A stretch of 64,000 nucleotides of DNA, taken from NCBI GenBank assembly GCA_902560245.1, contig CACELK010000001.1, positions 1 through 64,000 of the forward strand, read 5' to 3'. The DNA is from an uncultured Pelagibacteraceae bacterium. Its GTDB lineage: Bacteria > Pseudomonadota > Alphaproteobacteria > Pelagibacterales > Pelagibacteraceae. The notes under the pieces were generated by a model, which saw nothing but the letters and a program-made list of their open reading frames with translations, searched no databases and was not told the origin of the DNA. Position 1 is the first letter of the stretch. Every line of letters begins with the position of its first letter. Shown piece by piece: positions 1 through 64,000 of the stretch. The position numbers were made by a program, and so were the translations under genes.

Positions 1-389
1 GTGTTTATAATTTATCAAAAATCTTAGAAAAAAAATATAACGGAAATATACCAAAAACTTTCGAGGAATTAGAAAAACTGCCAGGCGTTGGACATAAAAC
101 TGCTAGTGTAGTTATGTCTCAAGGATTTGGTTATCCGGCATTCCCTGTAGACACACATATTCATAGACTTGCTCAAAGATGGGGTTTAACAAGTGGTAAA
201 AATGTCATTCAAACTGAGAAGGACTTAAAAAGACTATTTCCAAAAAAATTTTGGAATAAACTGCATCTCCAAATAATTTATTATGGAAGAGAGTATTGTA
301 AAGCAAGAGAATGTTATGGATTAACTTGTAAAATTTGTACTACTTGTTATCCTAATAGAAAATCACCAATAAAAACAAAGAAAGCTTAA
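1..389 (+). CDS. nth: Endonuclease III, C-terminal part (5' end outside the window)
   Basis: DNA glycosylase/AP lyase of base excision repair. The reading frame is open from base 3, upstream of the first internal ATG at 114, so the gene starts before the window. The helix-hairpin-helix LPGVGHKTA is encoded at about 81-107, followed by the family signature VDTHIHR, whose Asp is the catalytic residue. The C-terminal iron-sulphur cysteines are present but oddly spaced: Cys codons at 297, 312, 327, 336 and 345 give C-x4-C-x4-C-x2-C-x2-C instead of the usual C-x6-C-x2-C-x5-C. The stop lies 2 nt before the PfkB kinase start, suggesting co-transcription. Family identity is secure; the cluster is variant. 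Confidence 0.93.
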   Translation, partial: VYNLSKILEKKYNGNIPKTFEELEKLPGVGHKTASVVMSQGFGYPAFPVDTHIHRLAQRWGLTSGKNVIQTEKDLKRLFPKKFWNKLHLQIIYYGREYCKARECYGLTCKICTTCYPNRKSPIKTKKA

Positions 390-391
390 TT

Positions 392-1324
392 ATGAAAATT
401 TTAGGAATAGGAAATGCAATTGTCGATGTTATATGCAAAGTTGATGATAATTTTATTAGTCAAAATGGTCTAACTAAAGGTACGATGAAATTAATTTTTG
501 ATGAAAACGAGTTCAAAAATTTATTATCAAGCCTTAAAATAGAAAAAACAGTTTCAGGGGGATCTGTTGCAAATTCAATAGTAGGCATATCTCAATTAGG
601 GAATGAAGTTGGATTTATTGGAAAAGTATCAGATGATGAACTTGGGAGCAAATATGAGGAAGGTTTAAAAACTGAAAATGTAGAATATTTTTACTCCAAA
701 AAAAAAGAGAAATTACCAACAGGAACATGCTTAATATTGGTTACACCAGACTCAGAAAGAACCATGTGTACATTTCTAGGTACAGCTGGAAAAATTAACG
801 AAAATGATGTTGATGCTGATGTTATTAAAAAAAGTGAAATAATATTTTTAGAGGGATATCTTTGGGATGAAGGAGATCCTAAAAAAGCATTTGATAAAGC
901 TATAGATAATGCAAATAAAGTAGCAATGTCTTTATCTGATCAGTTCTGTGTCGATAGACATAAATCACATTTTCTAGACCTAGTAAAAAATAAATTGGAT
1001 ATTACTTTTGCAAATGAGCAAGAAGTTATTTCTTTAATTGACGCTAAAAATTTTGATGAAGTTGTTTCATTTGTGAAAGAAATTAAAAAATTAGTTGTAA
1101 TTACTAGAGGAGAGAAAGGTTCAATAGCAATTTATGGAAATGAAGTTTCAGAATGTGGAATTAAGGAGAATTTAAAAATTGTTGATTTGACCGGAGCGGG
1201 TGATCTTTTTGCTGCTGGTTTTTTACATGGTTATATAAATAAATTATCTGTTAAAGAAAGTTTAGAAAAAGGAACAGAAATGTCGTCTAAAATAATTCAA
1301 AAAATAGGTGCAAGACTAGATTAA
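392..1324 (+). CDS. PfkB-family carbohydrate/nucleoside kinase (adenosine kinase-like)
   Basis: ATP-dependent sugar or nucleoside kinase of the ribokinase fold, 310 aa, the usual family length. The N-terminal substrate-binding motif GGSVANSI is at residues 56-63. The C-terminal signature DLTGAGDLFAAGF carries the anion hole and catalytic base, Asp271. The SLSDQFCVDRH stretch near residue 180 resembles alphaproteobacterial proteins annotated as adenosine kinase, but the substrate cannot be read from sequence. It follows nth by 2 nt and ends only 1 nt from the stop of the convergent ArfA-like ORF. Confidence 0.9.
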   Translation: MKILGIGNAIVDVICKVDDNFISQNGLTKGTMKLIFDENEFKNLLSSLKIEKTVSGGSVANSIVGISQLGNEVGFIGKVSDDELGSKYEEGLKTENVEYFYSKKKEKLPTGTCLILVTPDSERTMCTFLGTAGKINENDVDADVIKKSEIIFLEGYLWDEGDPKKAFDKAIDNANKVAMSLSDQFCVDRHKSHFLDLVKNKLDITFANEQEVISLIDAKNFDEVVSFVKEIKKLVVITRGEKGSIAIYGNEVSECGIKENLKIVDLTGAGDLFAAGFLHGYINKLSVKESLEKGTEMSSKIIQKIGARLD

Positions 1325-1325
1325 A

Positions 1326-1433
1326 TTATTTTTTTTTTCTTTTAAAACTACCTTTGCCTTTTTTAGGTTTTATTATTCTAGGTCTATATTTTTGAGATCC
1401 CAGATCTTTTGCTATTAAGTTTTTTTTTTTCAT
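1326..1433 (-). CDS. ArfA-like alternative ribosome-rescue microprotein (35 aa)
   Basis: I translated this small ORF directly: it begins MKKKNLIAKDLGSQKYRPRI and ends with KPKKGKGSFKRKKK. The block LGSQKYRPRI followed by KKGKGSFKRK resembles E. coli ArfA (LHDPLFRQRV, KKGKGSYMRK), the segment that recruits a release factor and sits in the empty mRNA channel of stalled ribosomes. The ATG overlaps the stop of the upstream regulator gene as ATGA, supporting translational coupling. It ends 1 nt from the convergent kinase stop. It lacks the long C-terminal tail of E. coli ArfA. A generic basic ribosome-associated peptide is the alternative. Confidence 0.6.
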   Translation of the reverse strand: MKKKNLIAKDLGSQKYRPRIIKPKKGKGSFKRKKK

Positions 1434-2026
1434 TCTATCAAATAACCTTCTTTAAAACTTAAAATAAAATGATCATCTTGAAACTTTTCTTTTATTTTTT
1501 TTCTTAATCTATATATGTGAGTTTCAACTGTGTGGGTTTCAAGGTCTGGCGAATACTTCCAAATTTCTTTCTGCAAAATTTCTATTTTTTTTGGTTCATT
1601 TTGTTTTTTTAAAAATAAGATAATATCAACTTCTTTTTCTGTTAATTTTAGTTCATCCTTATTTTTAGAAATTGTTCTTGAATTTAAATTTAAATTATAA
1701 TTTTTAACATCAATTTTTGATTGAAAGTTATATTTTTGCTTTATTAGTTGTATATTTATTTTATCTAATATTTTAAACAATTGATCGGGAAAGTGATTTA
1801 AATTTAAAATATTTCTAGCATCAATTTTAACCTTGCTTAATTTTAGATTATTATCAGGTTTTGTAATAATAGTAGTATTATTTAAATTCTTATCTTTCTC
1901 AAAATCTTTTAAAAAATCATTTATATCTTTATAATTTTTTGGATCAAAAGATAAAATATCTCGGATTTCATTTAAAATTTTATATAATTCATTAAACTGG
2001 ACAAAATTAACAATTTGTTTATTCAT
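1430..2026 (-). CDS. OmpR/PhoB-type winged-helix transcription factor with degenerate receiver domain
   Basis: 198 aa. Residues from about 118 form a transcriptional-activator winged helix: LTEKEVDIILFL, an HTH around EILQKEIWKY, then VETHIYRLRKKI and a final GYL strand, as in OmpR/PhoB regulators. The N-terminal half has receiver-like length and alternation, but I find no acidic pocket near the start and no phospho-acceptor Asp in the expected strand, where it reads TTIITKPDNN. It therefore probably acts without phosphorylation. It lies 11 nt from the divergent YkuD gene and is coupled to the ArfA-like ORF. Target genes are unknown. Confidence 0.75.
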   Translation of the reverse strand: MNKQIVNFVQFNELYKILNEIRDILSFDPKNYKDINDFLKDFEKDKNLNNTTIITKPDNNLKLSKVKIDARNILNLNHFPDQLFKILDKINIQLIKQKYNFQSKIDVKNYNLNLNSRTISKNKDELKLTEKEVDIILFLKKQNEPKKIEILQKEIWKYSPDLETHTVETHIYRLRKKIKEKFQDDHFILSFKEGYLIE

Positions 2027-2037
2027 TTATAAAACAT

Positions 2038-2526
2038 ATGATAATAAATTTAAAAAATAAAGACACTTTAATAGTTGATGATTTTAAATTTAAATGCTCC
2101 ATTGGATTGAAAGGAACCAAAAAAAATAAAGTTGAGGGAGATAAGGCAACTCCTAAAGGTTTTTTTTCAATTCAAAATTTATATTACAGACCAGACAGGG
2201 TACCTAAGCCTAAATTTCATCTTAAAATTAAAAAAATTTATCGTAATTTAGGATGGTGTAATGACCCAAAAAGTAAATTTTATAATTCTGAAATTATTAT
2301 AAATAGGAATATTAAACATGAAAAATTGTTTAGAAGAGATCACAAGTATGACTATTTTTTAGTAATTAATTATAACCCAAGAAAAACAGCTTTTCGAGGT
2401 AGTGCGATTTTTATACATTTAACAAAAAATTATAAACCTACCGCAGGGTGCATTGCTTTAAAAAAAAAAGACTTTTTAATCATGCTCAAATTAATCAAAA
2501 AGAAATCTAAAATAAGGATTAATTAA
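2038..2526 (+). CDS. YkuD-domain L,D-transpeptidase family protein
   Basis: 162 aa, essentially only the catalytic domain. The YkuD signature is IFIHLTKNYKPTAGCIAL with His127 and nucleophilic Cys138; the conserved ATPKG is at 37-41. The family forms 3-3 cross-links in peptidoglycan or attaches proteins to it. I see no signal peptide (the N-terminus is MIINLKNKDTLIV), which is common for this short alphaproteobacterial subgroup but leaves its export route unexplained. Its last 4 nt overlap the convergent yggS-like gene. Confidence 0.82.
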   Translation: MIINLKNKDTLIVDDFKFKCSIGLKGTKKNKVEGDKATPKGFFSIQNLYYRPDRVPKPKFHLKIKKIYRNLGWCNDPKSKFYNSEIIINRNIKHEKLFRRDHKYDYFLVINYNPRKTAFRGSAIFIHLTKNYKPTAGCIALKKKDFLIMLKLIKKKSKIRIN

Positions 2527-3167
2527 TCTCTTGGTCCAAAAATTTTTGAACCAATCCTTAAAAAAGTTGAGCCATATTTTATTGCTTTGATATAATCGTT
2601 TGTCATCCCCATACTTAAATCTTTTAAATTTACAATTTTTAATAAACTTTGCATCTTTTTGAAATAAATTTCTGGTTTATCATCATTTGGTGGTAGACAC
2701 ATAAGACCAATTATATTTAAGCCAAAACTTTTGGTGCAATCATAGTAAAAACTCTCAAGATCCTCAATTCTAATACCATTTTTTTGATTTTCATTTCCAA
2801 TATTTATTTGAATAAATATATTTGGCTTAAATTTTTTTTTTAGTTGTTCATTAGCAATTTTTTCTGCAAGTTTTTTCGTATCTAAAGAATGAATATAATC
2901 AAATAAAGGAATGGCAAATTTTACTTTGTTAGTTTGTAGTTTGCCAACATAATGAAGTTTAATGTTTGTAAAATCTTTCTTAATATCAGTCCATTTATTT
3001 AAAGCTTCTTGAACTTTATTTTCTCCAAAATGAACATGTCCATGATTAATTAAAGGCAATATTTTATTAAGTGGAAATGTTTTTGATATAGCAACAATTT
3101 CTGCTTTACTATTATTTGACTGTATCTCATTTTTAATTGATACTAGATTCTGAACAATATCATGCAT
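2523..3167 (-). CDS. YggS/PLPBP-family pyridoxal phosphate homeostasis protein
   Basis: 214 aa, single-domain alanine-racemase-like TIM barrel that binds PLP and buffers the B6 vitamer pool. AISKT contains the Schiff-base Lys29; HFGENKVQE follows at about 46-54. The C-terminal phosphate-binding block SMGMTNDYIKAI and STFLRIGSKIFG is intact. Its ATG abuts the ATG of the divergent ThiE-like gene inside the hexamer ATGCAT, so neither has its own leader. Confidence 0.92.
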   Translation of the reverse strand: MHDIVQNLVSIKNEIQSNNSKAEIVAISKTFPLNKILPLINHGHVHFGENKVQEALNKWTDIKKDFTNIKLHYVGKLQTNKVKFAIPLFDYIHSLDTKKLAEKIANEQLKKKFKPNIFIQINIGNENQKNGIRIEDLESFYYDCTKSFGLNIIGLMCLPPNDDKPEIYFKKMQSLLKIVNLKDLSMGMTNDYIKAIKYGSTFLRIGSKIFGPRD

Positions 3168-3707
3168 AATTTTTTAAAAATTTACTATTTTATAGATAAA
3201 TTTAATAGACAAGAAATCATAAAATTAAATCCAAATATAGCTTTAATATATAGAAATTATAGTAAAAATTTTGATTTAGAGTTAATAAGAAAGATCAAAG
3301 GATTATGTAAAAAACAAAGCAGAGAATTTTATATATCTAATAACCTCAAGATTGCTCTGAAACTTAATTTAGATGGACTTTATCTACCTGCTTTTAGAAA
3401 AAATTTAAATTATAAAAACATAACTTTAAGAAAAAATTTTAAAATAATAGGTTCTGCTCACAACATACCTGAGCTTAAAATTAAAGAAAATCAAGGTTGT
3501 GAAACAATTTTTATTTCTCCTATATTTAAAACAAATAAAAACAATTATTTATTAGATGTTAATAAATTTAATTTTATAGCAAAAAACTCTAAGAAAAAAA
3601 TAGCTGCTATTGGAGGTATAAATAGCTCAAATATAAAAAGAATTAATCTAACAAAAAGTGTTGCAATAGCATCTATAACTTGGATAAAAAAAAACCGGCC
3701 TAAATAA
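3162..3707 (+). CDS. ThiE/TenI-like thiamine phosphate synthase family protein, divergent
   Basis: 181 aa TIM-barrel protein. Family blocks are visible: KIYYFID strand 1, LDGLYLP near residue 70, GSAHNIPELKIKENQG, FISPIFKT and AAIGGI. ThiE would normally have DGVHLGQ-D and a GPIFPT-TK loop; here these read DGLYLPAF and SPIFKTNKNN, so residues that grip pyrophosphate and thiazole are changed. It may be a TenI-like or degenerate member rather than an active synthase. The stop codon lies inside the downstream terminator hairpin. Confidence 0.65.
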   Translation: MHNFLKIYYFIDKFNRQEIIKLNPNIALIYRNYSKNFDLELIRKIKGLCKKQSREFYISNNLKIALKLNLDGLYLPAFRKNLNYKNITLRKNFKIIGSAHNIPELKIKENQGCETIFISPIFKTNKNNYLLDVNKFNFIAKNSKKKIAAIGGINSSNIKRINLTKSVAIASITWIKKNRPK

Positions 3708-3722
3708 ATAGGCCGGCTTTTT
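3695..3722. terminator. Bidirectional Rho-independent terminator
   Basis: Perfect 8-bp GC-rich stem CCGGCCTA / TAGGCCGG with a 6-nt loop, flanked by A-run on the left and CTTTTT on the right, so it can terminate transcripts from both sides. It separates the ThiE-like gene from the convergent, probably highly expressed porin. Strong GC stems are rare in this window, which makes it stand out. Confidence 0.9.
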
Positions 3723-3740
3723 AATATTCTTAAGTACTAA

Positions 3741-4751
3741 CTAGAATGCGAAAGAAAGAGAAACTTCTGTTTCTTCGTATTTAGTAGCAGCACCAGCACC
3801 AGGATTGTCTGTTTCATACATTGAAACACCTATCGTCATAGCTCCCATTGTGTAAGTAGCTTGTAACGCGCTCAATTCTGTCTGAACTGCAGTAGTAGCA
3901 GATATATTATCTGTTCCTTCTTCAATTTCTGCATATGATATTGAGTAGTTGTCTTGTGCAAAACTTATACCTATACCATCACCTGATAAGTCGGCAGCTA
4001 GATCAGCAGAGTTAGTGTAGAACTCTTGATAACCAAGTGTTATTGGTCCGTTAGAGTACTTAACGTAAGCTGTTGATCTTTGAAGGTCAGAAGTTGACGT
4101 TGCGTCAGTAGTTACTTCCTCATTACCACCACCTACTGTGAAACCATATCCTGCAACTTTAACAGTATAAGCCTCACCAGATGCAGCTGCAGAAGCGTTA
4201 ATGCCACCTGCAGATACTTGAGTAGTATCACCTGCGTTAGGGTCATAAACATAAGATCCTGATATAGAAATATCTCCAATTGAGAAAGATGGAGTTCTAT
4301 AGTCAATCGCACCAGATGTTGTTGATCCACCAAATCCATGGAACACAGAAGTATGAGATGTACCATCCCATGTTTCTTCGTATGCAAATGGAAGTACGTC
4401 ATCGATAGCGTTAGCAGAAGATCCACCTACGTCAGCAAAAACGATAGTTCCTAATGAACCCATTCCTAAAGTTGCTTGCATAGATGAAGTGTTTGCGCTT
4501 CCGTCCATATCTTGAGCAGTAAAGAATGCTAATGTGAAACCATTATCTAGCTCACCACTAGCGTTGAAGTAAACGTCTGTGTCTACACCAATACCTTTAC
4601 CGTTTGAAGTTGCTGCATCAGCTTGAGAACCTTCTTGGCTAGTCCATACTATTTGAGTATCACCAGTCACAGTCATCTCAGATGCTTGAGCAGAAACAAC
4701 AGCAAGTGAACCAGCTAGTGCTGATAAACCTACTTTTTTAAAATTATTCAT
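3741..4751 (-). CDS. Outer-membrane porin
   Basis: 336 aa from the chosen start. A typical signal peptide (MNNFKKVGLSALAGSLAVV, cleaved after SAQA or nearby) is followed by an acidic, Gly/Ser/Thr-rich beta-barrel sequence ending SLSFAF, with the terminal Phe used for barrel insertion by the BAM complex. An in-frame ATG exists 27 nt upstream, but an AAGGAG ribosome site lies 7 nt before the start I chose and would be inside the longer version. Codon use is noticeably richer in G/C than neighbouring genes, consistent with high expression. It is a general diffusion porin by family; specificity is unknown. Confidence 0.88.
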   Translation of the reverse strand: MNNFKKVGLSALAGSLAVVSAQASEMTVTGDTQIVWTSQEGSQADAATSNGKGIGVDTDVYFNASGELDNGFTLAFFTAQDMDGSANTSSMQATLGMGSLGTIVFADVGGSSANAIDDVLPFAYEETWDGTSHTSVFHGFGGSTTSGAIDYRTPSFSIGDISISGSYVYDPNAGDTTQVSAGGINASAAASGEAYTVKVAGYGFTVGGGNEEVTTDATSTSDLQRSTAYVKYSNGPITLGYQEFYTNSADLAADLSGDGIGISFAQDNYSISYAEIEEGTDNISATTAVQTELSALQATYTMGAMTIGVSMYETDNPGAGAATKYEETEVSLSFAF

Positions 4752-4923
4752 AATTGTCTCCTTTTTTAAATTATTCATATGAATGCTAGGTTTTTAACAC
4801 TATTTTTTTCTGGGAATCCAATTTTTCTATATAATAAGCCATTTTTTATCTATTTGTTGCAAAAATATCACAGTAATTTAGTCTTTTGAATTAGCCATTT
4901 ATTGCGCTAAACCATCAATTGCA

Positions 4924-5523
4924 ATGAATTTTTTAAAATTTTTAAGACATTTATTAATAATATCTCTTGTTTTTTTACCTTTAAATGCGTGTAAAAAAAT
5001 TGATTGGAGCAAAGAGTATGAGGCTGATGGAAAAAAAAGAGCTAGAGAAAATGTTCAGCAAGGAAAAGGTGTAACTGCTCCTGGGGGGATTTTCAGTAAA
5101 AAAAAAGGCATGGGTGGAGGTTCTTTTGAATTTGCTTCGTCTAATGAATTATGGCGAGCAAGTTTAGATACTTTAGAATTTATGTCATTCTCAAACGTAG
5201 ATTATTCTGGTGGCCTAATAATAACAGATTGGTATACAGAAAATGAAAACGATCAATCAATTAAAATAACAATAAGATTTTTAAGTAATGAGATTAGAGC
5301 TGATGGGATTAAGGTATCTATGCACCAAAGAATCTGTGGGGCAAATAATTCGTGCGCAATATCAGAAGTTAAAAGTTCATTAAATGATGAAATAAAAAAT
5401 ACTATTTTAAGAAAAGCAACAATAATGAAAAAAGCTAGAGATGAAAAAGATCCTACAAAAAATTATAAAAATAAAAAAACAGGTAAAACAGACTGGTGTT
5501 TAGATGGTAAAGTAATTTGTTAA
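4924..5523 (+). CDS. DUF3576-type lipoprotein
   Basis: 199 aa. The N-terminus is a lipoprotein signal: a hydrophobic stretch then LPLNAC with the lipidated Cys at 23. The body carries a conserved ELWRASLDTLEFMSF block and a strand-rich region SGGLIITDWYT, matching the alphaproteobacterial DUF3576 family usually found just upstream of leuS, as here (leuS starts 53 nt downstream). Function is unknown; periplasmic envelope location is inferred from the signal. Confidence 0.78.
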   Translation: MNFLKFLRHLLIISLVFLPLNACKKIDWSKEYEADGKKRARENVQQGKGVTAPGGIFSKKKGMGGGSFEFASSNELWRASLDTLEFMSFSNVDYSGGLIITDWYTENENDQSIKITIRFLSNEIRADGIKVSMHQRICGANNSCAISEVKSSLNDEIKNTILRKATIMKKARDEKDPTKNYKNKKTGKTDWCLDGKVIC

Positions 5524-5576
5524 TTTAAAATTACTCTCAATAAAAATGACTATGAATTTTAAAAGAGAATTTTTAA

Positions 5577-8126
5577 GTGGATAGATATAATTTTAAAACT
5601 ATAGAAAGCAAATGGCAAGATTTTTGGTTTAATAATAAAACCTTTAAATCTAAAATAGATAAAAATAAAAAAAAATTTTATTGTCTTGAGATGTTTCCTT
5701 ATCCATCGGGAAAAATTCATATGGGACATGTTCGAAATTATACAATTGGAGACGTTCTGGCTCGATATAAAAAAATGCAAAATTTTAATGTTTTACATCC
5801 AATGGGATGGGATTCTTTCGGTATGCCTGCCGAAAATGCTGCAAAACAAAATAATCTAGATCCAAAAGATTGGACAAATGAAAATATATCTGTAATGAAA
5901 TCACAGTTGAAAAAACTAGGACTATCAATTGATTGGGATAGAGAAATATCTACTTGTTCCTCAGAATATTACAAGCATCAACAGCTTTTCTTTTTAGAAC
6001 TTTTCGAAAAAGGATTAGTTTACCGCAAGGAAAATTACGTTAATTGGGATCCGGTTGATGAAACTGTTCTCGCTAACGAACAAGTTATAGATGGCAAAGG
6101 GTGGAGATCTGGCGCGAAAGTTGAAAGGAAAAAGTTAAATCAATGGTTCTTTAATATATCAAAATTTTCTGAAGATTTACTAAAAGGCCTTGATGATCTT
6201 CATGAATGGCCAAAAAAAGTTAAAGTTATGCAAAAAAATTGGATTGGTAAATCCTTTGGTTGTGAAATTGATTTTAAAATCGAAGGGAATAAATCAATAG
6301 ATAAAATAAAATGTTTTACCACAAGACCAGATACTTTATTTGGATTTTCCTTTTTAGCAGTATCAATAGATCATCCTTTATCAAAATTTTACGAAAAAAA
6401 TAAAGATTTTATAAAATTTAAGGAAGAATGTTCTAAAACAGGAACCACAGAGGAATCAATTGCACAAGCTGACAAAATAGGATTTAAAACAGATTTGATC
6501 GCAGTAAATCCGCTAAGTAATAAAATTAAAGTACCAGTTTATTTTGCAAATTTTGTACTAATGGATTATGGATTTGGTGCTGTTTTTGGTTGTCCAGCTC
6601 ATGACCAAAGAGATTTAGATTTTGCCAAAAAGTATAAGTTGTCAATCACGCCTGTAGTTAAACCGTTAAACTTTAAAGGAGAATTTTCAATTAAAGATAA
6701 GGCCTTCACTGAACAAGGTATAATTTTTAATTCAGAATTTTTAAATGGTTTAAAGGTACCTGATGAGTCAATTATTAAAACAATTGAAATATTAGAAAAA
6801 AAAAAATTAGGTAGAAAAAAAATTAATTTTCGATTGAAAGATTGGGGGGTATCTAGACAAAGATATTGGGGTTGTCCTATTCCAATAGCTTATGACGAAA
6901 ATAATACCATAATAACAGTGCCAAAAAAAGATTTGCCAATAAAATTACCTGAAAAAATTAAATTAGATACTAAAGGTAATCCTCTAGATCATCAACTAGA
7001 TTGGAAAAATATTATAATTGATGGAAAGAAATGTATAAGAGAGACCGATACCTTGGATACATTTGTAGATTCTTCTTGGTATTTTTTACGATTTTGTTCC
7101 CCTGAAAATACAAAATACGGTTTTGAAGATGATGAAATAAATTATTGGATGCCGGTAGATCAATATATTGGAGGTGTTGAGCACGCAATATTACATTTGT
7201 TGTACTCAAGATTTTTCATGTATGCAATAAATTATAAAAATAAGAATTTTATTTATAAAGAACCTTTCAAAGGACTTTTTACACAAGGAATGGTTTGTCA
7301 TGAAACTTATAAAGATGAAAAAAATAATTGGATCAATCCCGATGATGTTTTTACTGAAGATGGAAAAAATTATTTTAAGAAATCTAATAAAAAAGAAAAA
7401 ATTAAGGTGGGTCCAAGCGAGTCTATGTCCAAATCAAAAAAAAACACTATAGATCCCGAAAGTATAATTGACAATTATGGTGCAGATGCAGTTAGACTTT
7501 TTATTCTGTCAGATAGCCCGCCAGAAAAGGATGTACAGTGGTCTGAGCAGGGAATGATTGCTTCATACAAATTTTTACAAAAATTTTGGATTTTGCATCA
7601 AAATATTAAAAATATTACATCAACAACCAGCAAAGAAAGCAAAATTAATTCAGAGGAACTTAAAAGTTTTACAAATCAACTTATTCAAAAAGTTACTCAA
7701 AATTTAGAAAAATTTCACTATAATGTTATTATAGCTAATTTATATGAAACATATAACTTTTTTATTAAGCATATAAATAAACCTCAAGACAAAGAAAGCC
7801 TATTAAAAAGCTATATTAAAATCCTAAAGATAATGACACCAATTGTTCCTCACTTTGCGAGCGAATGTTTAGAGAACCTGGGTGAAAAAAATGAGACGTT
7901 CTGGCCAGAGATAGATAAGAAATATCTTGTAAAAAAAAATGTTGATATAGTTTTGCAAATTAATGGCAAAAAAAGAGCTTTAATTAATAGTAAAATAAAT
8001 ATAAACGAAGAGACATTAATTAATGAGATTAAAACAAATAATTCATATAATAAATATTTAGAAAATAAAAAAATCAAAAGAAGTATTTATATTAAAGATA
8101 AATTGATTAATCTTATTCTAAAATGA
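5577..8126 (+). CDS. leuS: Leucyl-tRNA synthetase
   Basis: Class I aminoacyl-tRNA synthetase, 849 aa, charging tRNA-Leu. The HIGH-type motif is HMGH at 48-51 within [14 protein letters not shown], and the KMSKS loop is MSKSK at 617-621. The CP1 editing domain includes [11 protein letters not shown]. The start is GTG: ATGs just upstream at 5546 and 5552 are in another frame that soon stops. It overlaps lptE by 4 nt (ATGA). Confidence 0.98.
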
Positions 8127-8572
8127 AAAAGATATTTTTAATTCTTAGTCTAATAATTGTCACAAGCTGCGGCTATCAACCAATCTTTTCTGCAAAAGAT
8201 GCTGATTTAAATATCGAGGAAATAATTTTTGATAGTAATGATAAAATCAGTTATAAAATTAAAAATAAACTTAATTATTTAGTTTCGAAAGAAAATAATA
8301 ATAAGGTCTTCAAATTGCTACTGAAATCTGAAAGAAGAATTCTCACTTCAAGTAAAGACTCAAAAGGAGATACGCTTATTTTCAAGATGATAATAGATAC
8401 TGAAGTAGAAATTTACGAGAATGAAAAAATTTTAAAAATGAAAAATATTAGTAAAGATTTTTCTTACAAAAATAATTCAAATAAATTTGATTTAAAACAG
8501 TATGAAAAAATAGTTGAAGAGAATTTAATTGATGCAATTTATCAAGAAATAGTACTTATTTTATATAACTAA
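8123..8572 (+). CDS. lptE: LPS-assembly lipoprotein LptE-like
   Basis: 149 aa, with lipoprotein signal [20 protein letters not shown]; Cys16 is the lipidation site and CGYQP is typical of LptE. LptE plugs the LptD barrel in the outer membrane for lipopolysaccharide export. Sequence conservation in this family is low, so the call leans on the signal, size and the leuS-lptE-holA order that is common in Proteobacteria. Confidence 0.82.
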
Positions 8573-8573
8573 A

Positions 8574-9557
8574 ATGATAATCAAATCTTATGAAATAAAT
8601 AAAATTAATGATCAAAACTACAATTATTTTTTATTGTATGGACAAAATGAAGGATTGAAAAATGATATAATTAAAAAAAAATTCTTGTCTAAATTTAATA
8701 AAGATATTTTCAGGTATGAAGAAAAAGACGTTCTAGAAGATAAGGAAACTTTTTTTAATGGAATTTTCTCTAAATCTTTTTTTTCCGAAGATAAGCTGTT
8801 TATTATTTCAAGAGTTACAGACAAAATACTAAACATTATTGAGAGAGTTTTAGAAAAACAAATTGATGATGTTAAAATTATTTTAAATGCTTCTGCTTTA
8901 GATAAAAAATCCAAATTACGAAAACTATTTGAAAAAGAAAAAAATGTTATATGCATTCCTATTTATGAAGATAATGTGCAAACTTTAAATTTGATTGCCC
9001 ACGATTTTTTTAAACTTAATAAAATTTCAATTTCACAGGAAACTATAAATTTATTAATTGAAAGAAGTAGGGGAGATAGGGGAAATTTAATTAATGAATT
9101 AAGCAAGATTGATGCATATTTAAAAACAAAAAAAAATATAAATTCAAATGAAATTCTTAAATTAACCAATCTTGCTGAAGACTATAGTGTTTCAGAATTA
9201 CTAGATAACTGTTTAGTTAAAAATATGAAAAAAACTATAAAAATATTAAACGAGAATAATTTTCGTATTGAAGATTGTATACTAATTATTAGAACTTTAT
9301 CCAATAAATTAAAAAGACTTTACAAATTACACCATGAATACAAAAAAAATAAAAATTTAGATTTAGTTATTTCATCATTCAAACCACCTATATTTTGGAA
9401 AGAAAAAGATATTGTTAAAAAACAGATAAATTTAAGTTCTTTAGAAAAAATTGAAAATATGATTTTTCAAACAAACGAAATCGAACTTCTTATAAAAAAA
9501 AACTCTGAAAATTCTTTAAATATTTTGTCTGATTACGTTATTGGTATTTCTAAATAA
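8574..9557 (+). CDS. holA: DNA polymerase III delta subunit
   Basis: 327 aa, usual length. HolA is the clamp-loader wrench that opens the beta clamp. It starts 1 nt after lptE and shows the typical N-terminal YFLLYGQNEGLK strand (degenerate P-loop region), a central LIERSRGDRGNLINELSKID element and the C-terminal helical collar. The stop is 1 nt from the convergent parB stop. Confidence 0.88.
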   Translation: MIIKSYEINKINDQNYNYFLLYGQNEGLKNDIIKKKFLSKFNKDIFRYEEKDVLEDKETFFNGIFSKSFFSEDKLFIISRVTDKILNIIERVLEKQIDDVKIILNASALDKKSKLRKLFEKEKNVICIPIYEDNVQTLNLIAHDFFKLNKISISQETINLLIERSRGDRGNLINELSKIDAYLKTKKNINSNEILKLTNLAEDYSVSELLDNCLVKNMKKTIKILNENNFRIEDCILIIRTLSNKLKRLYKLHHEYKKNKNLDLVISSFKPPIFWKEKDIVKKQINLSSLEKIENMIFQTNEIELLIKKNSENSLNILSDYVIGISK

Positions 9558-9558
9558 T

Positions 9559-10407
9559 CTAATAATTAGATTTTATAACATCAATTAATTTATTTAACTG
9601 CTCAAGATCTTTATAGTTTAAAGTTAAGCTTCCAGAATTGTTTTTTTTATTTTTAATTGAGACATTTAATCCAATCTTATCTGAAAGGGATAGCTCTAGC
9701 TGTGAGATATTTGGATCTTTTGTTTTAACTTTTCCAGTTTTTTTGCTTTTAAAGATTTTAACAAGACTTTCCGCTTGACGCACTGATAACTTTTTTTCAA
9801 TAATTTTTTTTGCAATAAAAAAAGCATTTTCAAGTCCTACTAAAACCTTTGCATGTCCTTGAGATAATTTACCATTTTCAATTAACTTAGTTACTTCAGA
9901 TGGTAAACTAAGAAGTCTTAAACAATTTGCTACATGGCTTCTGCTTTTGCCAATAAATTTTGAAACCTTGTCTTGATCATAGGAAAACTCATTAATTAAC
10001 TTTTGATATCCTTGAGCTTCTTCTACAGCATTTAGATCATGTCGTTGAACATTTTCAACTATTGCAAATTCTAGAGATTTAAGGTCGTCTGCTTGTGTTA
10101 CAACAACTGGAACTTCATGCAAACCTGCCTTTTGAGCTGCTATCCATCTTCTCTCGCCAGCAATGATTTCATATTTATTATTTTGTTGTTCTGATCTTCT
10201 AACTATTATTGGTTGGATTATGCCCCTTTCCTTTATAGAATTAGTAAGATCTTGTAAGCTTTCGGAGTCAAAGTTTTTTCTTGGTTGATATTTATTTCTT
10301 GTAAGATCGCCTATTAAAACTTTTGTAGTATTTTTTTCAGTTTTAGTTTCTCCTATTAAAGATGATAATCCTCTGCCTAAACCTTTTCTAATTTTTGATG
10401 TATCCAT
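9559..10407 (-). CDS. parB: Chromosome-partitioning protein ParB
   Basis: 282 aa. The N-terminal KGLGRGLSSLIG tail binds and stimulates ParA. The CTPase/sulfiredoxin-like domain contains IIAGERRWIAAQ and ENVQRHDLNAVEEA. The HTH region YDQDKVSKFIGKSRSHVAN binds parS, and the C-terminal dimerisation domain follows. It overlaps the parA stop by 1 nt (TAATG). A probable cognate parS is 1.4 kb away inside rsmG, and the presumed origin is 9 kb away. Confidence 0.97.
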   Translation of the reverse strand: MDTSKIRKGLGRGLSSLIGETKTEKNTTKVLIGDLTRNKYQPRKNFDSESLQDLTNSIKERGIIQPIIVRRSEQQNNKYEIIAGERRWIAAQKAGLHEVPVVVTQADDLKSLEFAIVENVQRHDLNAVEEAQGYQKLINEFSYDQDKVSKFIGKSRSHVANCLRLLSLPSEVTKLIENGKLSQGHAKVLVGLENAFFIAKKIIEKKLSVRQAESLVKIFKSKKTGKVKTKDPNISQLELSLSDKIGLNVSIKNKKNNSGSLTLNYKDLEQLNKLIDVIKSNY

Positions 10408-11201
10408 TATGCAGCGCTCTCAAATTTTTTATCCTGATTTATAAATTCTTCTGTAAAATTAAAATAAGAGATACTTCCAGGACAACTTTTGTCATAAATT
10501 AGTACTGGTACACCATGCGAAGGTGCTTCTGATAATCTTACATTTCGTGGAATAATGGTATTATAAACCTGATTATTAAAATAATCTCGCGCTTCTTTTT
10601 CTACCTGAGATGAAAGTTTATTTCTTTTGTCATACATCGTAAGTAGAATACCGCGAATTTTAAGATCTTTGTTTAAATTTGATTTAATTCTTTCTATGGT
10701 TTTCATCAATTGCGTAAGTCCCTCTAATGCAAAAAACTCAGTTTGAAGAGGGACAACAAGGGAAAAAGAGGCTACAAGTGCCATGACAGTTAATAAGCTC
10801 AGAGATGGAGGACAATCAATAAAAATATAGTCATAACTACCTTCATAATCATTTAAATAAGCCATTAATTGATCCTTTAAAATAAATGCTCTTTTGCTAT
10901 CTCCTGCCGTCTCGACCTCTAAACCAGACAAATCTACATTAGATGTAATTATATCAAGATTTTTAATATTAGTTTTTTTGATAACTTGACTAATTGTTTT
11001 AGTTCCATTTAATACTCCATAAATTGTGTCACTAGAATTTTCAATATTTGACAATCCTAAACCTGTTGTTGCATTTCCTTGAGGATCTAAATCAATAACT
11101 AAAATTTTTTTTTCTTTTTTTGATAGGCCAGCTGCAAGATTGATTACTGTTGTGGTTTTGCCTACTCCACCTTTTTGATTTATTATTGAGATAATTTGCA
11201 T
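10407..11201 (-). CDS. parA: Chromosome-partitioning ATPase ParA
   Basis: 264 aa, Walker-type ATPase. The deviant Walker A KGGVGKTTTVINLA is at about residues 10-23, and Walker B lies in YDYIFIDCPPSLSLLT. A short N-terminus with no HTH marks the chromosomal (type Ib/Soj) class. Together with parB and the nearby parS it forms the origin segregation system. Start lies 4 nt after the rsmG stop. Confidence 0.97.
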   Translation of the reverse strand: MQIISIINQKGGVGKTTTVINLAAGLSKKEKKILVIDLDPQGNATTGLGLSNIENSSDTIYGVLNGTKTISQVIKKTNIKNLDIITSNVDLSGLEVETAGDSKRAFILKDQLMAYLNDYEGSYDYIFIDCPPSLSLLTVMALVASFSLVVPLQTEFFALEGLTQLMKTIERIKSNLNKDLKIRGILLTMYDKRNKLSSQVEKEARDYFNNQVYNTIIPRNVRLSEAPSHGVPVLIYDKSCPGSISYFNFTEEFINQDKKFESAA

Positions 11202-11205
11202 TAAT

Positions 11206-11850
11206 TTAAAATTTTTTTTTTATATTTTTAATACTTAATAAAAAAGAGTCCTGATTAGTAAGACTCCTTTTTTCTTTATACTCAAAATCCCAATCCTTTA
11301 AAGTTTGAGATAATATTTTTTTTCCACTTTTACCCATAAATAAAATTAAATTTTTATATTTGTTAAAATTTTTATAAACTAAATCTAGAACTATCGGCAT
11401 TGGCTTAAAGGCTCTTGCCATTATTGTGCCGGAGCTTATTTCTCTTATTTTGAATACGTCTTCTTGAATTACTTCTGTTTGTAAATTTAATTCTTTTGAT
11501 ACCTCTTTAAGGAAAGAGCTTTTGTGATAACTTTTTTCAAATAAATTAATTTTAATCTTTTTTTTTAGATTTTTTGCCATAATAGCGATTACAATTCCTG
11601 GCATTCCTCCTCCAGTTCCTAAATCACAGGTTGTATTATCATTTAAATCAACAAATTCAATAGCTTGCGCAGAGTCTATTATATGTCTTTGACGAATTTC
11701 CTTATTTTCTCTAGCTTTTTTACTAATTATATTAATTTCACGATTTTTACGTTTTATCATTGATATAAACTTTTCAAAGTCTAGACACGTTTCACGTGAA
11801 ACATTTAATCCATCTAATTTAGAATAATTTTTTAACGAATCATCTTTCAT
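11206..11850 (-). CDS. rsmG: 16S rRNA (guanine-N7) methyltransferase RsmG
   Basis: 214 aa SAM-dependent methyltransferase that modifies G527 of 16S rRNA. The SAM-binding motif is CDLGTGGGMPGIVIAI. The N-terminal segment NVSRET is encoded by a parS-like palindrome, so the sequence has a double role. It overlaps mnmG by 1 nt (TAATG) and is followed by parA-parB, the standard origin-proximal order. Confidence 0.97.
   Translation of the reverse strand: MKDDSLKNYSKLDGLNVSRETCLDFEKFISMIKRKNREINIISKKARENKEIRQRHIIDSAQAIEFVDLNDNTTCDLGTGGGMPGIVIAIMAKNLKKKIKINLFEKSYHKSSFLKEVSKELNLQTEVIQEDVFKIREISSGTIMARAFKPMPIVLDLVYKNFNKYKNLILFMGKSGKKILSQTLKDWDFEYKEKRSLTNQDSFLLSIKNIKKKF
11788..11803. other. parS centromere site (ParB-binding palindrome)
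   Basis: CGTTTCACGTGAAACA matches the bacterial consensus TGTTTCACGTGAAACA at 15 of 16 positions, and the central 14 bases are a perfect palindrome. In this AT-rich context a match by chance is very unlikely. It sits in the N-terminal coding part of rsmG, where it encodes Val-Ser-Arg-Glu-Thr on the minus strand. ParB encoded 1.4 kb away is the expected binder. Confidence 0.93.
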
Positions 11851-13736
11851 TAAGCTATTTGCTTAATAGACTTTCTTTTAACGTGTGACAACAAAATATA
11901 TACTGCGGCTGGGGTAATTCCGTCGATTCTTAGAGCTTGTCCTAGTGTTTTAGGACGAATTTGTTTGAATTTAGACTTAACTTCATTAGATAAACCACTA
12001 AAAATATCATAGTTTATATTTTCTGGTATTTTTAGGTTTTCATCCTTTTTAAAAGCCATTATATCAGCATTTTGTTTCTTAAGGTATCCTTTGTAATGAG
12101 AGTTTATCTCAATCTGAGAATCGATTTCTTTTGAATAATTTTCAATTTCAGGCCAAATATCTCTGATTTTGCTCATATTAACACCTTTTTGAGATAATAT
12201 TTGACTTGCTGTTCGTGAAATACCGTCTTTTGCTATATTAATACCAAATTTTGATGCTTTGGAAGGAGTTATCTTTAGATTTTCCATTTTTGAGGATAAT
12301 TTTTTAATTTTAGATGCTTTATCTCTAAAAAATCTTAATCTTTCATCGCTAACAAGGCCAATATTTATTCCTTTTTCGGTTAGTCTTAAGTCTGCATTGT
12401 CTGATCGTAAGGTGAGCCTATACTCAGCCCTAGAGGTAAACATCCTATATGGCTCAGCAACACCTTTTGTAACAAGATCGTCAATCATAACTCCAATATA
12501 AGCCTCTGATCTATCTAATATGAAAGGCTCTTGTTTTTTAAAAGATAGGGCAGCATTAATACCAGCAATCAAGCCTTGTGCAGCTGCCTCCTCATAACCT
12601 GTAGTACCGTTGATTTGACCGGCCAAGTATAAATTATGAATTTTCTTAGTTTCTAAGGTCAAAAAAAGCTCTGTAGGATCAATATAGTCATATTCTATAG
12701 CGTAACCAGGGCGAATAATTTTTACATTCTCTAAACCACTGATTTTGTTGCATATTTCAGCTTGCACGTCAGACGGGAGCGATGTTGATATACCGTTAGG
12801 ATAAATAGTGTGATCATTTAAACCTTCTGGCTCTAAAAATATTTGATGTCTACCTTTTTCTGCAAATTTAACTACCTTATCTTCAATAGATGGACAATAT
12901 CTAGGACCAACCCCTTTGATGCTTCCCGAGTACATAGCACTTCGGTTTATATTTTTTAAAATTATTTTATGAACTTCTTCATTTGTATAAGTCATCCTAC
13001 AAGAAACTTGTTTGTTATAATTCTTAGACGACATAAAAGAAAAAAAATATGGATCGTTATCCGCAAATTGTTCTTCTAAATTTTCAAAGTTTATTGTTCT
13101 TGCATCTAGCCGTGGAGGCGTGCCAGTTTTAAGTCTCCCAATTCTAAAATTATATTTTTTTAATTGGTCACTGAGACCTGTTGTTGGTTTCTCATTATAC
13201 CTGCCTGCTGGGGTTTGTTTTTCACCAACATGTATCAAACCATTCAAAAAAGTGCCGGTAGTCAGTATTAGCTTGGATGTTTTAATTTTTCTTCCAGACT
13301 GTGTTATAAATCCATTTACACTGTTTTTTTCAAAAATAAACTCAATTACAGGATCAGAAAAAACGCTTAAATTACAATAGTTTAGAAGTTTTTTTTTCAT
13401 ATATTTCTTGTATAATGATCTATCACTCTGTGTTCGTGGACCTCTAACTGCGGGTCCCCTACTTCTATTTAATAACCTAAATTGTATGCCTGACTTATCA
13501 GCTACATCAGCCATTACCCCATCTAAAGCATCTATCTCTCTTACTAAATGTCCTTTTCCTAATCCTCCAATAGCTGGATTACAAGACATTTCTCCTATTG
13601 TTTCTATTTTGTGAGTAAATAATGCAGTATTAACACCAAGCCGTGCTGAGGCAGCAGCAGCTTCACATCCTGCATGACCTCCCCCAATTATTACTACATC
13701 AAAAGATAAATCTTTTGTCATATTATCTGTGTTCAT
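11850..13736 (-). CDS. mnmG: tRNA uridine-5-carboxymethylaminomethyl modification enzyme MnmG
   Basis: 628 aa FAD protein, full length. The N-terminal dinucleotide fold is [14 protein letters not shown], followed by [20 protein letters not shown]; the C-terminal MnmE-interaction domain ends at the stop. With MnmE it modifies the wobble uridine of tRNAs. Starts at residue 1 or 6 (both ATG) are possible; no clear ribosome site separates them. Confidence 0.97.
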
Positions 13737-13792
13737 TAATTTTTTTATAAGAAGAAATTTATAGCAAAAGATAAAAAAGTATATGAAAATTT

Positions 13793-15118
13793 TTATTTAC
13801 CTATACAAAAATCATTAAAAATTGAACCTAAGATTTCTTCTACATCAACTTTTCCAACTATTATTCCAAGATGTCTTGTAGCTAGTCTTAAATCTTCGGC
13901 GGCTTTATCGAAATCATTTTTTTGATTTTGAAAATTTATTAAATTTTCTAAACATTGCTCTAAATTTACTCTGTGTCTTTCTCGAGTTATTAAAATTTCT
14001 TCCGCTTTAATGAACTTTCCTTTTAACTTTGATCTTATTTTTGAAATTAAATTATCTATGTTTGTATTATTCTTTACAGAGATAATTACATGATCTATTT
14101 TTTTCATTTGCTCTGTAAGGCTGACTTTTTCGATATCACATTTGTTAATTACCAATATTGAGTTTGGATTGATTAAATCCTTTAAAAAACCAGTAAAATC
14201 AAGGCTTTTTGGCTCTATAACTATCAAATTTAAATCGGCCTCTTCAGCTTTTTTTAAGGCTAATTTAATTCCCTTCTGTTCTATTTCACTTTTAGCCTCC
14301 CTTATTCCTGCGGTATCTGAAATTATAACTGGATATCCGTCAATATTTAGATGTGTTTCTAATACATCTCTCGTTGTCCCTGCAATTTCAGAAACAATTG
14401 CCACATCTCTATTGGATAGATGATTTAAGAGACTTGATTTGCCGGCATTTGTTGGTCCTACAATTGCAATTTTAAATCCCTCTCTTATTCTCTCCCCAAC
14501 TTTTTGATCATTTAAAATTTTTTGTATTTTTTGAATTACTCGATCAATATTTTCTTTAGTATTACTTAATACTTCTTCAGATAGCTCTTCCTCCGGAAAA
14601 TCAATTTTTGCCTCTATATGTGATAATGATTTTAGCAACAAATCTCTCATTTCATTGAAAATTCTAGACGTTTTACCGCTCATTATTGCTATAGCTTGCT
14701 TTCTTTGAATTTCAGTTTCAGATGAAATCAAATCAGCTATACTTTCAGCCTTTAACAAATTTATTTTTCCATTTTGAAATGCCTTTTTGGTAAACTCTCC
14801 AGGTTCAGCAATTCGACATTTTTTTGTATCCTCTAGCGCTTTATGAATTGCTTTTATAACCGCCGTACTTCCATGAACATGAAATTCAGCCATGTCTTCC
14901 CCTGTGTAACTGTTGGGTCCTGGAAACCACAAAACTAGAGCTTCATCAATTAATTCTGAGTTATTTGAATCAATTATCTTGCTTAGAGTTGCTACTCTGG
15001 GACTTGGTAAATCTTTTTTTGTGAGAAGTTTTAATATTGATGGAGTTTCTTCTCCTGATATTCTTATTACAGCAACACCAGATAATCCTGGTCCCGATGA
15101 TAGGGCATAAATAGTCAT
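13793..15118 (-). CDS. mnmE: tRNA modification GTPase MnmE
   Basis: 441 aa. The N-terminal tetrahydrofolate-binding domain precedes helical and G domains; G motifs are GPTNAGKSS (G1), DTAGIRE (G3) and NKCD (G4). The protein ends with the required CIGK motif whose Cys serves in the modification reaction. It forms the MnmEG complex with the next gene downstream. A TATAAT hexamer ends 4 nt before the ATG, so the message may have almost no leader. Confidence 0.97.
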
Positions 15119-15185
15119 TACTTATTATACCTACAATAAATATAAAAACAAAGTTAGGATGAGATTGAGATTTTAATTTTGTTAT

Positions 15186-16454
15186 TTAAGCTGGTTTATT
15201 CATAGAATTAAAAAACTCTGCATTATTTTTAGTGTTTTTTAATTTTGAATTTATAAATTCTATGGCATCCATTGTTCCCATTGGAGCTATAATTCTTCTT
15301 AACACATTCATTTTTTGCAAGTCGTTTTTATCAAAAAGCAATTCTTCTCTTCTTGTCCCTGATTTAGTTATATCTATTGCTGGAAATATTCTTTTTTCTG
15401 AAATTTTTCTATCTAGAATAGTTTCACTATTACCTGTTCCTTTAAATTCTTCAAAAATTACTTCGTCCATTCTGCTGCCGGTATCAATTAAGGCAGTTGA
15501 AATTATAGTTAAAGATCCACCTTCCTCAATATTTCTTGCTGCTCCAAAGAATCTTTTTGGCCTTTGTAAGGCGTTTGCATCCACACCTCCTGTTAAAACT
15601 TTTCCAGAACTTGGTATTACTGCGTTATAAGCTCTTCCAAGTCTTGTTATTGAGTCAAGAAGAATTACAACATCCTTTTTATGCTCGGTTAATCTTTTCG
15701 CTTTTTCAATTACCATTTCAGCAACCGCTACATGTCTCTGCGCTGGTTCATCAAATGTTGAGCTAATTACTTCTCCTTTTACAGTTCTTTGCATATCAGT
15801 TACTTCTTCTGGTCGTTCATCTATAAGCAAAACCATTAAATAGCATTCTGGATAATTAGCAGCTATAGAGTTAGCTATACTTTGTAAGATCATAGTTTTA
15901 CCAGCTTTAGGAGGAGATATAATCAATGATCTTTGTCCTTTACCTATTGGACTGACTAAGTCTATTAATCTAGGAGTTAAATCTGGTTTTTTTTCAGTTT
16001 TATTACTTTCAACCTCCATAACCAATTGTTTATTAGGATAGAGAGGAGTCAGGTTATCAAATGCAATTTTATGTCTAGATTTTTCGGGTTCTTCAAAATT
16101 AATCTTACTGACCTGAAGTAATGCAAAATAACGCTCCCCATCTTTTGGTGCTCTTACAGGTCCTTCGACTGTATCACCGGTTCTTAGGCCAAACCTTCTA
16201 ATTTGACTTGGACTAACATAAATATCATCTGCTCCAGGTAGATAATTTGATTCCATTGCTCTAAGAAATCCAAATCCATCTTGAAGTAGTTGTAGAACTC
16301 CTCCTCCAGTGATTTCCTCTTTTTCTGCAAGTTTTTTTAAAATTGCAAAAACTATTTCCTGTTTTCTCAGCGTGCTTGCATTCTCAATACCAAGCTCTTC
16401 TGCTTGATTTATTAGATGTTCAGAGGTTTTTGTTTTAAGTTCTTGTATGTTCAT
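15186..16454 (-). CDS. rho: Transcription termination factor Rho
   Basis: 422 aa, hexameric RNA helicase. The N-terminal helical domain ([10 protein letters not shown]) and CSD RNA-binding domain ([19 protein letters not shown]) are followed by Walker A PPKAGKT near residue 180 and the [10 protein letters not shown] block; Q-loop and R-loop regions are intact. It is short at the N-terminus, lacking the insert seen in some phyla. With few intrinsic hairpins visible in this window, Rho probably ends many transcripts. Confidence 0.98.
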
Positions 16455-16522
16455 TTTTGGAAGTTAAGTTGTGATAAGTAAGATGATAATAATATATATA
16501 TTAAATAATATTATTCAAGCCC

Positions 16523-17056
16523 CTAATAATCGTTGATATTGCTAATTTCCTTTGCAAATTTATCTACGGCGTCCCAGTCAGTAAATTCGTAAGTTTTTGA
16601 AAGATCTGTTGGACCTTTCGTCATAAACATAATTAGACGAATTACGTGCTTATCAAAAAAGTCATATTTAGGATAATCGATCTTTCCAGCAAAAACCGCT
16701 GTTTTATTTGGCTTCCAATTTGTTTTTTTTAAAAATTTTATTACATATGGATTAGTTTCGGGCGTATTTTTATCACTTTTTCTAGCTACAACGTTAACTG
16801 AAAAAAAAGCTGTTTTTTTATTTTCCAAAATATTTTTATTTTTTTCTATAAACTTAAACACTTCCTTATTATGCTTTCCGTACCTTATGCTTGCTCCAAC
16901 AATTATCTTATTGTAATTTTCAAGATTTTCAGTATCAACATTTTCTATTTTAATAACTTTAGAAGAAACCTCTTTATTTGAAAAACTTTGGATCCTATAG
17001 CATATATTTTTTGTTTGACCATCTGTAGAGGAATAAATTAATAAATTTTTCTTCAT
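16523..17056 (-). CDS. hemG: Flavodoxin-type protoporphyrinogen IX dehydrogenase HemG
   Basis: 177 aa. The N-terminal flavodoxin phosphate loop is LIYSSTDGQTKNIC, followed by GASIRYGKHNKEVFKF and the C-terminal FMTKGPTDLS loop, all typical of HemG, which oxidises protoporphyrinogen IX with a quinone acceptor. Placement 2 nt downstream of hemH and next to hemE supports this. Most alphaproteobacteria are known to use HemJ instead, so the HemG type is unusual here. A generic flavodoxin is the alternative but less likely. Confidence 0.85.
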   Translation of the reverse strand: MKKNLLIYSSTDGQTKNICYRIQSFSNKEVSSKVIKIENVDTENLENYNKIIVGASIRYGKHNKEVFKFIEKNKNILENKKTAFFSVNVVARKSDKNTPETNPYVIKFLKKTNWKPNKTAVFAGKIDYPKYDFFDKHVIRLIMFMTKGPTDLSKTYEFTDWDAVDKFAKEISNINDY

Positions 17057-17058
17057 TA

Positions 17059-18057
17059 TTATTTAACAAAATATTTTTGGATTAATGTTTCAAATAGTTC
17101 TATATGATCATCATTATCATTTAAACATTTTACCACATCGAAATTTTTTCCACCGGCATCAATAAAACTATTTTTACCCTCAATAGAAATTTCTTCCAAA
17201 GTCTCAACACAGTCACTTGCAAATCCAGGACATATTACTAATAAATTTTTAATTCCCTCGCTCGGTAGTTTTTCTAAAGTCTTATCTGTATATGGCTGAA
17301 GCCAAGCCTGTGGGCCAAACCTGGACTGGAATGTAGTTCTAATTGGTATTTTCTTATAACTTTCTGAAAGAAGTCGAGATGTTTTTTGACAGTAACAATG
17401 GTAAGGATCCCCTTTGTCGAAGTATTTCTGTGGTATTCCATGATAAGAAGCCAAAATAAGATCTGGTATCCACTCTATTTGTGATATTTTTTTTTCAATA
17501 CTATTTTTAAGTGCATATATATATTTTGTTTCTGATTCATAATGTGAAATAATCTGTAAACTGGGTTGCCACCTCATTCCCATTAAACTTCTATATACCT
17601 CATCACAAACTGTTGCTGTTGTTGCTGCTGCATATTGAGGATATAACGGCAAAATAATCAAATTTTCACAACCCTGTCCTTTAAGTTCAAAAATTTTACT
17701 TCTTATACTTGGATTTCCGTAACGCATAGCAAAATCTATTGTTATATCATCTGATGTAAATTTCTGTCTTAGTTTATTTGTTTGCATTTCAGTGTAAAAT
17801 CTTAAAGGAGATTTATTTACATCTTTCATCCAAATTTTTTTATATGCTCTTGCTGTTTTTGAAGGTCTGAATGTAAGTATAAATAAATTTAAAATTATTT
17901 TCCAAATTATAGGATTAACCTCTATTACCCTTCTGTCTGACAAAAATTCTTTCAAATACTTTCTTATGTCCCACCAACTAGTGGAGTCTGGCGTGCCGAG
18001 ATTGACTAAAAGAACTCCAGTTTTGCCGTACTGTATTTTTGGATGATTTTTATTCAT
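17059..18057 (-). CDS. hemH: Ferrochelatase
   Basis: 332 aa, inserts ferrous iron into protoporphyrin IX. N-terminal GVLLVNLGTPDS is the family opening, the catalytic His lies in SYHGIPQKY, and the acidic metal-path residues are in GFASDCVETLEEI. The protein ends without a cysteine-rich tail, so no iron-sulphur cluster is predicted. Start overlaps the hemE stop by 4 nt, forming hemE-hemH-hemG. Confidence 0.97.
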   Translation of the reverse strand: MNKNHPKIQYGKTGVLLVNLGTPDSTSWWDIRKYLKEFLSDRRVIEVNPIIWKIILNLFILTFRPSKTARAYKKIWMKDVNKSPLRFYTEMQTNKLRQKFTSDDITIDFAMRYGNPSIRSKIFELKGQGCENLIILPLYPQYAAATTATVCDEVYRSLMGMRWQPSLQIISHYESETKYIYALKNSIEKKISQIEWIPDLILASYHGIPQKYFDKGDPYHCYCQKTSRLLSESYKKIPIRTTFQSRFGPQAWLQPYTDKTLEKLPSEGIKNLLVICPGFASDCVETLEEISIEGKNSFIDAGGKNFDVVKCLNDNDDHIELFETLIQKYFVK

Positions 18058-19061
18058 TTAAAATCTTTTACTAAATTTACTAAATATTTAACAGACTCAA
18101 CTTTTGTCTTTGGCAAAATTCCATGACCCAAATTAAATATATATGGATGATCTCTAAAAATTTCTAGGTATTTGATTGCCTCTTTTTTTATTTGATATTT
18201 GTCCCCAAACAAAATCTTGGGGTCTAATCCCCCCTGGACGGGTATGTGTATTTGCTTAAGAATTTTTTTTGGGTCAACCTGATAATCGATATTGATCGCA
18301 TCGGGATTTATTTTCTTACAATAAGTTTTATAGTCTTTTATGCCTCTTGGAAAACATACTACAGGCACACCAAGTCTTTTTGTGAATTTGACAAGCTCTT
18401 TGGTAGGTTTATATAGTAAATCGTCTTTATTTTTTTCATTATTTAAGAGGCCTGCCCAACTATCAAAAATTTGAATAATACTTGCTCCATTATTAACTTG
18501 TTCTTTAATGTGAATCTTTAAAAAGTCGATTATTGTTCTGAATAATTCTCTTTCATTTTTGTTATGAAATATATAATTATTTTTCTTAAACTCTTTTGGT
18601 GATTTTCTATTTTTCATATAAAGAAACACAGTCCAAGGAGCACCAATAAAACCGAAGAGATCTTTTTTTTTTAAAATTTTATCATTAGATACAACTTTAA
18701 TTGATTTATAAACTGGTTTTAATTTTTCTATAAAATCTGCTTTTTTAATCTTTTTTATTCTCTTAAAATTAAGTTTACCCAATAAAGGACCGAGGCCCTT
18801 AGTAAATTTAACCTCTTGTCCCAAAGCGTATGGTAACATTAATATATCGGAAAAAATTATTGCTGCATCAAAGTTAAATCTTTTTAGCGGCTGTAGAGTT
18901 ATTTCAGGCACAATCTTTTTATTTAAACATAATCTAATAAAATCTGGATGCTGTTTTCTTATACGTCTAAATTCAGGTAAATATCTTCCAGCCTGTCTCA
19001 TTATCCAAATAGGATTAATGTCTGTTTTCTTATCTTCAATACATTCTTTAATTAGACCCAT
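18054..19061 (-). CDS. hemE: Uroporphyrinogen decarboxylase
   Basis: 335 aa, converts uroporphyrinogen III to coproporphyrinogen III. The N-terminal signature PIWIMRQAGRYLPEFR contains the substrate-binding arginines, and IIFSDILMLPYALG holds the catalytic Asp. Its start borders the A/T-rich gap interpreted as oriC, the same arrangement as hemE beside the origin in Caulobacter and Rickettsia. Confidence 0.97.
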   Translation of the reverse strand: MGLIKECIEDKKTDINPIWIMRQAGRYLPEFRRIRKQHPDFIRLCLNKKIVPEITLQPLKRFNFDAAIIFSDILMLPYALGQEVKFTKGLGPLLGKLNFKRIKKIKKADFIEKLKPVYKSIKVVSNDKILKKKDLFGFIGAPWTVFLYMKNRKSPKEFKKNNYIFHNKNERELFRTIIDFLKIHIKEQVNNGASIIQIFDSWAGLLNNEKNKDDLLYKPTKELVKFTKRLGVPVVCFPRGIKDYKTYCKKINPDAINIDYQVDPKKILKQIHIPVQGGLDPKILFGDKYQIKKEAIKYLEIFRDHPYIFNLGHGILPKTKVESVKYLVNLVKDFK

Positions 19062-19347
19062 AAATTAATGTTATTATAATAGTTTAATAGTAGTAGTATT
19101 GTATGTGAATATTGTTAATTAATAATTATTAACAAATTATACATTTTTTATTAACAAAATAAATGTTATTAAAAATACTGTATATTAGCTAATTTGTGGC
19201 GCTATTTAATTTTATTATATTAAATGTATATTATTTATTAACCTTAATAATTATGTTTATAAATACATTGTTTTACAAATAAAAAATAAAATTTTCTATT
19301 TGTTAGAAAATGAAATAATAAATACACAAGTTATTAAGGTTTTATAC
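19062..19347. other. oriC: Probable chromosomal replication origin (oriC)
   Basis: 286-nt noncoding gap, the longest in the window, almost only A and T apart from a small island TTTGTGGCGCTA at 19194-19205. It lies between hemE and ppsR, the position of oriC in Caulobacter crescentus and Rickettsia. Genes to the left run away on the minus strand and genes to the right on the plus strand, so transcription follows presumed fork movement on both sides. Repeats resembling a DnaA box (TTATTAACA) occur at 19126 and 19148 and in inverted form at 19113. No perfect TTATCCACA box is present. Confidence 0.75.
19112..19158. repeat. Direct and inverted repeats in the origin gap
   Basis: TTATTAACAAA occurs at 19126-19136 and again at 19148-19158. 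TTGTTAAT (19112-19119) and ATTAACAA (19128-19135) form a perfect 8-bp inverted repeat around TAATAATT. The unit TTATTAACA differs from the relaxed DnaA box TTATNCACA at one position. A further 10-mer AATGTTATTA is found at 19067 and 19162. Some repetition is expected in such AT-rich DNA. Confidence 0.5.
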
Positions 19348-20172
19348 ATGAATAGTACTTATCAAATATACTTAATTTCGGACTCAACTGGTGAAACTTT
19401 AGATAGAATTTTTCTAGCACTAAAGGCTCAATTTAAAAATTTTAATTATAAAATACACTCATATTCTTTTACTAGAACAGAAAATCAGATATTAAAAATT
19501 ATTGATATTGCAAATAAACAAAAAAATTCAATAATTTTATATACAATAGTAGATGTTTCTCTTGCTAATTTTTTATTAAAAGAAAGCGAAAAATATAAAA
19601 TTCCGTGTTTTAGTGTGTTGGGGGATTTAATAATTAATTTTTCAAAAATACTTAACCAAAAAGCATCACATTTACCAAGTGGTCAACATACTCTTAATGA
19701 AGAATACTATAATAGAATTGAAGCAATTCAATTTACAATGAATCATGATGATGGAAATTTAATAAACGATTTGGAAAAATCTGACATAATATTATTGGGA
19801 GTTAGTAGGACAAGCAAAACCCCAACATCTATATATCTGGCCAATAGAGGTTTAAGGACGTCTAATATCCCATTAATTAACGAATACTCTGTCCCAGAAT
19901 TACTAAGGAAAAATCCTAAAATATCCTGTGTAGTTGGCCTAACAACTGAGCCAGCAAGGCTATTAGACTTGAGGAAAAATAGAATGAATTCTCTAAAAGA
20001 AAATGAACCAATTAATTACACAAACTTGGAAGCAATTATAAAAGAAGTTGAAAAAGCAAAACAAACATTTAAAAAATATAATTGGCCTATGATTGATGTT
20101 ACTAGAAAATCAGTTGAGGAAACCGCAGCTTCAATCATAAAAATTCATGAAATTTATAAAAACAATGAATAA
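19348..20172 (+). CDS. ppsR: Pyruvate,phosphate dikinase / PEP synthase regulatory protein (DUF299)
   Basis: About 274 aa bifunctional kinase/phosphotransferase that uses ADP to inactivate and Pi to reactivate PPDK or PEP synthase. The P-loop is GVSRTSKTP and the N-terminus YQIYLISDSTGETLD is typical. I chose ATG at 19348 because family members begin a few residues before the SDSTGET block; an upstream in-frame TTG at 19300 would add 16 unrelated residues. This is the gene that flanks oriC in Caulobacter and Rickettsia. Confidence 0.92.
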   Translation: MNSTYQIYLISDSTGETLDRIFLALKAQFKNFNYKIHSYSFTRTENQILKIIDIANKQKNSIILYTIVDVSLANFLLKESEKYKIPCFSVLGDLIINFSKILNQKASHLPSGQHTLNEEYYNRIEAIQFTMNHDDGNLINDLEKSDIILLGVSRTSKTPTSIYLANRGLRTSNIPLINEYSVPELLRKNPKISCVVGLTTEPARLLDLRKNRMNSLKENEPINYTNLEAIIKEVEKAKQTFKKYNWPMIDVTRKSVEETAASIIKIHEIYKNNE

Positions 20173-20752
20173 AAATATAGTTTTGGCTTCAAAGAGTGAA
20201 GTTAGAAAAAATATATTAGAAAAAAATGGTTTTAGATGTGATATAATACCAGCAAACATTGATGAAGAGTCAATTAAAGAAAGTTTGTCAAAAGAAGGAG
20301 CAACACCAACAAATATTTCTAAAAATTTAGCCGAACTAAAAGCGAATAAAATAAGCCTAAGATCTTATGGAAAAATAGTAATAGGCGCTGATAGCGTAAT
20401 CGATCTTGAAGGCAATATAATATCTAAACCTCAAAACCGAGATGAAGCAATGTATATATTGGAGAAATTAAATGGAAAAACTCATCACTTAATTAGTTCC
20501 GTTTGTATTTCTATGGATGGTAAAATGATTTGGAATTATAGTGATAAAGCCAAACTGATAATGAAAAAAATGACTCACAAAGAGCTTAAAGTATATTTAT
20601 CAAAAATACCTGATAAAACTTTATATGCGTATAATGTTTACCAGATAGAAGGTGAGGGAAAAAATTTATTTTCTTCGATACACGGTGACAAAGATACTAT
20701 AATGGGATTACCTATAAAAAAGATAAAAGAATATTTAATAAATTTAAAATGA
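20165..20752 (+). CDS. maf: Maf-family nucleotide pyrophosphatase
   Basis: 195 aa. Opens NIVLASKSEVRKNIL, the Maf signature (LAS-S-RR-LL), with VIGADSVIDLEG in the active-site region. The family hydrolyses non-canonical or modified NTPs to monophosphates. ATG at 20165 is preferred over an in-frame ATG at 20147 because members start immediately before the LAS strand. The start overlaps the end of ppsR by 8 nt. Confidence 0.92.
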   Translation: MNKNIVLASKSEVRKNILEKNGFRCDIIPANIDEESIKESLSKEGATPTNISKNLAELKANKISLRSYGKIVIGADSVIDLEGNIISKPQNRDEAMYILEKLNGKTHHLISSVCISMDGKMIWNYSDKAKLIMKKMTHKELKVYLSKIPDKTLYAYNVYQIEGEGKNLFSSIHGDKDTIMGLPIKKIKEYLINLK

Positions 20753-21546
20753 AAAAATATTTAGTTATAGGAAACCCCATAGAGCATTCTCTTTCACCAA
20801 AACTTCATAATTATTGGATTAAAAAAAATAATATAAACGCCATTTATGAAAAAAAATTAATAAAAGTAAATGAAATTAGAAATGTAATAACAGATATTAA
20901 AAATGAAAAAATTAATGGAATAAACGTAACTCTCCCCTTTAAAAAATCAGTAATACAATATCTTGATGAGCTGTCTATAGAAGCAAAAAGTTCTCAATCA
21001 GTTAATACTGTTTATAAAGAAGACAAAAAAATAATCGGACATAATACTGATATTGCTGGTTTCGAATTAAGTTTAAGACATATTAATTTTGACGTAAGAA
21101 ATAAAAAAGTTTTTATATTAGGAGCGGGCGGTGTTGTCTCTTCGATAATATTTGCATTAAATAAAATGAACGCATCTAAGATTATTCTAAGTAATAGAAC
21201 AAAACAGAAAGCAGAAGAGATTAAAAAAAATTTTAATAAATTAAATGTTGTTAATTGGGGAGACACACCTGAGAATAGCGACATAATAATAAATGCAACA
21301 AGCGTAGGGTTAAAAGAAGGCGACAAGTTAGATATAGATTACGAAAAAATAGGTAATGGTAAGTTTTTTTATGATGTTATTTATAATCCGAAAATGACAA
21401 ATTTTTTAAAAATTGCAAAAAGCAATGGTAATTTTGTAGAAAACGGAAGAATGATGTTTATTTACCAGGCACATCAAGCGTTTACTTTATGGCATAAAAT
21501 TATGCCAGAAATAAACAATGAAGTAATAGAGTTATTATATAAATGA
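20749..21546 (+). CDS. aroE: Shikimate dehydrogenase
   Basis: 265 aa, NADPH-dependent reduction of 3-dehydroshikimate in aromatic amino-acid synthesis. Substrate motif SLSPKLHN at 14-21, catalytic Lys in NVTLPFKKSV, nucleotide fold LGAGGVVSSI and the NATSVGL block are all present. Overlaps maf and coaE by 4 nt each, so the block is one operon. Confidence 0.96.
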   Translation: MKKYLVIGNPIEHSLSPKLHNYWIKKNNINAIYEKKLIKVNEIRNVITDIKNEKINGINVTLPFKKSVIQYLDELSIEAKSSQSVNTVYKEDKKIIGHNTDIAGFELSLRHINFDVRNKKVFILGAGGVVSSIIFALNKMNASKIILSNRTKQKAEEIKKNFNKLNVVNWGDTPENSDIIINATSVGLKEGDKLDIDYEKIGNGKFFYDVIYNPKMTNFLKIAKSNGNFVENGRMMFIYQAHQAFTLWHKIMPEINNEVIELLYK

Positions 21547-22112
21547 TAAGAGTTGGAATAGTTGGCCATATTGGAAGTGGGAAAAGTTATGTTGCAAAAA
21601 AGTTTGGATATCCTGTTTTTAATGCCGATGATGAAGTAAAAAATTTATATAAGACAAATAAATATTGTTTTAAAAAATTAAATAAATTTTTTCCCAATTA
21701 TATTACTTCTTTTCCTGTTAAAAAAAATGAGGTTATTGCAACTATTTTAAAAAAAAAAAATAGCCTTAAAAAAATTGTAAAAATTATCCATCCAATGGTT
21801 AAGCACAGAATGAATAATTTTATTCGAAAAAATAAAAATAGAAAAATTATCATTTTAGACATTCCTCTTTTGTTAGAAAATAAAATTGAAAACAAAAAAG
21901 ATATAATTGTTTTTGTAAAATCTGAAAAAAGTAAAATTATAAAAAAATTAAAGAAAAGAAAAAATTTTAATCCTTTATTAATAAAAAAATTTATGCAGAT
22001 TCAACTTCCTATTGAATATAAAATAAAAAAATCTGATTTTATAGTGAGAAATAATTTTAACAAAAAATTTTTAAAAAAAGATATAAATAAAATTTTAAAG
22101 AGAATTTTGTAA
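21543..22112 (+). CDS. coaE: Dephospho-CoA kinase
   Basis: 189 aa, last step of coenzyme A synthesis. P-loop GHIGSGKSYVAKKFG at 8-22, Asp in FNADDEV, and the lid region IILDIPLLLENK. Very lysine- and asparagine-rich with long A-runs, but the frame is intact to the stop, which is adjacent to the dnaQ start. Confidence 0.93.
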   Translation: MIRVGIVGHIGSGKSYVAKKFGYPVFNADDEVKNLYKTNKYCFKKLNKFFPNYITSFPVKKNEVIATILKKKNSLKKIVKIIHPMVKHRMNNFIRKNKNRKIIILDIPLLLENKIENKKDIIVFVKSEKSKIIKKLKKRKNFNPLLIKKFMQIQLPIEYKIKKSDFIVRNNFNKKFLKKDINKILKRIL

Positions 22113-22784
22113 ATGCTTGAGGTAGTATTAGATACAGAGACAACAGGACTATCAGTTAAAGACGGTCATAGGATTGTTGAGATTGGATGTATTGAGCTAA
22201 ATAATCAAATACCTACATCTAAAAAATTTCACTGTTATTTAAATCCAGAAAGAAATGTTTCTGAAAAAGCATTAGAAGTGCATGGGTATACCGACTCATT
22301 TTTGTCTGATAAAAAAAAATTTAATGAGATTGCAGATGAATTTCTAGATTTTATTAAAAATAAAAAATTAATAATACACAACGCTGAATTTGATATATCA
22401 CACTTAAATAATGAATTAACAATTTCAAATAATAGCAAAATAGAAATGGATCAGGTTATCGATACACTTGAAATTGCAAGAGAGAAATTTCCTGGTTCAA
22501 GTGTAAGTCTTGATGCGCTTTGTAAAAGATTTAATATCGACAATTCAAGAAGAATTAAGCATACAGCATTAGTAGACTGTGAATTGCTTTCTAAAGTATA
22601 TATAAATTTAATAGACCAAAAAGAACCAACTCTAAATCTGTACAGTGAAAATCAAAAAAAAGTTGATAATAATTTAAATCAAAAAAGTATATATTATAAA
22701 AAGGTAATCAAACCCTCATCAGAGGAAATCGAATTACACAGAAAATTTTTAAAAAAAAGTCTTAAAAAAAATTATTTTAGTTAA
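22113..22784 (+). CDS. dnaQ: DNA polymerase III epsilon subunit (3'-5' exonuclease)
   Basis: 223 aa DEDDh exonuclease, the proofreading subunit. Exo I VLDTETTGL near residue 5, Exo II HNAEFDISHLN near 90 and Exo III HTALVDCELL near 150 give the complete catalytic set. The C-terminal segment that binds DnaE is short. The last 8 nt overlap the convergent secB. Confidence 0.95.
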   Translation: MLEVVLDTETTGLSVKDGHRIVEIGCIELNNQIPTSKKFHCYLNPERNVSEKALEVHGYTDSFLSDKKKFNEIADEFLDFIKNKKLIIHNAEFDISHLNNELTISNNSKIEMDQVIDTLEIAREKFPGSSVSLDALCKRFNIDNSRRIKHTALVDCELLSKVYINLIDQKEPTLNLYSENQKKVDNNLNQKSIYYKKVIKPSSEEIELHRKFLKKSLKKNYFS

Positions 22785-23199
22785 ATTTATTATTATAAAT
22801 TTTTTCAAAGTCAACTTTTTTACCAAATTCAACATTAGTAAATCCACTTGCATGAATTAAATTTAAAAGAGATTTTTCTAGTCTTGGATATATCATGTTT
22901 TGAACATCACAAAGTAAAATTTTTTCAAGTGTTTTTTTATCGTTTATCTGCTCATTAATTTTAACAATAGTAATATAGATAATTTCAAAATATGATTTTT
23001 TTATATTATTATTTTTATCTTCATATTTTATACTTGTTGAAACTTCTATCATTTTATTTTTTAAACCCTTAGAACTTATATTAATGTTTAAGTGATATTT
23101 TGATATATTTTCTTTTACAAAAAAATATGTTTCTACGTCAGGCGTTTCACTGGACATGTCTTTAACGAATTCTGCTATTATCTCAAATTTTTCTGTCAT
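22777..23199 (-). CDS. secB: Protein-export chaperone SecB
   Basis: 140 aa. Tetrameric cytosolic chaperone that keeps preproteins unfolded for SecA. The arrangement of strands (KYHLNINISSKGL, YFEIIYITIVKIN) and the C-terminal LIHASGFTNVEFGKKVDFE, matching family LL..AGFPPLLLNPIDF, support the call, though conservation is weak. Its place next to dnaQ, coaE and aroE is typical of the alphaproteobacterial origin region. Confidence 0.88.
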   Translation of the reverse strand: MTEKFEIIAEFVKDMSSETPDVETYFFVKENISKYHLNINISSKGLKNKMIEVSTSIKYEDKNNNIKKSYFEIIYITIVKINEQINDKKTLEKILLCDVQNMIYPRLEKSLLNLIHASGFTNVEFGKKVDFEKIYNNKFN

Positions 23200-23608
23200 T
23201 ATCTTCCTCTATATCTTCAAATTCACCCTCGATATAATTTTTTTTTTCTTTTACTTTTTTTGAATAATTTTTACTAACATTTTTAAACAAAATTTTTCTT
23301 GTTGGGGGAAAAATAATTAAAAAGCCCAATAGATCAGTAGCAAAACCTGGCAATATGAGAAGTAGCGATGCAAAAGCCAAAGCTGCACCCGAAATTATTT
23401 CATACATCGGTAATTCATTTCTTATTAATTGGGACATTCCTGATCTAAGTGTATTAAAACCTTCATATCTTGCATACAGAATACCAATAAAAGCTGTTAA
23501 AAAGATGAGAGATATTGTTAACAGGGCTCCAATTTGAGAGCCAATTTTTATAAATAAGTATATTTCTATTATTGGTATTAAAATAATTAATAATAACAGT
23601 GAGTTCAT
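23183..23608 (-). CDS. fxsA: FxsA-family membrane protein
   Basis: 141 aa with at least three hydrophobic segments (LLLIILIPIIEIYLFI, LLTISLIFLTAFIGILYA, ALAFASLLLILPGF) and the family motif LLILPGFATDLLGFLIIFPP. The tail is charged and cytoplasmic. FxsA overproduction alters phage exclusion in E. coli, but its normal role is unclear. It overlaps secB by 17 nt and diverges from the Tim44-like gene. Confidence 0.88.
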   Translation of the reverse strand: MNSLLLLIILIPIIEIYLFIKIGSQIGALLTISLIFLTAFIGILYARYEGFNTLRSGMSQLIRNELPMYEIISGAALAFASLLLILPGFATDLLGFLIIFPPTRKILFKNVSKNYSKKVKEKKNYIEGEFEDIEEDNDRKI

Positions 23609-23669
23609 TTGTCTGTAGTGTAATTTGCTAGTTGAAATAATGCAACATAGTACATATTATCAATAATCT

Positions 23670-24262
23670 ATGAATTATAGTTTTGAATACATTGATATAA
23701 TACTTTTAGCAATGATTGCAGGCTTTATTTTTCTGAGGCTTAGAGGGATTCTTGGAAAAAGATCAGGTTTTGAAGGAAAAGTCTCTGAAAATTTCAGTAA
23801 AGAATTTTCAAACAATATAACTAAAAAAAATATCACTAACGATAAATTCGATGAAAGTGCTAAGGACAATTTTTTAAAAGGTGCAAAAATTGCCTATGAG
23901 ACGATTATTAAGGACTTCAGCGATAATGACAACAAACTAACTGATAGCAAGCCACTTTTAAGCAAAAAAATGTATGACCAATTTAATGAGGCTTTAAAGG
24001 AAAGAAGTTCTAGAGGACATTTCGCAGAGATAACTTTCATTGGAGTTAACTCGGCGATAATTAAAGAGCATAAAAAAATAGATAAATTTTTAAATGTAAC
24101 AGTTGATTTTGTAAGTGAGGTTATTACTTGTATAAGAGATAAAGATAAAAAAATAATATCAGGCGATCCAAAAAAATCAAAAAAATACATGACACATGGG
24201 TATTTTCAAGGGACATAACATCTGGCAACCCTAACTGGGAATTAGTTGATACTTTAACTTAA
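23670..24262 (+). CDS. Tim44-like domain protein with a -1 frame break near the 3' end
   Basis: An N-terminal membrane anchor (IDIILLAMIAGFIFL) is followed by a Tim44/MBA1-like domain (FLKGAKIAYETIIKDF, HFAEITFIGVNSAII). The zero frame ends at 24218 with the unrelated tail KKYMTHGYFQGT. Reading from the A7 tract at 24170-24176 with one extra A restores DTWVFSRDITSGNPNWELVD and a stop at 24260-24262. That tail is the conserved end of the family and stops exactly before the smr start. So either one A was lost, the sequence has an error, or slippage makes the full protein. I give the restored end. Confidence 0.82.
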
Positions 24263-24685
24263 TTGAAAAAAAAACTTACAGAAAAAGACAAAAAAGATTG
24301 GAATAACTTTCTTCAGAGTAAATCTAAAGTTTTTAATAAAGATGTAAGTGGAAAAGAAAGTTTAGATTACGCAATTAAACTTAAAACAATTGATCTTCAT
24401 GGATATTCGCTTGAAAATGCAAATAAGACTATTAAAGAATTTATTAAAAATTGTTCAAAAAATAATGTTATTAAAATAAATGTTATTACTGGAAAAGGAT
24501 TAAGATCAAATATTATGAATGATCCCTACATTTCTAAAGATTTTAGTATATTGAAATATTCAGTACCAGATTTTATTAAAAAAGACGAAGAGTTAATGAG
24601 TTTAATTAAAGAGATAAAAGTATCTGAAAAAGACATAGGTGGAACAGGAGTTTTTAGTATTTTTTTGAAAAAATTTATAAAATAA
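24263..24685 (+). CDS. Smr-domain protein
   Basis: 140 aa. The C-terminal two-thirds is an Smr (small MutS-related) domain with [12 protein letters not shown] and the nuclease/nucleic-acid-binding loop VITGKGLRS. The start appears to be TTG directly after the restored Tim44-like stop, suggesting translational coupling. Alphaproteobacterial genomes often place a Smr protein after the Tim44-like gene. Substrate is unknown. The last 11 nt overlap hslU. Confidence 0.85.
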
Positions 24686-26046
24686 ATTTTGATAAATCTG
24701 TGTCTTTAACTAATTCTCCTAGATTTTTCTTAACATATTCAGAATTCACAGTTATAGTTTTACCCGAGTTATCGGTTGCGGTAAAACTTATATCATCTAA
24801 AACTCTTTCAATTATTGTATGAAGTCTTCTTGCACCTATATTTTCCACAGTCGAGTTAACCTCAGTTGCTAAATTTGCTATAGTGTCTATACCATCATCA
24901 GTGAATTCAAGATCAACATTTTCAGTCTTTAAAAGAGCTTTATATTGTTTAATTAAAGAATTATCAGGCTCTTTTAAAATTCTCTTGAAATCTTCACTGG
25001 TTAAAGCATCAAGCTCAACCCTTATAGGCAATCTACCTTGTAGTTCAGGCAACAGATCTGAAGGTTTTGCAAGTTGAAAAGCTCCTGAAGCTATGAACAA
25101 AATATGATCAGTTTTAATAGGGCCATATTTTGTACTTACTGTTGTTCCTTCAATAAGAGGCAAAAGATCTCTTTGTACACCTTCTCTAGATACGTCCCCT
25201 CCAACTCTATCAGTACGAGCTGAAATTTTATCTATCTCGTCTAAAAAAACTATTCCATTATTTTCAGTGGAATTTTTTGCGGCTTTAATAATTTTATCTT
25301 GTTCGATTAATTTATCTGATTCTTCATTTATTAAAATTTCATGAGATTCTTTGACGGTCATTTTCTTTTTTTTTGGTTTATTACCCATAGATTTTCCCAA
25401 CATTTCACCTATATTTATCATACCTACATTAGCACCTGGCATACCAGGTATTTCGAAAGATGGCATTGAGTTACTTTCATTTACTGCAATTTCAATTTCA
25501 TTATCATCTAGGTCTCCATTTCTTAATCTTTTTCTAAAACTTTCCCTTGTTGCTATACTTGCTTTGTTGCCAACCAAAGCATCAAGGACTTTTTCTTCAG
25601 CATTTTTTTTGAGCTACAGCAGCAACTTCTTTTCTTTTTTTAACTTTTTCCATAGCTATAGCAATTTCTAGCAAGTCTCTTACTATCTGTTCAACATCTC
25701 TTCCAACATATCCTACCTCTGTAAATCTAGTCGCCTCCACTTTTACAAAAGGTGCCTCAGCTAACTTTGATAATCTTCTTGAAATTTCTGTCTTACCAAC
25801 TCCAGTAGGTCCTATCATTAAAATATTTTTAGGCAGAACTTCATCTTTCATTTCATCTTGAAGTGCTTGTCTCCTCCATCTATTTCTCAGGGCTATTGCA
25901 ACAGCTCTTTTAGCTTTATTTTGTCCAACTACAAATCGATCCAACTCTGAAACAATTTCTCTTGGAGATAATGAACTGATGTATGAACTATTATCATTAA
26001 TATTTTTTTCTTTTGGAACTAAATTTGTAATATTAGATTTTTGCAT
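24675..26046 (-). pseudogene. hslU: ATP-dependent protease ATPase subunit HslU, interrupted by a one-base insertion
   Basis: Two minus-strand frames together make one HslU of about 456 aa. The 5' part (26046-25597) has the [20 protein letters not shown] region, Walker [10 protein letters not shown] and [12 protein letters not shown] pore loop, then ends VAQKKC. The 3' part continues after an A8 tract at 25603-25610 with [20 protein letters not shown] Walker B and the C-terminal [15 protein letters not shown]. Removing one A gives a seamless [17 protein letters not shown]. All other domains look intact, so this may be a sequence error, a recent lesion, or a gene kept alive by slippage. Confidence 0.9.
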
Positions 26047-26561
26047 TAAATTTTTTCTATCTTAATGTTATTATTTGTAAAAACACATATCTCAGATGCA
26101 ACTTCTATTGCTTTTTTAGCGATTTCTTCGGCATTTAAATCTGTATCCATTAGTACTTTTGCAGAAGCTAAAGCATAATTTCCGCCTGAACCAATACCAA
26201 TTACATCACCCTCTGGCTCTAAAACATCTCCTGTTCCGGAAATAATAAAACTTTTTTCTTTATCACCTATTGCCATCAAGGCCTCAAGTCTTCTTAGATA
26301 CTTATCTGTTCTCCAGTCCTTGGCTAATTCAACAGCTGCTCTTGTTAAATTGCCCGCATGTTTTTCTAATTTAGACTCTAATCTTTCAAACAAAGTTAGT
26401 GCATCTGCCGTTGATCCAGCAAAACCTGCTATCACATTTCTTTTCTCAATCTTTCTAACTTTGTTAGCAGTGCTTTTGATAACAGTATTACCCATACTTA
26501 CCTGTCCATCGCTAGCAACTACAACATCTTTATTCTTTCTTACTAAAACAATCGTGGTCAT
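26046..26561 (-). CDS. hslV: ATP-dependent protease proteolytic subunit HslV
   Basis: 171 aa, threonine protease ring of the HslUV (ClpYQ) complex. The N-terminal [19 protein letters not shown] provides the catalytic Thr after Met removal, and [14 protein letters not shown] is the conserved helix region. It overlaps hslU by 1 nt (TAATG). The intact hslV argues that the complex is or was recently functional. Confidence 0.97.
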
Positions 26562-26616
26562 AGTTATTAAATGGATATTATTTTTAATAGTTCAAGGGCT
26601 TTATTAGTTATGTTGA

Positions 26617-26622
26617 TATAAT
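26617..26622 (+). promoter_or_regulatory. Possible -10 box of the his operon
   Basis: Perfect TATAAT in the 90-nt divergent gap between hslV and hisB, about 30 nt before the hisB ATG. No good -35 hexamer stands at 16-18 nt, and AT-rich background makes chance matches likely. Confidence 0.35.
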
Positions 26623-26651
26623 TAAATAATGAAGATATACCTATAAAAATT

Positions 26652-27242
26652 ATGAAGCGAAAAGCCAACATCACAAGGAAAACTAAAGAAACCTCAATTA
26701 AAGTAGATTTAAATATTGATGGTAAGGGTAAATATAAAATTGACACAGGCATTGGTTTTCTAAATCATATGCTTGAACAATTATCAAAGCATTCATCAAT
26801 TGATCTAAGTGTAAAAGCCAAAGGGGATACGCATATAGATCTACATCACACTACAGAAGATACTGGTATCGCAATTGGAGAGTGTTTAAAAAAAGCATCT
26901 AAAAATTTTGTTGGTATAAAAAGATATGCTCATGCCTTACTGCCCATGGACGAAACTCTAACTAGGGTAGCAATAGATATTTCAAATAGACCTTATCTAA
27001 TTTGGAATGTGAAGTTAAAAGTAGAAAAATTAGGTGAAATGGATACAGAATTATTTAAGGAGTGGTTTCAAGCATTTGCACAATCAGCAGGTATAACTTT
27101 ACATGTTGAAAATATTTATGGTGATAACAGTCATCACATAATAGAATCTTGTTATAAAGGATTAGCTAGGTCGCTTAGAGCAGCGTTAGAGTTAGATCCT
27201 AGAAATAAGAAAAGAATACCTTCTACAAAAGGTTCTTTATAA
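26652..27242 (+). CDS. hisB: Imidazoleglycerol-phosphate dehydratase
   Basis: 196 aa, single-function HisB of histidine synthesis (no HAD phosphatase domain fused). Manganese-binding repeats are visible: [10 protein letters not shown] with [12 protein letters not shown], and [16 protein letters not shown]. It heads hisB-hisH-hisA-hisF-hisE, a compact part of the pathway; hisG, D, C and I are not in the window. Confidence 0.97.
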
Positions 27243-27254
27243 GTAAAAAAATTA

Positions 27255-27881
27255 ATGAAAGTTACAATAGTCGATTATAATTCGGGGAATATAAGCTCCG
27301 TAATAAACTCCTTCAAGGAAGTTGCCAAAGGTAAAGTAAATATTGAAGTAACCTCAGATTTAAAGAAAATTGAATCTAGCGACAAGGTAGTCTTACCAGG
27401 ACAAGGTTCCTTTAAGAGTTGTGTGGACGCCTTAAACAAAATAAGCGGGCTTGCAGAAACACTTAACGAGTTTGCAATAATTAATAAAAAACCTCTTCTT
27501 GGAATTTGTGTTGGTTTACAAATGTTTGCTGAAATTGGTTATGAAGAAACTGAAACAAAAGGTTTGGGTTGGATTTCAGGTAAAGTTTCAAAAATGGATA
27601 ATCAAAAAGGAAAATACAAACTTCCTCATATTGGTTGGAATCAAATTAATATTGTTAAGGATAGTAAAATTTTTAAAGATATAGAAAATAATTCTCATAT
27701 GTATTTTGTTCACAGCTATGAATTTATTCCAAAAGATAAAAATGTAATTTCAGCAACAACAGATTATTCCTCAAGTATTGTTTGCTCTGTTGAAAAAGAA
27801 AATATATTTGGAACTCAATTTCATCCTGAAAAGAGTGATAAGATTGGACTTAAAATAATTAACAATTTTATAATATTATAA
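27255..27881 (+). CDS. hisH: Imidazole glycerol phosphate synthase glutaminase subunit
   Basis: 208 aa class I glutamine amidotransferase that feeds ammonia to HisF. Catalytic Cys in LLGICVGLQMF, and His-Glu in TQFHPEKS. Strand 1 reads VTIVDYNSGNISSV. It directly precedes hisA with no gap. Confidence 0.96.
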   Translation: MKVTIVDYNSGNISSVINSFKEVAKGKVNIEVTSDLKKIESSDKVVLPGQGSFKSCVDALNKISGLAETLNEFAIINKKPLLGICVGLQMFAEIGYEETETKGLGWISGKVSKMDNQKGKYKLPHIGWNQINIVKDSKIFKDIENNSHMYFVHSYEFIPKDKNVISATTDYSSSIVCSVEKENIFGTQFHPEKSDKIGLKIINNFIIL

Positions 27882-28598
27882 ATGAAAATATTTCCAGCAA
27901 TAGATATAAAGGATAAAAAGTGCGTAAGATTAATCAAAGGAGATTTCGACAATAAGACTGAGTATGACATGTCTCCAATTGAACAAGCAAGCAAATATAA
28001 AGATCATGGTTTTAAAAATTTACATATTGTTGATCTAGATGGGGCCTTAACAGGTGAAACGATTAATCTAGATATCATTCAAGAAATAGTGAGTAAATTG
28101 GATCTTAATATTGAAATTGGAGGAGGTATTAGAAATTTTGATAGTATTCTAAAATATTCAGATGTTGGAGTTGAGAAAGTTATTTTAGGAAGTGCAGCTA
28201 TAAGAGATAAAAATTTTTTAAAAAAAGCATGTGAAAAATTCCCAAATAAAATTGCTTTAGGTTTGGATGCTAAAGATGGATATTTATCAATATCTGGTTG
28301 GAAGGAAAACTCAAAAGTATTAACCAGAGATTATTTAAATGAAGTTAATGAATATGGTGTTAGCAGATTGATTTTTACAGATATTAATCGGGATGGTATG
28401 AAGCAAAGTCCTAATTTTGAAGAAACAGCAAAAGTTGCTGAACTATCTAATTGTCCCGTAATTATATCTGGCGGAGTATCATCTGTTAATGATATCAAAA
28501 AAGCTAAGGACTTAAAAAATATTGAGGGTATAATAGTTGGTAAGGCAATTTACGATGGCGATATCTTATTAGAAGAATTGGTAAAAGAAGATGCTTAA
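27882..28598 (+). CDS. hisA: ProFAR isomerase HisA
   Basis: 238 aa beta/alpha barrel. Catalytic Asp8 lies in [14 protein letters not shown], and the second phosphate site is [11 protein letters not shown]; the second acidic residue is in FTDINRDGM. It overlaps hisF by 8 nt. The order hisB-H-A-F-E is the common proteobacterial core. Confidence 0.96.
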
Positions 28599-29346
28599 AA
28601 ATAGAATAATTCCTTGCTTAGACGTAAAAAAAGGTCGTGTGGTTAAAGGGATTAACTTTGTTGATCTAAAAGATGCTGGGGACCCCGTTGAGCAGGCAAA
28701 AATTTATAGCGAGGGTGGTGCTGATGAAATTTGTTTTTTAGATATTACAGCATCCAATGAAAATAGAGATATTATCTATGATGTTGTTGAGAAAACTTCT
28801 AAGAAATGCTTTGTTCCTTTAACAGTAGGTGGAGGTATAAAAAGCATTGATGATATTAGTAAATTACTTAACTGTGGAGCAGATAAAGTTTCAATAAATA
28901 CTGCCGCAGTACAAAACTCAGAGGTTGTTAAAGATAGTTCTCAAAAGTTTGGCTCTCAGTGTATTGTTGTTGCGATTGATGCAAAAAACAATGGAGATAT
29001 GTGGGAGATTTACACTCATGGTGGTAGAAATAAGACTGGGATTGATGCAATTAAATTTGCAAAAAAAATGGAAGAAAGCGGAGCAGGAGAATTATTAGTA
29101 ACATCAATGGACAGAGATGGGACTCAACTTGGATATGATATTGATTTGATGTCTAAAATTTCTTCGAAAGTAAATATTCCTGTTATTGCCTCTGGTGGTG
29201 TTGGCAATTTAGATCATTTAGTTGATGGTATTAAACTAGGAAAAGCGAGCGCTGTTTTAGCGGCATCAATTTTTCATTACGGAAAACATTCAATTAAACA
29301 AGCCAAGGAATATTTGGAATCAAAAGGAATACCTGTTAGAATTTAG
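28591..29346 (+). CDS. hisF: Imidazole glycerol phosphate synthase cyclase subunit
   Basis: 251 aa barrel partner of HisH. Catalytic Asp residues are in [15 protein letters not shown] and [14 protein letters not shown]; phosphate sites are VGGGI and ASGGVG. Ammonia from HisH passes through the barrel to the active site. Full length. Confidence 0.97.
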
Positions 29347-29347
29347 T

Positions 29348-29620
29348 ATGCTAAACACATTAGAAAAATTATTTAATCTTGCAAGAGATCGTAAAAATTA
29401 TCCAGTAGATGGCTCATACACAAATAAATTACTAAAAGATAAGAATTTCAGTACGGAAAAAGTTTTAGAGGAAATAAATGAACTTATTGAGGCTGTAGAA
29501 AATGATACAAATAAAGTTCATGAGGCCGCTGATGTTTTTTACCATTTAATAGTATATCTTGAAGCAAATAATATTAAAATTGAAGATGTAATGCTTGAAC
29601 TTAAAAAAAGGGAAAAATAA
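29348..29620 (+). CDS. hisE: Phosphoribosyl-ATP pyrophosphohydrolase
   Basis: 90 aa all-alpha MazG-like enzyme, second step of histidine synthesis. The metal-binding pattern EEINELIEAV followed by HEAADVFYHLIVYLEA is complete. It is a stand-alone HisE rather than a HisIE fusion. It starts 1 nt after hisF. Confidence 0.94.
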   Translation: MLNTLEKLFNLARDRKNYPVDGSYTNKLLKDKNFSTEKVLEEINELIEAVENDTNKVHEAADVFYHLIVYLEANNIKIEDVMLELKKREK

Positions 29621-29626
29621 AATTTT

Positions 29627-29965
29627 ATGGGTAAATTAAAAATTATTTTTATAATTATTATAGGATTTATTTTATATAAAGCTTTTATAGCAATTAAAGA
29701 CTTTAATGTTGGAGTTGGCAATAGAGTTTCGATAATTGAGGAAGAAGCAGGTTTTGAAAAAGAGGGAGAGGTGATTGGTCTTATAATGTATCTAGATGGT
29801 GAACTACAAGAACATCTTTTAACTCCATCAAAATCAAAATGTTTAAAAATGAAGGAAATTGCAGAAGAAACTTCTTATGCAGATTATGAGTGTGCTGTTG
29901 TCTTAGCAGTATTGCAGGGAAATAAAATTTTAAGTATTATTGAGGAAATAGAGGTTATTGAATGA
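29627..29965 (+). CDS. Small membrane-anchored protein of unknown function
   Basis: 112 aa; I do not recognise the family. Residues 5-20 (KIIFIIIIGFILYKAF) form a membrane anchor with the rest likely periplasmic. The soluble part includes GLIMYLDGELQEHLL and two cysteines (in SKCLKM and DYECAVV). It sits 6 nt after hisE and overlaps the HIT gene by 4 nt, so it is expressed with them. It probably belongs to a SAR11-type conserved set, which I infer from position only. Confidence 0.6.
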   Translation: MGKLKIIFIIIIGFILYKAFIAIKDFNVGVGNRVSIIEEEAGFEKEGEVIGLIMYLDGELQEHLLTPSKSKCLKMKEIAEETSYADYECAVVLAVLQGNKILSIIEEIEVIE

Positions 29966-30327
29966 AGTATGATGAAAACAATGTTTTTGCAAAAATATTA
30001 AGAGGAGAAATACCTTGTAAAAAAATATATGAGGATAATTTTATTTTATCTTTTTATGATATTAATCCTCAAAAAAAAATTCATGCTCTGGTGATACCAA
30101 AAGGAAAATATATTGATTTAGATGATTTTTCTGAAAAAGCATCTTCTGATGAAATTTTAGGATTGTTAAAAGGTTTGAGGATAGTTGCTCAAAAATTAGG
30201 AATATCAACAGATAAAGGCAAAGGTTACCGTATACTCTCAAATATTAGCGAGGATGGAGGTCAGGAAGTTCCACATTTACATTTTCATTTATTTGGGGGC
30301 GAAAAAATTGGTAAGATGGTACAGTGA
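29962..30327 (+). CDS. HIT-family (HinT-like) nucleotide hydrolase
   Basis: 121 aa. The histidine triad is HLHFHLFGG near the C-terminus; the N-terminal FAKILRGEIPCKKIYE is typical of the HinT branch, which hydrolyses AMP-amine phosphoramidates. Commonly located after hisE in alphaproteobacteria. Start overlaps the preceding stop (ATGA). Confidence 0.93.
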   Translation: MKYDENNVFAKILRGEIPCKKIYEDNFILSFYDINPQKKIHALVIPKGKYIDLDDFSEKASSDEILGLLKGLRIVAQKLGISTDKGKGYRILSNISEDGGQEVPHLHFHLFGGEKIGKMVQ

Positions 30328-30836
30328 CAGAAAAAGTTTTTAGATCATATTTAGAAATTAAATCACTAAGCAACTTAAGAGAAGTTAAAAAACCAACTGG
30401 AAATTACAAAATCGAATTAGTTAACCCTACTGATTTTCAGCTCAATAAATTTTTTTATAAGCAAATTGGAAAGAAACATTTCTGGAGAGATAGATTAGAA
30501 TGGTCAAATCAAAGATGGATTGATTATGTATCAAAAATAAATGTAAAAACTTATGTTTTAAGAGAAAATGAACAAATAATTGGATATTTTGAATTGATTT
30601 ATCACGAAATCGAGTCCGAGGCAGAAATTGCATATTTTGGAATTTTAGAAAACTTTTTTGGAAAAAAACTAGGGGGATACCTTTTGAGCCAAGCAATTAA
30701 AAAAGCTTTTGATCTAAACATAAATAGAGTATGGCTTCACACTTGTTCTTTAGATCATAAAAATGCATTAAAAAATTACTTATCGAGAGGTATGATTATT
30801 TTTAAATCAGAAACCTTGCAAACAAAAATTGCTTAA
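30324..30836 (+). CDS. GNAT-family N-acetyltransferase
   Basis: 170 aa. GNAT features: strand YFELIYHEIESEAEIAYFGI and acetyl-CoA loop FGKKLGGYLLSQAI, then WLHTCSLDHKNALKNYLSRG. The start is GTG overlapping the HIT stop as GTGA. Acceptor substrate cannot be told. The last 4 nt overlap convergent lolA. Confidence 0.85.
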   Translation: MTEKVFRSYLEIKSLSNLREVKKPTGNYKIELVNPTDFQLNKFFYKQIGKKHFWRDRLEWSNQRWIDYVSKINVKTYVLRENEQIIGYFELIYHEIESEAEIAYFGILENFFGKKLGGYLLSQAIKKAFDLNINRVWLHTCSLDHKNALKNYLSRGMIIFKSETLQTKIA

Positions 30837-31387
30837 TTATTTTTCATTTTAGGTATCTCAAATATTTCAGTATCAATTTCTTGATTAGTTTTAAGCTTTG
30901 AAATGAAAGTTATTGCTAAATTTTGGTAAATATCTTCAGTTTGCCATCCAATTAATTTATAGTTTTTATTATTAAAAAAAATATTAATTTTATTATTGTT
31001 ATTAATTATAGTGAAATTATAATATTTATTGTCAATATTTCTTCCATCCAAATTTTCAATTTCTCTAATTAAATATTCTTTATCTAATATTAAGTCTAAT
31101 GGAGTTTTTTTTAAAGGATAAAGATAATAATTACTTTTTAATTTATTAGTAATGACTAAGGATCTACCATTTGACACTATAATTTTTTCATTATTATAAA
31201 GACAATAAATTTTTTTAGGATATTTAATTGTACACTTGCCTTTTTCAATAACGTTATTTATATTTTGTTCAAAATTAAAACTTATATTTTCTGTATTTTT
31301 AAGATTTAAAATAATTTTATCTTTTATTGTTGCATGAACTGAATTAGTCAAAAAAAAAAATAAAAAAAAAATAAATATTTTCTTCAT
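30833..31387 (-). CDS. lolA: LolA-like outer-membrane lipoprotein carrier
   Basis: 184 aa periplasmic chaperone. Signal peptide MKKIFIFFLFFFLTNSVHA, then an N-terminal FNFEQNI segment and a C-terminal IGWQTEDIYQNLAITF resembling LolA strands. Divergent, but the position directly after ftsK (1-nt overlap, TAATG) is where alphaproteobacteria keep lolA. It would carry lipoproteins such as LptE and the DUF3576 protein to the outer membrane. Confidence 0.8.
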   Translation of the reverse strand: MKKIFIFFLFFFLTNSVHATIKDKIILNLKNTENISFNFEQNINNVIEKGKCTIKYPKKIYCLYNNEKIIVSNGRSLVITNKLKSNYYLYPLKKTPLDLILDKEYLIREIENLDGRNIDNKYYNFTIINNNNKINIFFNNKNYKLIGWQTEDIYQNLAITFISKLKTNQEIDTEIFEIPKMKNN

Positions 31388-33480
31388 TAAAGAACGTCTC
31401 TTTTTCCAACATGATTTGCCTTACTAACTATACCTTCTGTCTCCATCATATCGATTATTCTTGCTGCGCGATTATACCCAATTTGTAATTTTCTTTGTAA
31501 AAAAGATGTAGATGCCTTACCTTCTGTTTTTATTATTTCCACAGCTGTATTATACAGCTCATCTTTTTCAGACTCATCAGCAGAACCTCCGCCAGCTTCT
31601 TTTTCATCTGCAAAATTTAATATTTCATCAACATAATCAGGTTCCTCTTGGCCCCTTAGATGATTATTAACCTTTTCTATTTCATTTTCTGATACATATG
31701 GGCCGTGTATTCTTATCATTTTATTAGCTGAAGTCATAAAAAGCATATCTCCCTTTCCAAGTAACTGTTCAGCACCCTGTTCGCCGAGAATTGTTCTAGA
31801 ATCAATCTTTGATGTAACCTGAAATGAAATTCGTGTTGGAAAGTTTGCTTTTATAGTTCCTGTAATAACATCAACGCTTGGTCTTTGAGTCGCCATTATT
31901 ATATGAATTCCAGCCGCTCTAGCCATCTGTGATAACTTTTGTATATAATTTTCAATTTCTTTTCCAGCCACCAACATTAAATCCGACATTTCGTCAACAA
32001 TCACTACAATAAATGGCATTGGAAGTTTATGCTTTGAATTATATCCATCAATGTTACGAACGCCTTCTCGAGTCATCAGTCTATATCTGCTTTCCATTTC
32101 TTTAACAACCCACCCCAAAACCGAAGCAGCTTTCTTCGCTTCAGTTATTACAGGACACAACAAATGAGGAATGCCTTCATAAGTAGATAACTCTAGCATT
32201 TTAGGATCTATTAAAATAAATTTACATTTTTCAGGACTGTGGCGATACAATAACGAAAGAATAATTGTATTAATACAAACTGATTTTCCTGACCCTGTTG
32301 TTCCAGCAATTAATAAGTGAGGCATTGATGCTAAATCGCCTATTATTGATGAACCCGAAATATTCTTGCCTAATGCAATTGGTAATTTTACATCTTTTTT
32401 TAAAAAATCAGAGTCAGATAATATTTCACTAAGATGAACATTTTCTCTAATTGGATTTGGCAACTCTATACCAACTGTATTTCGTCCTGGAATAGTAGAT
32501 ATTCTAGCAGACTCTGAACTTGTATTTCTAGCTATATCTTCAGATAAATTAATTATTTTAGATACTTTAACTCCTGCTGCAGGCTCAAATTCATTTAACG
32601 TAACGACTGGCCCACTACTTATTTTTTTTATTTTACCTTCAACACCAAAATCTAACAAAATTTTTTCTAAAAAGGATGGATCTAAACCGAGCACATTAGT
32701 ATCTTTAGTTTTATTTTTCTTAGACGGATTTTTTAAAAGAGAAATTGGTGGAAGTACAAATTTTTTTTTTTTTATTTTATTTTCTCTATTATCTTTTAAA
32801 AAAGAAAAATTTTCCTGTACTAAATTATTTGTTTCTTCGGTTTTTGAAACGATTGTATCATCAAACTCATTTTCAAAATTTTTATATCTATTTTTTTTTA
32901 TTAATTTCAAGCTTGTCAAAGATTTGAGAAATATAAAAAGTTTTTTAGGTTTAAAATTCACACTTAATAAAAAAAATACCACAACAGCTAGTATTAAAAA
33001 ATAATATGAAAAATTTTTGTTTAAATTTAATATATTGGATATATATGATTCTTTTAAAAACTGACCAACAAAGCCACCATTTCCATTTATAGCCAACCAA
33101 AATGAATCAGAATTAAAAGATGAAAAAAATAAAGATCCAAATAAAGAATATAATATTACAAAAAATAAATTTTCAATCAATATAATTGTATTTTTGTTTC
33201 TTAACACATTTATGCCTGTAATGAATATTGAGAAAGCAATTAGAATTGATACTAAGCCCACTGATTGAAAAAAAATATCAGAAACTATACTTCCTTTTAA
33301 ACCAAGAATGTTTTTAATTTGAACATCATCAGAGAATATAAAATTTGGATCCTCTGGTGAATAAGTTAATAAAGCTATTAATAACATCAAACCCATTATG
33401 GAAATGCAAAAACCTATTAGTTCAATAAATCTTTTATATACAAAATTAAGTGTATTTTTAGCTATTTTTTTAATTTCCAT
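31387..33480 (-). CDS. ftsK: DNA translocase FtsK
   Basis: 697 aa, short for FtsK because the linker is brief. Four N-terminal membrane segments (residues 15-175), a Lys/Asn-rich linker, then the motor with Walker A AGTTGSGKSVCIN and Walker B FIVVIVDEMSDLM. The C-terminal gamma winged helix (SFLQRKLQIGYNRAARIID) reads KOPS sequences to steer DNA toward the terminus. It acts at the division septum in chromosome dimer resolution. Confidence 0.96.
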   Translation of the reverse strand: MEIKKIAKNTLNFVYKRFIELIGFCISIMGLMLLIALLTYSPEDPNFIFSDDVQIKNILGLKGSIVSDIFFQSVGLVSILIAFSIFITGINVLRNKNTIILIENLFFVILYSLFGSLFFSSFNSDSFWLAINGNGGFVGQFLKESYISNILNLNKNFSYYFLILAVVVFFLLSVNFKPKKLFIFLKSLTSLKLIKKNRYKNFENEFDDTIVSKTEETNNLVQENFSFLKDNRENKIKKKKFVLPPISLLKNPSKKNKTKDTNVLGLDPSFLEKILLDFGVEGKIKKISSGPVVTLNEFEPAAGVKVSKIINLSEDIARNTSSESARISTIPGRNTVGIELPNPIRENVHLSEILSDSDFLKKDVKLPIALGKNISGSSIIGDLASMPHLLIAGTTGSGKSVCINTIILSLLYRHSPEKCKFILIDPKMLELSTYEGIPHLLCPVITEAKKAASVLGWVVKEMESRYRLMTREGVRNIDGYNSKHKLPMPFIVVIVDEMSDLMLVAGKEIENYIQKLSQMARAAGIHIIMATQRPSVDVITGTIKANFPTRISFQVTSKIDSRTILGEQGAEQLLGKGDMLFMTSANKMIRIHGPYVSENEIEKVNNHLRGQEEPDYVDEILNFADEKEAGGGSADESEKDELYNTAVEIIKTEGKASTSFLQRKLQIGYNRAARIIDMMETEGIVSKANHVGKRDVL

Positions 33481-33542
33481 AAATGAATCAAATTAACTAC
33501 TTTGTATCACTTAATATTTGTGGTTAAAATTAAATTTTGATT

Positions 33543-34637
33543 ATGAAAATATGTTTAATAGGAAATAGTTTAACAGCCCTATCTCTGGCAAAAAACTTAA
33601 CTAATAAGAAAATTTACGTTTTTAATTATATAAAAACTGATAATAAAAAAATTGGAAAAACAAGAACAATTGGTATTTCAAAAGATAGCTTAGATTTTTT
33701 CAATAAAGATATAATTAAAATTAAAAAAAAATCCAAATGGGATATAAAAAAAATAGAGGTATATGCAGAAAAATATAATAACAAAAAAATTTTAAATTTT
33801 GAAAATTCAAATACGAATTTATTCTCAATGGTAAAAAATTTTGAGATTTATGATTCGATTAAAAAAAAATTAAACAAAAATAAATTTTATAAAAAAATTC
33901 GAATTGAAAATGAAAAAAAATTCGAAAAAATATTAAATGCGAATTTTAATTTAGTTATTAACTGTGATATAAATAATTTTGTCACAAAAAAATTTTTTTT
34001 CAAAAAAATAATAAAAAATTATAAAAGTAGCGCGTTTACTACGATTATAGAACATGCTAAAATTGAAAATAATATTGCATACCAAATTTTTACTAGTAAG
34101 GGACCTCTAGCTTTTTTGCCCCTCTCCAAATTTAAAACTTCTATTGTCTATTCAATTAACCATGAAAATATAAAATTTAACGATAACGAAATTTTAAAAC
34201 TAATTAATTTTTATAATTTTAAATATAAAATATCAAATTTTAGTAAAATCGAAAAATTTAATCTATCATATTCCGTATCAAGAAATTATTTTCATAAAAA
34301 TATTTTGAATTTTGGAGATGCAATACATAGAATACATCCTTTAGCTGGCCAAGGATTTAATATAAATCTTAGAGATATTAAAATTCTTTCTGAGCTTATT
34401 CAAAAAAGAATAGATTTAGGTCTTTCATTAGATTATTCAGTATTGGAAGAATTTGAAAAAAAAACCAAACATTTAAATTATATTTTCACATCTGCTATAG
34501 ATCTTGTTTATGAATTCTTTAAATTTGATAATAAAATAAATAATAATTTTTCAAAAAATATTTTTAAAATTATAGATAAGAATAAAGCTATAAATAAATT
34601 TCTTTTAAAACGAGCAAATCAAGGAATAATTTTATAA
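33543..34637 (+). CDS. UbiH/UbiF-like FAD monooxygenase, divergent
   Basis: 364 aa. The C-terminal FAD signature FGDAIHRIHPLAGQGFNINL is intact and marks the ubiquinone-hydroxylase family. The N-terminal dinucleotide motif, normally GGGPAG, reads GNSLTA, and the middle DG motif is eroded to CDINNF. I chose ATG 33543 over the in-frame TTG at 33537. The function is most likely a ring hydroxylation in ubiquinone synthesis, but activity with these changes is uncertain. Confidence 0.72.
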   Translation: MKICLIGNSLTALSLAKNLTNKKIYVFNYIKTDNKKIGKTRTIGISKDSLDFFNKDIIKIKKKSKWDIKKIEVYAEKYNNKKILNFENSNTNLFSMVKNFEIYDSIKKKLNKNKFYKKIRIENEKKFEKILNANFNLVINCDINNFVTKKFFFKKIIKNYKSSAFTTIIEHAKIENNIAYQIFTSKGPLAFLPLSKFKTSIVYSINHENIKFNDNEILKLINFYNFKYKISNFSKIEKFNLSYSVSRNYFHKNILNFGDAIHRIHPLAGQGFNINLRDIKILSELIQKRIDLGLSLDYSVLEEFEKKTKHLNYIFTSAIDLVYEFFKFDNKINNNFSKNIFKIIDKNKAINKFLLKRANQGIIL

Positions 34638-34638
34638 T

Positions 34639-35274
34639 TTATTGCAAAGTTTTATTATTAAAATCATCTAATAGGTAAGTTTTAAGAATTTCCTCTAATT
34701 TGTTTTTTCTTAAAATTAAATTTTCAGATTCTAATAAAATTTGTTTCTCTTCAAGAGAAAAAGGTGATGACATTGAAAGATTATTTATAGCTTGCTCTAT
34801 ACTTTGTTTTTGAAGATCATTCCAATCAATAGAATAACCTTTTCTTTCAAATAATGTTTTCAAATCTTTAAATATTAATTTTAAATCTGAAAATTTTATT
34901 TCTTCCTTATTTAATTTCATATCATTCTCAAAATCTTTAAAACTTACTTCACACTCCCTATATAATTTTTCGTTTTTTATTTCTCTAACAATTTTAAATC
35001 TAGAAAGGCCATTTAATATAATAAGATATCTCCCATCTGTAGTCTCATTAAAGCCAATTATTTTACCAACACATCCAACATTATATAACTTATTAGGAGA
35101 ATTTTTGTTTGGTTGCACCATTCCAATTAGTCTATCGTTTTTCATGCTGTCATTTATCATTTTTATATATCTTGGCTCAAAAATATTTAGCGGAACATTT
35201 GTACCAGGAAAGAATATAAAGTTAGACAAAGGGAAAACCGGAATTAAAGCTGGAAAATTTTCTTTTTTAAGCAT
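34639..35274 (-). CDS. LON N-terminal (substrate-binding) domain protein
   Basis: 211 aa consisting of the LON-N domain without AAA or protease parts. Typical openings are IPVFPLSNFIFFPGTNVPLNIFEPRY and GRIGMVQ-type strands, with CVGKIIGFNETTDGRYLIILNG. It resembles the stand-alone LON-domain proteins common in alphaproteobacteria. It may bind peptides or act as an adaptor, but the function is not established. The stop is 1 nt from the UbiH-like stop. Confidence 0.88.
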   Translation of the reverse strand: MLKKENFPALIPVFPLSNFIFFPGTNVPLNIFEPRYIKMINDSMKNDRLIGMVQPNKNSPNKLYNVGCVGKIIGFNETTDGRYLIILNGLSRFKIVREIKNEKLYRECEVSFKDFENDMKLNKEEIKFSDLKLIFKDLKTLFERKGYSIDWNDLQKQSIEQAINNLSMSSPFSLEEKQILLESENLILRKNKLEEILKTYLLDDFNNKTLQ

Positions 35275-35363
35275 TTTAGTATTATAAATATTTTAAACCA
35301 ATTTTTTAGTTTTTTTCAAAATTACTTGCAATAAAAAAACGTCTATTTATAATCAATTTTTAT

Positions 35364-35438
35364 GCGGGCATAGCTCAGTGGTAGAGCGTCTCGTTGCCAA
35401 CGAGAAGGTCGAGGGTTCGACCCCCTTTGCCCGCTCCA
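35364..35438 (+). tRNA. tRNA-Gly (GCC)
   Basis: The acceptor stem GCGGGCA pairs with TGCCCGC. The D arm is GCTC..GAGC, the anticodon stem TCTCG/CGAGA carries loop TTGCCAA with anticodon GCC at 35396-35398, and the T arm is GAGGG-TTCGACC-CCCTT. The discriminator is T and CCA is encoded at 35436-35438. It is the only tRNA I see in the window. Confidence 0.98.
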
Positions 35439-35450
35439 GAAAGGAAAATT

Positions 35451-35789
35451 ATGACAGATTTATCTGATAAAAAATGTATACCATGTGAAGGTGGTATACC
35501 TCCATTTGATGTTAATGAAATACATAAATATTTAAAAAAAGTTGACGGATGGGACGTCAAAGAAGATGACTCCAAAAATTTTTATCTTATAAAAGAATTT
35601 AAATTCGAGAATTTTATAAAAAGCCAAAACTTTGTAAATAAAGTTTCAGTAATTGCTGAAGAAGAAGGTCATCATCCAGACATATTTTTTGGATGGGGTT
35701 ATGCAAAAATTAAAATATTTACTCATGCTATAAAGGGATTAGCAGAGAGTGATTTTATACTTGCAGCCAAAATTGACAAAGTTTCCTAA
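35451..35789 (+). CDS. phhB: Pterin-4a-carbinolamine dehydratase
   Basis: 112 aa. Family motif EEEGHHPDIFFGWGYAKIKIFTHA contains the catalytic histidines; the N-terminal KKCIPCEGGIPP is typical. It recycles the pterin cofactor of aromatic amino-acid hydroxylases and moonlights as DCoH in animals. ATG at 35451 with AAAGGA 7 nt before is preferred, since the upstream in-frame ATG at 35394 lies inside the tRNA. Confidence 0.93.
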   Translation: MTDLSDKKCIPCEGGIPPFDVNEIHKYLKKVDGWDVKEDDSKNFYLIKEFKFENFIKSQNFVNKVSVIAEEEGHHPDIFFGWGYAKIKIFTHAIKGLAESDFILAAKIDKVS

Positions 35790-37327
35790 TGCTTAAAATG
35801 TCTAGTTTTTGAAAAAATTAAAACAGTTCCTGTTTGATTAGCAAACTTAATTATTTCTTTATCTCTAATTGAACCTGAGGGCTGAATTACAGCCGATACA
35901 CCCGAATTAACTAAACTTTCGATTCCGTCCACAAACGGAAAAAAAGCATCGGAAGCAGCAACTATTTTTTTATTTTTATAAAAACTTTGAAACTTTTTCA
36001 TCTTTCTTATAGCTATTTTACAACTATCATACCTACTTGGTTGCCCTGAACCTATTCCAACAGTTGAGTCTTCATTTACTAAGACTATAGCATTGGATTT
36101 AACGTATCTACAAATATTAAAAGCAAATAATAAACTCTCAAAAGTTTTTTTATTTGGTTTGATTTTTGATACAACTTTGAAATTTTTATTTAAAAATTTG
36201 TTTTTATCAATAGTTTGAACTAAATAATTATTAACATTTGAGTTAATACTTTGAGAATTTTTTAATTTAAAACTTTCTGCATCAATTATTCTTAAATTTT
36301 TTCTTTTTTTGAGAATTTTAAGTGCATCCTTATCTATGTTATTTCCAATAATAACTTCAAAAAATATTTTATTTAGTTCAACTGCAAGTTTTTTATTAAT
36401 TTTAAAGTTACATGCCACGATTCCACCAAAAGCACTTATAGGATCACATTTCAAAGCTAATTTAAAACTTTTAATATTATCCCTATTTACTGACACGCCG
36501 CATGGATTCGAATGTTTAATAATTACAGTTCCAGTATTTTTAGGTAAAGATTTAGAAATAATTAATGCAGAGAAAATATCATTATAATTATTATAGCTTA
36601 GCTGTTTTCCACCAAGTTGTTTGATTTTTAAATTTTTTTCTCTTGAATAGATCGCTCCAGATTGGTGTGGATTTTCTCCATACCTTAATTTTTCAACTAA
36701 ATTAGCGAAAAAAATCTTTCTATCAGGAAACTTATTAAAAGATATTTCATTAAAAAAATCAGCCACGACTGCATCATAATACGCAGTTTCTGAAAATGCT
36801 TCTCGAGACATTTTTTCTCTAAATTCTAAAGAAGTGGATCCATTATTTTTATTTAGTTCATTTATTAATTCTGTGTATTGTTCAACTTTACTAACAACAG
36901 TTACAAATTTGTAATTTTTTGCTGCGGCTCTTACCATGGCAGGACCGCCAACATCAATATTCTCAATTATTTTTGATCGATTTTTTGAGCCTTCTAAAAC
37001 TTTTTCAAATTGATAAAAATTTACAATTACTAAATCTATTTCATCAAACTTATTTTTTAATAGCTGTTTTTTGTGCAATCTATTTTTTCTTTTACTTAAA
37101 ATTCCTGCGTGTATTTTTGGGTGTAACGTTTTTACTCTACCATCTAATATTTCAGGAAATTTTGTGTAGTCTGAAACCTCAGTACATTTATACTTTAGTT
37201 TTTTTATTTCTTTAAATGTACCTCCAGAACTTATTATTTCTATATTATATTTATTTAGTGCTTTTAAAATAGAACTTAGATTCTCTTTATCCGATAATGA
37301 TATTATTGCTCTTTTAATTTTTTTCAT
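35786..37327 (-). CDS. purH: Bifunctional AICAR transformylase / IMP cyclohydrolase
   Basis: 513 aa, last two steps of IMP synthesis. The N-terminal MGS-like cyclohydrolase domain (ISLSDKENL, ISSGGTFKEIKKL, FPEILDGRVKTLHPKIHAGIL) precedes the transformylase domain with IIKHSNPCGVS and AFGGIVACN. Ends FVDGIESLVNSGVSAVIQPSGSIRD. Start overlaps the heparinase-like stop by 1 nt. Confidence 0.97.
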   Translation of the reverse strand: MKKIKRAIISLSDKENLSSILKALNKYNIEIISSGGTFKEIKKLKYKCTEVSDYTKFPEILDGRVKTLHPKIHAGILSKRKNRLHKKQLLKNKFDEIDLVIVNFYQFEKVLEGSKNRSKIIENIDVGGPAMVRAAAKNYKFVTVVSKVEQYTELINELNKNNGSTSLEFREKMSREAFSETAYYDAVVADFFNEISFNKFPDRKIFFANLVEKLRYGENPHQSGAIYSREKNLKIKQLGGKQLSYNNYNDIFSALIISKSLPKNTGTVIIKHSNPCGVSVNRDNIKSFKLALKCDPISAFGGIVACNFKINKKLAVELNKIFFEVIIGNNIDKDALKILKKRKNLRIIDAESFKLKNSQSINSNVNNYLVQTIDKNKFLNKNFKVVSKIKPNKKTFESLLFAFNICRYVKSNAIVLVNEDSTVGIGSGQPSRYDSCKIAIRKMKKFQSFYKNKKIVAASDAFFPFVDGIESLVNSGVSAVIQPSGSIRDKEIIKFANQTGTVLIFSKTRHFKH

Positions 37328-38958
37328 TAAATTTTAATTAAGACCCATTTTATAATCTGATTTTGATCTTGAGTCATTCCTGAAATAAATATATTTTGAT
37401 TTTCTTTAAAGGAATTTTTTTTTCCAAAATATAACCCTGTTTCTAAATTTATATCGTAATTATCACATGTAAATTTCCAACCTTCTTTATCCACTTCTAT
37501 AAATATTGACTTTTTATCTTGGGTTTTCATAATTTTTGAAGAGGGCGTTAAATGAAAACGTATCTCAAAATGTGTACTTTTGTAATTTTTTTTTCTTAAA
37601 AGATTATCAGTCCCAATGAATTTATTTTGTTCAGGATAAAACTCAATTAATCTATGATGTACAACGCCATATTTTTTAAGATATCCATTATGAGAAGCAG
37701 CTATATTCCAATAATTTCTTTTAAAAACACTAGACTTATCAAAAATTTTAAGTCCTTTTTCAATTACGGATTTTTTATTACCTATTTTTTGTAATTTACA
37801 AGATGAACTGCTGTCAAGTATTAGAGTACTATGTGTTGCAGTAGCTTTTGAAAGCTCATTTAGTCTATGTTTATAATTTTGAAAATATCCAGAATTACAA
37901 ATTATTTTATTTTGATTTGATATAATTTCAAATGATAAAGCACCCATTTGATAATCACTAGAAAATTTTTTTTCTGGGCTCTGTCCAACGTCCATAATCA
38001 GTGCAATTTTTTTATTTTTTTGAATAGAGTAACCACCTATTTCATGGTTTTCATTTTTAAATTTATATCCAAATTTTAATAAATAATTATCAAAGTCATC
38101 ATTTTTAGACTCGTTGTTTCCATTAAATAATACACTTTTGTTTAAACCTTGAGTTATCAGTGCGTACGCATTCCCTAAATTATATATAGCTTCTTCAATA
38201 TACTCTGGTACATCACTTTGTGAGTCTTTCAACCATTCTCTTATTAAAATAAAGTATTTATAATAGAAATTTAATTGTCTTATATTTCGTGTCCTTGGAA
38301 ATCCGTCAGCATCTAAAGAATATTTAATTATCTTTTTTAAAAGATTTAATCCAAATTCTAAATATTTTAAATAATTTTGATAAGCTAAACCAGCAAGTAT
38401 AATTGCCGAACAACCTATAACTTTATTATCTAAATTTTCTGATCTATCTATTTCGTTAATTAAATGATTTATTTGCTTTTGTATAATTTTATTAAATTTT
38501 TCTTTATAATTTTCACTACTATCTTCATATGTCAATTTCGAGTTTGATATCCAAGCTATGACTCTTTTTGAAAGAATATCAATTTCCCAATTTTCTGAAT
38601 TATATTTGTTATTTGAATTAATCCAATTTAAAATTATTGATTGAGTAATATTTTTAGATGATTTAAGATCTAGTGTAAAAAGCCAAAAAAAATTATGTAA
38701 TTTCTCATAATCCTTTTTTTTCATATTCTTACTCTCCCAAATAGATTGTAAAGAAAAATCTTCTATTTTATTTTTTTTTTTTTTATACTTTATTATACAA
38801 TCAATTAAATCTGAGCTTGGTTTATATTCTAACTTTCGGTTTTCTGTTTTAGATATTTTTTTATTATAAATTATTGAATTTAAATAAAAATTACGAGTTT
38901 TATTTGAAAAGAAAAAAAAAAATTGATTTATATAGTTAAACGAATTTTTTAAAATCAT
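37327..38958 (-). CDS. Heparinase II/III-like protein
   Basis: 543 aa. An alpha-helical toroid N-terminal part (GNAYALITQGLNK region near 270) is followed by beta-sheet domain features of the heparinase II/III family (MDVGQSPEKKFSSDYQMGALSFE, ATHSTLILDSSSS). No signal peptide is visible. It lies between purH and rpe, where many alphaproteobacteria keep such a gene. Substrate is unknown; cell-envelope glycan remodelling is a guess. Confidence 0.8.
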   Translation of the reverse strand: MILKNSFNYINQFFFFFSNKTRNFYLNSIIYNKKISKTENRKLEYKPSSDLIDCIIKYKKKKNKIEDFSLQSIWESKNMKKKDYEKLHNFFWLFTLDLKSSKNITQSIILNWINSNNKYNSENWEIDILSKRVIAWISNSKLTYEDSSENYKEKFNKIIQKQINHLINEIDRSENLDNKVIGCSAIILAGLAYQNYLKYLEFGLNLLKKIIKYSLDADGFPRTRNIRQLNFYYKYFILIREWLKDSQSDVPEYIEEAIYNLGNAYALITQGLNKSVLFNGNNESKNDDFDNYLLKFGYKFKNENHEIGGYSIQKNKKIALIMDVGQSPEKKFSSDYQMGALSFEIISNQNKIICNSGYFQNYKHRLNELSKATATHSTLILDSSSSCKLQKIGNKKSVIEKGLKIFDKSSVFKRNYWNIAASHNGYLKKYGVVHHRLIEFYPEQNKFIGTDNLLRKKNYKSTHFEIRFHLTPSSKIMKTQDKKSIFIEVDKEGWKFTCDNYDINLETGLYFGKKNSFKENQNIFISGMTQDQNQIIKWVLIKI

Positions 38959-38963
38959 TCGAT

Positions 38964-39623
38964 CTAATTTATTTTTAAAGTTTCAATATTTTTTTTTATA
39001 TCACCATTATTACTTTTAAAAATTGTTGTTCCAGAAACAAGTATGTTGGCCCCAGCATTTATTACATTTTTACTATTTTCAAAATTTATTCCTCCATCAA
39101 CTTCGATATCAAAATTAAGACTATCTCTTTCTTTTATTTTTTGTAAATTTTCAATTTTACTAATAACTTCAGGCATAAATTTTTGTCCACCAAATCCAGG
39201 ATAAACACTCATAACCAATACTAAGTCTATATCCTTTAAAACATTTGTTATTAAATCAATTTTTGAATCTGGGTTTAATGATACTCCAGCTTTTTTATCT
39301 AAACTTTTTATAAGATCTATTGACTCTTTTAAATTTTCAGTAGCTTCTGGATGTATAGTTATTACATTTGCACCTGCATCAGAAAAATCTTTAATATATT
39401 TATGCACAGGAGATATCATTAAATGAACATCAAAAATTAAATTAGTATATTTTCTTAAACTTTTAATTACTGGAGGGCCTATTGTTAGATTTGGTACAAA
39501 GTGACCGTCCATAACATCAACATGTATCATGTCCGCTCCAGCTTTTTCTAATCTTTTGATTTCATTTCCTAGTTGACTAAAGTCAGCCGAGAGTATTGAC
39601 GGAGATATTTTTATTTTTTTCAT
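38964..39623 (-). CDS. rpe: Ribulose-phosphate 3-epimerase
   Basis: 219 aa TIM barrel. Motifs SPSILSADFSQLG, MIHVDVMDGHFVPNLTIGP with catalytic Asp and metal ligands, VHLMI, VLVMSVYPGFGGQKF and EVDGGI are complete. Interconverts ribulose-5-phosphate and xylulose-5-phosphate in the pentose phosphate pathway. Confidence 0.98.
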   Translation of the reverse strand: MKKIKISPSILSADFSQLGNEIKRLEKAGADMIHVDVMDGHFVPNLTIGPPVIKSLRKYTNLIFDVHLMISPVHKYIKDFSDAGANVITIHPEATENLKESIDLIKSLDKKAGVSLNPDSKIDLITNVLKDIDLVLVMSVYPGFGGQKFMPEVISKIENLQKIKERDSLNFDIEVDGGINFENSKNVINAGANILVSGTTIFKSNNGDIKKNIETLKIN

Positions 39624-39667
39624 TAAATACTAATTAAACTAGTATCAATTTTAGTTTTTAATTTGAA

Positions 39668-40018
39668 TTATTTTTTACCAAAAATTTGGTATATTTGTGA
39701 TGCAATTTCACTTTCCAGAGGAAAAGAAAGCATGCCCATTACAGAATAACCCAATAAATATGGGAATAAGTAAAATCTAAACATGAAGAAAAACCAAGCA
39801 ACGTATAGTGGAACAATTGGCCTCACTATAAAAGAGGGTGTAATTGGTTTGAATAAATTTATCAAGGGATCTGTTAATTTAACGAAAATTTTCATAAAAA
39901 AAAACTCTGAATTCTCCCTTTGAAAAATGTTCATTGCAACCCTTCCAATCAACGTCCACATAATCATACCCATTATGTAATCAACTAAGTATATTAAAGG
40001 ATGGAAATTTGCTGACAT
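39668..40018 (-). CDS. YggT-like small membrane protein
   Basis: 116 aa with two hydrophobic segments (MIMWTLIGRVAMNIF and IVPLYVAWFFFMFRFYLF). The central VKLTDPLINLFKPITPSFI matches the YggT signature (LTDP.L...R...P). It is divergent from the canonical YggT at 51319. Function of YggT proteins is unsettled; they have been linked to osmotic tolerance and division. It sits 44 nt before rpe on the same strand. Confidence 0.65.
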   Translation of the reverse strand: MSANFHPLIYLVDYIMGMIMWTLIGRVAMNIFQRENSEFFFMKIFVKLTDPLINLFKPITPSFIVRPIVPLYVAWFFFMFRFYLFPYLLGYSVMGMLSFPLESEIASQIYQIFGKK

Positions 40019-40036
40019 TTAAGATTTTAATTTGAA

Positions 40037-40060
40037 AAGGGGCGAATTTCTTCGCCCCTT
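40037..40060 (-). terminator. Rho-independent terminator of the symporter operon
   Basis: Perfect 10-bp stem AAGGGGCGAA / TTCGCCCCTT with TTTC (plus strand) as the 4-nt loop, 14 nt past the symporter stop. Read on the minus strand it is followed by TTTTC, a T-run. It isolates the symporter transcript from the YggT-like gene. Confidence 0.88.
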
Positions 40061-40073
40061 AAATTACAATTAT

Positions 40074-41894
40074 TTAGTGTTGTTTCCCAAGTACTGTTTT
40101 ACCACTAGGTATACGTACTTCATCAACCATTCTCTGAGTTGCAGCATCTGGTGCTTTAGTAATCAAACTTACTACTACCATTAATACTAAACTCACTAAT
40201 GATCCAACTATTCCGAAAGTTAACTGTGTAACTCCCCAGAAACCAGGATAACCGCTACGTACTGCAATTAGATATGCCGTACCAGCTGCTAATCCTCCTA
40301 ACATTCCTGCAACTGCACCTGGTGCATTTGCTCTCTTCCACCATACTCCTAATACTAGTGGGAAGAACAATCCTGACATTGCAAAGTCAAAAGCCCAGAT
40401 AACTGAACCTAAGATACCTTGAATTTCAAGAGCAGCAATAGAAGCGCCTGCAAAACCAATTAAGAAAAGCAGCACTCTTGCAACAATTAGTCTTTTTGCA
40501 GTTTCTGCTTTAGGGTTAATGATTTTATAGTAGATGTCATGAGAAAGTGCGTTTGATATCGCTAATACCAATCCGTCAGCCGTTGACATGGCAGCAGCCA
40601 TACCTCCAGCAGCAACTAGACCCGAGATAACATAAGGTAATCCTGCGATCTCTGGCGTAGCTAATACTACCGCTTTTCCACCCATGAAGAACTCATTTAA
40701 CTCAAGAGTTCCGTTTCCGTTGAAGTCACTTACGAACATCAAATTAGCTTGGTTCCAGTTTTGATACCAATCTATCGACTCAACTTCTGCAATTGATTTG
40801 CCAATAATACCAGTTGGCAAGTTTGGATCCATCAATGATAGTTTTGATAATGTAGCTAACATTGGAGCAGAACAGTAAAGCAGGAATATAAAGAATAATG
40901 ACCAACCCACTGATCTTCTTGCAGTTTTTACACTCGGAGTAGTAAAATATCTCATCATAACGTGAGGCAATGAAGCTGTTCCAGCCATCATACAAACCGC
41001 TAATGAAATAAATTTCCAAGGTGTAGTATTAACTTCAGCATGCGCTTTAGTTATACCTGCAAGTCCTTTTGGAACTGTAGCTAAATCAGCTGCAGAATTT
41101 TTAACTGTTCCTAAACCAAATTGGCTTTCAAGTTCAGCAATTCTAGCAACTTCATCTGCTAACATAAGATGAGGGAAGAACCCTGCACCCATTTTGTTAC
41201 TTATCCAGAATACTGGCAATAAGTAAGCTATAATTAGCACGATGTATTGAGCTACTTGCGTCCATGTTACCGCTCTCATTCCGCCTAGCATTGAACACAT
41301 AAGTATACTTGCTAAACCTACATAAACAGCAATTCCAAATGGAATATCCAATGCTACAGAAGCAATTGTTCCTGTTGCATTAATTTGTGCTGTCACGTAT
41401 GTGAATGATGCTACTGTTAAAACTATAACTGCAGATAATCTAGCTAAGTTTCCACCGTATCTAGTACCAATAAAATCTGGCACAGTGTAACAACCAAACT
41501 TCCTTAAGTATGGTGCTAACAGTGAAGCAACTAGAACGTATCCGCCAGTCCATCCAACTAGCAGAGCCATATATCCATAGCCTTTAAAATATATACCACC
41601 TGCCATTGCAACGAATGATGCACCAGACATCCAGTCTGCTGCAGTTGCCATTCCGTTAAAGACAGTTGGAACTTGCCTTCCAGCTACGTAATATGCATCT
41701 GTTTGCATAGTTCGAGATAGCCAACCAATTAAAGCATAGATTAAAACAGTAAACGCTACGAAGAAAATACCTATCAACTTCGCTGACATTCCTGCTTGTT
41801 CTGCTATTGCCATTAAGATTATGAAAACTAGGAAACCTCCTGTGTAGATTCCATAAACTTTTGGTAAGTTATCTATAAATTTTCCCTTAATCAT
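40074..41894 (-). CDS. VC_2705-family sodium:solute symporter with an EF-hand loop
   Basis: 606 aa, about 13 membrane helices of the SSS family; typical motifs are GMATAADWMSGASFVAMAGG, TVPDFIGTRYGG and GMRAVTWTQVAQY. Relatives are annotated as acetate or short carboxylate symporters. Between helices, residues 390-401 form DFNGNGTLELNE, a canonical EF-hand calcium loop, in a long extramembrane insert. The small DUF4212 subunit is encoded 2 nt upstream, and acs lies 1 kb away, supporting acetate-like uptake. Codon use is relatively GC-rich, suggesting strong expression. Confidence 0.9.
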   Translation of the reverse strand: MIKGKFIDNLPKVYGIYTGGFLVFIILMAIAEQAGMSAKLIGIFFVAFTVLIYALIGWLSRTMQTDAYYVAGRQVPTVFNGMATAADWMSGASFVAMAGGIYFKGYGYMALLVGWTGGYVLVASLLAPYLRKFGCYTVPDFIGTRYGGNLARLSAVIVLTVASFTYVTAQINATGTIASVALDIPFGIAVYVGLASILMCSMLGGMRAVTWTQVAQYIVLIIAYLLPVFWISNKMGAGFFPHLMLADEVARIAELESQFGLGTVKNSAADLATVPKGLAGITKAHAEVNTTPWKFISLAVCMMAGTASLPHVMMRYFTTPSVKTARRSVGWSLFFIFLLYCSAPMLATLSKLSLMDPNLPTGIIGKSIAEVESIDWYQNWNQANLMFVSDFNGNGTLELNEFFMGGKAVVLATPEIAGLPYVISGLVAAGGMAAAMSTADGLVLAISNALSHDIYYKIINPKAETAKRLIVARVLLFLIGFAGASIAALEIQGILGSVIWAFDFAMSGLFFPLVLGVWWKRANAPGAVAGMLGGLAAGTAYLIAVRSGYPGFWGVTQLTFGIVGSLVSLVLMVVVSLITKAPDAATQRMVDEVRIPSGKTVLGKQH

Positions 41895-41896
41895 AT

Positions 41897-42160
41897 TTAG
41901 TCACCCTCTCTTTCAGTATAACCAAATTCTTCATCAATTTTTTCTTGTCTTCCCGCAAACCAAAAAATTAGTATTACGAAAATTCCAAGAGACCCTTGAC
42001 ATGTCATGTAGTACGATAACGGGTACCCAAAAGGTCTAAAATTAGATGCTTCCATTTCGGCTCCGAAGAAAAAGATGCCAATTGAGAATACAAACCAAAT
42101 TGCTAATGTAACAAATAGCAAATTTCTGGTTTTTTCCCAATGTTGTGCTTGTTTTGACAT
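41897..42160 (-). CDS. Sodium:solute symporter small subunit (DUF4212)
   Basis: 87 aa with two membrane helices (LLFVTLAIWFVFSIGIFFFG and GSLGIFVILIFWFAG) and the family motif FGYPLSYYMTCQGSL. It accompanies VC_2705-type symporters as a partner subunit. A strong GGGAGG ribosome site lies before the ATG, one of the clearest in the window. Confidence 0.93.
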   Translation of the reverse strand: MSKQAQHWEKTRNLLFVTLAIWFVFSIGIFFFGAEMEASNFRPFGYPLSYYMTCQGSLGIFVILIFWFAGRQEKIDEEFGYTEREGD

Positions 42161-42277
42161 TTTTTATCCTCCCTATAGGTTAAAAGTTGTGAGCATACTT
42201 ATAAAATTTAATATTGAAACCCTTAAAATCTTGGTATTAGGTATGAAGTTGAGAATAAAAACAACCTGAAGTAGAAA

Positions 42278-42904
42278 ATGGCTTTAAAATATAGATTTAA
42301 CCTAAAAGATATAAAACTAGAAGACTTCAAAATTTATTTATTTGCATTATTTAAAGCATTTATACCTAAAAAAAAAATTAAAAATATTCATGACCTAAAA
42401 GAATTTATTCAAAAAAAATCAGCATGGGCGTCTCAAGTAACATTATATGGTTATTTAAAAACAAGAATGGGTACAAGATATGTTTTACATTTTGATAACG
42501 AGACACTATTAGGTTCAATTAATGAAGCTAAATGGAATATTTATTCAGTCGCATTACAGGATCTCACTTTTTATACTTTTTCATATTTGAATAGTTTTTA
42601 CAATTATCAAGAAGTTGATAATGCAAAAAAAATTTATGAGACAATTTTAGATGATGAAATTTCTAATGGAATGCCAAGCGATGTAATAGATAAAGGAAAA
42701 AAAAGTTTCGAAGAGCGTCTACAAAAAATAAATTGGAAAACTCATTTCAAATCTTTACCATTTAATGATAGTGCGTTGGCTTTATATAAGTGGGCACCAA
42801 TTGCTGAAGAACTAAAAGTTTTAGATAGAAAAATAGTTTTAAATTCAATGATCCTAAAATGGGATAATATAAAAGAAGAATTTATTAAATTAATTAAACT
42901 TTAA
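42278..42904 (+). CDS. Conserved protein of unknown function, divergent from the symporter operon
   Basis: 208 aa, no signal peptide, no clear membrane segment. Includes [24 protein letters not shown] and [13 protein letters not shown], then helical repeats ending with a Lys/Ile-rich tail. I recall similar uncharacterised alphaproteobacterial proteins with the [10 protein letters not shown] block but know no function. It lies between the symporter pair and acs, on the opposite strand to both, and overlaps acs by 4 nt at the 3' end. Confidence 0.6.
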
Positions 42905-44904
42905 GTATTTTTTCTGTTATCAACTAAGCTGTCAACAACACTTGGATCTGCTAAAGTAGTAGTATCTCCTAATTGATCATGTTCATTTGCTGCAATTTTT
43001 CTAAGAATTCTTCGCATAATTTTTCCAGATCTGGTTTTTGGAAGTCCTGGTGAAAAATGAATTAGATCTGGGGTAGCAATTGGACCAATTTGTTTTCTAA
43101 CCCAAAGTTTTAACTCCCTTTCTAAATCATAATCTTCTTTTTCACCTGCATTTAATGTGACATAACAATATAAACCATTACCCTTAATATCGTGGGGATA
43201 ACCTACCACTGCAGCCTCTGCTACTTTAGGATGTGCTACAAATGCACTTTCAATTTCTGCTGTTCCTAAGTTATGGCCAGATACAATTATTACATCATCT
43301 ACCCGTCCTGTAATCCAATAATATCCATCTTTGTCTCTCCTACATCCATCACCCGTAAAATATTTCCCGTCAAATTGAGAGAAATAAGTATCTATAAACC
43401 TTTGATGATCTCCATAAACTGTTCTCATTTGTCCTGGCCAAGATTGAGCTATACATAGTCTTCCTTGACACTCTCCTTTTAAAATTTCGCCCTTTTCATT
43501 AACAATAACTGGTTTGATTCCATAAAAAGGTTTAGTTGCTGAACCTGGTTTTAAATTAATAGCTCCTGTTTGTGGACTAATAAGTATTCCACCAGTTTCT
43601 GTTTGCCACCAAGTATCAACAATAGGACATTTTGAATTTCCAACAGTTTTAAAATACCACATCCATGCTTCTGGATTTATTGGTTCTCCAACAGTTCCTA
43701 ATAGTTTTAGGGATTTTCTAGAAGTTTTTTTGAGCGGACCTTCACCTTCTCTCATAAGTGCTCTTATTGCTGTTGGTGCTGTATAAAAAATATTAACTTT
43801 ATATTTATCAACAATTTGCCACCATCTAGAACTATCTGGATATGTTGGTATACCCTCAAACATAATTGTAGTTGCACCGTTAGAAAGTGGTCCATAAATT
43901 ATGTAACTATGGCCTGTAATCCAACCAATATCAGCGGTACACCAATAAATATCTTTTGGTTTATAATTAAAAATATATTGATGCGTCATTGAAGCATAAA
44001 CCATATACCCACCGGTAGTATGTAAAACACCTTTTGGCTTTCCAGTTGAGCCCGAAGTATAAAGTATAAACAAAGGATCTTCAGCATTCATCTCCTCTGG
44101 TTCACAATTATTGGAAACATTTTTGATCATGTCATGATACCAAACGTCTCTTTTATTTTCCCAATTAATATAATTTCCAGTTCTTTTTATAACTATACAC
44201 TTTTTAATATCTCTACATTTAGATAAAGCTTGATCTGTTATATCTTTAAGGGGTATAGTTTTTCCACCTCTAACTCCTTCATCTGCAGTAATAACAAAGT
44301 CAGACTCGCAATCGTCAATCCTTCCAGCTATAGAGTCGGGAGAAAAACCACCAAATATTATTGAATGGATCGCTCCTATTCTTGCGCATGCTAGCATAGT
44401 AAATGCTAATTCTGGAATCATCGTAAGATATATTGTTACTCGATCACCTTTTTTAACACCTATCTGCTTAAGTCCATTCGCAACTCTTGAAACTTCTTTA
44501 TATAATTGTTTATAGGAAATTTTTTTGGTTTCTTTTGGATCGTCACCAACCCACAATATTGCTGTTTTATCTTTTTTATCTTTTAAATGTCTATCGATAC
44601 AGTTCTGAGATGCATTTAAGGTTCCGTCTTCATACCATTTAATGAAGACTTCATCTTTACTATATTTAACATTTTTTATTTTTTTGTATGGTTTGATCCA
44701 GGTTATTCTTTTACCCTCTCTTTTCCAAAATTCCTCATTATTTTTTATTGATTTTGTATATTTTTTTTCATATCCAGATTTATTTACTAAAGCTTTTTTA
44801 ATCCATTCACTTTTTGTTTTAAATATTAATTCGCCTTTATCTTTTTTACTTTTCTTTGTATCTCTTGAATTTTTCTTTTTTTTATTTTTTCTTTTTTTTG
44901 GCAT
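42901..44904 (-). CDS. acs: Acetyl-CoA synthetase
   Basis: About 667 aa adenylate-forming enzyme that activates acetate. Core motifs: [11 protein letters not shown] (P-loop), [25 protein letters not shown], and the A10 lysine in [15 protein letters not shown], a known acetylation control site. An ATG at 44904 is preferred over a TTG at 44919; either start overlaps the EVE gene. The first 30 residues are an unusual Lys-rich extension ([10 protein letters not shown]). Its neighbourhood with the symporter pair suggests acetate assimilation. Confidence 0.95.
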
Positions 44905-45328
44905 GAATTTTTTTATCAATATTACCCATCTTATTTAGAATTTTCCAGCTTTTAGAATCAATTGGCATTACTGATAATCTGCTTTGTTTTATAAGTGATA
45001 AATGCCTTAGTTTTAAGCTTTTTTTTATATTTTCTAATCTAACAGGCTTTTTAAGCTTATTTCTAAATTTTACTTGAACTGCAACAAATTTTTTTTCCTT
45101 ATCTGTAGGATCAATAAATGCCTCTTTAACAACCTCTACCACACCAACAATTTCTTTTCCTATATTTGAATGGTAAAAAAAAGAGAGATCTCCTTTTTTC
45201 ATTTGTTTTAAATTATTTGCTGCTTGATAATTTCGAACCCCATCCCATATAGATCCTTTTAAACCCTCTTTTTTTTGCTGGTCTATTGACCAGACATCAG
45301 GTTCAGATTTTAATAACCAGTACTTCAT
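44882..45328 (-). CDS. EVE-domain protein
   Basis: 148 aa, family of thymocyte nuclear protein 1. The signature [17 protein letters not shown] and [20 protein letters not shown] form the base-reading pocket that in relatives binds modified nucleobases. The C-terminus is a Lys-rich tail. It overlaps acs by at least 23 nt. Role in SAR11-like cells is unknown; tRNA or DNA-modification reading is a family inference. Confidence 0.92.
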
Positions 45329-45408
45329 TTTCTTATTAGCAAAGCTGTGATTTTATAAAAAACATATTTTATTTTACGCAATTTTTTATAAATTATATAT
45401 TAAAAAGA

Positions 45409-47493
45409 ATGAATTCTAAATTTAAAGATGCCCTTAATTATTTTAAAAAAGGTCAATTAGATGAGTCAAAAAAAATTTTTCTAGAAATTTTAGAAAAAGA
45501 ACAAAATAATTTTGATGTTTACTTTGCTTTAGGTATAATTTTTTTTAAACAAAAAGAGTATTCCAAATCAGAAAATTTTTTAAATAAAGGAATTAAAATT
45601 AAACCCAAAAATGTAGAAATATATAATTTATTGGCAATTGTATTACTTCATCTTAAAAAATTTGATTTAGCTATTGATAATTGGAATATAGCTTTAAAAC
45701 TAAAACCAAATTATTTAGAGGCTTACAATAATTTAGGTAATTTATTTTTTGAGCTAGGAAGGAATGAAGAAGCTTTAAATAACTACAGAAGAGCTTTAGA
45801 GATTAATCCAGATTTTGCTGAAGCTTATAACAATCAAGGAAATGTTCTTCTAAAATTGAAAAAAATTGAAGATGCGTTAAAAAGTTATCAAAAAGCGCTA
45901 GAAATTAAGCCTGATTATGTTCAGGCCTATCATAATTGCGGTCAGGCATACTTTGAGAAAAAACAATTAGGAGAAGCACTTAAATGCTATGAAAAAGCTT
46001 TAAATTATAATCCTGATTTTGCAGAGGCATACTTTGATAAAGGAAATATTTTTGTCGAACAAGATAATAATGAGGCGGCTATCGAATGTTTTCAAAAAGC
46101 TTTAAGACTTAAACCAGAATTTGAAAATAAACTTGGTATGATTATACATCAAAAACAAAGAATTTGCGATTGGAATACCTTAGATCAGGATATAAAAAAG
46201 ATTGAAAATAAAATTTTACAGTCTGAAAAATTATCTAGTCCATTTTTCTTTCTATCTATAAATAATTCACTAAACCTACAAAAGATTCTTGCAGAAAAAT
46301 GGTTCAGAAATGAATTTGCTTTAGTCGATAATGTTTTTGAACCAAATAAAAAAAATAAAGTTAATAAAAAAATAAAAATTGGGTATTACTCCGCTGATTT
46401 TAGAGAACATGCAGTTGGCCAATTAATGGTAAATTTATTTGAATTACATGATAAATCAAAATTTGAAGTAATCGCTTTTTACTTTGGACCAATTGAGGAT
46501 GATATCATCAAAAAGAGGATTCTTTTAGCATCAAATAAATTTATTGACGTAAGTTTAAAAACTGAAAAACAAATAAGTAAAATCTCAAGAGAATTAGAAA
46601 TCGATATTGCTGTTGATTTAATGGGTTATACAAAAAAAAATAGATTTAAAATATTTTCAGAAAGATCAGCTCCTTTACAAGTGAGCTATCTTGGTTATCC
46701 AGGTACAACAGGCGCTAATTGTATCGATTATTTAATTGCTGATAAATTTCTAATATCGAAAAATGAAGAAAAATATTATTCTGAAAAGATAATTTATTTA
46801 CCAAACTCTTATATGGTAAACAAACTCACTAAAAAAAAATCAGAGAAAATTTTAACAAGAAAAGAATTTGGCATACCTGAAGAGAGCTTTGTTTTTTGTT
46901 GTTTCAATCAAAGTTATAAAATATTACCTCAGATTTTCGATATTTGGATGAAAATATTAAAAAGGGTCGACGGTAGTGTCCTTTGGTTGTCTCAAACAAA
47001 CAAAACCTCAAAAAAAAACCTTTTAAAAGAAGCTGCAACCAGAGATATCAAGTCTAATCGAATAATATTTTCATCGCGTCTTCAAATTGTAGAAGAATAT
47101 TTAGATAGATTCAGATTGGCAGATTTATTTCTTGATACATTCCCCTATACCGCACACTCAATTTGCAGTGATTCGTTAAAATCTGGATTACCAGTTTTGA
47201 CGCTTAAAGGTGAAACATTTGCAAGTAGAGTTTCATCAAGTTTTTTAAAGGTTTTAGAATTAGAAGAATTAGTTGTAAATTCTGTAAAAGAATATGAGGA
47301 TAGAGCTGTCGAGCTTGCCAACGACCTGTCTAAATTAAAAAATGTAAAAAATAAATTAGATATTAATAAAAATAAATCGCCATTATTTGACACAAAACTT
47401 TTTACAAAACATATTGAACAAGCATATATAGAAATTTATAAAAAATATAATGAAAACCTAAAACCAGACACTATTTATTTAAAAAATGTATAA
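45409..47493 (+). CDS. TPR-repeat protein fused to GT41 (OGT/SPINDLY-like) glycosyltransferase
   Basis: 694 aa. Residues 1-240 contain about seven TPR repeats (for example LEAYNNLGNLFFELGRNEEA, FAEAYNNQGNVLLKLKKIED). Residues 320-680 are an O-GlcNAc-transferase-like catalytic domain with GYYSADFREHAVGQL, PLQVSYLGYPGTTGANCIDY, CCFNQSYKILPQIFDIW and LFLDTFPYTAHSICSDSL. It should add a sugar to protein or peptide acceptors; donor and targets are unknown. Confidence 0.93.
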   Translation: MNSKFKDALNYFKKGQLDESKKIFLEILEKEQNNFDVYFALGIIFFKQKEYSKSENFLNKGIKIKPKNVEIYNLLAIVLLHLKKFDLAIDNWNIALKLKPNYLEAYNNLGNLFFELGRNEEALNNYRRALEINPDFAEAYNNQGNVLLKLKKIEDALKSYQKALEIKPDYVQAYHNCGQAYFEKKQLGEALKCYEKALNYNPDFAEAYFDKGNIFVEQDNNEAAIECFQKALRLKPEFENKLGMIIHQKQRICDWNTLDQDIKKIENKILQSEKLSSPFFFLSINNSLNLQKILAEKWFRNEFALVDNVFEPNKKNKVNKKIKIGYYSADFREHAVGQLMVNLFELHDKSKFEVIAFYFGPIEDDIIKKRILLASNKFIDVSLKTEKQISKISRELEIDIAVDLMGYTKKNRFKIFSERSAPLQVSYLGYPGTTGANCIDYLIADKFLISKNEEKYYSEKIIYLPNSYMVNKLTKKKSEKILTRKEFGIPEESFVFCCFNQSYKILPQIFDIWMKILKRVDGSVLWLSQTNKTSKKNLLKEAATRDIKSNRIIFSSRLQIVEEYLDRFRLADLFLDTFPYTAHSICSDSLKSGLPVLTLKGETFASRVSSSFLKVLELEELVVNSVKEYEDRAVELANDLSKLKNVKNKLDINKNKSPLFDTKLFTKHIEQAYIEIYKKYNENLKPDTIYLKNV

Positions 47494-47501
47494 ACGTTTT
47501 T

Positions 47502-48572
47502 CTATAATTTTACACCTGCTCCTTTCAAAAAAATTGCTTTTTCATCTAATGCCCATCTTGGTTTTGCCGGGAAGTCTAATTTATTGAACTGTTTTTTTTT
47601 AAATTTTTCTAAACCAACCATGGCTATCATGGCAGCATTATCACCGCATAAGTTTATTGGAGGAAAAATTGACTCAAAATTTTCCTCAATACATAAATTT
47701 TTTAAAACATTTCTTATTTTTTTATTTGCAGCAACTCCTCCAGCTACCACAAATTTATTACCTTCCATATTCGACTTTTTAAATTCTTGAAATGCTATCT
47801 TACTTTTTTTATATAATATTTCTTCAATAGTTTTTTGAAAAGACGCAGCCAGATCATATTTTTCTTTTTTAGTTTTTATTTTTTTTGAAATTTTTAAAAC
47901 TGCGGTTTTAAGGCCTGAAAAAGATAAGTTGCAGCCTCCTCTATTAATTATTGGTTTTGGTAAATTAAATTTGTAAGGATTTCCTTTTTTTGCACACTCT
48001 TCTAACTTAGGACCTCCAGGAAACCCAATTCCAATTAATTTTGCAGTTTTATCAAAAGCTTCACCAACAGCATCGTCAATTGTAGTTCCTAATCTTTTGT
48101 ATTTTCCTAAATTTTCTACGCTCAGGAATTGGCTATGACCGCCTGAAATCAAAAGAAGTAAGTAGGGATAATTGAGATTTGAATTTAACTTAGGGCTTAA
48201 AGCATGTCCTTCAAGATGATTTACGGCTATAAAAGGTTTTTTTAAAGAGGAAGCAACAGCTTTCCCAAAGTTCAAACCTACTGACAAACAAACAATGAGT
48301 CCAGGACCAGCTGTAACTGCAACAGCATCTAAATTTTTCATTTTAATACCACTATCAATAATTGCTTTTTGAGTTATTAAGTCAATTTTTTCTGCGTGAG
48401 CTCTTGCTGCAAGTTCTGGAACAACTCCACCAAATTTTCTGTGAATTTCAAATTGACTTGATACTATATTAGATAAAATTTTTATTTCTCCATGGTCATT
48501 TTCTTGTATTACTGCTGCGGCAGTTTCGTCACAGCTTGTTTCAATACCTAAAATAATCAGTTTTTTTTTCAT
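47502..48572 (-). CDS. tsaD: tRNA threonylcarbamoyladenosine transferase TsaD
   Basis: 356 aa ASKHA-fold protein making t6A37 in tRNA. Opening GIETSCDETAAAV, metal ligands in HLEGHAL, nucleotide motif LISGGHSQFL and FPPINLCGDNAAMIA are present. ATG at 48572 is preferred over an in-frame TTG 18 nt upstream. Divergent from hemC, a common alphaproteobacterial pairing. Confidence 0.97.
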   Translation of the reverse strand: MKKKLIILGIETSCDETAAAVIQENDHGEIKILSNIVSSQFEIHRKFGGVVPELAARAHAEKIDLITQKAIIDSGIKMKNLDAVAVTAGPGLIVCLSVGLNFGKAVASSLKKPFIAVNHLEGHALSPKLNSNLNYPYLLLLISGGHSQFLSVENLGKYKRLGTTIDDAVGEAFDKTAKLIGIGFPGGPKLEECAKKGNPYKFNLPKPIINRGGCNLSFSGLKTAVLKISKKIKTKKEKYDLAASFQKTIEEILYKKSKIAFQEFKKSNMEGNKFVVAGGVAANKKIRNVLKNLCIEENFESIFPPINLCGDNAAMIAMVGLEKFKKKQFNKLDFPAKPRWALDEKAIFLKGAGVKL

Positions 48573-48618
48573 TAAATTACTTAATCTCAATGTAAGATAC
48601 TGATTATAAACAAATTAA

Positions 48619-49533
48619 ATGAAAAGCAAAAAAATTATTATTGGTTCTCGTGGCAGTAAATTAGCATTGATTTATGCCGAAAGGGCTAAAAATGAAATTT
48701 TAAAAATTTCAAAAAAGTGCGACATTGAAATAAAAAAAATAACAACAAAAGGAGATGTTGTTCAAGACAAAAGACTTTCAGACACTGGAGGAAAAGGATT
48801 ATTTTGTAAATTAATTGAAGAAGAATTAATAAATAAAAAAATAGATATTGCTGTTCACGCTTTGAAAGATCTTCCATCTGAACAAACGAAAGGTTTAATT
48901 ACCGACTGTTTCTTAGAAAGAAATGATCCAAGAGAGATTTTAATTAGTAAAAATAATTTGAGTCTTCAAAAAATTAGCGCTGGTTCTGTAGTTGGTACAT
49001 CTTCATTTAGAAGAGAGTTTCAGTTAAAAAAAATCAGAAAAGATTTAAGATATAAAGTTATTAGGGGAAACGTTGATACTAGAATTGAAAAATTGAATAG
49101 AAATCTTTTTGATGCAATAATTTTATCTTATGCTGGGGTTAAATTTTTAAATTTAACGGATCACATTTCCCAAATTTTCTCAACATCAGAAATTATTCCT
49201 AGCGCAGGCCAAGGTGTTATTGCATTACAATGTAGAAAAAATGACTATGAAATTAGAAATTTATTAAATAAAGTAAATCATAAAAAAACACATGATTGTA
49301 TGCAGGCTGAGAGGAGTGTACTTAAAATTCTAGAAGGAGATTGTGAAACAGCTGTTGGAGCTTTTGCTCAAATTGATAGAGATAAAATTTTCTTAGAAGC
49401 AGAATTATTTTCTTTGGACGGCAAACAAAGATTTTATATTAAATCATCAAAAGATAAAAATTTAGCAACCAAACTTGGAGAAGAAGTTGGAAAAATGCTT
49501 AAAAAACAATCTAAAAACTCGTATAAAAAATAA
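48619..49533 (+). CDS. hemC: Porphobilinogen deaminase (hydroxymethylbilane synthase)
   Basis: 304 aa, makes hydroxymethylbilane. GSRGSKLALIYAE opening, AVHALKDLPSEQ with the catalytic Asp region, and EGDCETAVGAFA carrying the Cys that anchors the dipyrromethane cofactor. hemD follows by 2 nt. Substrate flow then continues to hemE, about 30 kb away in this window. Confidence 0.97.
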   Translation: MKSKKIIIGSRGSKLALIYAERAKNEILKISKKCDIEIKKITTKGDVVQDKRLSDTGGKGLFCKLIEEELINKKIDIAVHALKDLPSEQTKGLITDCFLERNDPREILISKNNLSLQKISAGSVVGTSSFRREFQLKKIRKDLRYKVIRGNVDTRIEKLNRNLFDAIILSYAGVKFLNLTDHISQIFSTSEIIPSAGQGVIALQCRKNDYEIRNLLNKVNHKKTHDCMQAERSVLKILEGDCETAVGAFAQIDRDKIFLEAELFSLDGKQRFYIKSSKDKNLATKLGEEVGKMLKKQSKNSYKK

Positions 49534-49535
49534 TT

Positions 49536-50234
49536 ATGCATATTTTGTTAACTAGACCTCTAGAAGATTGCCAAGAAATCATGATAAAGTTTCAAAAACT
49601 CGGTCATAAAGTATCACATATGCCGTTAATAAATATTGAAAAAAAAGAATACGAAGAAATTAATTTTGAGGATTTTAAAGCTATAATTTTTACAAGCGCT
49701 AATGCGATAAAATTTTTGAATTTAAAAAAAATAAACAAAAAAATTAACTGTTTTTGCGTAGGTAGTTCAACCGAAAAAAAAGCTAGAGGTTTTGGATTTC
49801 AAAATACTTTCTCTGCTGGCGGAAATGTAAATAACTTGAAAGAAATTATTTTACAAAATCTAAATACACATGATGGAAAATTGCTTTATGTAAGTGGAGA
49901 AATAGTTTCAAATGAACTTGACAAAGAACTAATTTCTGAAGGTTATGATGTGAAGAGATTAATAAATTATAAGACTTATCATTTAGAGAATATTAATGAA
50001 GATTTTATAGAAAAAATTAAAATCAATTTGCCAAATATTGTTTATATATACTCGCAAAATAGTGCTTTGAGTTTTTTGAATTTAATTAAGAAATATAACT
50101 TAGTAAATATTTGGCTAGATACTAATTTGATGTGTATTAGTGAAAAAACCTCTTCAGTTTTGAATGAAATTAAATGGAAAAAAATTTTTATTTTTAATCC
50201 TGGCGAAGAGGAATTTTTGCTATATAAAATTTAA
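49536..50234 (+). CDS. hemD: Uroporphyrinogen-III synthase
   Basis: 232 aa, closes the tetrapyrrole with ring D inversion. Sequence is poorly conserved in this family, but ILLTRPLEDCQEI, IIFTSANAIKFLN, CVGSSTEKKARGFGF and IYSQNSALSFLNLI fit the two-lobe pattern. Adjacency to hemC makes the call firm. Confidence 0.9.
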   Translation: MHILLTRPLEDCQEIMIKFQKLGHKVSHMPLINIEKKEYEEINFEDFKAIIFTSANAIKFLNLKKINKKINCFCVGSSTEKKARGFGFQNTFSAGGNVNNLKEIILQNLNTHDGKLLYVSGEIVSNELDKELISEGYDVKRLINYKTYHLENINEDFIEKIKINLPNIVYIYSQNSALSFLNLIKKYNLVNIWLDTNLMCISEKTSSVLNEIKWKKIFIFNPGEEEFLLYKI

Positions 50235-50236
50235 TT

Positions 50237-51322
50237 ATGGAAATTTTTAATAATTTTAAAGACCTTTTTTTATCTGTATGGAATAAGGGCATACTTGGAG
50301 TTGATATATTTCAAATATTAATTGGAGTTGGAATATTTCTTATATTTTTAATTTTCAGGGGAATAATTGGTAAAATTATTATTAAAAAATTAGAAAGTAT
50401 AACAAAAAAAACAAGCAACAAATTAGACGACACTTTTGTACTAGCAATGGAGGGGCCCGCAAGATTTTTTCCAATAGTTTTAGGTTTTTTTATTGCAAGT
50501 TATTACATGCCATTTTCAGAAGATAATAGAGAAATTGTTGACACAATAAACAGAACGCTTATCACTATTTTTATTTTTTGGGTAATGCATCAAATTATAG
50601 AACCAATCTCTTATATTTTAAGTGGTTTGGGCAAAGTTTTAACTAGAGAACTAATAGGTTGGATAATTAAATCTTTAAAAATTTTAATTTTTATCCTTGG
50701 CGTGGCTGCAGTTCTTGAGCTTTGGGGAATAAAAATAGGTCCAATAATAGCAGGGCTAGGTTTATTCGGTGTTGCTGTTGCTTTAGGAGCGCAAGATTTA
50801 TTTAAAAATTTAATTTCTGGAATATTGGTTTTAGTTGAAAAGAGATTTAAAATTGGAGACTGGATTCTTGTTGAAGATATAATAGAGGGGATTGTTGAAA
50901 AAATTGGTTTTAGATCAACAGTTATTAGAAAGTTTGATAAATCAATTGCAATTATTCCAAATTTTCAATTTGCAGAAAATGCAGTAATTAATATAAGCCA
51001 GACTACAAATTGGATCATTAGTTGGATAATTAATTTACAGTACGATACTACCGTTGATCAGCTGAAATCTATAAGAAATGAAATTGAGAAATATATAAAG
51101 GAAAATGAAGATTACAAGCCAGAACTTGGTTATGCTGTCAGGATAGATAAGTTTGCAGATAGCTCGATAGATATGTATATACGTTGCTTTACCAAAACAG
51201 ATGATTGGGAGGAATGGTTAGCCGTAAAAGAAAGACTTGCTATTTCTATAAAGCAAATTGTAGAAAAAAATAGAGCCTCTTTTGCTTTTCCAAGTCAGTC
51301 TATCTACGTTGAGAAAAAATGA
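50237..51322 (+). CDS. MscS-family mechanosensitive channel
   Basis: 361 aa with about five membrane segments; the pore helix and upper beta domain read GPIIAGLGLFGVAVALGAQD and LISGILVLVEKRFKIGDWI, diagnostic for MscS. The cytosolic vestibule follows, ending with PSQSIYVEKK. It relieves hypo-osmotic stress by opening a pore. It overlaps the YggT gene by 4 nt. Confidence 0.93.
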   Translation: MEIFNNFKDLFLSVWNKGILGVDIFQILIGVGIFLIFLIFRGIIGKIIIKKLESITKKTSNKLDDTFVLAMEGPARFFPIVLGFFIASYYMPFSEDNREIVDTINRTLITIFIFWVMHQIIEPISYILSGLGKVLTRELIGWIIKSLKILIFILGVAAVLELWGIKIGPIIAGLGLFGVAVALGAQDLFKNLISGILVLVEKRFKIGDWILVEDIIEGIVEKIGFRSTVIRKFDKSIAIIPNFQFAENAVINISQTTNWIISWIINLQYDTTVDQLKSIRNEIEKYIKENEDYKPELGYAVRIDKFADSSIDMYIRCFTKTDDWEEWLAVKERLAISIKQIVEKNRASFAFPSQSIYVEKK

Positions 51323-51609
51323 TTGCTATTTTTTACTTAGTCCTCCAAATTTTAAAATTATATTCATATGTTGTAATAGCAAATGTTATCATTAGTTGGT
51401 TGATTGCTTTCAATGTTTTAAACACACAAAATAGATTTGTTTATTCAATTTTAGAATTTACTTATCGTTTAACTGATCCGATTTTAAATAAAATTCGACG
51501 TTTTTTACCAAATTTAGGTAATCTTGATATATCTCCAATTATATTACTTTTATTGATTTGGTTTATAGAAATGTGTATGAAGCTCTACATAGCGCCAATA
51601 ATATTTTAG
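51319..51609 (+). CDS. YggT-family membrane protein
   Basis: 96 aa, canonical YggT with two membrane segments and the signature YRLTDPILNKIRRFLPNLGNLDISPII. Coupled to the mscS gene by a 4-nt overlap and followed 6 nt later by folD. A second, more divergent member is at 39668. Confidence 0.9.
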   Translation: MIAIFYLVLQILKLYSYVVIANVIISWLIAFNVLNTQNRFVYSILEFTYRLTDPILNKIRRFLPNLGNLDISPIILLLLIWFIEMCMKLYIAPIIF

Positions 51610-51615
51610 TAAATT

Positions 51616-52461
51616 ATGATTTTAATTGATGGCAAAAAAGAAGCAGCTGAACTTAGGGAAAAGTTAAAGCAAGAGGTTTTTGAACTTAAATCTAAATATA
51701 ATAAAGTTCCTGGATTGACTGTAATTTTAATTGGTGAATTAGCACCCAGCAAGATTTATGTTAAAAATAAAGAAAAATCAGCTAATGAAGTTGGTTTAAA
51801 GTCTGAGGTAATTAGATATCCAGCAACAGTTGATGAAAAAACAGTTTTAAATAAAATTGAAGAACTAAATAACGATGAAAGCGTTTCAGGCATATTAGTC
51901 CAGCTTCCTCTTCCAAAACATATTGATAAGCAAAAAGTTATTGAAAAAATTCTACCGAGTAAAGATGTCGATGGATTCCATCCTATGAATGTTGGAAATT
52001 TATCTTCAGGATATGAGAGTTCTGTTCCTTGTACTCCTCTTGGATGTTATTTGCTAATTAAAAAAATCGAGCCAAACTTAAATGGAAAAAAAGCTGTTGT
52101 TGTAGGAAGGTCAAATTTAAATGGAAAGCCAATGACACAACTTCTACTCAAAGAAAATTGTACAGTTACAATTACACATTCTAAAACAAAAAATTTGAAA
52201 AGTGAGTGTTTAAAAGGCGATATAATTGTTGCAGCAGTTGGAATACCCGAGCTTGTCAAAGGAGATTGGGTAAAAAAAGATGCAATAGTAATTGATGTTG
52301 GTATTAATAAAACCGATAAAGGTATTGTTGGAGATGTTGCATTTGAAGAAGTTTCAAAAAATGCTAAAGCTTTAACACCTGTTCCTGGGGGTGTTGGACC
52401 GATGACTATAGCTTGCCTACTTAAAAATACTATTGAGTGTTTTAAAAGGGTCCAGAAATAA
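51616..52461 (+). CDS. folD: Bifunctional methylenetetrahydrofolate dehydrogenase/cyclohydrolase
   Basis: 281 aa. Catalytic Lys in IYVKNKEKSA, GILVQLPLPKHID and the nucleotide-binding VVVGRSNLNGKPM, then PVPGGVGPMTIACLL, are all intact. It interconverts 5,10-methylene- and 10-formyl-THF, central for the one-carbon oxidation that SAR11 cells are known for. Confidence 0.97.
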   Translation: MILIDGKKEAAELREKLKQEVFELKSKYNKVPGLTVILIGELAPSKIYVKNKEKSANEVGLKSEVIRYPATVDEKTVLNKIEELNNDESVSGILVQLPLPKHIDKQKVIEKILPSKDVDGFHPMNVGNLSSGYESSVPCTPLGCYLLIKKIEPNLNGKKAVVVGRSNLNGKPMTQLLLKENCTVTITHSKTKNLKSECLKGDIIVAAVGIPELVKGDWVKKDAIVIDVGINKTDKGIVGDVAFEEVSKNAKALTPVPGGVGPMTIACLLKNTIECFKRVQK

Positions 52462-52462
52462 A

Positions 52463-52846
52463 TTATTTTCTTTTATTTTTAGGTTTAATTCCAAGTTTGT
52501 CACTATGTCTTAATCTCAAAATTACAATTGCTGATGCAATTAAAGCTATAGCAACAGCTTCGTAAACTAACCCAGAAGGATCCATTTCTTTTCCCTGTAA
52601 AATAATAAATCGAGATAGTGCAGTAATAGCAATTAACAATGGAAGTGTAATACTAATTGATTGTTGACTCCAAAAAACTCTAACCATTGCTAAAACTTCT
52701 AGATATAGAAACATTAAAAGCAGGTCTGCTAATGTAACAGACTGATTTATATACATTGTTTTAATTTCTATTCCAACAGCAATAACCGTACTGATCAAAA
52801 TTATTGTTAGAAGGCCGAGTTGTAAATTTTTTGTAATATTTTCCAT
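52463..52846 (-). CDS. PsiE-family membrane protein
   Basis: 127 aa with four hydrophobic helices and conserved LYLEVLAMVRVFW. PsiE is phosphate-starvation-inducible in E. coli, but its function is unknown. The C-terminus is a basic cytoplasmic tail (KPKNKRK). It ends 1 nt from the folD stop. No Pho box is obvious upstream. Confidence 0.85.
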   Translation of the reverse strand: MENITKNLQLGLLTIILISTVIAVGIEIKTMYINQSVTLADLLLMFLYLEVLAMVRVFWSQQSISITLPLLIAITALSRFIILQGKEMDPSGLVYEAVAIALIASAIVILRLRHSDKLGIKPKNKRK

Positions 52847-52921
52847 TATATAAATAATTATTTATATACATTAATTTTTATTAAATACTAGCATTGTTGA
52901 CGCAACTATTTTTAGTGAATT

Positions 52922-54103
52922 TTATAGTTTTTTTTTATGAAAATTAATAAATCTTTCGATATTTGACTTATTAAAAGTTTTATTTTCTTCAAATGAAACC
53001 TTCTTCATAGAATAAGCAGAGCTTTTTGTTTGTCTTGAAATAATTGTTACATTTCCTTTATACAACTTTAATTTTATCAAACCATTTACTTTATTTTTAT
53101 TTAAATCTACAATTTTTTGAATTTTATATCTTTCTTTTGAAAACCAGTATCCATTGTAAATTAACTCTGCATAACGCGGCATAACTTGATCTTTCTTATG
53201 CATTGTTTTTTTGTCTAAAGTAACAGACTCAATTGCTCTATGTGCTATCATTAATATGGTTCCGCCTGGAGTTTCATATACACCTCTAGATTTTATTCCA
53301 ATAAATCTATTTTCGACCAAATCAACTCTTCCAATTCCATTTTTTCCTGCAAGACTATTTAATTTTTCTAAAAGTTTTCCTGGCGATAATTTTTTTCCAT
53401 TTACGGTAAAAGGGTCTCCATTTTTAAAACCAACACTAACAATTGTTTGCTTATTAGGAGATTTTTCAAGAGAGGCAGTTCTTTGAAATATGTACTCTGG
53501 AGCTGGATTTTTTGGATTTTCTAAAACTTTTCCTTCAGTTGAAGTATGAAAAATATTATCATCTACTGAAAATGGTGGTGATCCTTTCTTATCTTTTGGA
53601 ATAGTAATACTTTTTTTTTTAGCATATTTAATTAAATCGGTTCTAGAATTTAAGTCCCATTCTCGCCAAGGAGCAATTATTTTTATTTTAGGTCCAAAAT
53701 AGTGATAGCCTAACTCAAATCTAACTTGATCATTTCCTTTGCCTGTAGATCCATGCGATACAGCATAAGCTTTAAATTTTTTTGCAATTGCTATTTGTCT
53801 CTTAGCAATCAAGGGTCTAGCTATTGAAGTTCCAAGCAAATAAACTCCTTCGTATATAGCATGACCTCTTAACATTGGAAAAACATAATCTTTAACAAAA
53901 ATATTTTTAAGATCATCGATAATAATTTTTTTAACACCTAATTTTTTTGCGTTTTTATATATTTTGCTTTTATTAATTTTCTGGCCAATATCTGCTGTAT
54001 AGCAAATTACTTCAGCGCTATAGTTTTCTTGCAGCCACTTTAATATTATAGATGTATCTAAACCTCCCGAATAAGCGAGAACAATCCTTTTTTTAGATTT
54101 CAT
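52922..54103 (-). CDS. argG: Argininosuccinate synthase
   Basis: 393 aa. PP-loop RIVLAYSGGLDTSIILKW near residue 7, then SHGSTGKGNDQVRFE and the aspartate/citrulline site. Condenses citrulline with aspartate in arginine synthesis. Full length and conserved. Confidence 0.97.
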   Translation of the reverse strand: MKSKKRIVLAYSGGLDTSIILKWLQENYSAEVICYTADIGQKINKSKIYKNAKKLGVKKIIIDDLKNIFVKDYVFPMLRGHAIYEGVYLLGTSIARPLIAKRQIAIAKKFKAYAVSHGSTGKGNDQVRFELGYHYFGPKIKIIAPWREWDLNSRTDLIKYAKKKSITIPKDKKGSPPFSVDDNIFHTSTEGKVLENPKNPAPEYIFQRTASLEKSPNKQTIVSVGFKNGDPFTVNGKKLSPGKLLEKLNSLAGKNGIGRVDLVENRFIGIKSRGVYETPGGTILMIAHRAIESVTLDKKTMHKKDQVMPRYAELIYNGYWFSKERYKIQKIVDLNKNKVNGLIKLKLYKGNVTIISRQTKSSAYSMKKVSFEENKTFNKSNIERFINFHKKKL

Positions 54104-54111
54104 TTATTTTT

Positions 54112-54618
54112 TTAACTACAGCTTTTTTTTGCGGAATTGTAAGCTTTGGTAAATCCTAACAGAGAGTAATGATCAATAGTTTGTGAACCTTTTTGATTGT
54201 AACCAGTAACCATAATTCTTGATCCTCTTTTCATGGTCTTAACCATTTTTTTTTCTTTTTTGTTGTCTGCTATCCAAGCAAAACTATCTTGAGATATATC
54301 AAATTTATATTTGTATTTTCCTGACCTGGCAATAATTGAATTTTTATTATTATATTCATAACCTGAAGTGATACTTATCTCATCAGAAATTTTCTCGCTA
54401 GGTCTGAAGGTAACAAAAAGTCTTGCTTCGCGAGAGTTTGTTTTTGGTGCCTGCAGAACTGGCAAAGATTGAGCAAAACATATTTTTCCATTTTCATTTT
54501 TTACAACGTATGCCTCCCAATCTTTTACCTTTAATATTTTCTTTACCTCTTCTGAATTTGCAAAACCTGCAATAGTTAAAAAAAATAGTACGGCGAAAAT
54601 ATTTTTAATCAGGGACAT
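54112..54618 (-). CDS. IalB-like (invasion-associated locus B family) periplasmic protein
   Basis: 168 aa. A signal peptide (LIKNIFAVLFFLTIAGFANS) precedes a domain with DWEAYVVKNENGKICFAQS, a conserved pair of cysteines (in KICFAQ and at the C-terminus KKSCS), SFAWIADN and GSRIMVTG, matching IalB proteins. These are widespread in non-pathogenic alphaproteobacteria too, so an invasion role is not implied. Start overlaps the aldo/keto reductase end. Confidence 0.85.
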   Translation of the reverse strand: MSLIKNIFAVLFFLTIAGFANSEEVKKILKVKDWEAYVVKNENGKICFAQSLPVLQAPKTNSREARLFVTFRPSEKISDEISITSGYEYNNKNSIIARSGKYKYKFDISQDSFAWIADNKKEKKMVKTMKRGSRIMVTGYNQKGSQTIDHYSLLGFTKAYNSAKKSCS

Positions 54619-55646
54619 GGATTTGGATAAAGTTTTTGAATTTCATTAATTTCTTTAATAATTTCATTAGATAATTTTACATTTACACTTTCTATATCAG
54701 TTTTCAACTGATCCATTGTAGTTGCGCCAATAATTACACTTGTTACAAATGGCTGAATTTCACAAAATTTTAGAGACATTTGAGCCATATTAATATTATT
54801 TTTTTTTGATATTTGATAATAGGCTTCAACAGCCTTTTCTGCATTTGGTTTATTATATCTAGTCCAAAAATCACCATCATGATCTAATCTTGATTTTCTT
54901 GGAATCCTATTATTTCTATATTTTCCTGATAAATATCCTATTGCCAAAGGTGAGTATGCTAACAAACCTATTTTATCGCGAATAGAAATTTCAGCTAAAC
55001 CAACTTCATACGTCCTATTTAATAAATTATATGGATTTTGTACCGACATCATTCTTGGAAGATTTTTTTCTTTTGAAATTTCAAGAAATTTATTAGTTCC
55101 CCATGGTGTCTCATTTGATAAACCAATGTATCTTATTTTTCCATCATCGATAAATTTTTTTAAATTTCCTAAAATATCCTCAAATTTATTCCAGTTGCTA
55201 CTATCATTATGCTCATACCCAAGTCGGCCAAACATATTAGTATTTCTTTCAGGCCAATGTAATTGATAAAGATCAACATAATCAGTTTGCAATCTCTTTA
55301 AACTTCCTTCTAATGCCGCTGTAATATTTTTTATTCCATACTGATTACCCCCACCTCTTACATAAGATCTCATAGGACCACAAACCTTTGTAGCCAAAAT
55401 TACTTTGTCTCTTTTTTTTGTTTTTTTAAACCAATTTCCTATAATTAATTCTGTATGACCAAATGTTTCAGGTTTTGGAGGTATTGAATATAATTCAGCA
55501 GTATCCCAAAAATTTACTCCTTCACTTAAGGCATAGTCCATTTGCTCAAATGCCTCATCTTCAGTATTTTGTTCCCCCCAGGTCATTGTGCCGAGACATA
55601 TTGTACTTACATTTAAGTCAGTATTTCCTAGTTTTTTGTAATTCAT
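54609..55646 (-). CDS. Aldo/keto reductase (Tas-like)
   Basis: 345 aa NADPH-dependent barrel. Catalytic tetrad visible: Asp and Tyr in FWDTAELYSIPP, Lys in VILATKV, and His in LYQLHWPE. The GFGHTELIIGNW region and C-terminal SVIIGATTMDQLKTDIE are as in E. coli Tas. Substrate is not predictable. Confidence 0.93.
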   Translation of the reverse strand: MNYKKLGNTDLNVSTICLGTMTWGEQNTEDEAFEQMDYALSEGVNFWDTAELYSIPPKPETFGHTELIIGNWFKKTKKRDKVILATKVCGPMRSYVRGGGNQYGIKNITAALEGSLKRLQTDYVDLYQLHWPERNTNMFGRLGYEHNDSSNWNKFEDILGNLKKFIDDGKIRYIGLSNETPWGTNKFLEISKEKNLPRMMSVQNPYNLLNRTYEVGLAEISIRDKIGLLAYSPLAIGYLSGKYRNNRIPRKSRLDHDGDFWTRYNKPNAEKAVEAYYQISKKNNINMAQMSLKFCEIQPFVTSVIIGATTMDQLKTDIESVNVKLSNEIIKEINEIQKLYPNPCP

Positions 55647-55672
55647 AAAAATTTAACATTCATTTTGACTTC

Positions 55673-55701
55673 TTGATAATTTATTAAAAAATTACTATAT
55701 A
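55673..55701 (+). promoter_or_regulatory. Possible promoter giving a near-leaderless mRNA
   Basis: TTGATA, 17 nt, then TATATA; the +1 expected about 7 nt later falls on the ATG at 55708. AT-rich sequence makes such matches common, so this is weak. Confidence 0.35.
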
Positions 55702-55707
55702 TAATTT

Positions 55708-56463
55708 ATGGATTTAAACAGACAAAATATTTTTCAAGCAACAACTGCTAAAAAAACTGTAGTTTGGGATGAGGGTCTCAGATCATACATGCTAAAGGTC
55801 TATAACTACATGGCGACTGGTGTACTTCTTACTGGAATAATTGCTCTTTTGTCATTCAAAATTTCTGTTGTTACAGATGCTAACGGTGTTATTAGTGGTT
55901 TCACAAGTTTTGGAAATGCATTATTTTTTTCAGGTCTAAAGTGGGTAGTTATGTTAGCTCCACTTGGAATTGTTTTTTATATGAGTTTTGGAATTAATAA
56001 AATGAGCTCAGCTAAAGCGCAGACAGTTTTTTGGATTTTTGCAGCATTAATGGGCTTATCATTATCGTGGATACTTTTAGTTTATACTGGAGTGAGCGTA
56101 GCAAGAGTATTTTTTATCAGCTCTGCAACATTCGGAGCAATGAGCATTTATGGATATACAACAAAGAGAGATCTTACTAAACTAGGATCTTTTTTATTTA
56201 TGGGACTAATTGGAATTATAATCGCTTCATTGGTTAATATATTTTTAAAATCTTCTATGATGTATTTTGTAATATCGATTTTGGGAGTATTAATTTTTGT
56301 TGGTTTAACCGCATATGATACTCAAAAGATCAAAAACATGTATTCGTCATCTGATAGCGGTGAAATAATTGGTAAAAAAGCTGTTATGGGTGCTTTAACA
56401 CTTTATTTAGACTTTATAAATCTGTTTATAATGCTTTTAAGACTTTTCGGTCAAAGAAGATAA
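55708..56463 (+). CDS. Bax inhibitor-1 / YccA family membrane protein
   Basis: 251 aa with seven predicted membrane helices. Features include YNYMATGVLLTGIIAL near the N-terminus and the C-terminal VGLTAYDTQKIKNMY, then LTLYLDFINLFIMLLRLFGQRR, all typical of the BI-1 family. Proposed roles are calcium leak or protease modulation; function here is open. Confidence 0.94.
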   Translation: MDLNRQNIFQATTAKKTVVWDEGLRSYMLKVYNYMATGVLLTGIIALLSFKISVVTDANGVISGFTSFGNALFFSGLKWVVMLAPLGIVFYMSFGINKMSSAKAQTVFWIFAALMGLSLSWILLVYTGVSVARVFFISSATFGAMSIYGYTTKRDLTKLGSFLFMGLIGIIIASLVNIFLKSSMMYFVISILGVLIFVGLTAYDTQKIKNMYSSSDSGEIIGKKAVMGALTLYLDFINLFIMLLRLFGQRR

Positions 56464-56466
56464 TTT

Positions 56467-56811
56467 TTAACCAGCAAGCTTTTTCCAATTAATATTATTT
56501 AGCATAGAATAAAGATTATTAGAATTTTTTATTATATTTCCCCTTGAGTCAGTCAATAAATATTTTAGGTTTTTGCTACTTGGTCTAAAGTTTTTACAAA
56601 TTTTATATATTGCATTTTCTGTAGCATTTTTAAAAACACTAAAACCAACTTGTCGATTTGATGTTGTAAGTCCATAGTCTTTCCAAGAACCCTTAGAAAC
56701 CATTTTTGCGTATAAATTTAGTATAATTTTTAACTCATTTTTATCGAAAAAAAAATTTTGTTCAAAATTTTTTGATGAATTATTAATTACTAATTTTAAA
56801 TTTCTACTCAT
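56467..56811 (-). CDS. DUF2794 family protein
   Basis: 114 aa. Matches the alphaproteobacterial DUF2794 pattern: FFDKNELKIILNLYAKMVSKGSWKDYG, then VGFSVFKNATENAIYKI. Soluble, no signal. Overlaps yciB by 8 nt. Function unknown. Confidence 0.82.
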   Translation of the reverse strand: MSRNLKLVINNSSKNFEQNFFFDKNELKIILNLYAKMVSKGSWKDYGLTTSNRQVGFSVFKNATENAIYKICKNFRPSSKNLKYLLTDSRGNIIKNSNNLYSMLNNINWKKLAG

Positions 56812-57355
56812 TTATTTTATATTTGGTTATAAGAGGTACTTGAAAGGCAGTAAAAATAAATGTTATTGGTAATAAACCCCAAACTTTAAAATTTACCCAA
56901 AATTCCTCTGACTGCGTTCTCCAGACAAATTCATTTAATAAAGCAATTGCAAAAAAAAAATACATCCATCTTTGATTTAAAAGATTCCAACCTTCTTTAG
57001 ACAAAGATATAGATTTACCAATTATTTTTTTTAAAATAGGTTCTTCAGTAAAAAATTTTCCAAAAAGCAATGTTAAACCAAAGAGAATATTAATTATTGT
57101 AGGTTTAATGTAAATAAAGATTGCATTATTAAAATATATTGTAAGACCACCAAAAAAAGTTATTAAAACTCCACTTATTAAAGGAACGAATGGTATTTTT
57201 TTTTCAATAAGCCAAACAATAGCTAATGAAATAAGGGTTGCAATTATAAATGGTGGTATTGCTACTCGTAGATCTTTATCGCTGTTATAGTAAAAAAAGA
57301 AAAAGACTACCAACGGTCCAAAATCTGTGACAAATTTAACAAATGATTTATTCAC
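56804..57355 (-). CDS. yciB: YciB / intracellular septation protein A
   Basis: 183 aa, five to six membrane helices. KFVTDFGPLVVFFFFYY is the family opening, and NEFVWRTQSEEFWVNFKVWG its C-terminal signature. Associated with cell-envelope synthesis and septation in other bacteria. Followed by the DUF2794 gene as in other alphaproteobacteria. Confidence 0.93.
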   Translation of the reverse strand: MNKSFVKFVTDFGPLVVFFFFYYNSDKDLRVAIPPFIIATLISLAIVWLIEKKIPFVPLISGVLITFFGGLTIYFNNAIFIYIKPTIINILFGLTLLFGKFFTEEPILKKIIGKSISLSKEGWNLLNQRWMYFFFAIALLNEFVWRTQSEEFWVNFKVWGLLPITFIFTAFQVPLITKYKINE

Positions 57356-57435
57356 TAATAGATATTAACATAATTAAGAAACTTTTATAATTTTTTTATT
57401 GATTTTTTTATTTAAATACACATATAATTTGATTA

Positions 57436-57756
57436 ATGGCAATTCAGAAAGCAAAATTTTCCATAGGCGATGTAGTTAAACATAAACACTTTGATTTTAG
57501 AGGTGTTATTTACGACGTTGACTTTGAATTTAATAATTCCGAGGAATGGTATCAATCTATTCCAAAAAACGTTAGACCGAGAAAAGATCAGCCTTTTTAT
57601 CATTTGCTTGCAGAGAATGATGAAATAACTTACGAAGCTTATGTTTCAGAGCAAAATCTATTAAGTGATAACTCTGATGAGCCTATAAAACATCCTTTAA
57701 TTAATGAAATATTTTCAGGAAGAAAAGGATCTAGCTATTTTAAGCAATCCAATTAG
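57436..57756 (+). CDS. hspQ: Heat-shock protein HspQ
   Basis: 106 aa YccV-like domain: FSIGDVVKHKHFDFRGVIYDVD, then PFYHLLAENDEITYEAYVSEQNL. HspQ binds hemimethylated DNA in vitro and acts as a Lon substrate-specificity factor in other bacteria. It ends 66 nt before a large hairpin. No sigma-32 site was recognised. Confidence 0.93.
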   Translation: MAIQKAKFSIGDVVKHKHFDFRGVIYDVDFEFNNSEEWYQSIPKNVRPRKDQPFYHLLAENDEITYEAYVSEQNLLSDNSDEPIKHPLINEIFSGRKGSSYFKQSN

Positions 57757-57822
57757 TTAAAAGTCACTTTTTAAACACAATTATCGCAAATCTTAGACAT
57801 ATCATTACTCTAAACTGACCTT

Positions 57823-57890
57823 ATTCTGATCAGGAATGCAAACGTTTCCCTTATATTATCTCCCTCAGCATTCCTGATTGGAATTTTTTT
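57823..57890 (+). terminator. Large hairpin with T-run after hspQ
   Basis: ATCAGGAATGC (57829-57839) is perfectly complementary to GCATTCCTGAT (57868-57878), and the stem extends by six more pairs including two G-T wobbles. The 28-nt loop is unusually long for a simple terminator. T-rich sequence follows at 57884-57891. It could end hspQ transcripts or be the 3' end of a small RNA from the 181-nt gap. Confidence 0.6.
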
Positions 57891-57937
57891 TAAATATCCA
57901 TTAAAAAAATTGATTTCTTAATATATAAAATCTTGAA

Positions 57938-58645
57938 ATGTTAAACTTATTAAGTCCAGGAAAAATATTTGAAATTTCTTCGAAATCTACAAAATATGTA
58001 TTTGTAGTTTTTATAATTGTTTTAACTATTGGTTTGACCGAGTCTTTATTTTTATCGCCAGAGGACTATAAGCAAAGTCACTCAGTAAGAATTATGTATG
58101 TTCACGTACCTGCAGCTTGGACATCAATAGGAATATTTACGGTTGTAGCTTTCTTATCGATAGGTATTTTTATTTTTAAAAATAAAAATTTTTTTTTAAT
58201 AACAAAAAGTTTAGTACCGTCAGGTTTTATTTTTAGTATAATCGCTTTAGTTACAGGTTCAATTTGGGGGAAGCCAACATGGGGTACTTGGTGGGCGTGG
58301 GACGCGAGGATTACCTCAATGTTAATTCTTTCATTATTTTATTTTATGTATTTATTATCTTGGAGAATTATAAGTGACCAAGAAAAAGCAATTAAAATAA
58401 GTTCTTTGATTGCAATAATAGGTGCAATAAATATTCCAATAATAAAATTCTCTGTTAATTGGTGGAATACTTTGCACCAAGGTCCATCTATAAAAATTAT
58501 TGGTGAAACTTCTATCCATTCGTCCATGTTAATTCCACTAGGTATTATGACTGCGGCATTTGCCCTGCTCTCTTTGTTAATTTTTTTGATGAAATTTAAT
58601 ACGGAAATGATAAGGATAAAGAATAAAGGATTAGATAGATTGTGA
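57938..58645 (+). CDS. ccmC: Haem exporter / holo-CcmE release protein CcmC
   Basis: 235 aa with six membrane helices. The tryptophan-rich haem motif is GTWWAWDARITS, preceded by the conserved IMYVHVPAAW and followed by the second His segment SVNWWNTLHQG. It delivers haem to CcmE in the periplasm. First gene of the local ccm cluster; ccmA and ccmB are not present here. Confidence 0.96.
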   Translation: MLNLLSPGKIFEISSKSTKYVFVVFIIVLTIGLTESLFLSPEDYKQSHSVRIMYVHVPAAWTSIGIFTVVAFLSIGIFIFKNKNFFLITKSLVPSGFIFSIIALVTGSIWGKPTWGTWWAWDARITSMLILSLFYFMYLLSWRIISDQEKAIKISSLIAIIGAINIPIIKFSVNWWNTLHQGPSIKIIGETSIHSSMLIPLGIMTAAFALLSLLIFLMKFNTEMIRIKNKGLDRL

Positions 58646-58875
58646 TGAATGAAATATTTTTAATGAATGGGTATGGAGTATACGTTTGGTTAGCTTATTT
58701 ATTTACTCTTTTAAGTTTTACTTCATTATATTTGATAACTAAAATTCAACTTTTGAAAGAACAAAGAAAATATATTGCTAAATTTGGTTCGCTGAGCAGA
58801 GCAAAAAGTGTCATTGCTAAAGAACAAAAACTAAATAAAGAAATACTTGTTAATACTTTAATCTCTAAAATTTAA
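58645..58875 (+). CDS. ccmD: CcmD-like small membrane subunit
   Basis: 76 aa, one membrane helix (VYVWLAYLFTLLSFTSLYLI) then a charged helical tail. Length and position between ccmC and ccmE identify CcmD, which releases holo-CcmE. I chose ATG at 58645 (TGATG overlap with ccmC) over the adjacent GTG at 58642. Confidence 0.85.
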   Translation: MNEIFLMNGYGVYVWLAYLFTLLSFTSLYLITKIQLLKEQRKYIAKFGSLSRAKSVIAKEQKLNKEILVNTLISKI

Positions 58876-58890
58876 CTTTAAAATCCAAAC

Positions 58891-59307
58891 ATGGTTAAAA
58901 AAGTTAAATTAAGAATAGTTTTTTTATTAAGTCTTATTTTATCAATAGTTTTGTCTGTTTACTTAATTTTAAAAGCTTTAGAAAAAGATGTAGTTTACTT
59001 TCTTTCACCTTCCGATGTAAAAAATTTAGAAAAAATCGCCTCAAAAAAAGTTAGGGTAGGCGGTATGGTTAAAGATAAATCAATAGATATAAATTCAGAT
59101 AGAATTAATTTTGTTGTAACTGATTTTAAAAATGAGATTAATGTTAGTTATTCAGGATCAGTTCCAAACTTATTTTCTGAAAATAAAGGAGTGGTAGTAG
59201 AGGGTTTTTTGCAAGACAGAAATTATTTGAAAGCAGTAAAAATTTTGGCAAAGCATGACGAAAATTATATGCCACCAGAAGTAAAAGAAGCTCTTGGAGG
59301 AAAATAA
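58891..59307 (+). CDS. ccmE: Cytochrome c-type biogenesis haem chaperone CcmE
   Basis: 138 aa. One N-terminal membrane anchor, then an OB-fold domain ([31 protein letters not shown]). The haem-binding His is in [12 protein letters not shown] near the C-terminus, in the conserved LAKHDE-Y-P context. It carries haem from CcmC to CcmF. Confidence 0.95.
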
Positions 59308-59308
59308 A

Positions 59309-61189
59309 TTGATAGTAAACTACATAGGTTTTTATTCTTTAGTATTGGGACTTTTTAGTTCTATTTTAATCTTTGTATTATCAATAAGAAGTTACATATT
59401 AAAAATTTTAGATAAACGTATTTTTTCGGTTTCTTTTTTACAACTTTTTTTTGTTTTAACTAGTTTTACAAGTCTAATAATTTGTTTTCTTATATCTGAT
59501 TTTGGTAACGAAACTGTTTTTAATAATTCTCATTCAAATAAACCTATTTTTTATAAAATATCTGGTACTTGGGGCAATCATGAGGGAAGTTTACTACTTT
59601 GGTTACTTGTTCTAACTTTATTCTTATTTTTATTTATACTTAAGTCTAAAAATGAATTAAAAAGTTATCGATGTTTAACTTTAGTGTTTCAACAAATAAT
59701 AATTATTGGATTTTTTTTATTTGTTTTAATTACTTCAAATCCTTTTAACTATTTATTTCCTGTACCACTAGAGGGACTTGGTTTAAATCCTATACTTCAA
59801 GACCCAGCGCTAGCAATACATCCACCAATTTTATACCTAGGCTATGTAGGTTCTTCATTGATATTTTCGGCAACACTTGCAGCTGTTATTGAAAACTATG
59901 TTTCAAAAGAATGGGCAAAAAATATTAAAATTTGGATTTTAATTTCTTGGATTTTTTTAACTTTAGGAATCGCATTAGGGTCAATTTGGGCATATTACGA
60001 ACTTGGTTGGGGTGGTTTTTGGTTTTGGGACCCAGTTGAAAATGTATCATTAATGCCATGGATTTGTTTAACTGCTTTATTACACTGTATTTTAGTTCTT
60101 GAAAAAAGGGATCTTTTAAAATCTTGGGCCGTAATTTTATCTATTGGGACTTTTACTTTAAGTATGTGTGGAACATTCTTAGTAAGATCGGGAATACTAA
60201 ATTCAGTACATACATTTGCAAATGATCCTTCAAGAGGTATTTTTATTTTATCTTTTTTATTTTTTCTAATTTTAATGTCTTTAGCTATTTTTTTTATCTT
60301 TTTTAAAGAAGAAAAAAAAAATTATCATAAAATTTATTTTTTAAGTAAAGAAGTTTCAATTATAATTAACAACTGGTTTTTAATGTATTTTTTATCTGTT
60401 GTATTAATAGGGACTCTATATCCTATTTTTTTAGAAGTTATAATAGACCATAAAATATCAGTTGGACCACCATTTTATAATAAATTAATAATTCCATTTT
60501 TAATTCTTTTTCTAATTTTTATGTCTTTTGCTCCGGGTGTAAAATGGATTAGAGAAAATAATATTAAAAAAGAATTTAAACTTTTAATTTTATTTATTAT
60601 TTCTTTGTTGACATCTTTTTTTATTTACGATTTGTTAGGAAAAAAAAGCTTAATTAATACTGTTCTGCTTTCAGCTTCATTATATTTGTTTTTAATTACA
60701 ATTAAAGACTTCTTTTCAAAAGAATTACTTAATCTTCCACAAAAAATATCTCACTTGGGTTTCAGTATGTTGATATTAAGTATTATATTAAATAGTATTT
60801 TATCAAACGAAATTACTATTAACTTAAAGGTCGGTGAAAAATTTTCTTTTAAAAATGAAAACATTTATTTTGAGTCGCTACAAAATGAGAAAAACAAAAA
60901 CTATCAGGCTGTGGTTGGCATTTTTAAAATTGAAGATGAAAAAAAAAATATTTATCAGTTTCAACCAGAACTTAGAATTTATGATCAGCCAGAGATAATT
61001 ACAAGTGAAGCAGATATTAAAATGTCTTTGTTTACTGATAAATTTTTAGTTATGAATAAAATTAAAGGAAATGAATATTTTAATGTAAGATATCAAATAA
61101 AACCTTTTATGCTCTGGATATGGGTGTCGTCACTGTTACTGACCGTAGGTGCATTTTTAAGTTTATACAGAAGATTGTATGAAAAATAA
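59309..61189 (+). CDS. ccmF: Haem lyase subunit CcmF
   Basis: 626 aa, about 15 membrane helices. The WWD-type haem motif is WGGFWFWDPVENVSLMPW near residue 240, with the conserved HPPILYLGY near 170. I take TTG at 59309 because GGAGG lies 8 nt before it and it begins 1 nt after the ccmE stop; an earlier in-frame TTG at 59294 would overlap ccmE and contain the ribosome site. It attaches haem to apocytochrome c. Confidence 0.94.
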   Translation: MIVNYIGFYSLVLGLFSSILIFVLSIRSYILKILDKRIFSVSFLQLFFVLTSFTSLIICFLISDFGNETVFNNSHSNKPIFYKISGTWGNHEGSLLLWLLVLTLFLFLFILKSKNELKSYRCLTLVFQQIIIIGFFLFVLITSNPFNYLFPVPLEGLGLNPILQDPALAIHPPILYLGYVGSSLIFSATLAAVIENYVSKEWAKNIKIWILISWIFLTLGIALGSIWAYYELGWGGFWFWDPVENVSLMPWICLTALLHCILVLEKRDLLKSWAVILSIGTFTLSMCGTFLVRSGILNSVHTFANDPSRGIFILSFLFFLILMSLAIFFIFFKEEKKNYHKIYFLSKEVSIIINNWFLMYFLSVVLIGTLYPIFLEVIIDHKISVGPPFYNKLIIPFLILFLIFMSFAPGVKWIRENNIKKEFKLLILFIISLLTSFFIYDLLGKKSLINTVLLSASLYLFLITIKDFFSKELLNLPQKISHLGFSMLILSIILNSILSNEITINLKVGEKFSFKNENIYFESLQNEKNKNYQAVVGIFKIEDEKKNIYQFQPELRIYDQPEIITSEADIKMSLFTDKFLVMNKIKGNEYFNVRYQIKPFMLWIWVSSLLLTVGAFLSLYRRLYEK

Positions 61190-61700
61190 ATTCCTGATAA
61201 TTACATTGTTATTATTTTTAATTTTCTGTTTTTTTGTGTTTTTTAAAAGCTTAGAAACCTCAAGTATTTATGTTCCTGAAAAAATTGAAACTAAAAATTT
61301 ACCTAATTTCATATCTAGAGATTTATTTTCTGAAAAAGAAATTTCATCTAATGAAATATTTCAGGGAAGCGATTATTATATTTTAAATATTTGGGCCAGC
61401 TGGTGTGCCCCATGCAAAAAGGAACATCCACAATTAATGCAATTGAGCAAAAATCCCTCAATAAAAATGATTGGTTTAAACTATAAAGACAATCCAAAAA
61501 AAGCAAAAAAATTTCTAAATGATCTTGGAAATCCTTTTTTAGTAAATTTAGTAGATAAAAGTGGAATTATTTCTATTGAATTTGGCGGTTATGGAATACC
61601 AGAAACTTTTTTAATTAATAAAAATAAAAAAATAATTAAAACTTTTATCGGATATTTAACAGATGAGTCGATAATACAAATTAATCAAATTGTAAAATGA
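61179..61700 (+). CDS. ccmG: Thiol:disulfide oxidoreductase CcmG/DsbE
   Basis: 173 aa. N-terminal anchor (FLIITLLLFLIFCFFVFF) then a periplasmic thioredoxin fold with WASWCAPCKKEHP; the two Cys reduce apocytochrome c. Cis-Pro in YGIPETFLI. Overlaps ccmF by 11 nt and ccmH by 4 nt. Confidence 0.95.
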   Translation: MKNKFLIITLLLFLIFCFFVFFKSLETSSIYVPEKIETKNLPNFISRDLFSEKEISSNEIFQGSDYYILNIWASWCAPCKKEHPQLMQLSKNPSIKMIGLNYKDNPKKAKKFLNDLGNPFLVNLVDKSGIISIEFGGYGIPETFLINKNKKIIKTFIGYLTDESIIQINQIVK

Positions 61701-62068
61701 AGTTTACTAAAACAATTTTTTTATTATTTTTTTTGATGAGTTTATTCTCAGAAAGCTTAGCCAATAAAGATGATCAACTAATTTACAAGATTTCAAAAAA
61801 TTTAAGATGCATAATATGTCAAGGCCAGTCTATTTATGATTCTCAATCAGATTTTGCATTGAGCATGAAACTTCTTATTAAAAAAAAAATTGAAGAGGGT
61901 AAAAGTGAACAGGAGATTTATGAATTTCTTAAAGAAAAATATGGTGAATGGATAGTATACGACACTAGTTTAGACAAAAAAACGTTTATTCTATGGGGAT
62001 TGCCGGTATTGTTATTTTTTTTAGGAGGTGCAATAATAATTAAAAAATTAGTTTTTAGAAAGATTTAG
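61697..62068 (+). CDS. ccmH: Cytochrome c maturation protein CcmH (CcmL/Ccl2 type)
   Basis: 123 aa. Signal peptide, thiol motif LRCIICQGQSIYDS and one C-terminal helix (FILWGLPVLLFFLGGAIII). It presents the reduced CXXCH of apocytochromes to CcmF. The TPR-containing CcmI partner, often fused or next to it, is not present in this window. Confidence 0.95.
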   Translation: MKFTKTIFLLFFLMSLFSESLANKDDQLIYKISKNLRCIICQGQSIYDSQSDFALSMKLLIKKKIEEGKSEQEIYEFLKEKYGEWIVYDTSLDKKTFILWGLPVLLFFLGGAIIIKKLVFRKI

Positions 62069-62098
62069 CTATATAAATAAATATATAAAATAAAAAAT

Positions 62099-62623
62099 AT
62101 GAAATTTAAATTTGTAGATAAACTTTTAATATTTGCTAATGTTTTTTTAATTTTAATGCTTCCTTTGAAAAGTGAAGAATTAAATAAAATAAATAGTGGT
62201 CATGAATTTAATATATTTACAGGCATGTTTGACTTTAGCGATGATGGAAAAAGATCAACTATTCTTGGATTTCAACACCAGAATGAAAATTTAGTAAGAG
62301 ATAGTTTTTTTGGAACACTCTCACCTGTAACAGGCGCTTTGATTACACAAGATAGCGCGACATACTTTTATACTGGAGTTCAAGCAATGTATAAAGTTGG
62401 AGGTATTAATATCACACCTAGTTTTACGCCTGGGATATATAATCAAGGTGATGGCAAAGATCTAGGACATATGGTAGAATTTAAAAGTGAAGTACAATTA
62501 TCATTAGAATTACCAAAAGAAAGTCAATTTGGTTTTTCTTATAACCATATTTCTAATGCAAGTTTAGGAGATAAAAATCCTGGGGCAAATAGTTATATGT
62601 TCAATTTTCTTAAAAAGTTTTAA
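62099..62623 (+). CDS. PagL-like outer-membrane acyloxyacyl hydrolase family protein
   Basis: 174 aa. N-terminal signal-like hydrophobic segment, then a small beta barrel ending in FLKKF (terminal Phe). The C-terminal FSYNHISNASLGDKNPGANS resembles the lipid A deacylase signature with His and Ser of the PagL triad. The acidic residue expected 14 positions after His reads Asn, so catalysis is doubtful. Flanked by ccmH and the hydroxy-acid oxidases. Confidence 0.7.
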   Translation: MKFKFVDKLLIFANVFLILMLPLKSEELNKINSGHEFNIFTGMFDFSDDGKRSTILGFQHQNENLVRDSFFGTLSPVTGALITQDSATYFYTGVQAMYKVGGINITPSFTPGIYNQGDGKDLGHMVEFKSEVQLSLELPKESQFGFSYNHISNASLGDKNPGANSYMFNFLKKF

Positions 62624-62632
62624 AAAATTTCA

Positions 62633-63784
62633 ATGAATTTAAAAGATTGTCACAATTTTAGTGATTTTAGAAAATTAGCAAAACAAAAATTACCGTCACC
62701 TATATTTCACTATATAGATGGTGCAGCAGATGATGAAATAACTTACGCTAGAAATACAAGTGCTTTTGATGATGTCGATTTAGTTCCGAATGTTTTAAGA
62801 GGAGTTGAAGATGTTGATTTATCAACTACAATCTTTGGTAAAAAACTAGATTTACCTTTTTATCTTTCACCAACAGCTTTACAAAGACTTTTTCACTATG
62901 ATGGAGAAAGAGCAGTAGGAAAAGCTGCTCAAAAATTTAATACAATGTTTGGTGTTTCGGCTTTAGCTACTGTTAGTGTAGAGGAAATATCCTCGATGAT
63001 AGATACTCCAAAAATGTTTCAGTTTTATTTTCATAAAGATAGGGGTCTAAATGACTCTTGTTTGGAAAGAGCAAAGGCAGCTAAATTTGATGTTATGGCT
63101 TTAACAGTAGATACAATAACAGGAGGTAATCGTGAAAGAGATTTAAGGACTGGTTTTACATCTCCTCCTAAACTAACTTTATCAAGTTTGTTTAGTTTCG
63201 CAATAAAACCAATGTGGGGAATAAATTATTTAACTAAAGGTAAGTTTGAATTACCTCATCTTCAAGATTATGTAAAAGAAGGTACTGATACCAATACCTC
63301 AATCGGAAATTATTTTTCCACAATGTTAGATCAATCTATGAACTGGAAAGATGCTGAAAAACTTTGCGCTCAATGGGGTGGACATTTTGCGCTGAAAGGG
63401 GTGATGAGTGTCGAGGATGCTAAGAGAGCGGTTGATATTGGATGTACAGGTATAATGGTTTCAAATCATGGAGGAAGACAACTTGATGGATCAAGATCTC
63501 CATTTGATCAACTTGCCGAGATTGTGGATGCAGTCGGAGATAAACTTGACGTAATTTGCGAAGGTGGAATTCATAGAGGGACTCATATGCTTAAAGCGTT
63601 ATCACTAGGCGCTAAGGCTTGTTCTGGTGGAAGATTGTATCTCTACGCTTTAGCTGCAGGCGGGCAACCAGGTGTTGAGAGAGCTATTGAGAAATATAAG
63701 GCTGAATTAGTGAGAGATATGAAATTAATGGGTTGTACTAAAATTAGTGATCTGAACAGAGATAATTTAAGATTCAGAAGATAG
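62633..63784 (+). CDS. FMN-dependent alpha-hydroxy-acid dehydrogenase/oxidase (LldD family)
   Basis: 383 aa barrel. Active-site elements are all present: Tyr in FHYIDGAADD, QFYFHKD Tyr, ALTVDT, catalytic Lys in ALKGV, and His/Arg in VSNHGGRQLDGS. Oxidises an L-2-hydroxy acid such as lactate or glycolate; which one is unknown. The next gene is a close paralogue. Its stop TAG shares one base with that GTG start. Confidence 0.93.
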   Translation: MNLKDCHNFSDFRKLAKQKLPSPIFHYIDGAADDEITYARNTSAFDDVDLVPNVLRGVEDVDLSTTIFGKKLDLPFYLSPTALQRLFHYDGERAVGKAAQKFNTMFGVSALATVSVEEISSMIDTPKMFQFYFHKDRGLNDSCLERAKAAKFDVMALTVDTITGGNRERDLRTGFTSPPKLTLSSLFSFAIKPMWGINYLTKGKFELPHLQDYVKEGTDTNTSIGNYFSTMLDQSMNWKDAEKLCAQWGGHFALKGVMSVEDAKRAVDIGCTGIMVSNHGGRQLDGSRSPFDQLAEIVDAVGDKLDVICEGGIHRGTHMLKALSLGAKACSGGRLYLYALAAGGQPGVERAIEKYKAELVRDMKLMGCTKISDLNRDNLRFRR

Positions 63785-64000
63785 TGAGTTTAAAAAATTG
63801 TCATAACTTTGAGGATTTTAGAAAACTTGCTAAAAAAAAATTACCTTCACCAATTTTTGATTATATTGATGGTGGTTCAGATGATGAAACTACACTAAGA
63901 AGAAACACGGAGTCATTTAATGACTGTGATTTGGTTCCTAATATTCTTGCTAGTGTTGGTAATCCAGATTTATCAACTTCTTTATTCGGTAGAAAAATTG
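63784..64000 (+). CDS. Second alpha-hydroxy-acid dehydrogenase paralogue (5' part, cut by window end)
   Basis: GTG at 63784 overlaps the preceding stop by 1 nt. The first 72 codons read SLKNCHNFEDFRKLAK..., with FDYIDGGSDDET carrying the FMN-site Tyr, closely parallel to the N-terminus of the upstream gene (NLKDCHNFSDFRKLAK, FHYIDGAADDE). They look like tandem duplicates that have since diverged. The rest lies outside the window. Confidence 0.9.
   Translation, partial: MSLKNCHNFEDFRKLAKKKLPSPIFDYIDGGSDDETTLRRNTESFNDCDLVPNILASVGNPDLSTSLFGRKI

What the first reader, a model, noticed from the sequence alone, without database searches (positions are those of the whole stretch)
19062..19347. Chromosome origin candidate between hemE and ppsR
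The longest noncoding gap in the window is almost pure A/T and has the same neighbours (hemE and the DUF299 gene) as oriC in Caulobacter and Rickettsia. Genes diverge from it, and parABS, rsmG and mnmEG lie within 10 kb. The assignment of oriC for this lineage is inference.
Basis: partly seen in the sequence, partly recalled or inferred. Interest (0 to 1): 0.75.

Follow-up and report, generated by a model that had tools for sequence, protein, structure and literature searches.

The report
Chromosome replication origin of SAR11 bacteria
A 286-base, 86% A/T gap between the hemE and ppsR genes of a SAR11 ocean bacterium is very likely where its chromosome starts to be copied: the gap stays in relatives in which either neighbouring gene is gone from that place, it is rich in DnaA-like sites across its family, and strand bias sampled along eight complete relatives' chromosomes switches close to it.

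Summary
The gap 19062-19347 (286 bp, 86% A/T) lies between divergent hemE and ppsR, with parB-parA-rsmG-mnmG-mnmE-rho on one side and maf-aroE-coaE-dnaQ on the other. The origin reading is strongly supported. (1) Motif-blind 9-mer counting in 46 non-redundant relatives' gaps ranks TTATTCACA, TTATCAACA and TTATTAACA, all DnaA-box forms, first. (2) In eight single-contig relatives (sampled), the origin position that best explains raw GC skew or leading-strand gene bias falls within 70 kb of the gap in all eight. (3) A parS core occurs once in 13 of 14 genomes, 7-20 kb from it each time. (4) Two natural deletions leave the gap in place: hemE|gap|maf in a sister family without ppsR (16 of 16 examined), rho|gap|ppsR in one genus (7 of 7 examined). 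The site is the known Caulobacter/Rickettsia one, but shorter, without clear CtrA- or IHF-site signal, in a lineage where no ctrA was found, and with boxes mostly carrying A where the classical consensus has C. Initiation itself is inferred, not shown. Limits: silent-site GC skew does not switch consistently; box counts vary (0-5); the sister family's boxes are weaker.

The parts
19062..19347 (.). Predicted oriC: the whole hemE-ppsR gap, 286 bp, 86% A/T
   Evidence: gap 258-289 bp in 135 f1 loci and 255-291 bp in eight further hemE-flanked loci; 265-281 bp beside maf in sister family; 346-353 bp beside rho in genus g9
19104..19112 (-). DnaA-box column 1, ATATTCACA here (1 mismatch); TTATTCACA is the consensus of 57 near gaps; holds the most conserved 9-bp stretch
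19126..19134 (+). DnaA box 2, TTATTAACA
19137..19145 (+). DnaA-box column 3, degenerate here (TTATACATT); TATTCACA-like in relatives
19148..19156 (+). DnaA box 4, TTATTAACA
19192..19207 (.). Conserved block of unknown role (AAaTGAAGC in relatives; ATTTGTGGCGCTATTT here)
   Evidence: holds the second most conserved 9-bp stretch
19225..19234 (-). DnaA-box-like column 5 (CAATCCACA in 7 of 46 non-redundant gaps), degenerate here
19235..19243 (+). DnaA-like TTATTAACC (1 mismatch); TTATTAACG or TTATTAACA in near relatives
19254..19262 (-). DnaA box 6, TTATAAACA
19318..19326 (+). Conserved AATAATACA-type element, promoter-like (-10) for ppsR by my reading; untested
19331..19339 (+). DnaA-box column 7, degenerate here (TTATTAAGG); TTATTAACA in relatives; an exact box lies 5-9 nt before the ppsR start codon in 91 of 135 gaps
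18054..19061 (-). hemE, left flank
19348..20172 (+). ppsR (DUF299/COG1806), right flank
20147..20752 (+). maf, which is the right flank in the sister family that lacks ppsR
15186..16454 (-). rho, which is the left flank in genus g9
11788..11803 (.). parS-like palindrome CGTTTCACGTGAAACA, inside rsmG; the only GTTTCACGTGAAAC in the 1.06 Mb assembly (84% complete)
10407..11201 (-). parA
   Evidence: general ParA-family matches
9559..10407 (-). parB

Best explanation
The 286-bp hemE-ppsR gap is very likely the chromosomal replication origin (oriC) of this SAR11 bacterium, where DnaA is predicted to bind a row of TTATNMACA-type boxes, open the very A/T-rich DNA and start two forks. Shown: the gap, its box enrichment, its persistence where either neighbour is gone, the strand-bias switch near it in sampled complete relatives, and a single nearby parS core. 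Inferred: DnaA binding, unwinding, helicase loading and bidirectional firing, by analogy with other DnaA origins; ParB on the parS 7 kb away would then pull the new origins apart. CtrA, which silences the Caulobacter origin, is unlikely to be the regulator, because no ctrA was found here; timing would have to come from DnaA supply and activity, perhaps with GcrA and GANTC methylation.
For: De novo 9-mer count in 46 non-redundant gaps (of 110): top three are TTATTCACA (17 of 46, 0.36 expected), TTATCAACA (17, 0.48), TTATTAACA (37, 3.06); TTATNMACA 2.78 per gap against 0.18 shuffled. Background is 0.195 boxes per kb in 2.403 Mb sampled from eight relatives, where 3 or more boxes in 280 bp occur at two places, one being an origin gap (G078); in the window the gap is the only such cluster. 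Of 135 f1 gaps, 106 have 3 or more boxes. Raw GC-skew contrast peaks at 28, 67, 26, -39, -29, 0, 24, 0 kb from the gap, and pooled leading-strand gene fraction peaks 13 kb from it, 0.647. One parS core in each of 13 of 14 genomes, 7.3-19.7 kb from the gap, control pattern 0. Sister family f2: no ppsR match in the 18 f2 genomes listed, and hemE|265-281 bp|maf in 16 of 16 hemE loci. Genus g9: rho|346-353 bp|ppsR in 7 of 7 examined. Own DnaA keeps the RDHTT helix aligned to E. coli domain IV 1j1v. dnaA lies 63-73 kb off in the six f1 genomes compared, with lower leading-gene fraction there in six of six and at most one box per dnaA locus of about 3 kb.
Against: No replication data: no coverage or binding assay was possible. 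At four-fold silent sites GC skew does not switch consistently, so raw skew largely follows gene orientation and the two skew tests are not independent. The gaps of complete relatives G043 and G017 have one exact box each; L003 and L026 of 135 and L391 have none. One other cluster of three boxes exists in the sample (L116, G043). For G017, 20% of positions explain gene bias as well as the gap and its 80% bootstrap interval (26 to 271 kb) excludes the gap; intervals are 72-490 kb wide and the G043 median is 117 kb off. f2 boxes are weak (0.50 per gap against 0.11 shuffled). CtrA-type TTAAN7TTAA is 0.46 per gap against 0.27 shuffled (sd 0.07), a slight excess within the range of 200 shuffles. 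No dif site was placed. G026 has no exact parS core. Five f1 genomes of 90% completeness or more had no ppsR hit and were not followed up. The TTATNMACA form was chosen after seeing the alignment; TTATNNACA and the 9-mer count were not.
Confidence: 0.93

Rival explanations
1. The gap is only a shared promoter and regulatory region for the divergent hemE and ppsR genes, with DnaA perhaps acting as a transcription factor there.
For: Conserved, promoter-like elements (my reading) sit at both ends (19087-19095 and 19318-19326), and a box lies 5-9 nt before the ppsR start in 91 of 135 gaps.
Against: A gap of like length remains when ppsR is gone (16 of 16 f2 loci, boxes weaker) and when hemE is gone from there (7 of 7 g9 loci, boxes kept); strand bias and parS point here too. 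A promoter can coexist with an origin.
Confidence: 0.03
2. The real origin is nearby but elsewhere, for example at dnaA (63-73 kb away in six relatives) or beside parAB, and the gap is a DnaA-titration or regulatory cluster.
For: Skew mapping resolves only tens of kilobases or worse; for G043 the gene-bias peak lies on the dnaA side.
Against: Leading-strand gene fraction is lower at dnaA than at the gap in 6 of 6 genomes tested; the 13 dnaA loci of about 3 kb carry at most one box each; the window has no second cluster of 3 or more boxes.
Confidence: 0.03
3. The gap is a neutral A/T-rich remnant and the boxes are what base composition gives.
For: The genome is very A/T-rich and other 286-bp windows are equally A/T-rich.
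Against: Boxes exceed dinucleotide shuffles 15-fold across relatives; length is held at 258-289 bp in 135 loci, although only five gaps of 120 bp or more were left in this window after calling ORFs of 90 aa or more.
Confidence: 0.01

Closest known systems
Caulobacter crescentus Cori and Rickettsia origins (hemE - COG1806/ppsR)
   Same: Same flanking genes, intergenic site more A/T-rich than the genome, DnaA boxes (flanks, sites and lengths of the known origins from passages of PMC1914354); a par cluster near it is recalled for those species.
   Different: 286 bp instead of 383-404 bp; no CtrA-site pattern and no IHF consensus in the window; no ctrA found; boxes of the family mostly TTATNAACA (341 of 432 TTATNMACA, counted by hand).
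Wolbachia/Ehrlichia/Anaplasma origins (COG1253 - hemE)
   Same: One ancestral flank (hemE) kept while the other changed, as in the sister family here (passages of PMC1914354).
   Different: There the paper infers rearrangement that put COG1253 in place of COG1806; here ppsR is missing and maf is next, or hemE is gone from the site and rho is next.
Generic DnaA-dependent bacterial oriC (E. coli type; recalled)
   Same: Clustered 9-mer boxes of TTATNNACA form in an A/T-rich intergenic region; DnaA helix RDHTT kept.
   Different: Position 6 of the box is A more often than C; no GATC enrichment (0 in the window gap, 0.20 per gap against 0.13 shuffled).

Membership tests
DnaA-dependent bacterial oriC | Cluster of DnaA boxes beyond chance in one intergenic region | tested here: met
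   only cluster of 3 or more in the window
DnaA-dependent bacterial oriC | A/T-rich unwinding region | tested here: met
   86% A/T; unwinding itself not testable
DnaA-dependent bacterial oriC | Chromosome strand bias switches at the site | tested here: met
   raw skew and gene strand in 8 of 8 sampled complete relatives within 70 kb; silent-site GC skew inconsistent
DnaA-dependent bacterial oriC | DnaA with intact box-recognition domain | tested here: met
   L001 ORF hits TIGR00362 at 473.9 bits (cut-off 343.9) and aligns to 1j1v with RDHTT kept
DnaA-dependent bacterial oriC | Initiation in cells / read-depth maximum | not testable with these tools
   no reads; PMC9589681 reports a single high-coverage origin in SAR11 but the passages read give no gene position
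Caulobacter/Rickettsia-type CtrA-regulated hemE-COG1806 origin | Flanked by hemE and COG1806 (ppsR) | tested here: met
Caulobacter/Rickettsia-type CtrA-regulated hemE-COG1806 origin | CtrA sites TTAA-N7-TTAA | tested here: not met
   0 in the window gap against 0.72 shuffled; in relatives 0.46 per gap against 0.27 (sd 0.07, largest shuffle 0.52), a slight excess at most
Caulobacter/Rickettsia-type CtrA-regulated hemE-COG1806 origin | CtrA protein in the genome | tested here: not met
   3-5 Trans_reg_C hits per genome in 12 genomes. Four representatives examined: PhoB (over cut-off), an OmpR-like and a CreB-like regulator, and one without receiver domain; two score 121.9 and 143.6 of 350 bits on the CtrA model, the third does not list it among the 25 shown. 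The other hits, G005's fifth included, were not typed one by one. PMC2877005 found no ctrA in Pelagibacter (passage)
Caulobacter/Rickettsia-type CtrA-regulated hemE-COG1806 origin | IHF consensus site | tested here: not met
   0 in the window, 0.22 per gap in 110 gaps (no shuffle control)
Caulobacter/Rickettsia-type CtrA-regulated hemE-COG1806 origin | Classical boxes TTATNCACA | tested here: inconclusive
   0 in the window, but at least one in 80 of 135 f1 gaps; TTATCCACA itself counted twice in 135

The most novel reading that the evidence does not exclude
SAR11 runs a stripped-down, CtrA-free chromosome origin of about 270 bp with A-type DnaA boxes, which has been held at one site across at least two families of the order while the genes on either side were lost, and whose firing is governed by DnaA supply with GcrA/GANTC methylation rather than by a CtrA brake.
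Probability: 0.4. Interest if true: 0.6.

Novelty: new variant of a known kind. Interest (0 to 1): 0.42.

Why it matters
SAR11 is among the most abundant groups of cells in the sea (recalled), and growth estimates from metagenomes depend on knowing where copying starts. A gene-anchored origin (hemE|gap|ppsR, hemE|gap|maf or rho|gap|ppsR, with a parS 7-20 kb away) can be found even in fragmented single-cell genomes. It also gives a defined 270-bp target for asking how an alphaproteobacterium without CtrA times replication.

Tried and rejected
Four-fold-site GC skew gave no consistent switch. CtrA and CcrM (GANTC) sites were tested as alternative conserved motifs: GANTC is not enriched (0.04 per gap against 0.14), CtrA-type at most slightly. 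Rfam at gathering thresholds lists only a tRNA in the window. dnaA as the origin was rejected on gene bias and lack of boxes. The AAaTGAAGC block (19192-19207) stays unexplained. Rows dropped: L043 (cut contig) and L001 (dnaA locus) before the 110-gap count; L043, L156 and L157 before the 135-gap count, the last two then analysed; L394 (fragment without a usable ppsR start) and L369 (hemE locus without ppsR). The g9 genome G047 had no ppsR hit and is not among the seven. Named loci and G-handle loci were not checked for being the same genomes, so the 110 and 135 are not all independent; the 9-mer test used 46 dissimilar gaps.

Full report
What is there. The window lies on contig C1 of a 1.06 Mb, 31-contig assembly, 84% complete; the 80 named relatives kept for its PpsR (the best of 365 confirmed) are all Pelagibacteraceae/Pelagibacterales (SAR11) records. 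The gap 19062-19347 separates hemE (-) from ppsR (+), 286 bp with 40 G+C. From the gap leftwards run hemE, hemH, a hemG-type gene, rho, mnmE, mnmG, rsmG, parA and parB, all on the minus strand; rightwards run ppsR, maf, aroE, coaE and dnaQ on the plus strand. Window-scale skew changes sign at the gap but also at several other places, following gene orientation, so it is not evidence by itself.

Conservation. 110 of 112 sequences (window included) give a divergent hemE-ppsR gap of 266-289 bp; with more loci, 135 of 138 and 258-289 bp; eight further hemE-flanked loci from rarer genera have 255-291 bp. Counting all 9-mers in 46 non-redundant gaps against dinucleotide shuffles, without naming any motif, puts TTATTCACA, TTATCAACA and TTATTAACA at the top and TTATAAACA seventh. 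These are forms of the DnaA box TTATNNACA. TTATNMACA averages 2.78 per gap against 0.18. The classical TTATCCACA is absent from the 46 gaps and counted twice in 135; TTATNCACA of any kind occurs in 80 of 135 gaps, so the A-type is the commoner form (341 of 432 TTATNMACA, summed by hand), not the only one. GANTC is not enriched; the CtrA pattern is slightly so at most. In 57 near gaps, 7 of the 14 most conserved 9-bp stretches fall on box columns, counting the box-like column 5; the others include promoter-like elements at both ends and an AAaTGAAGC block of unknown role. In this genome columns 3, 5 and 7 (19137, 19225, 19331) have decayed and column 1 has one mismatch, so it has three exact boxes: 19126, 19148 and 19254.

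Not just density of A/T. In 2.403 Mb sampled from eight relatives, boxes occur at 0.195 per kb; 3 or more within 280 bp occur at two places, one of them the G078 gap, the other in G043 away from its gap. Two of the eight relatives (G043, G078) had their gap inside the sample; G043's gap has one exact box. Counts vary: 106 of 135 gaps have 3 or more, two have none, and one further gap (L391, genus g7) has none.

Chromosome scale. From 20 stretches of about 15 kb in each of eight single-contig relatives, I scanned candidate origins with an antipodal terminus. The position maximising leading-strand genes lies 25, 68, 35, -46, -21, 1, 29 and -30 kb from the gap (G009 lacks hemE there, so its gap is rho-ppsR). 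The raw GC-skew contrast peaks at 28, 67, 26, -39, -29, 0, 24 and 0 kb. Pooled in the ppsR orientation, gene bias peaks at +13 kb with 0.647. Single genomes are imprecise: 80% bootstrap intervals are 72-490 kb wide, and that of G017 (26 to 271 kb) leaves the gap out. The two measures are not independent, because raw skew follows gene orientation: at four-fold sites GC skew has no consistent switch, while T-A shows leading genes relatively A-rich in seven of eight. At dnaA, 63-73 kb away in the six f1 genomes compared, leading-gene fraction is lower than at the gap in six of six.

parS. The core GTTTCACGTGAAAC occurs as one palindromic site in 13 of 14 whole genomes (none in G026), with zero for the reversed control pattern. 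Distances to the gap are 7.3-19.7 kb, gap positions entered by me from ppsR or hemE hits. In the window it is at 11788-11803 within rsmG.

Two natural deletions. In the sister family f2, none of the 18 genomes listed has a ppsR match (35 further genomes without a match are not named there); 16 of the 18 gave a hemE locus, and in 16 of 16 the next gene is maf, identified by BLAST with window Maf (34-39% identity), with a gap of 265-281 bp. Its boxes are weaker: 0.50 exact per gap against 0.11 shuffled, 4.06 with up to one mismatch against 1.74. In genus g9, seven of seven genomes examined have rho (81-82% identical to the window's), not hemE, across a 346-353 bp gap from ppsR, with 2.00 exact boxes per gap against 0.14; hemE lies elsewhere (G009 at 718 kb). 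A promoter region for hemE and ppsR has no evident reason to stay when either gene has gone; an origin has.

Machinery. The own DnaA passes TIGR00362 (473.9 against 343.9 bits) and aligns to E. coli domain IV 1j1v with the RDHTT helix identical; that 1j1v holds DNA and which residues touch bases is recalled. DnaA keeps RDHTT in 13 of 13 f1 and f2 genomes. GcrA matches in 12 of 12 genomes (the control search also rang, oddly, in one archaeon). Trans_reg_C proteins number 3-5 per genome; the four representatives examined are PhoB, an OmpR-like and a CreB-like regulator and one without receiver domain, none of them CtrA; the rest were not typed one by one. PMC2877005 likewise found no ctrA in Pelagibacter (passages). 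PMC9516812 reports a GANTC methylation trend between ori and ter in Pelagibacter, with ori placed by GC skew for the MAG (passages). PMC9589681 reports a V-shaped SAR11 coverage with one origin (passages). Neither passage set names the genes at the origin.

Known or new. The hemE-COG1806 site is the experimentally known Caulobacter origin and the predicted Rickettsia one (PMC1914354, passages). Searches for SAR11 with oriC, Pelagibacter with origin of replication and GC skew, Pelagibacter with DnaA box, and SAR11 with replication origin (listings, of which only PMC9516812 and PMC2031905 were opened, in passages) showed no title or abstract start that defines the SAR11 origin at this gap; the library is open-licence papers only, and databases of predicted origins were not available and may list it. 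So the site is an expected one; what is added is the evidence, the prevailing A-type box, the lack of clear CtrA/IHF signals and the survival through loss of either neighbour.

Noticed in passing
window 24675-26046: hslU is split into two ORFs (25597-26046 matches profile 1-121, 24675-25577 matches 148-441 of TIGR00390), a broken gene or an assembly error; hslV beside it looks whole.
   Followed up: partly
complete relatives G043, G078, G017, G026, G063, G040, G009 (sampled stretches): At four-fold silent sites leading-strand genes are relatively A-rich over T in seven of eight genomes, opposite to the usual T-rich leading strand (stated in a passage of PMC2031905); no significance test was made and codon selection is a possible confounder.
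   Followed up: partly
G040:C1:358209-359176: hemE beside the gap is in two overlapping pieces, one with two in-frame stops, in this complete genome.
   Followed up: no
window 19192-19207: A G/C-bearing block (AAaTGAAGC in relatives) in mid-gap holds the second most conserved 9-bp stretch and fits no motif tested.
   Followed up: partly
window 1430-2026: A 198-aa protein with only a C-terminal Trans_reg_C domain; by the positions each of the 12 genomes has a Trans_reg_C hit 17-28 kb from the gap (open frames 189-244 aa).
   Followed up: no
genus g9 genomes, e.g. G009:C1:718082-719053: hemE is not at the origin, and the copy found elsewhere scores lower in six of seven g9 genomes (E 1e-52 to 1e-58; G066, with 3% contamination, 1e-89), suggesting replacement by a divergent hemE.
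   Followed up: no
f1 genomes G149, G160, G204, G232, G290: Five genomes of 90% completeness or more in the window's genus gave no ppsR match: assembly gaps or further losses of the right flank.
   Followed up: no
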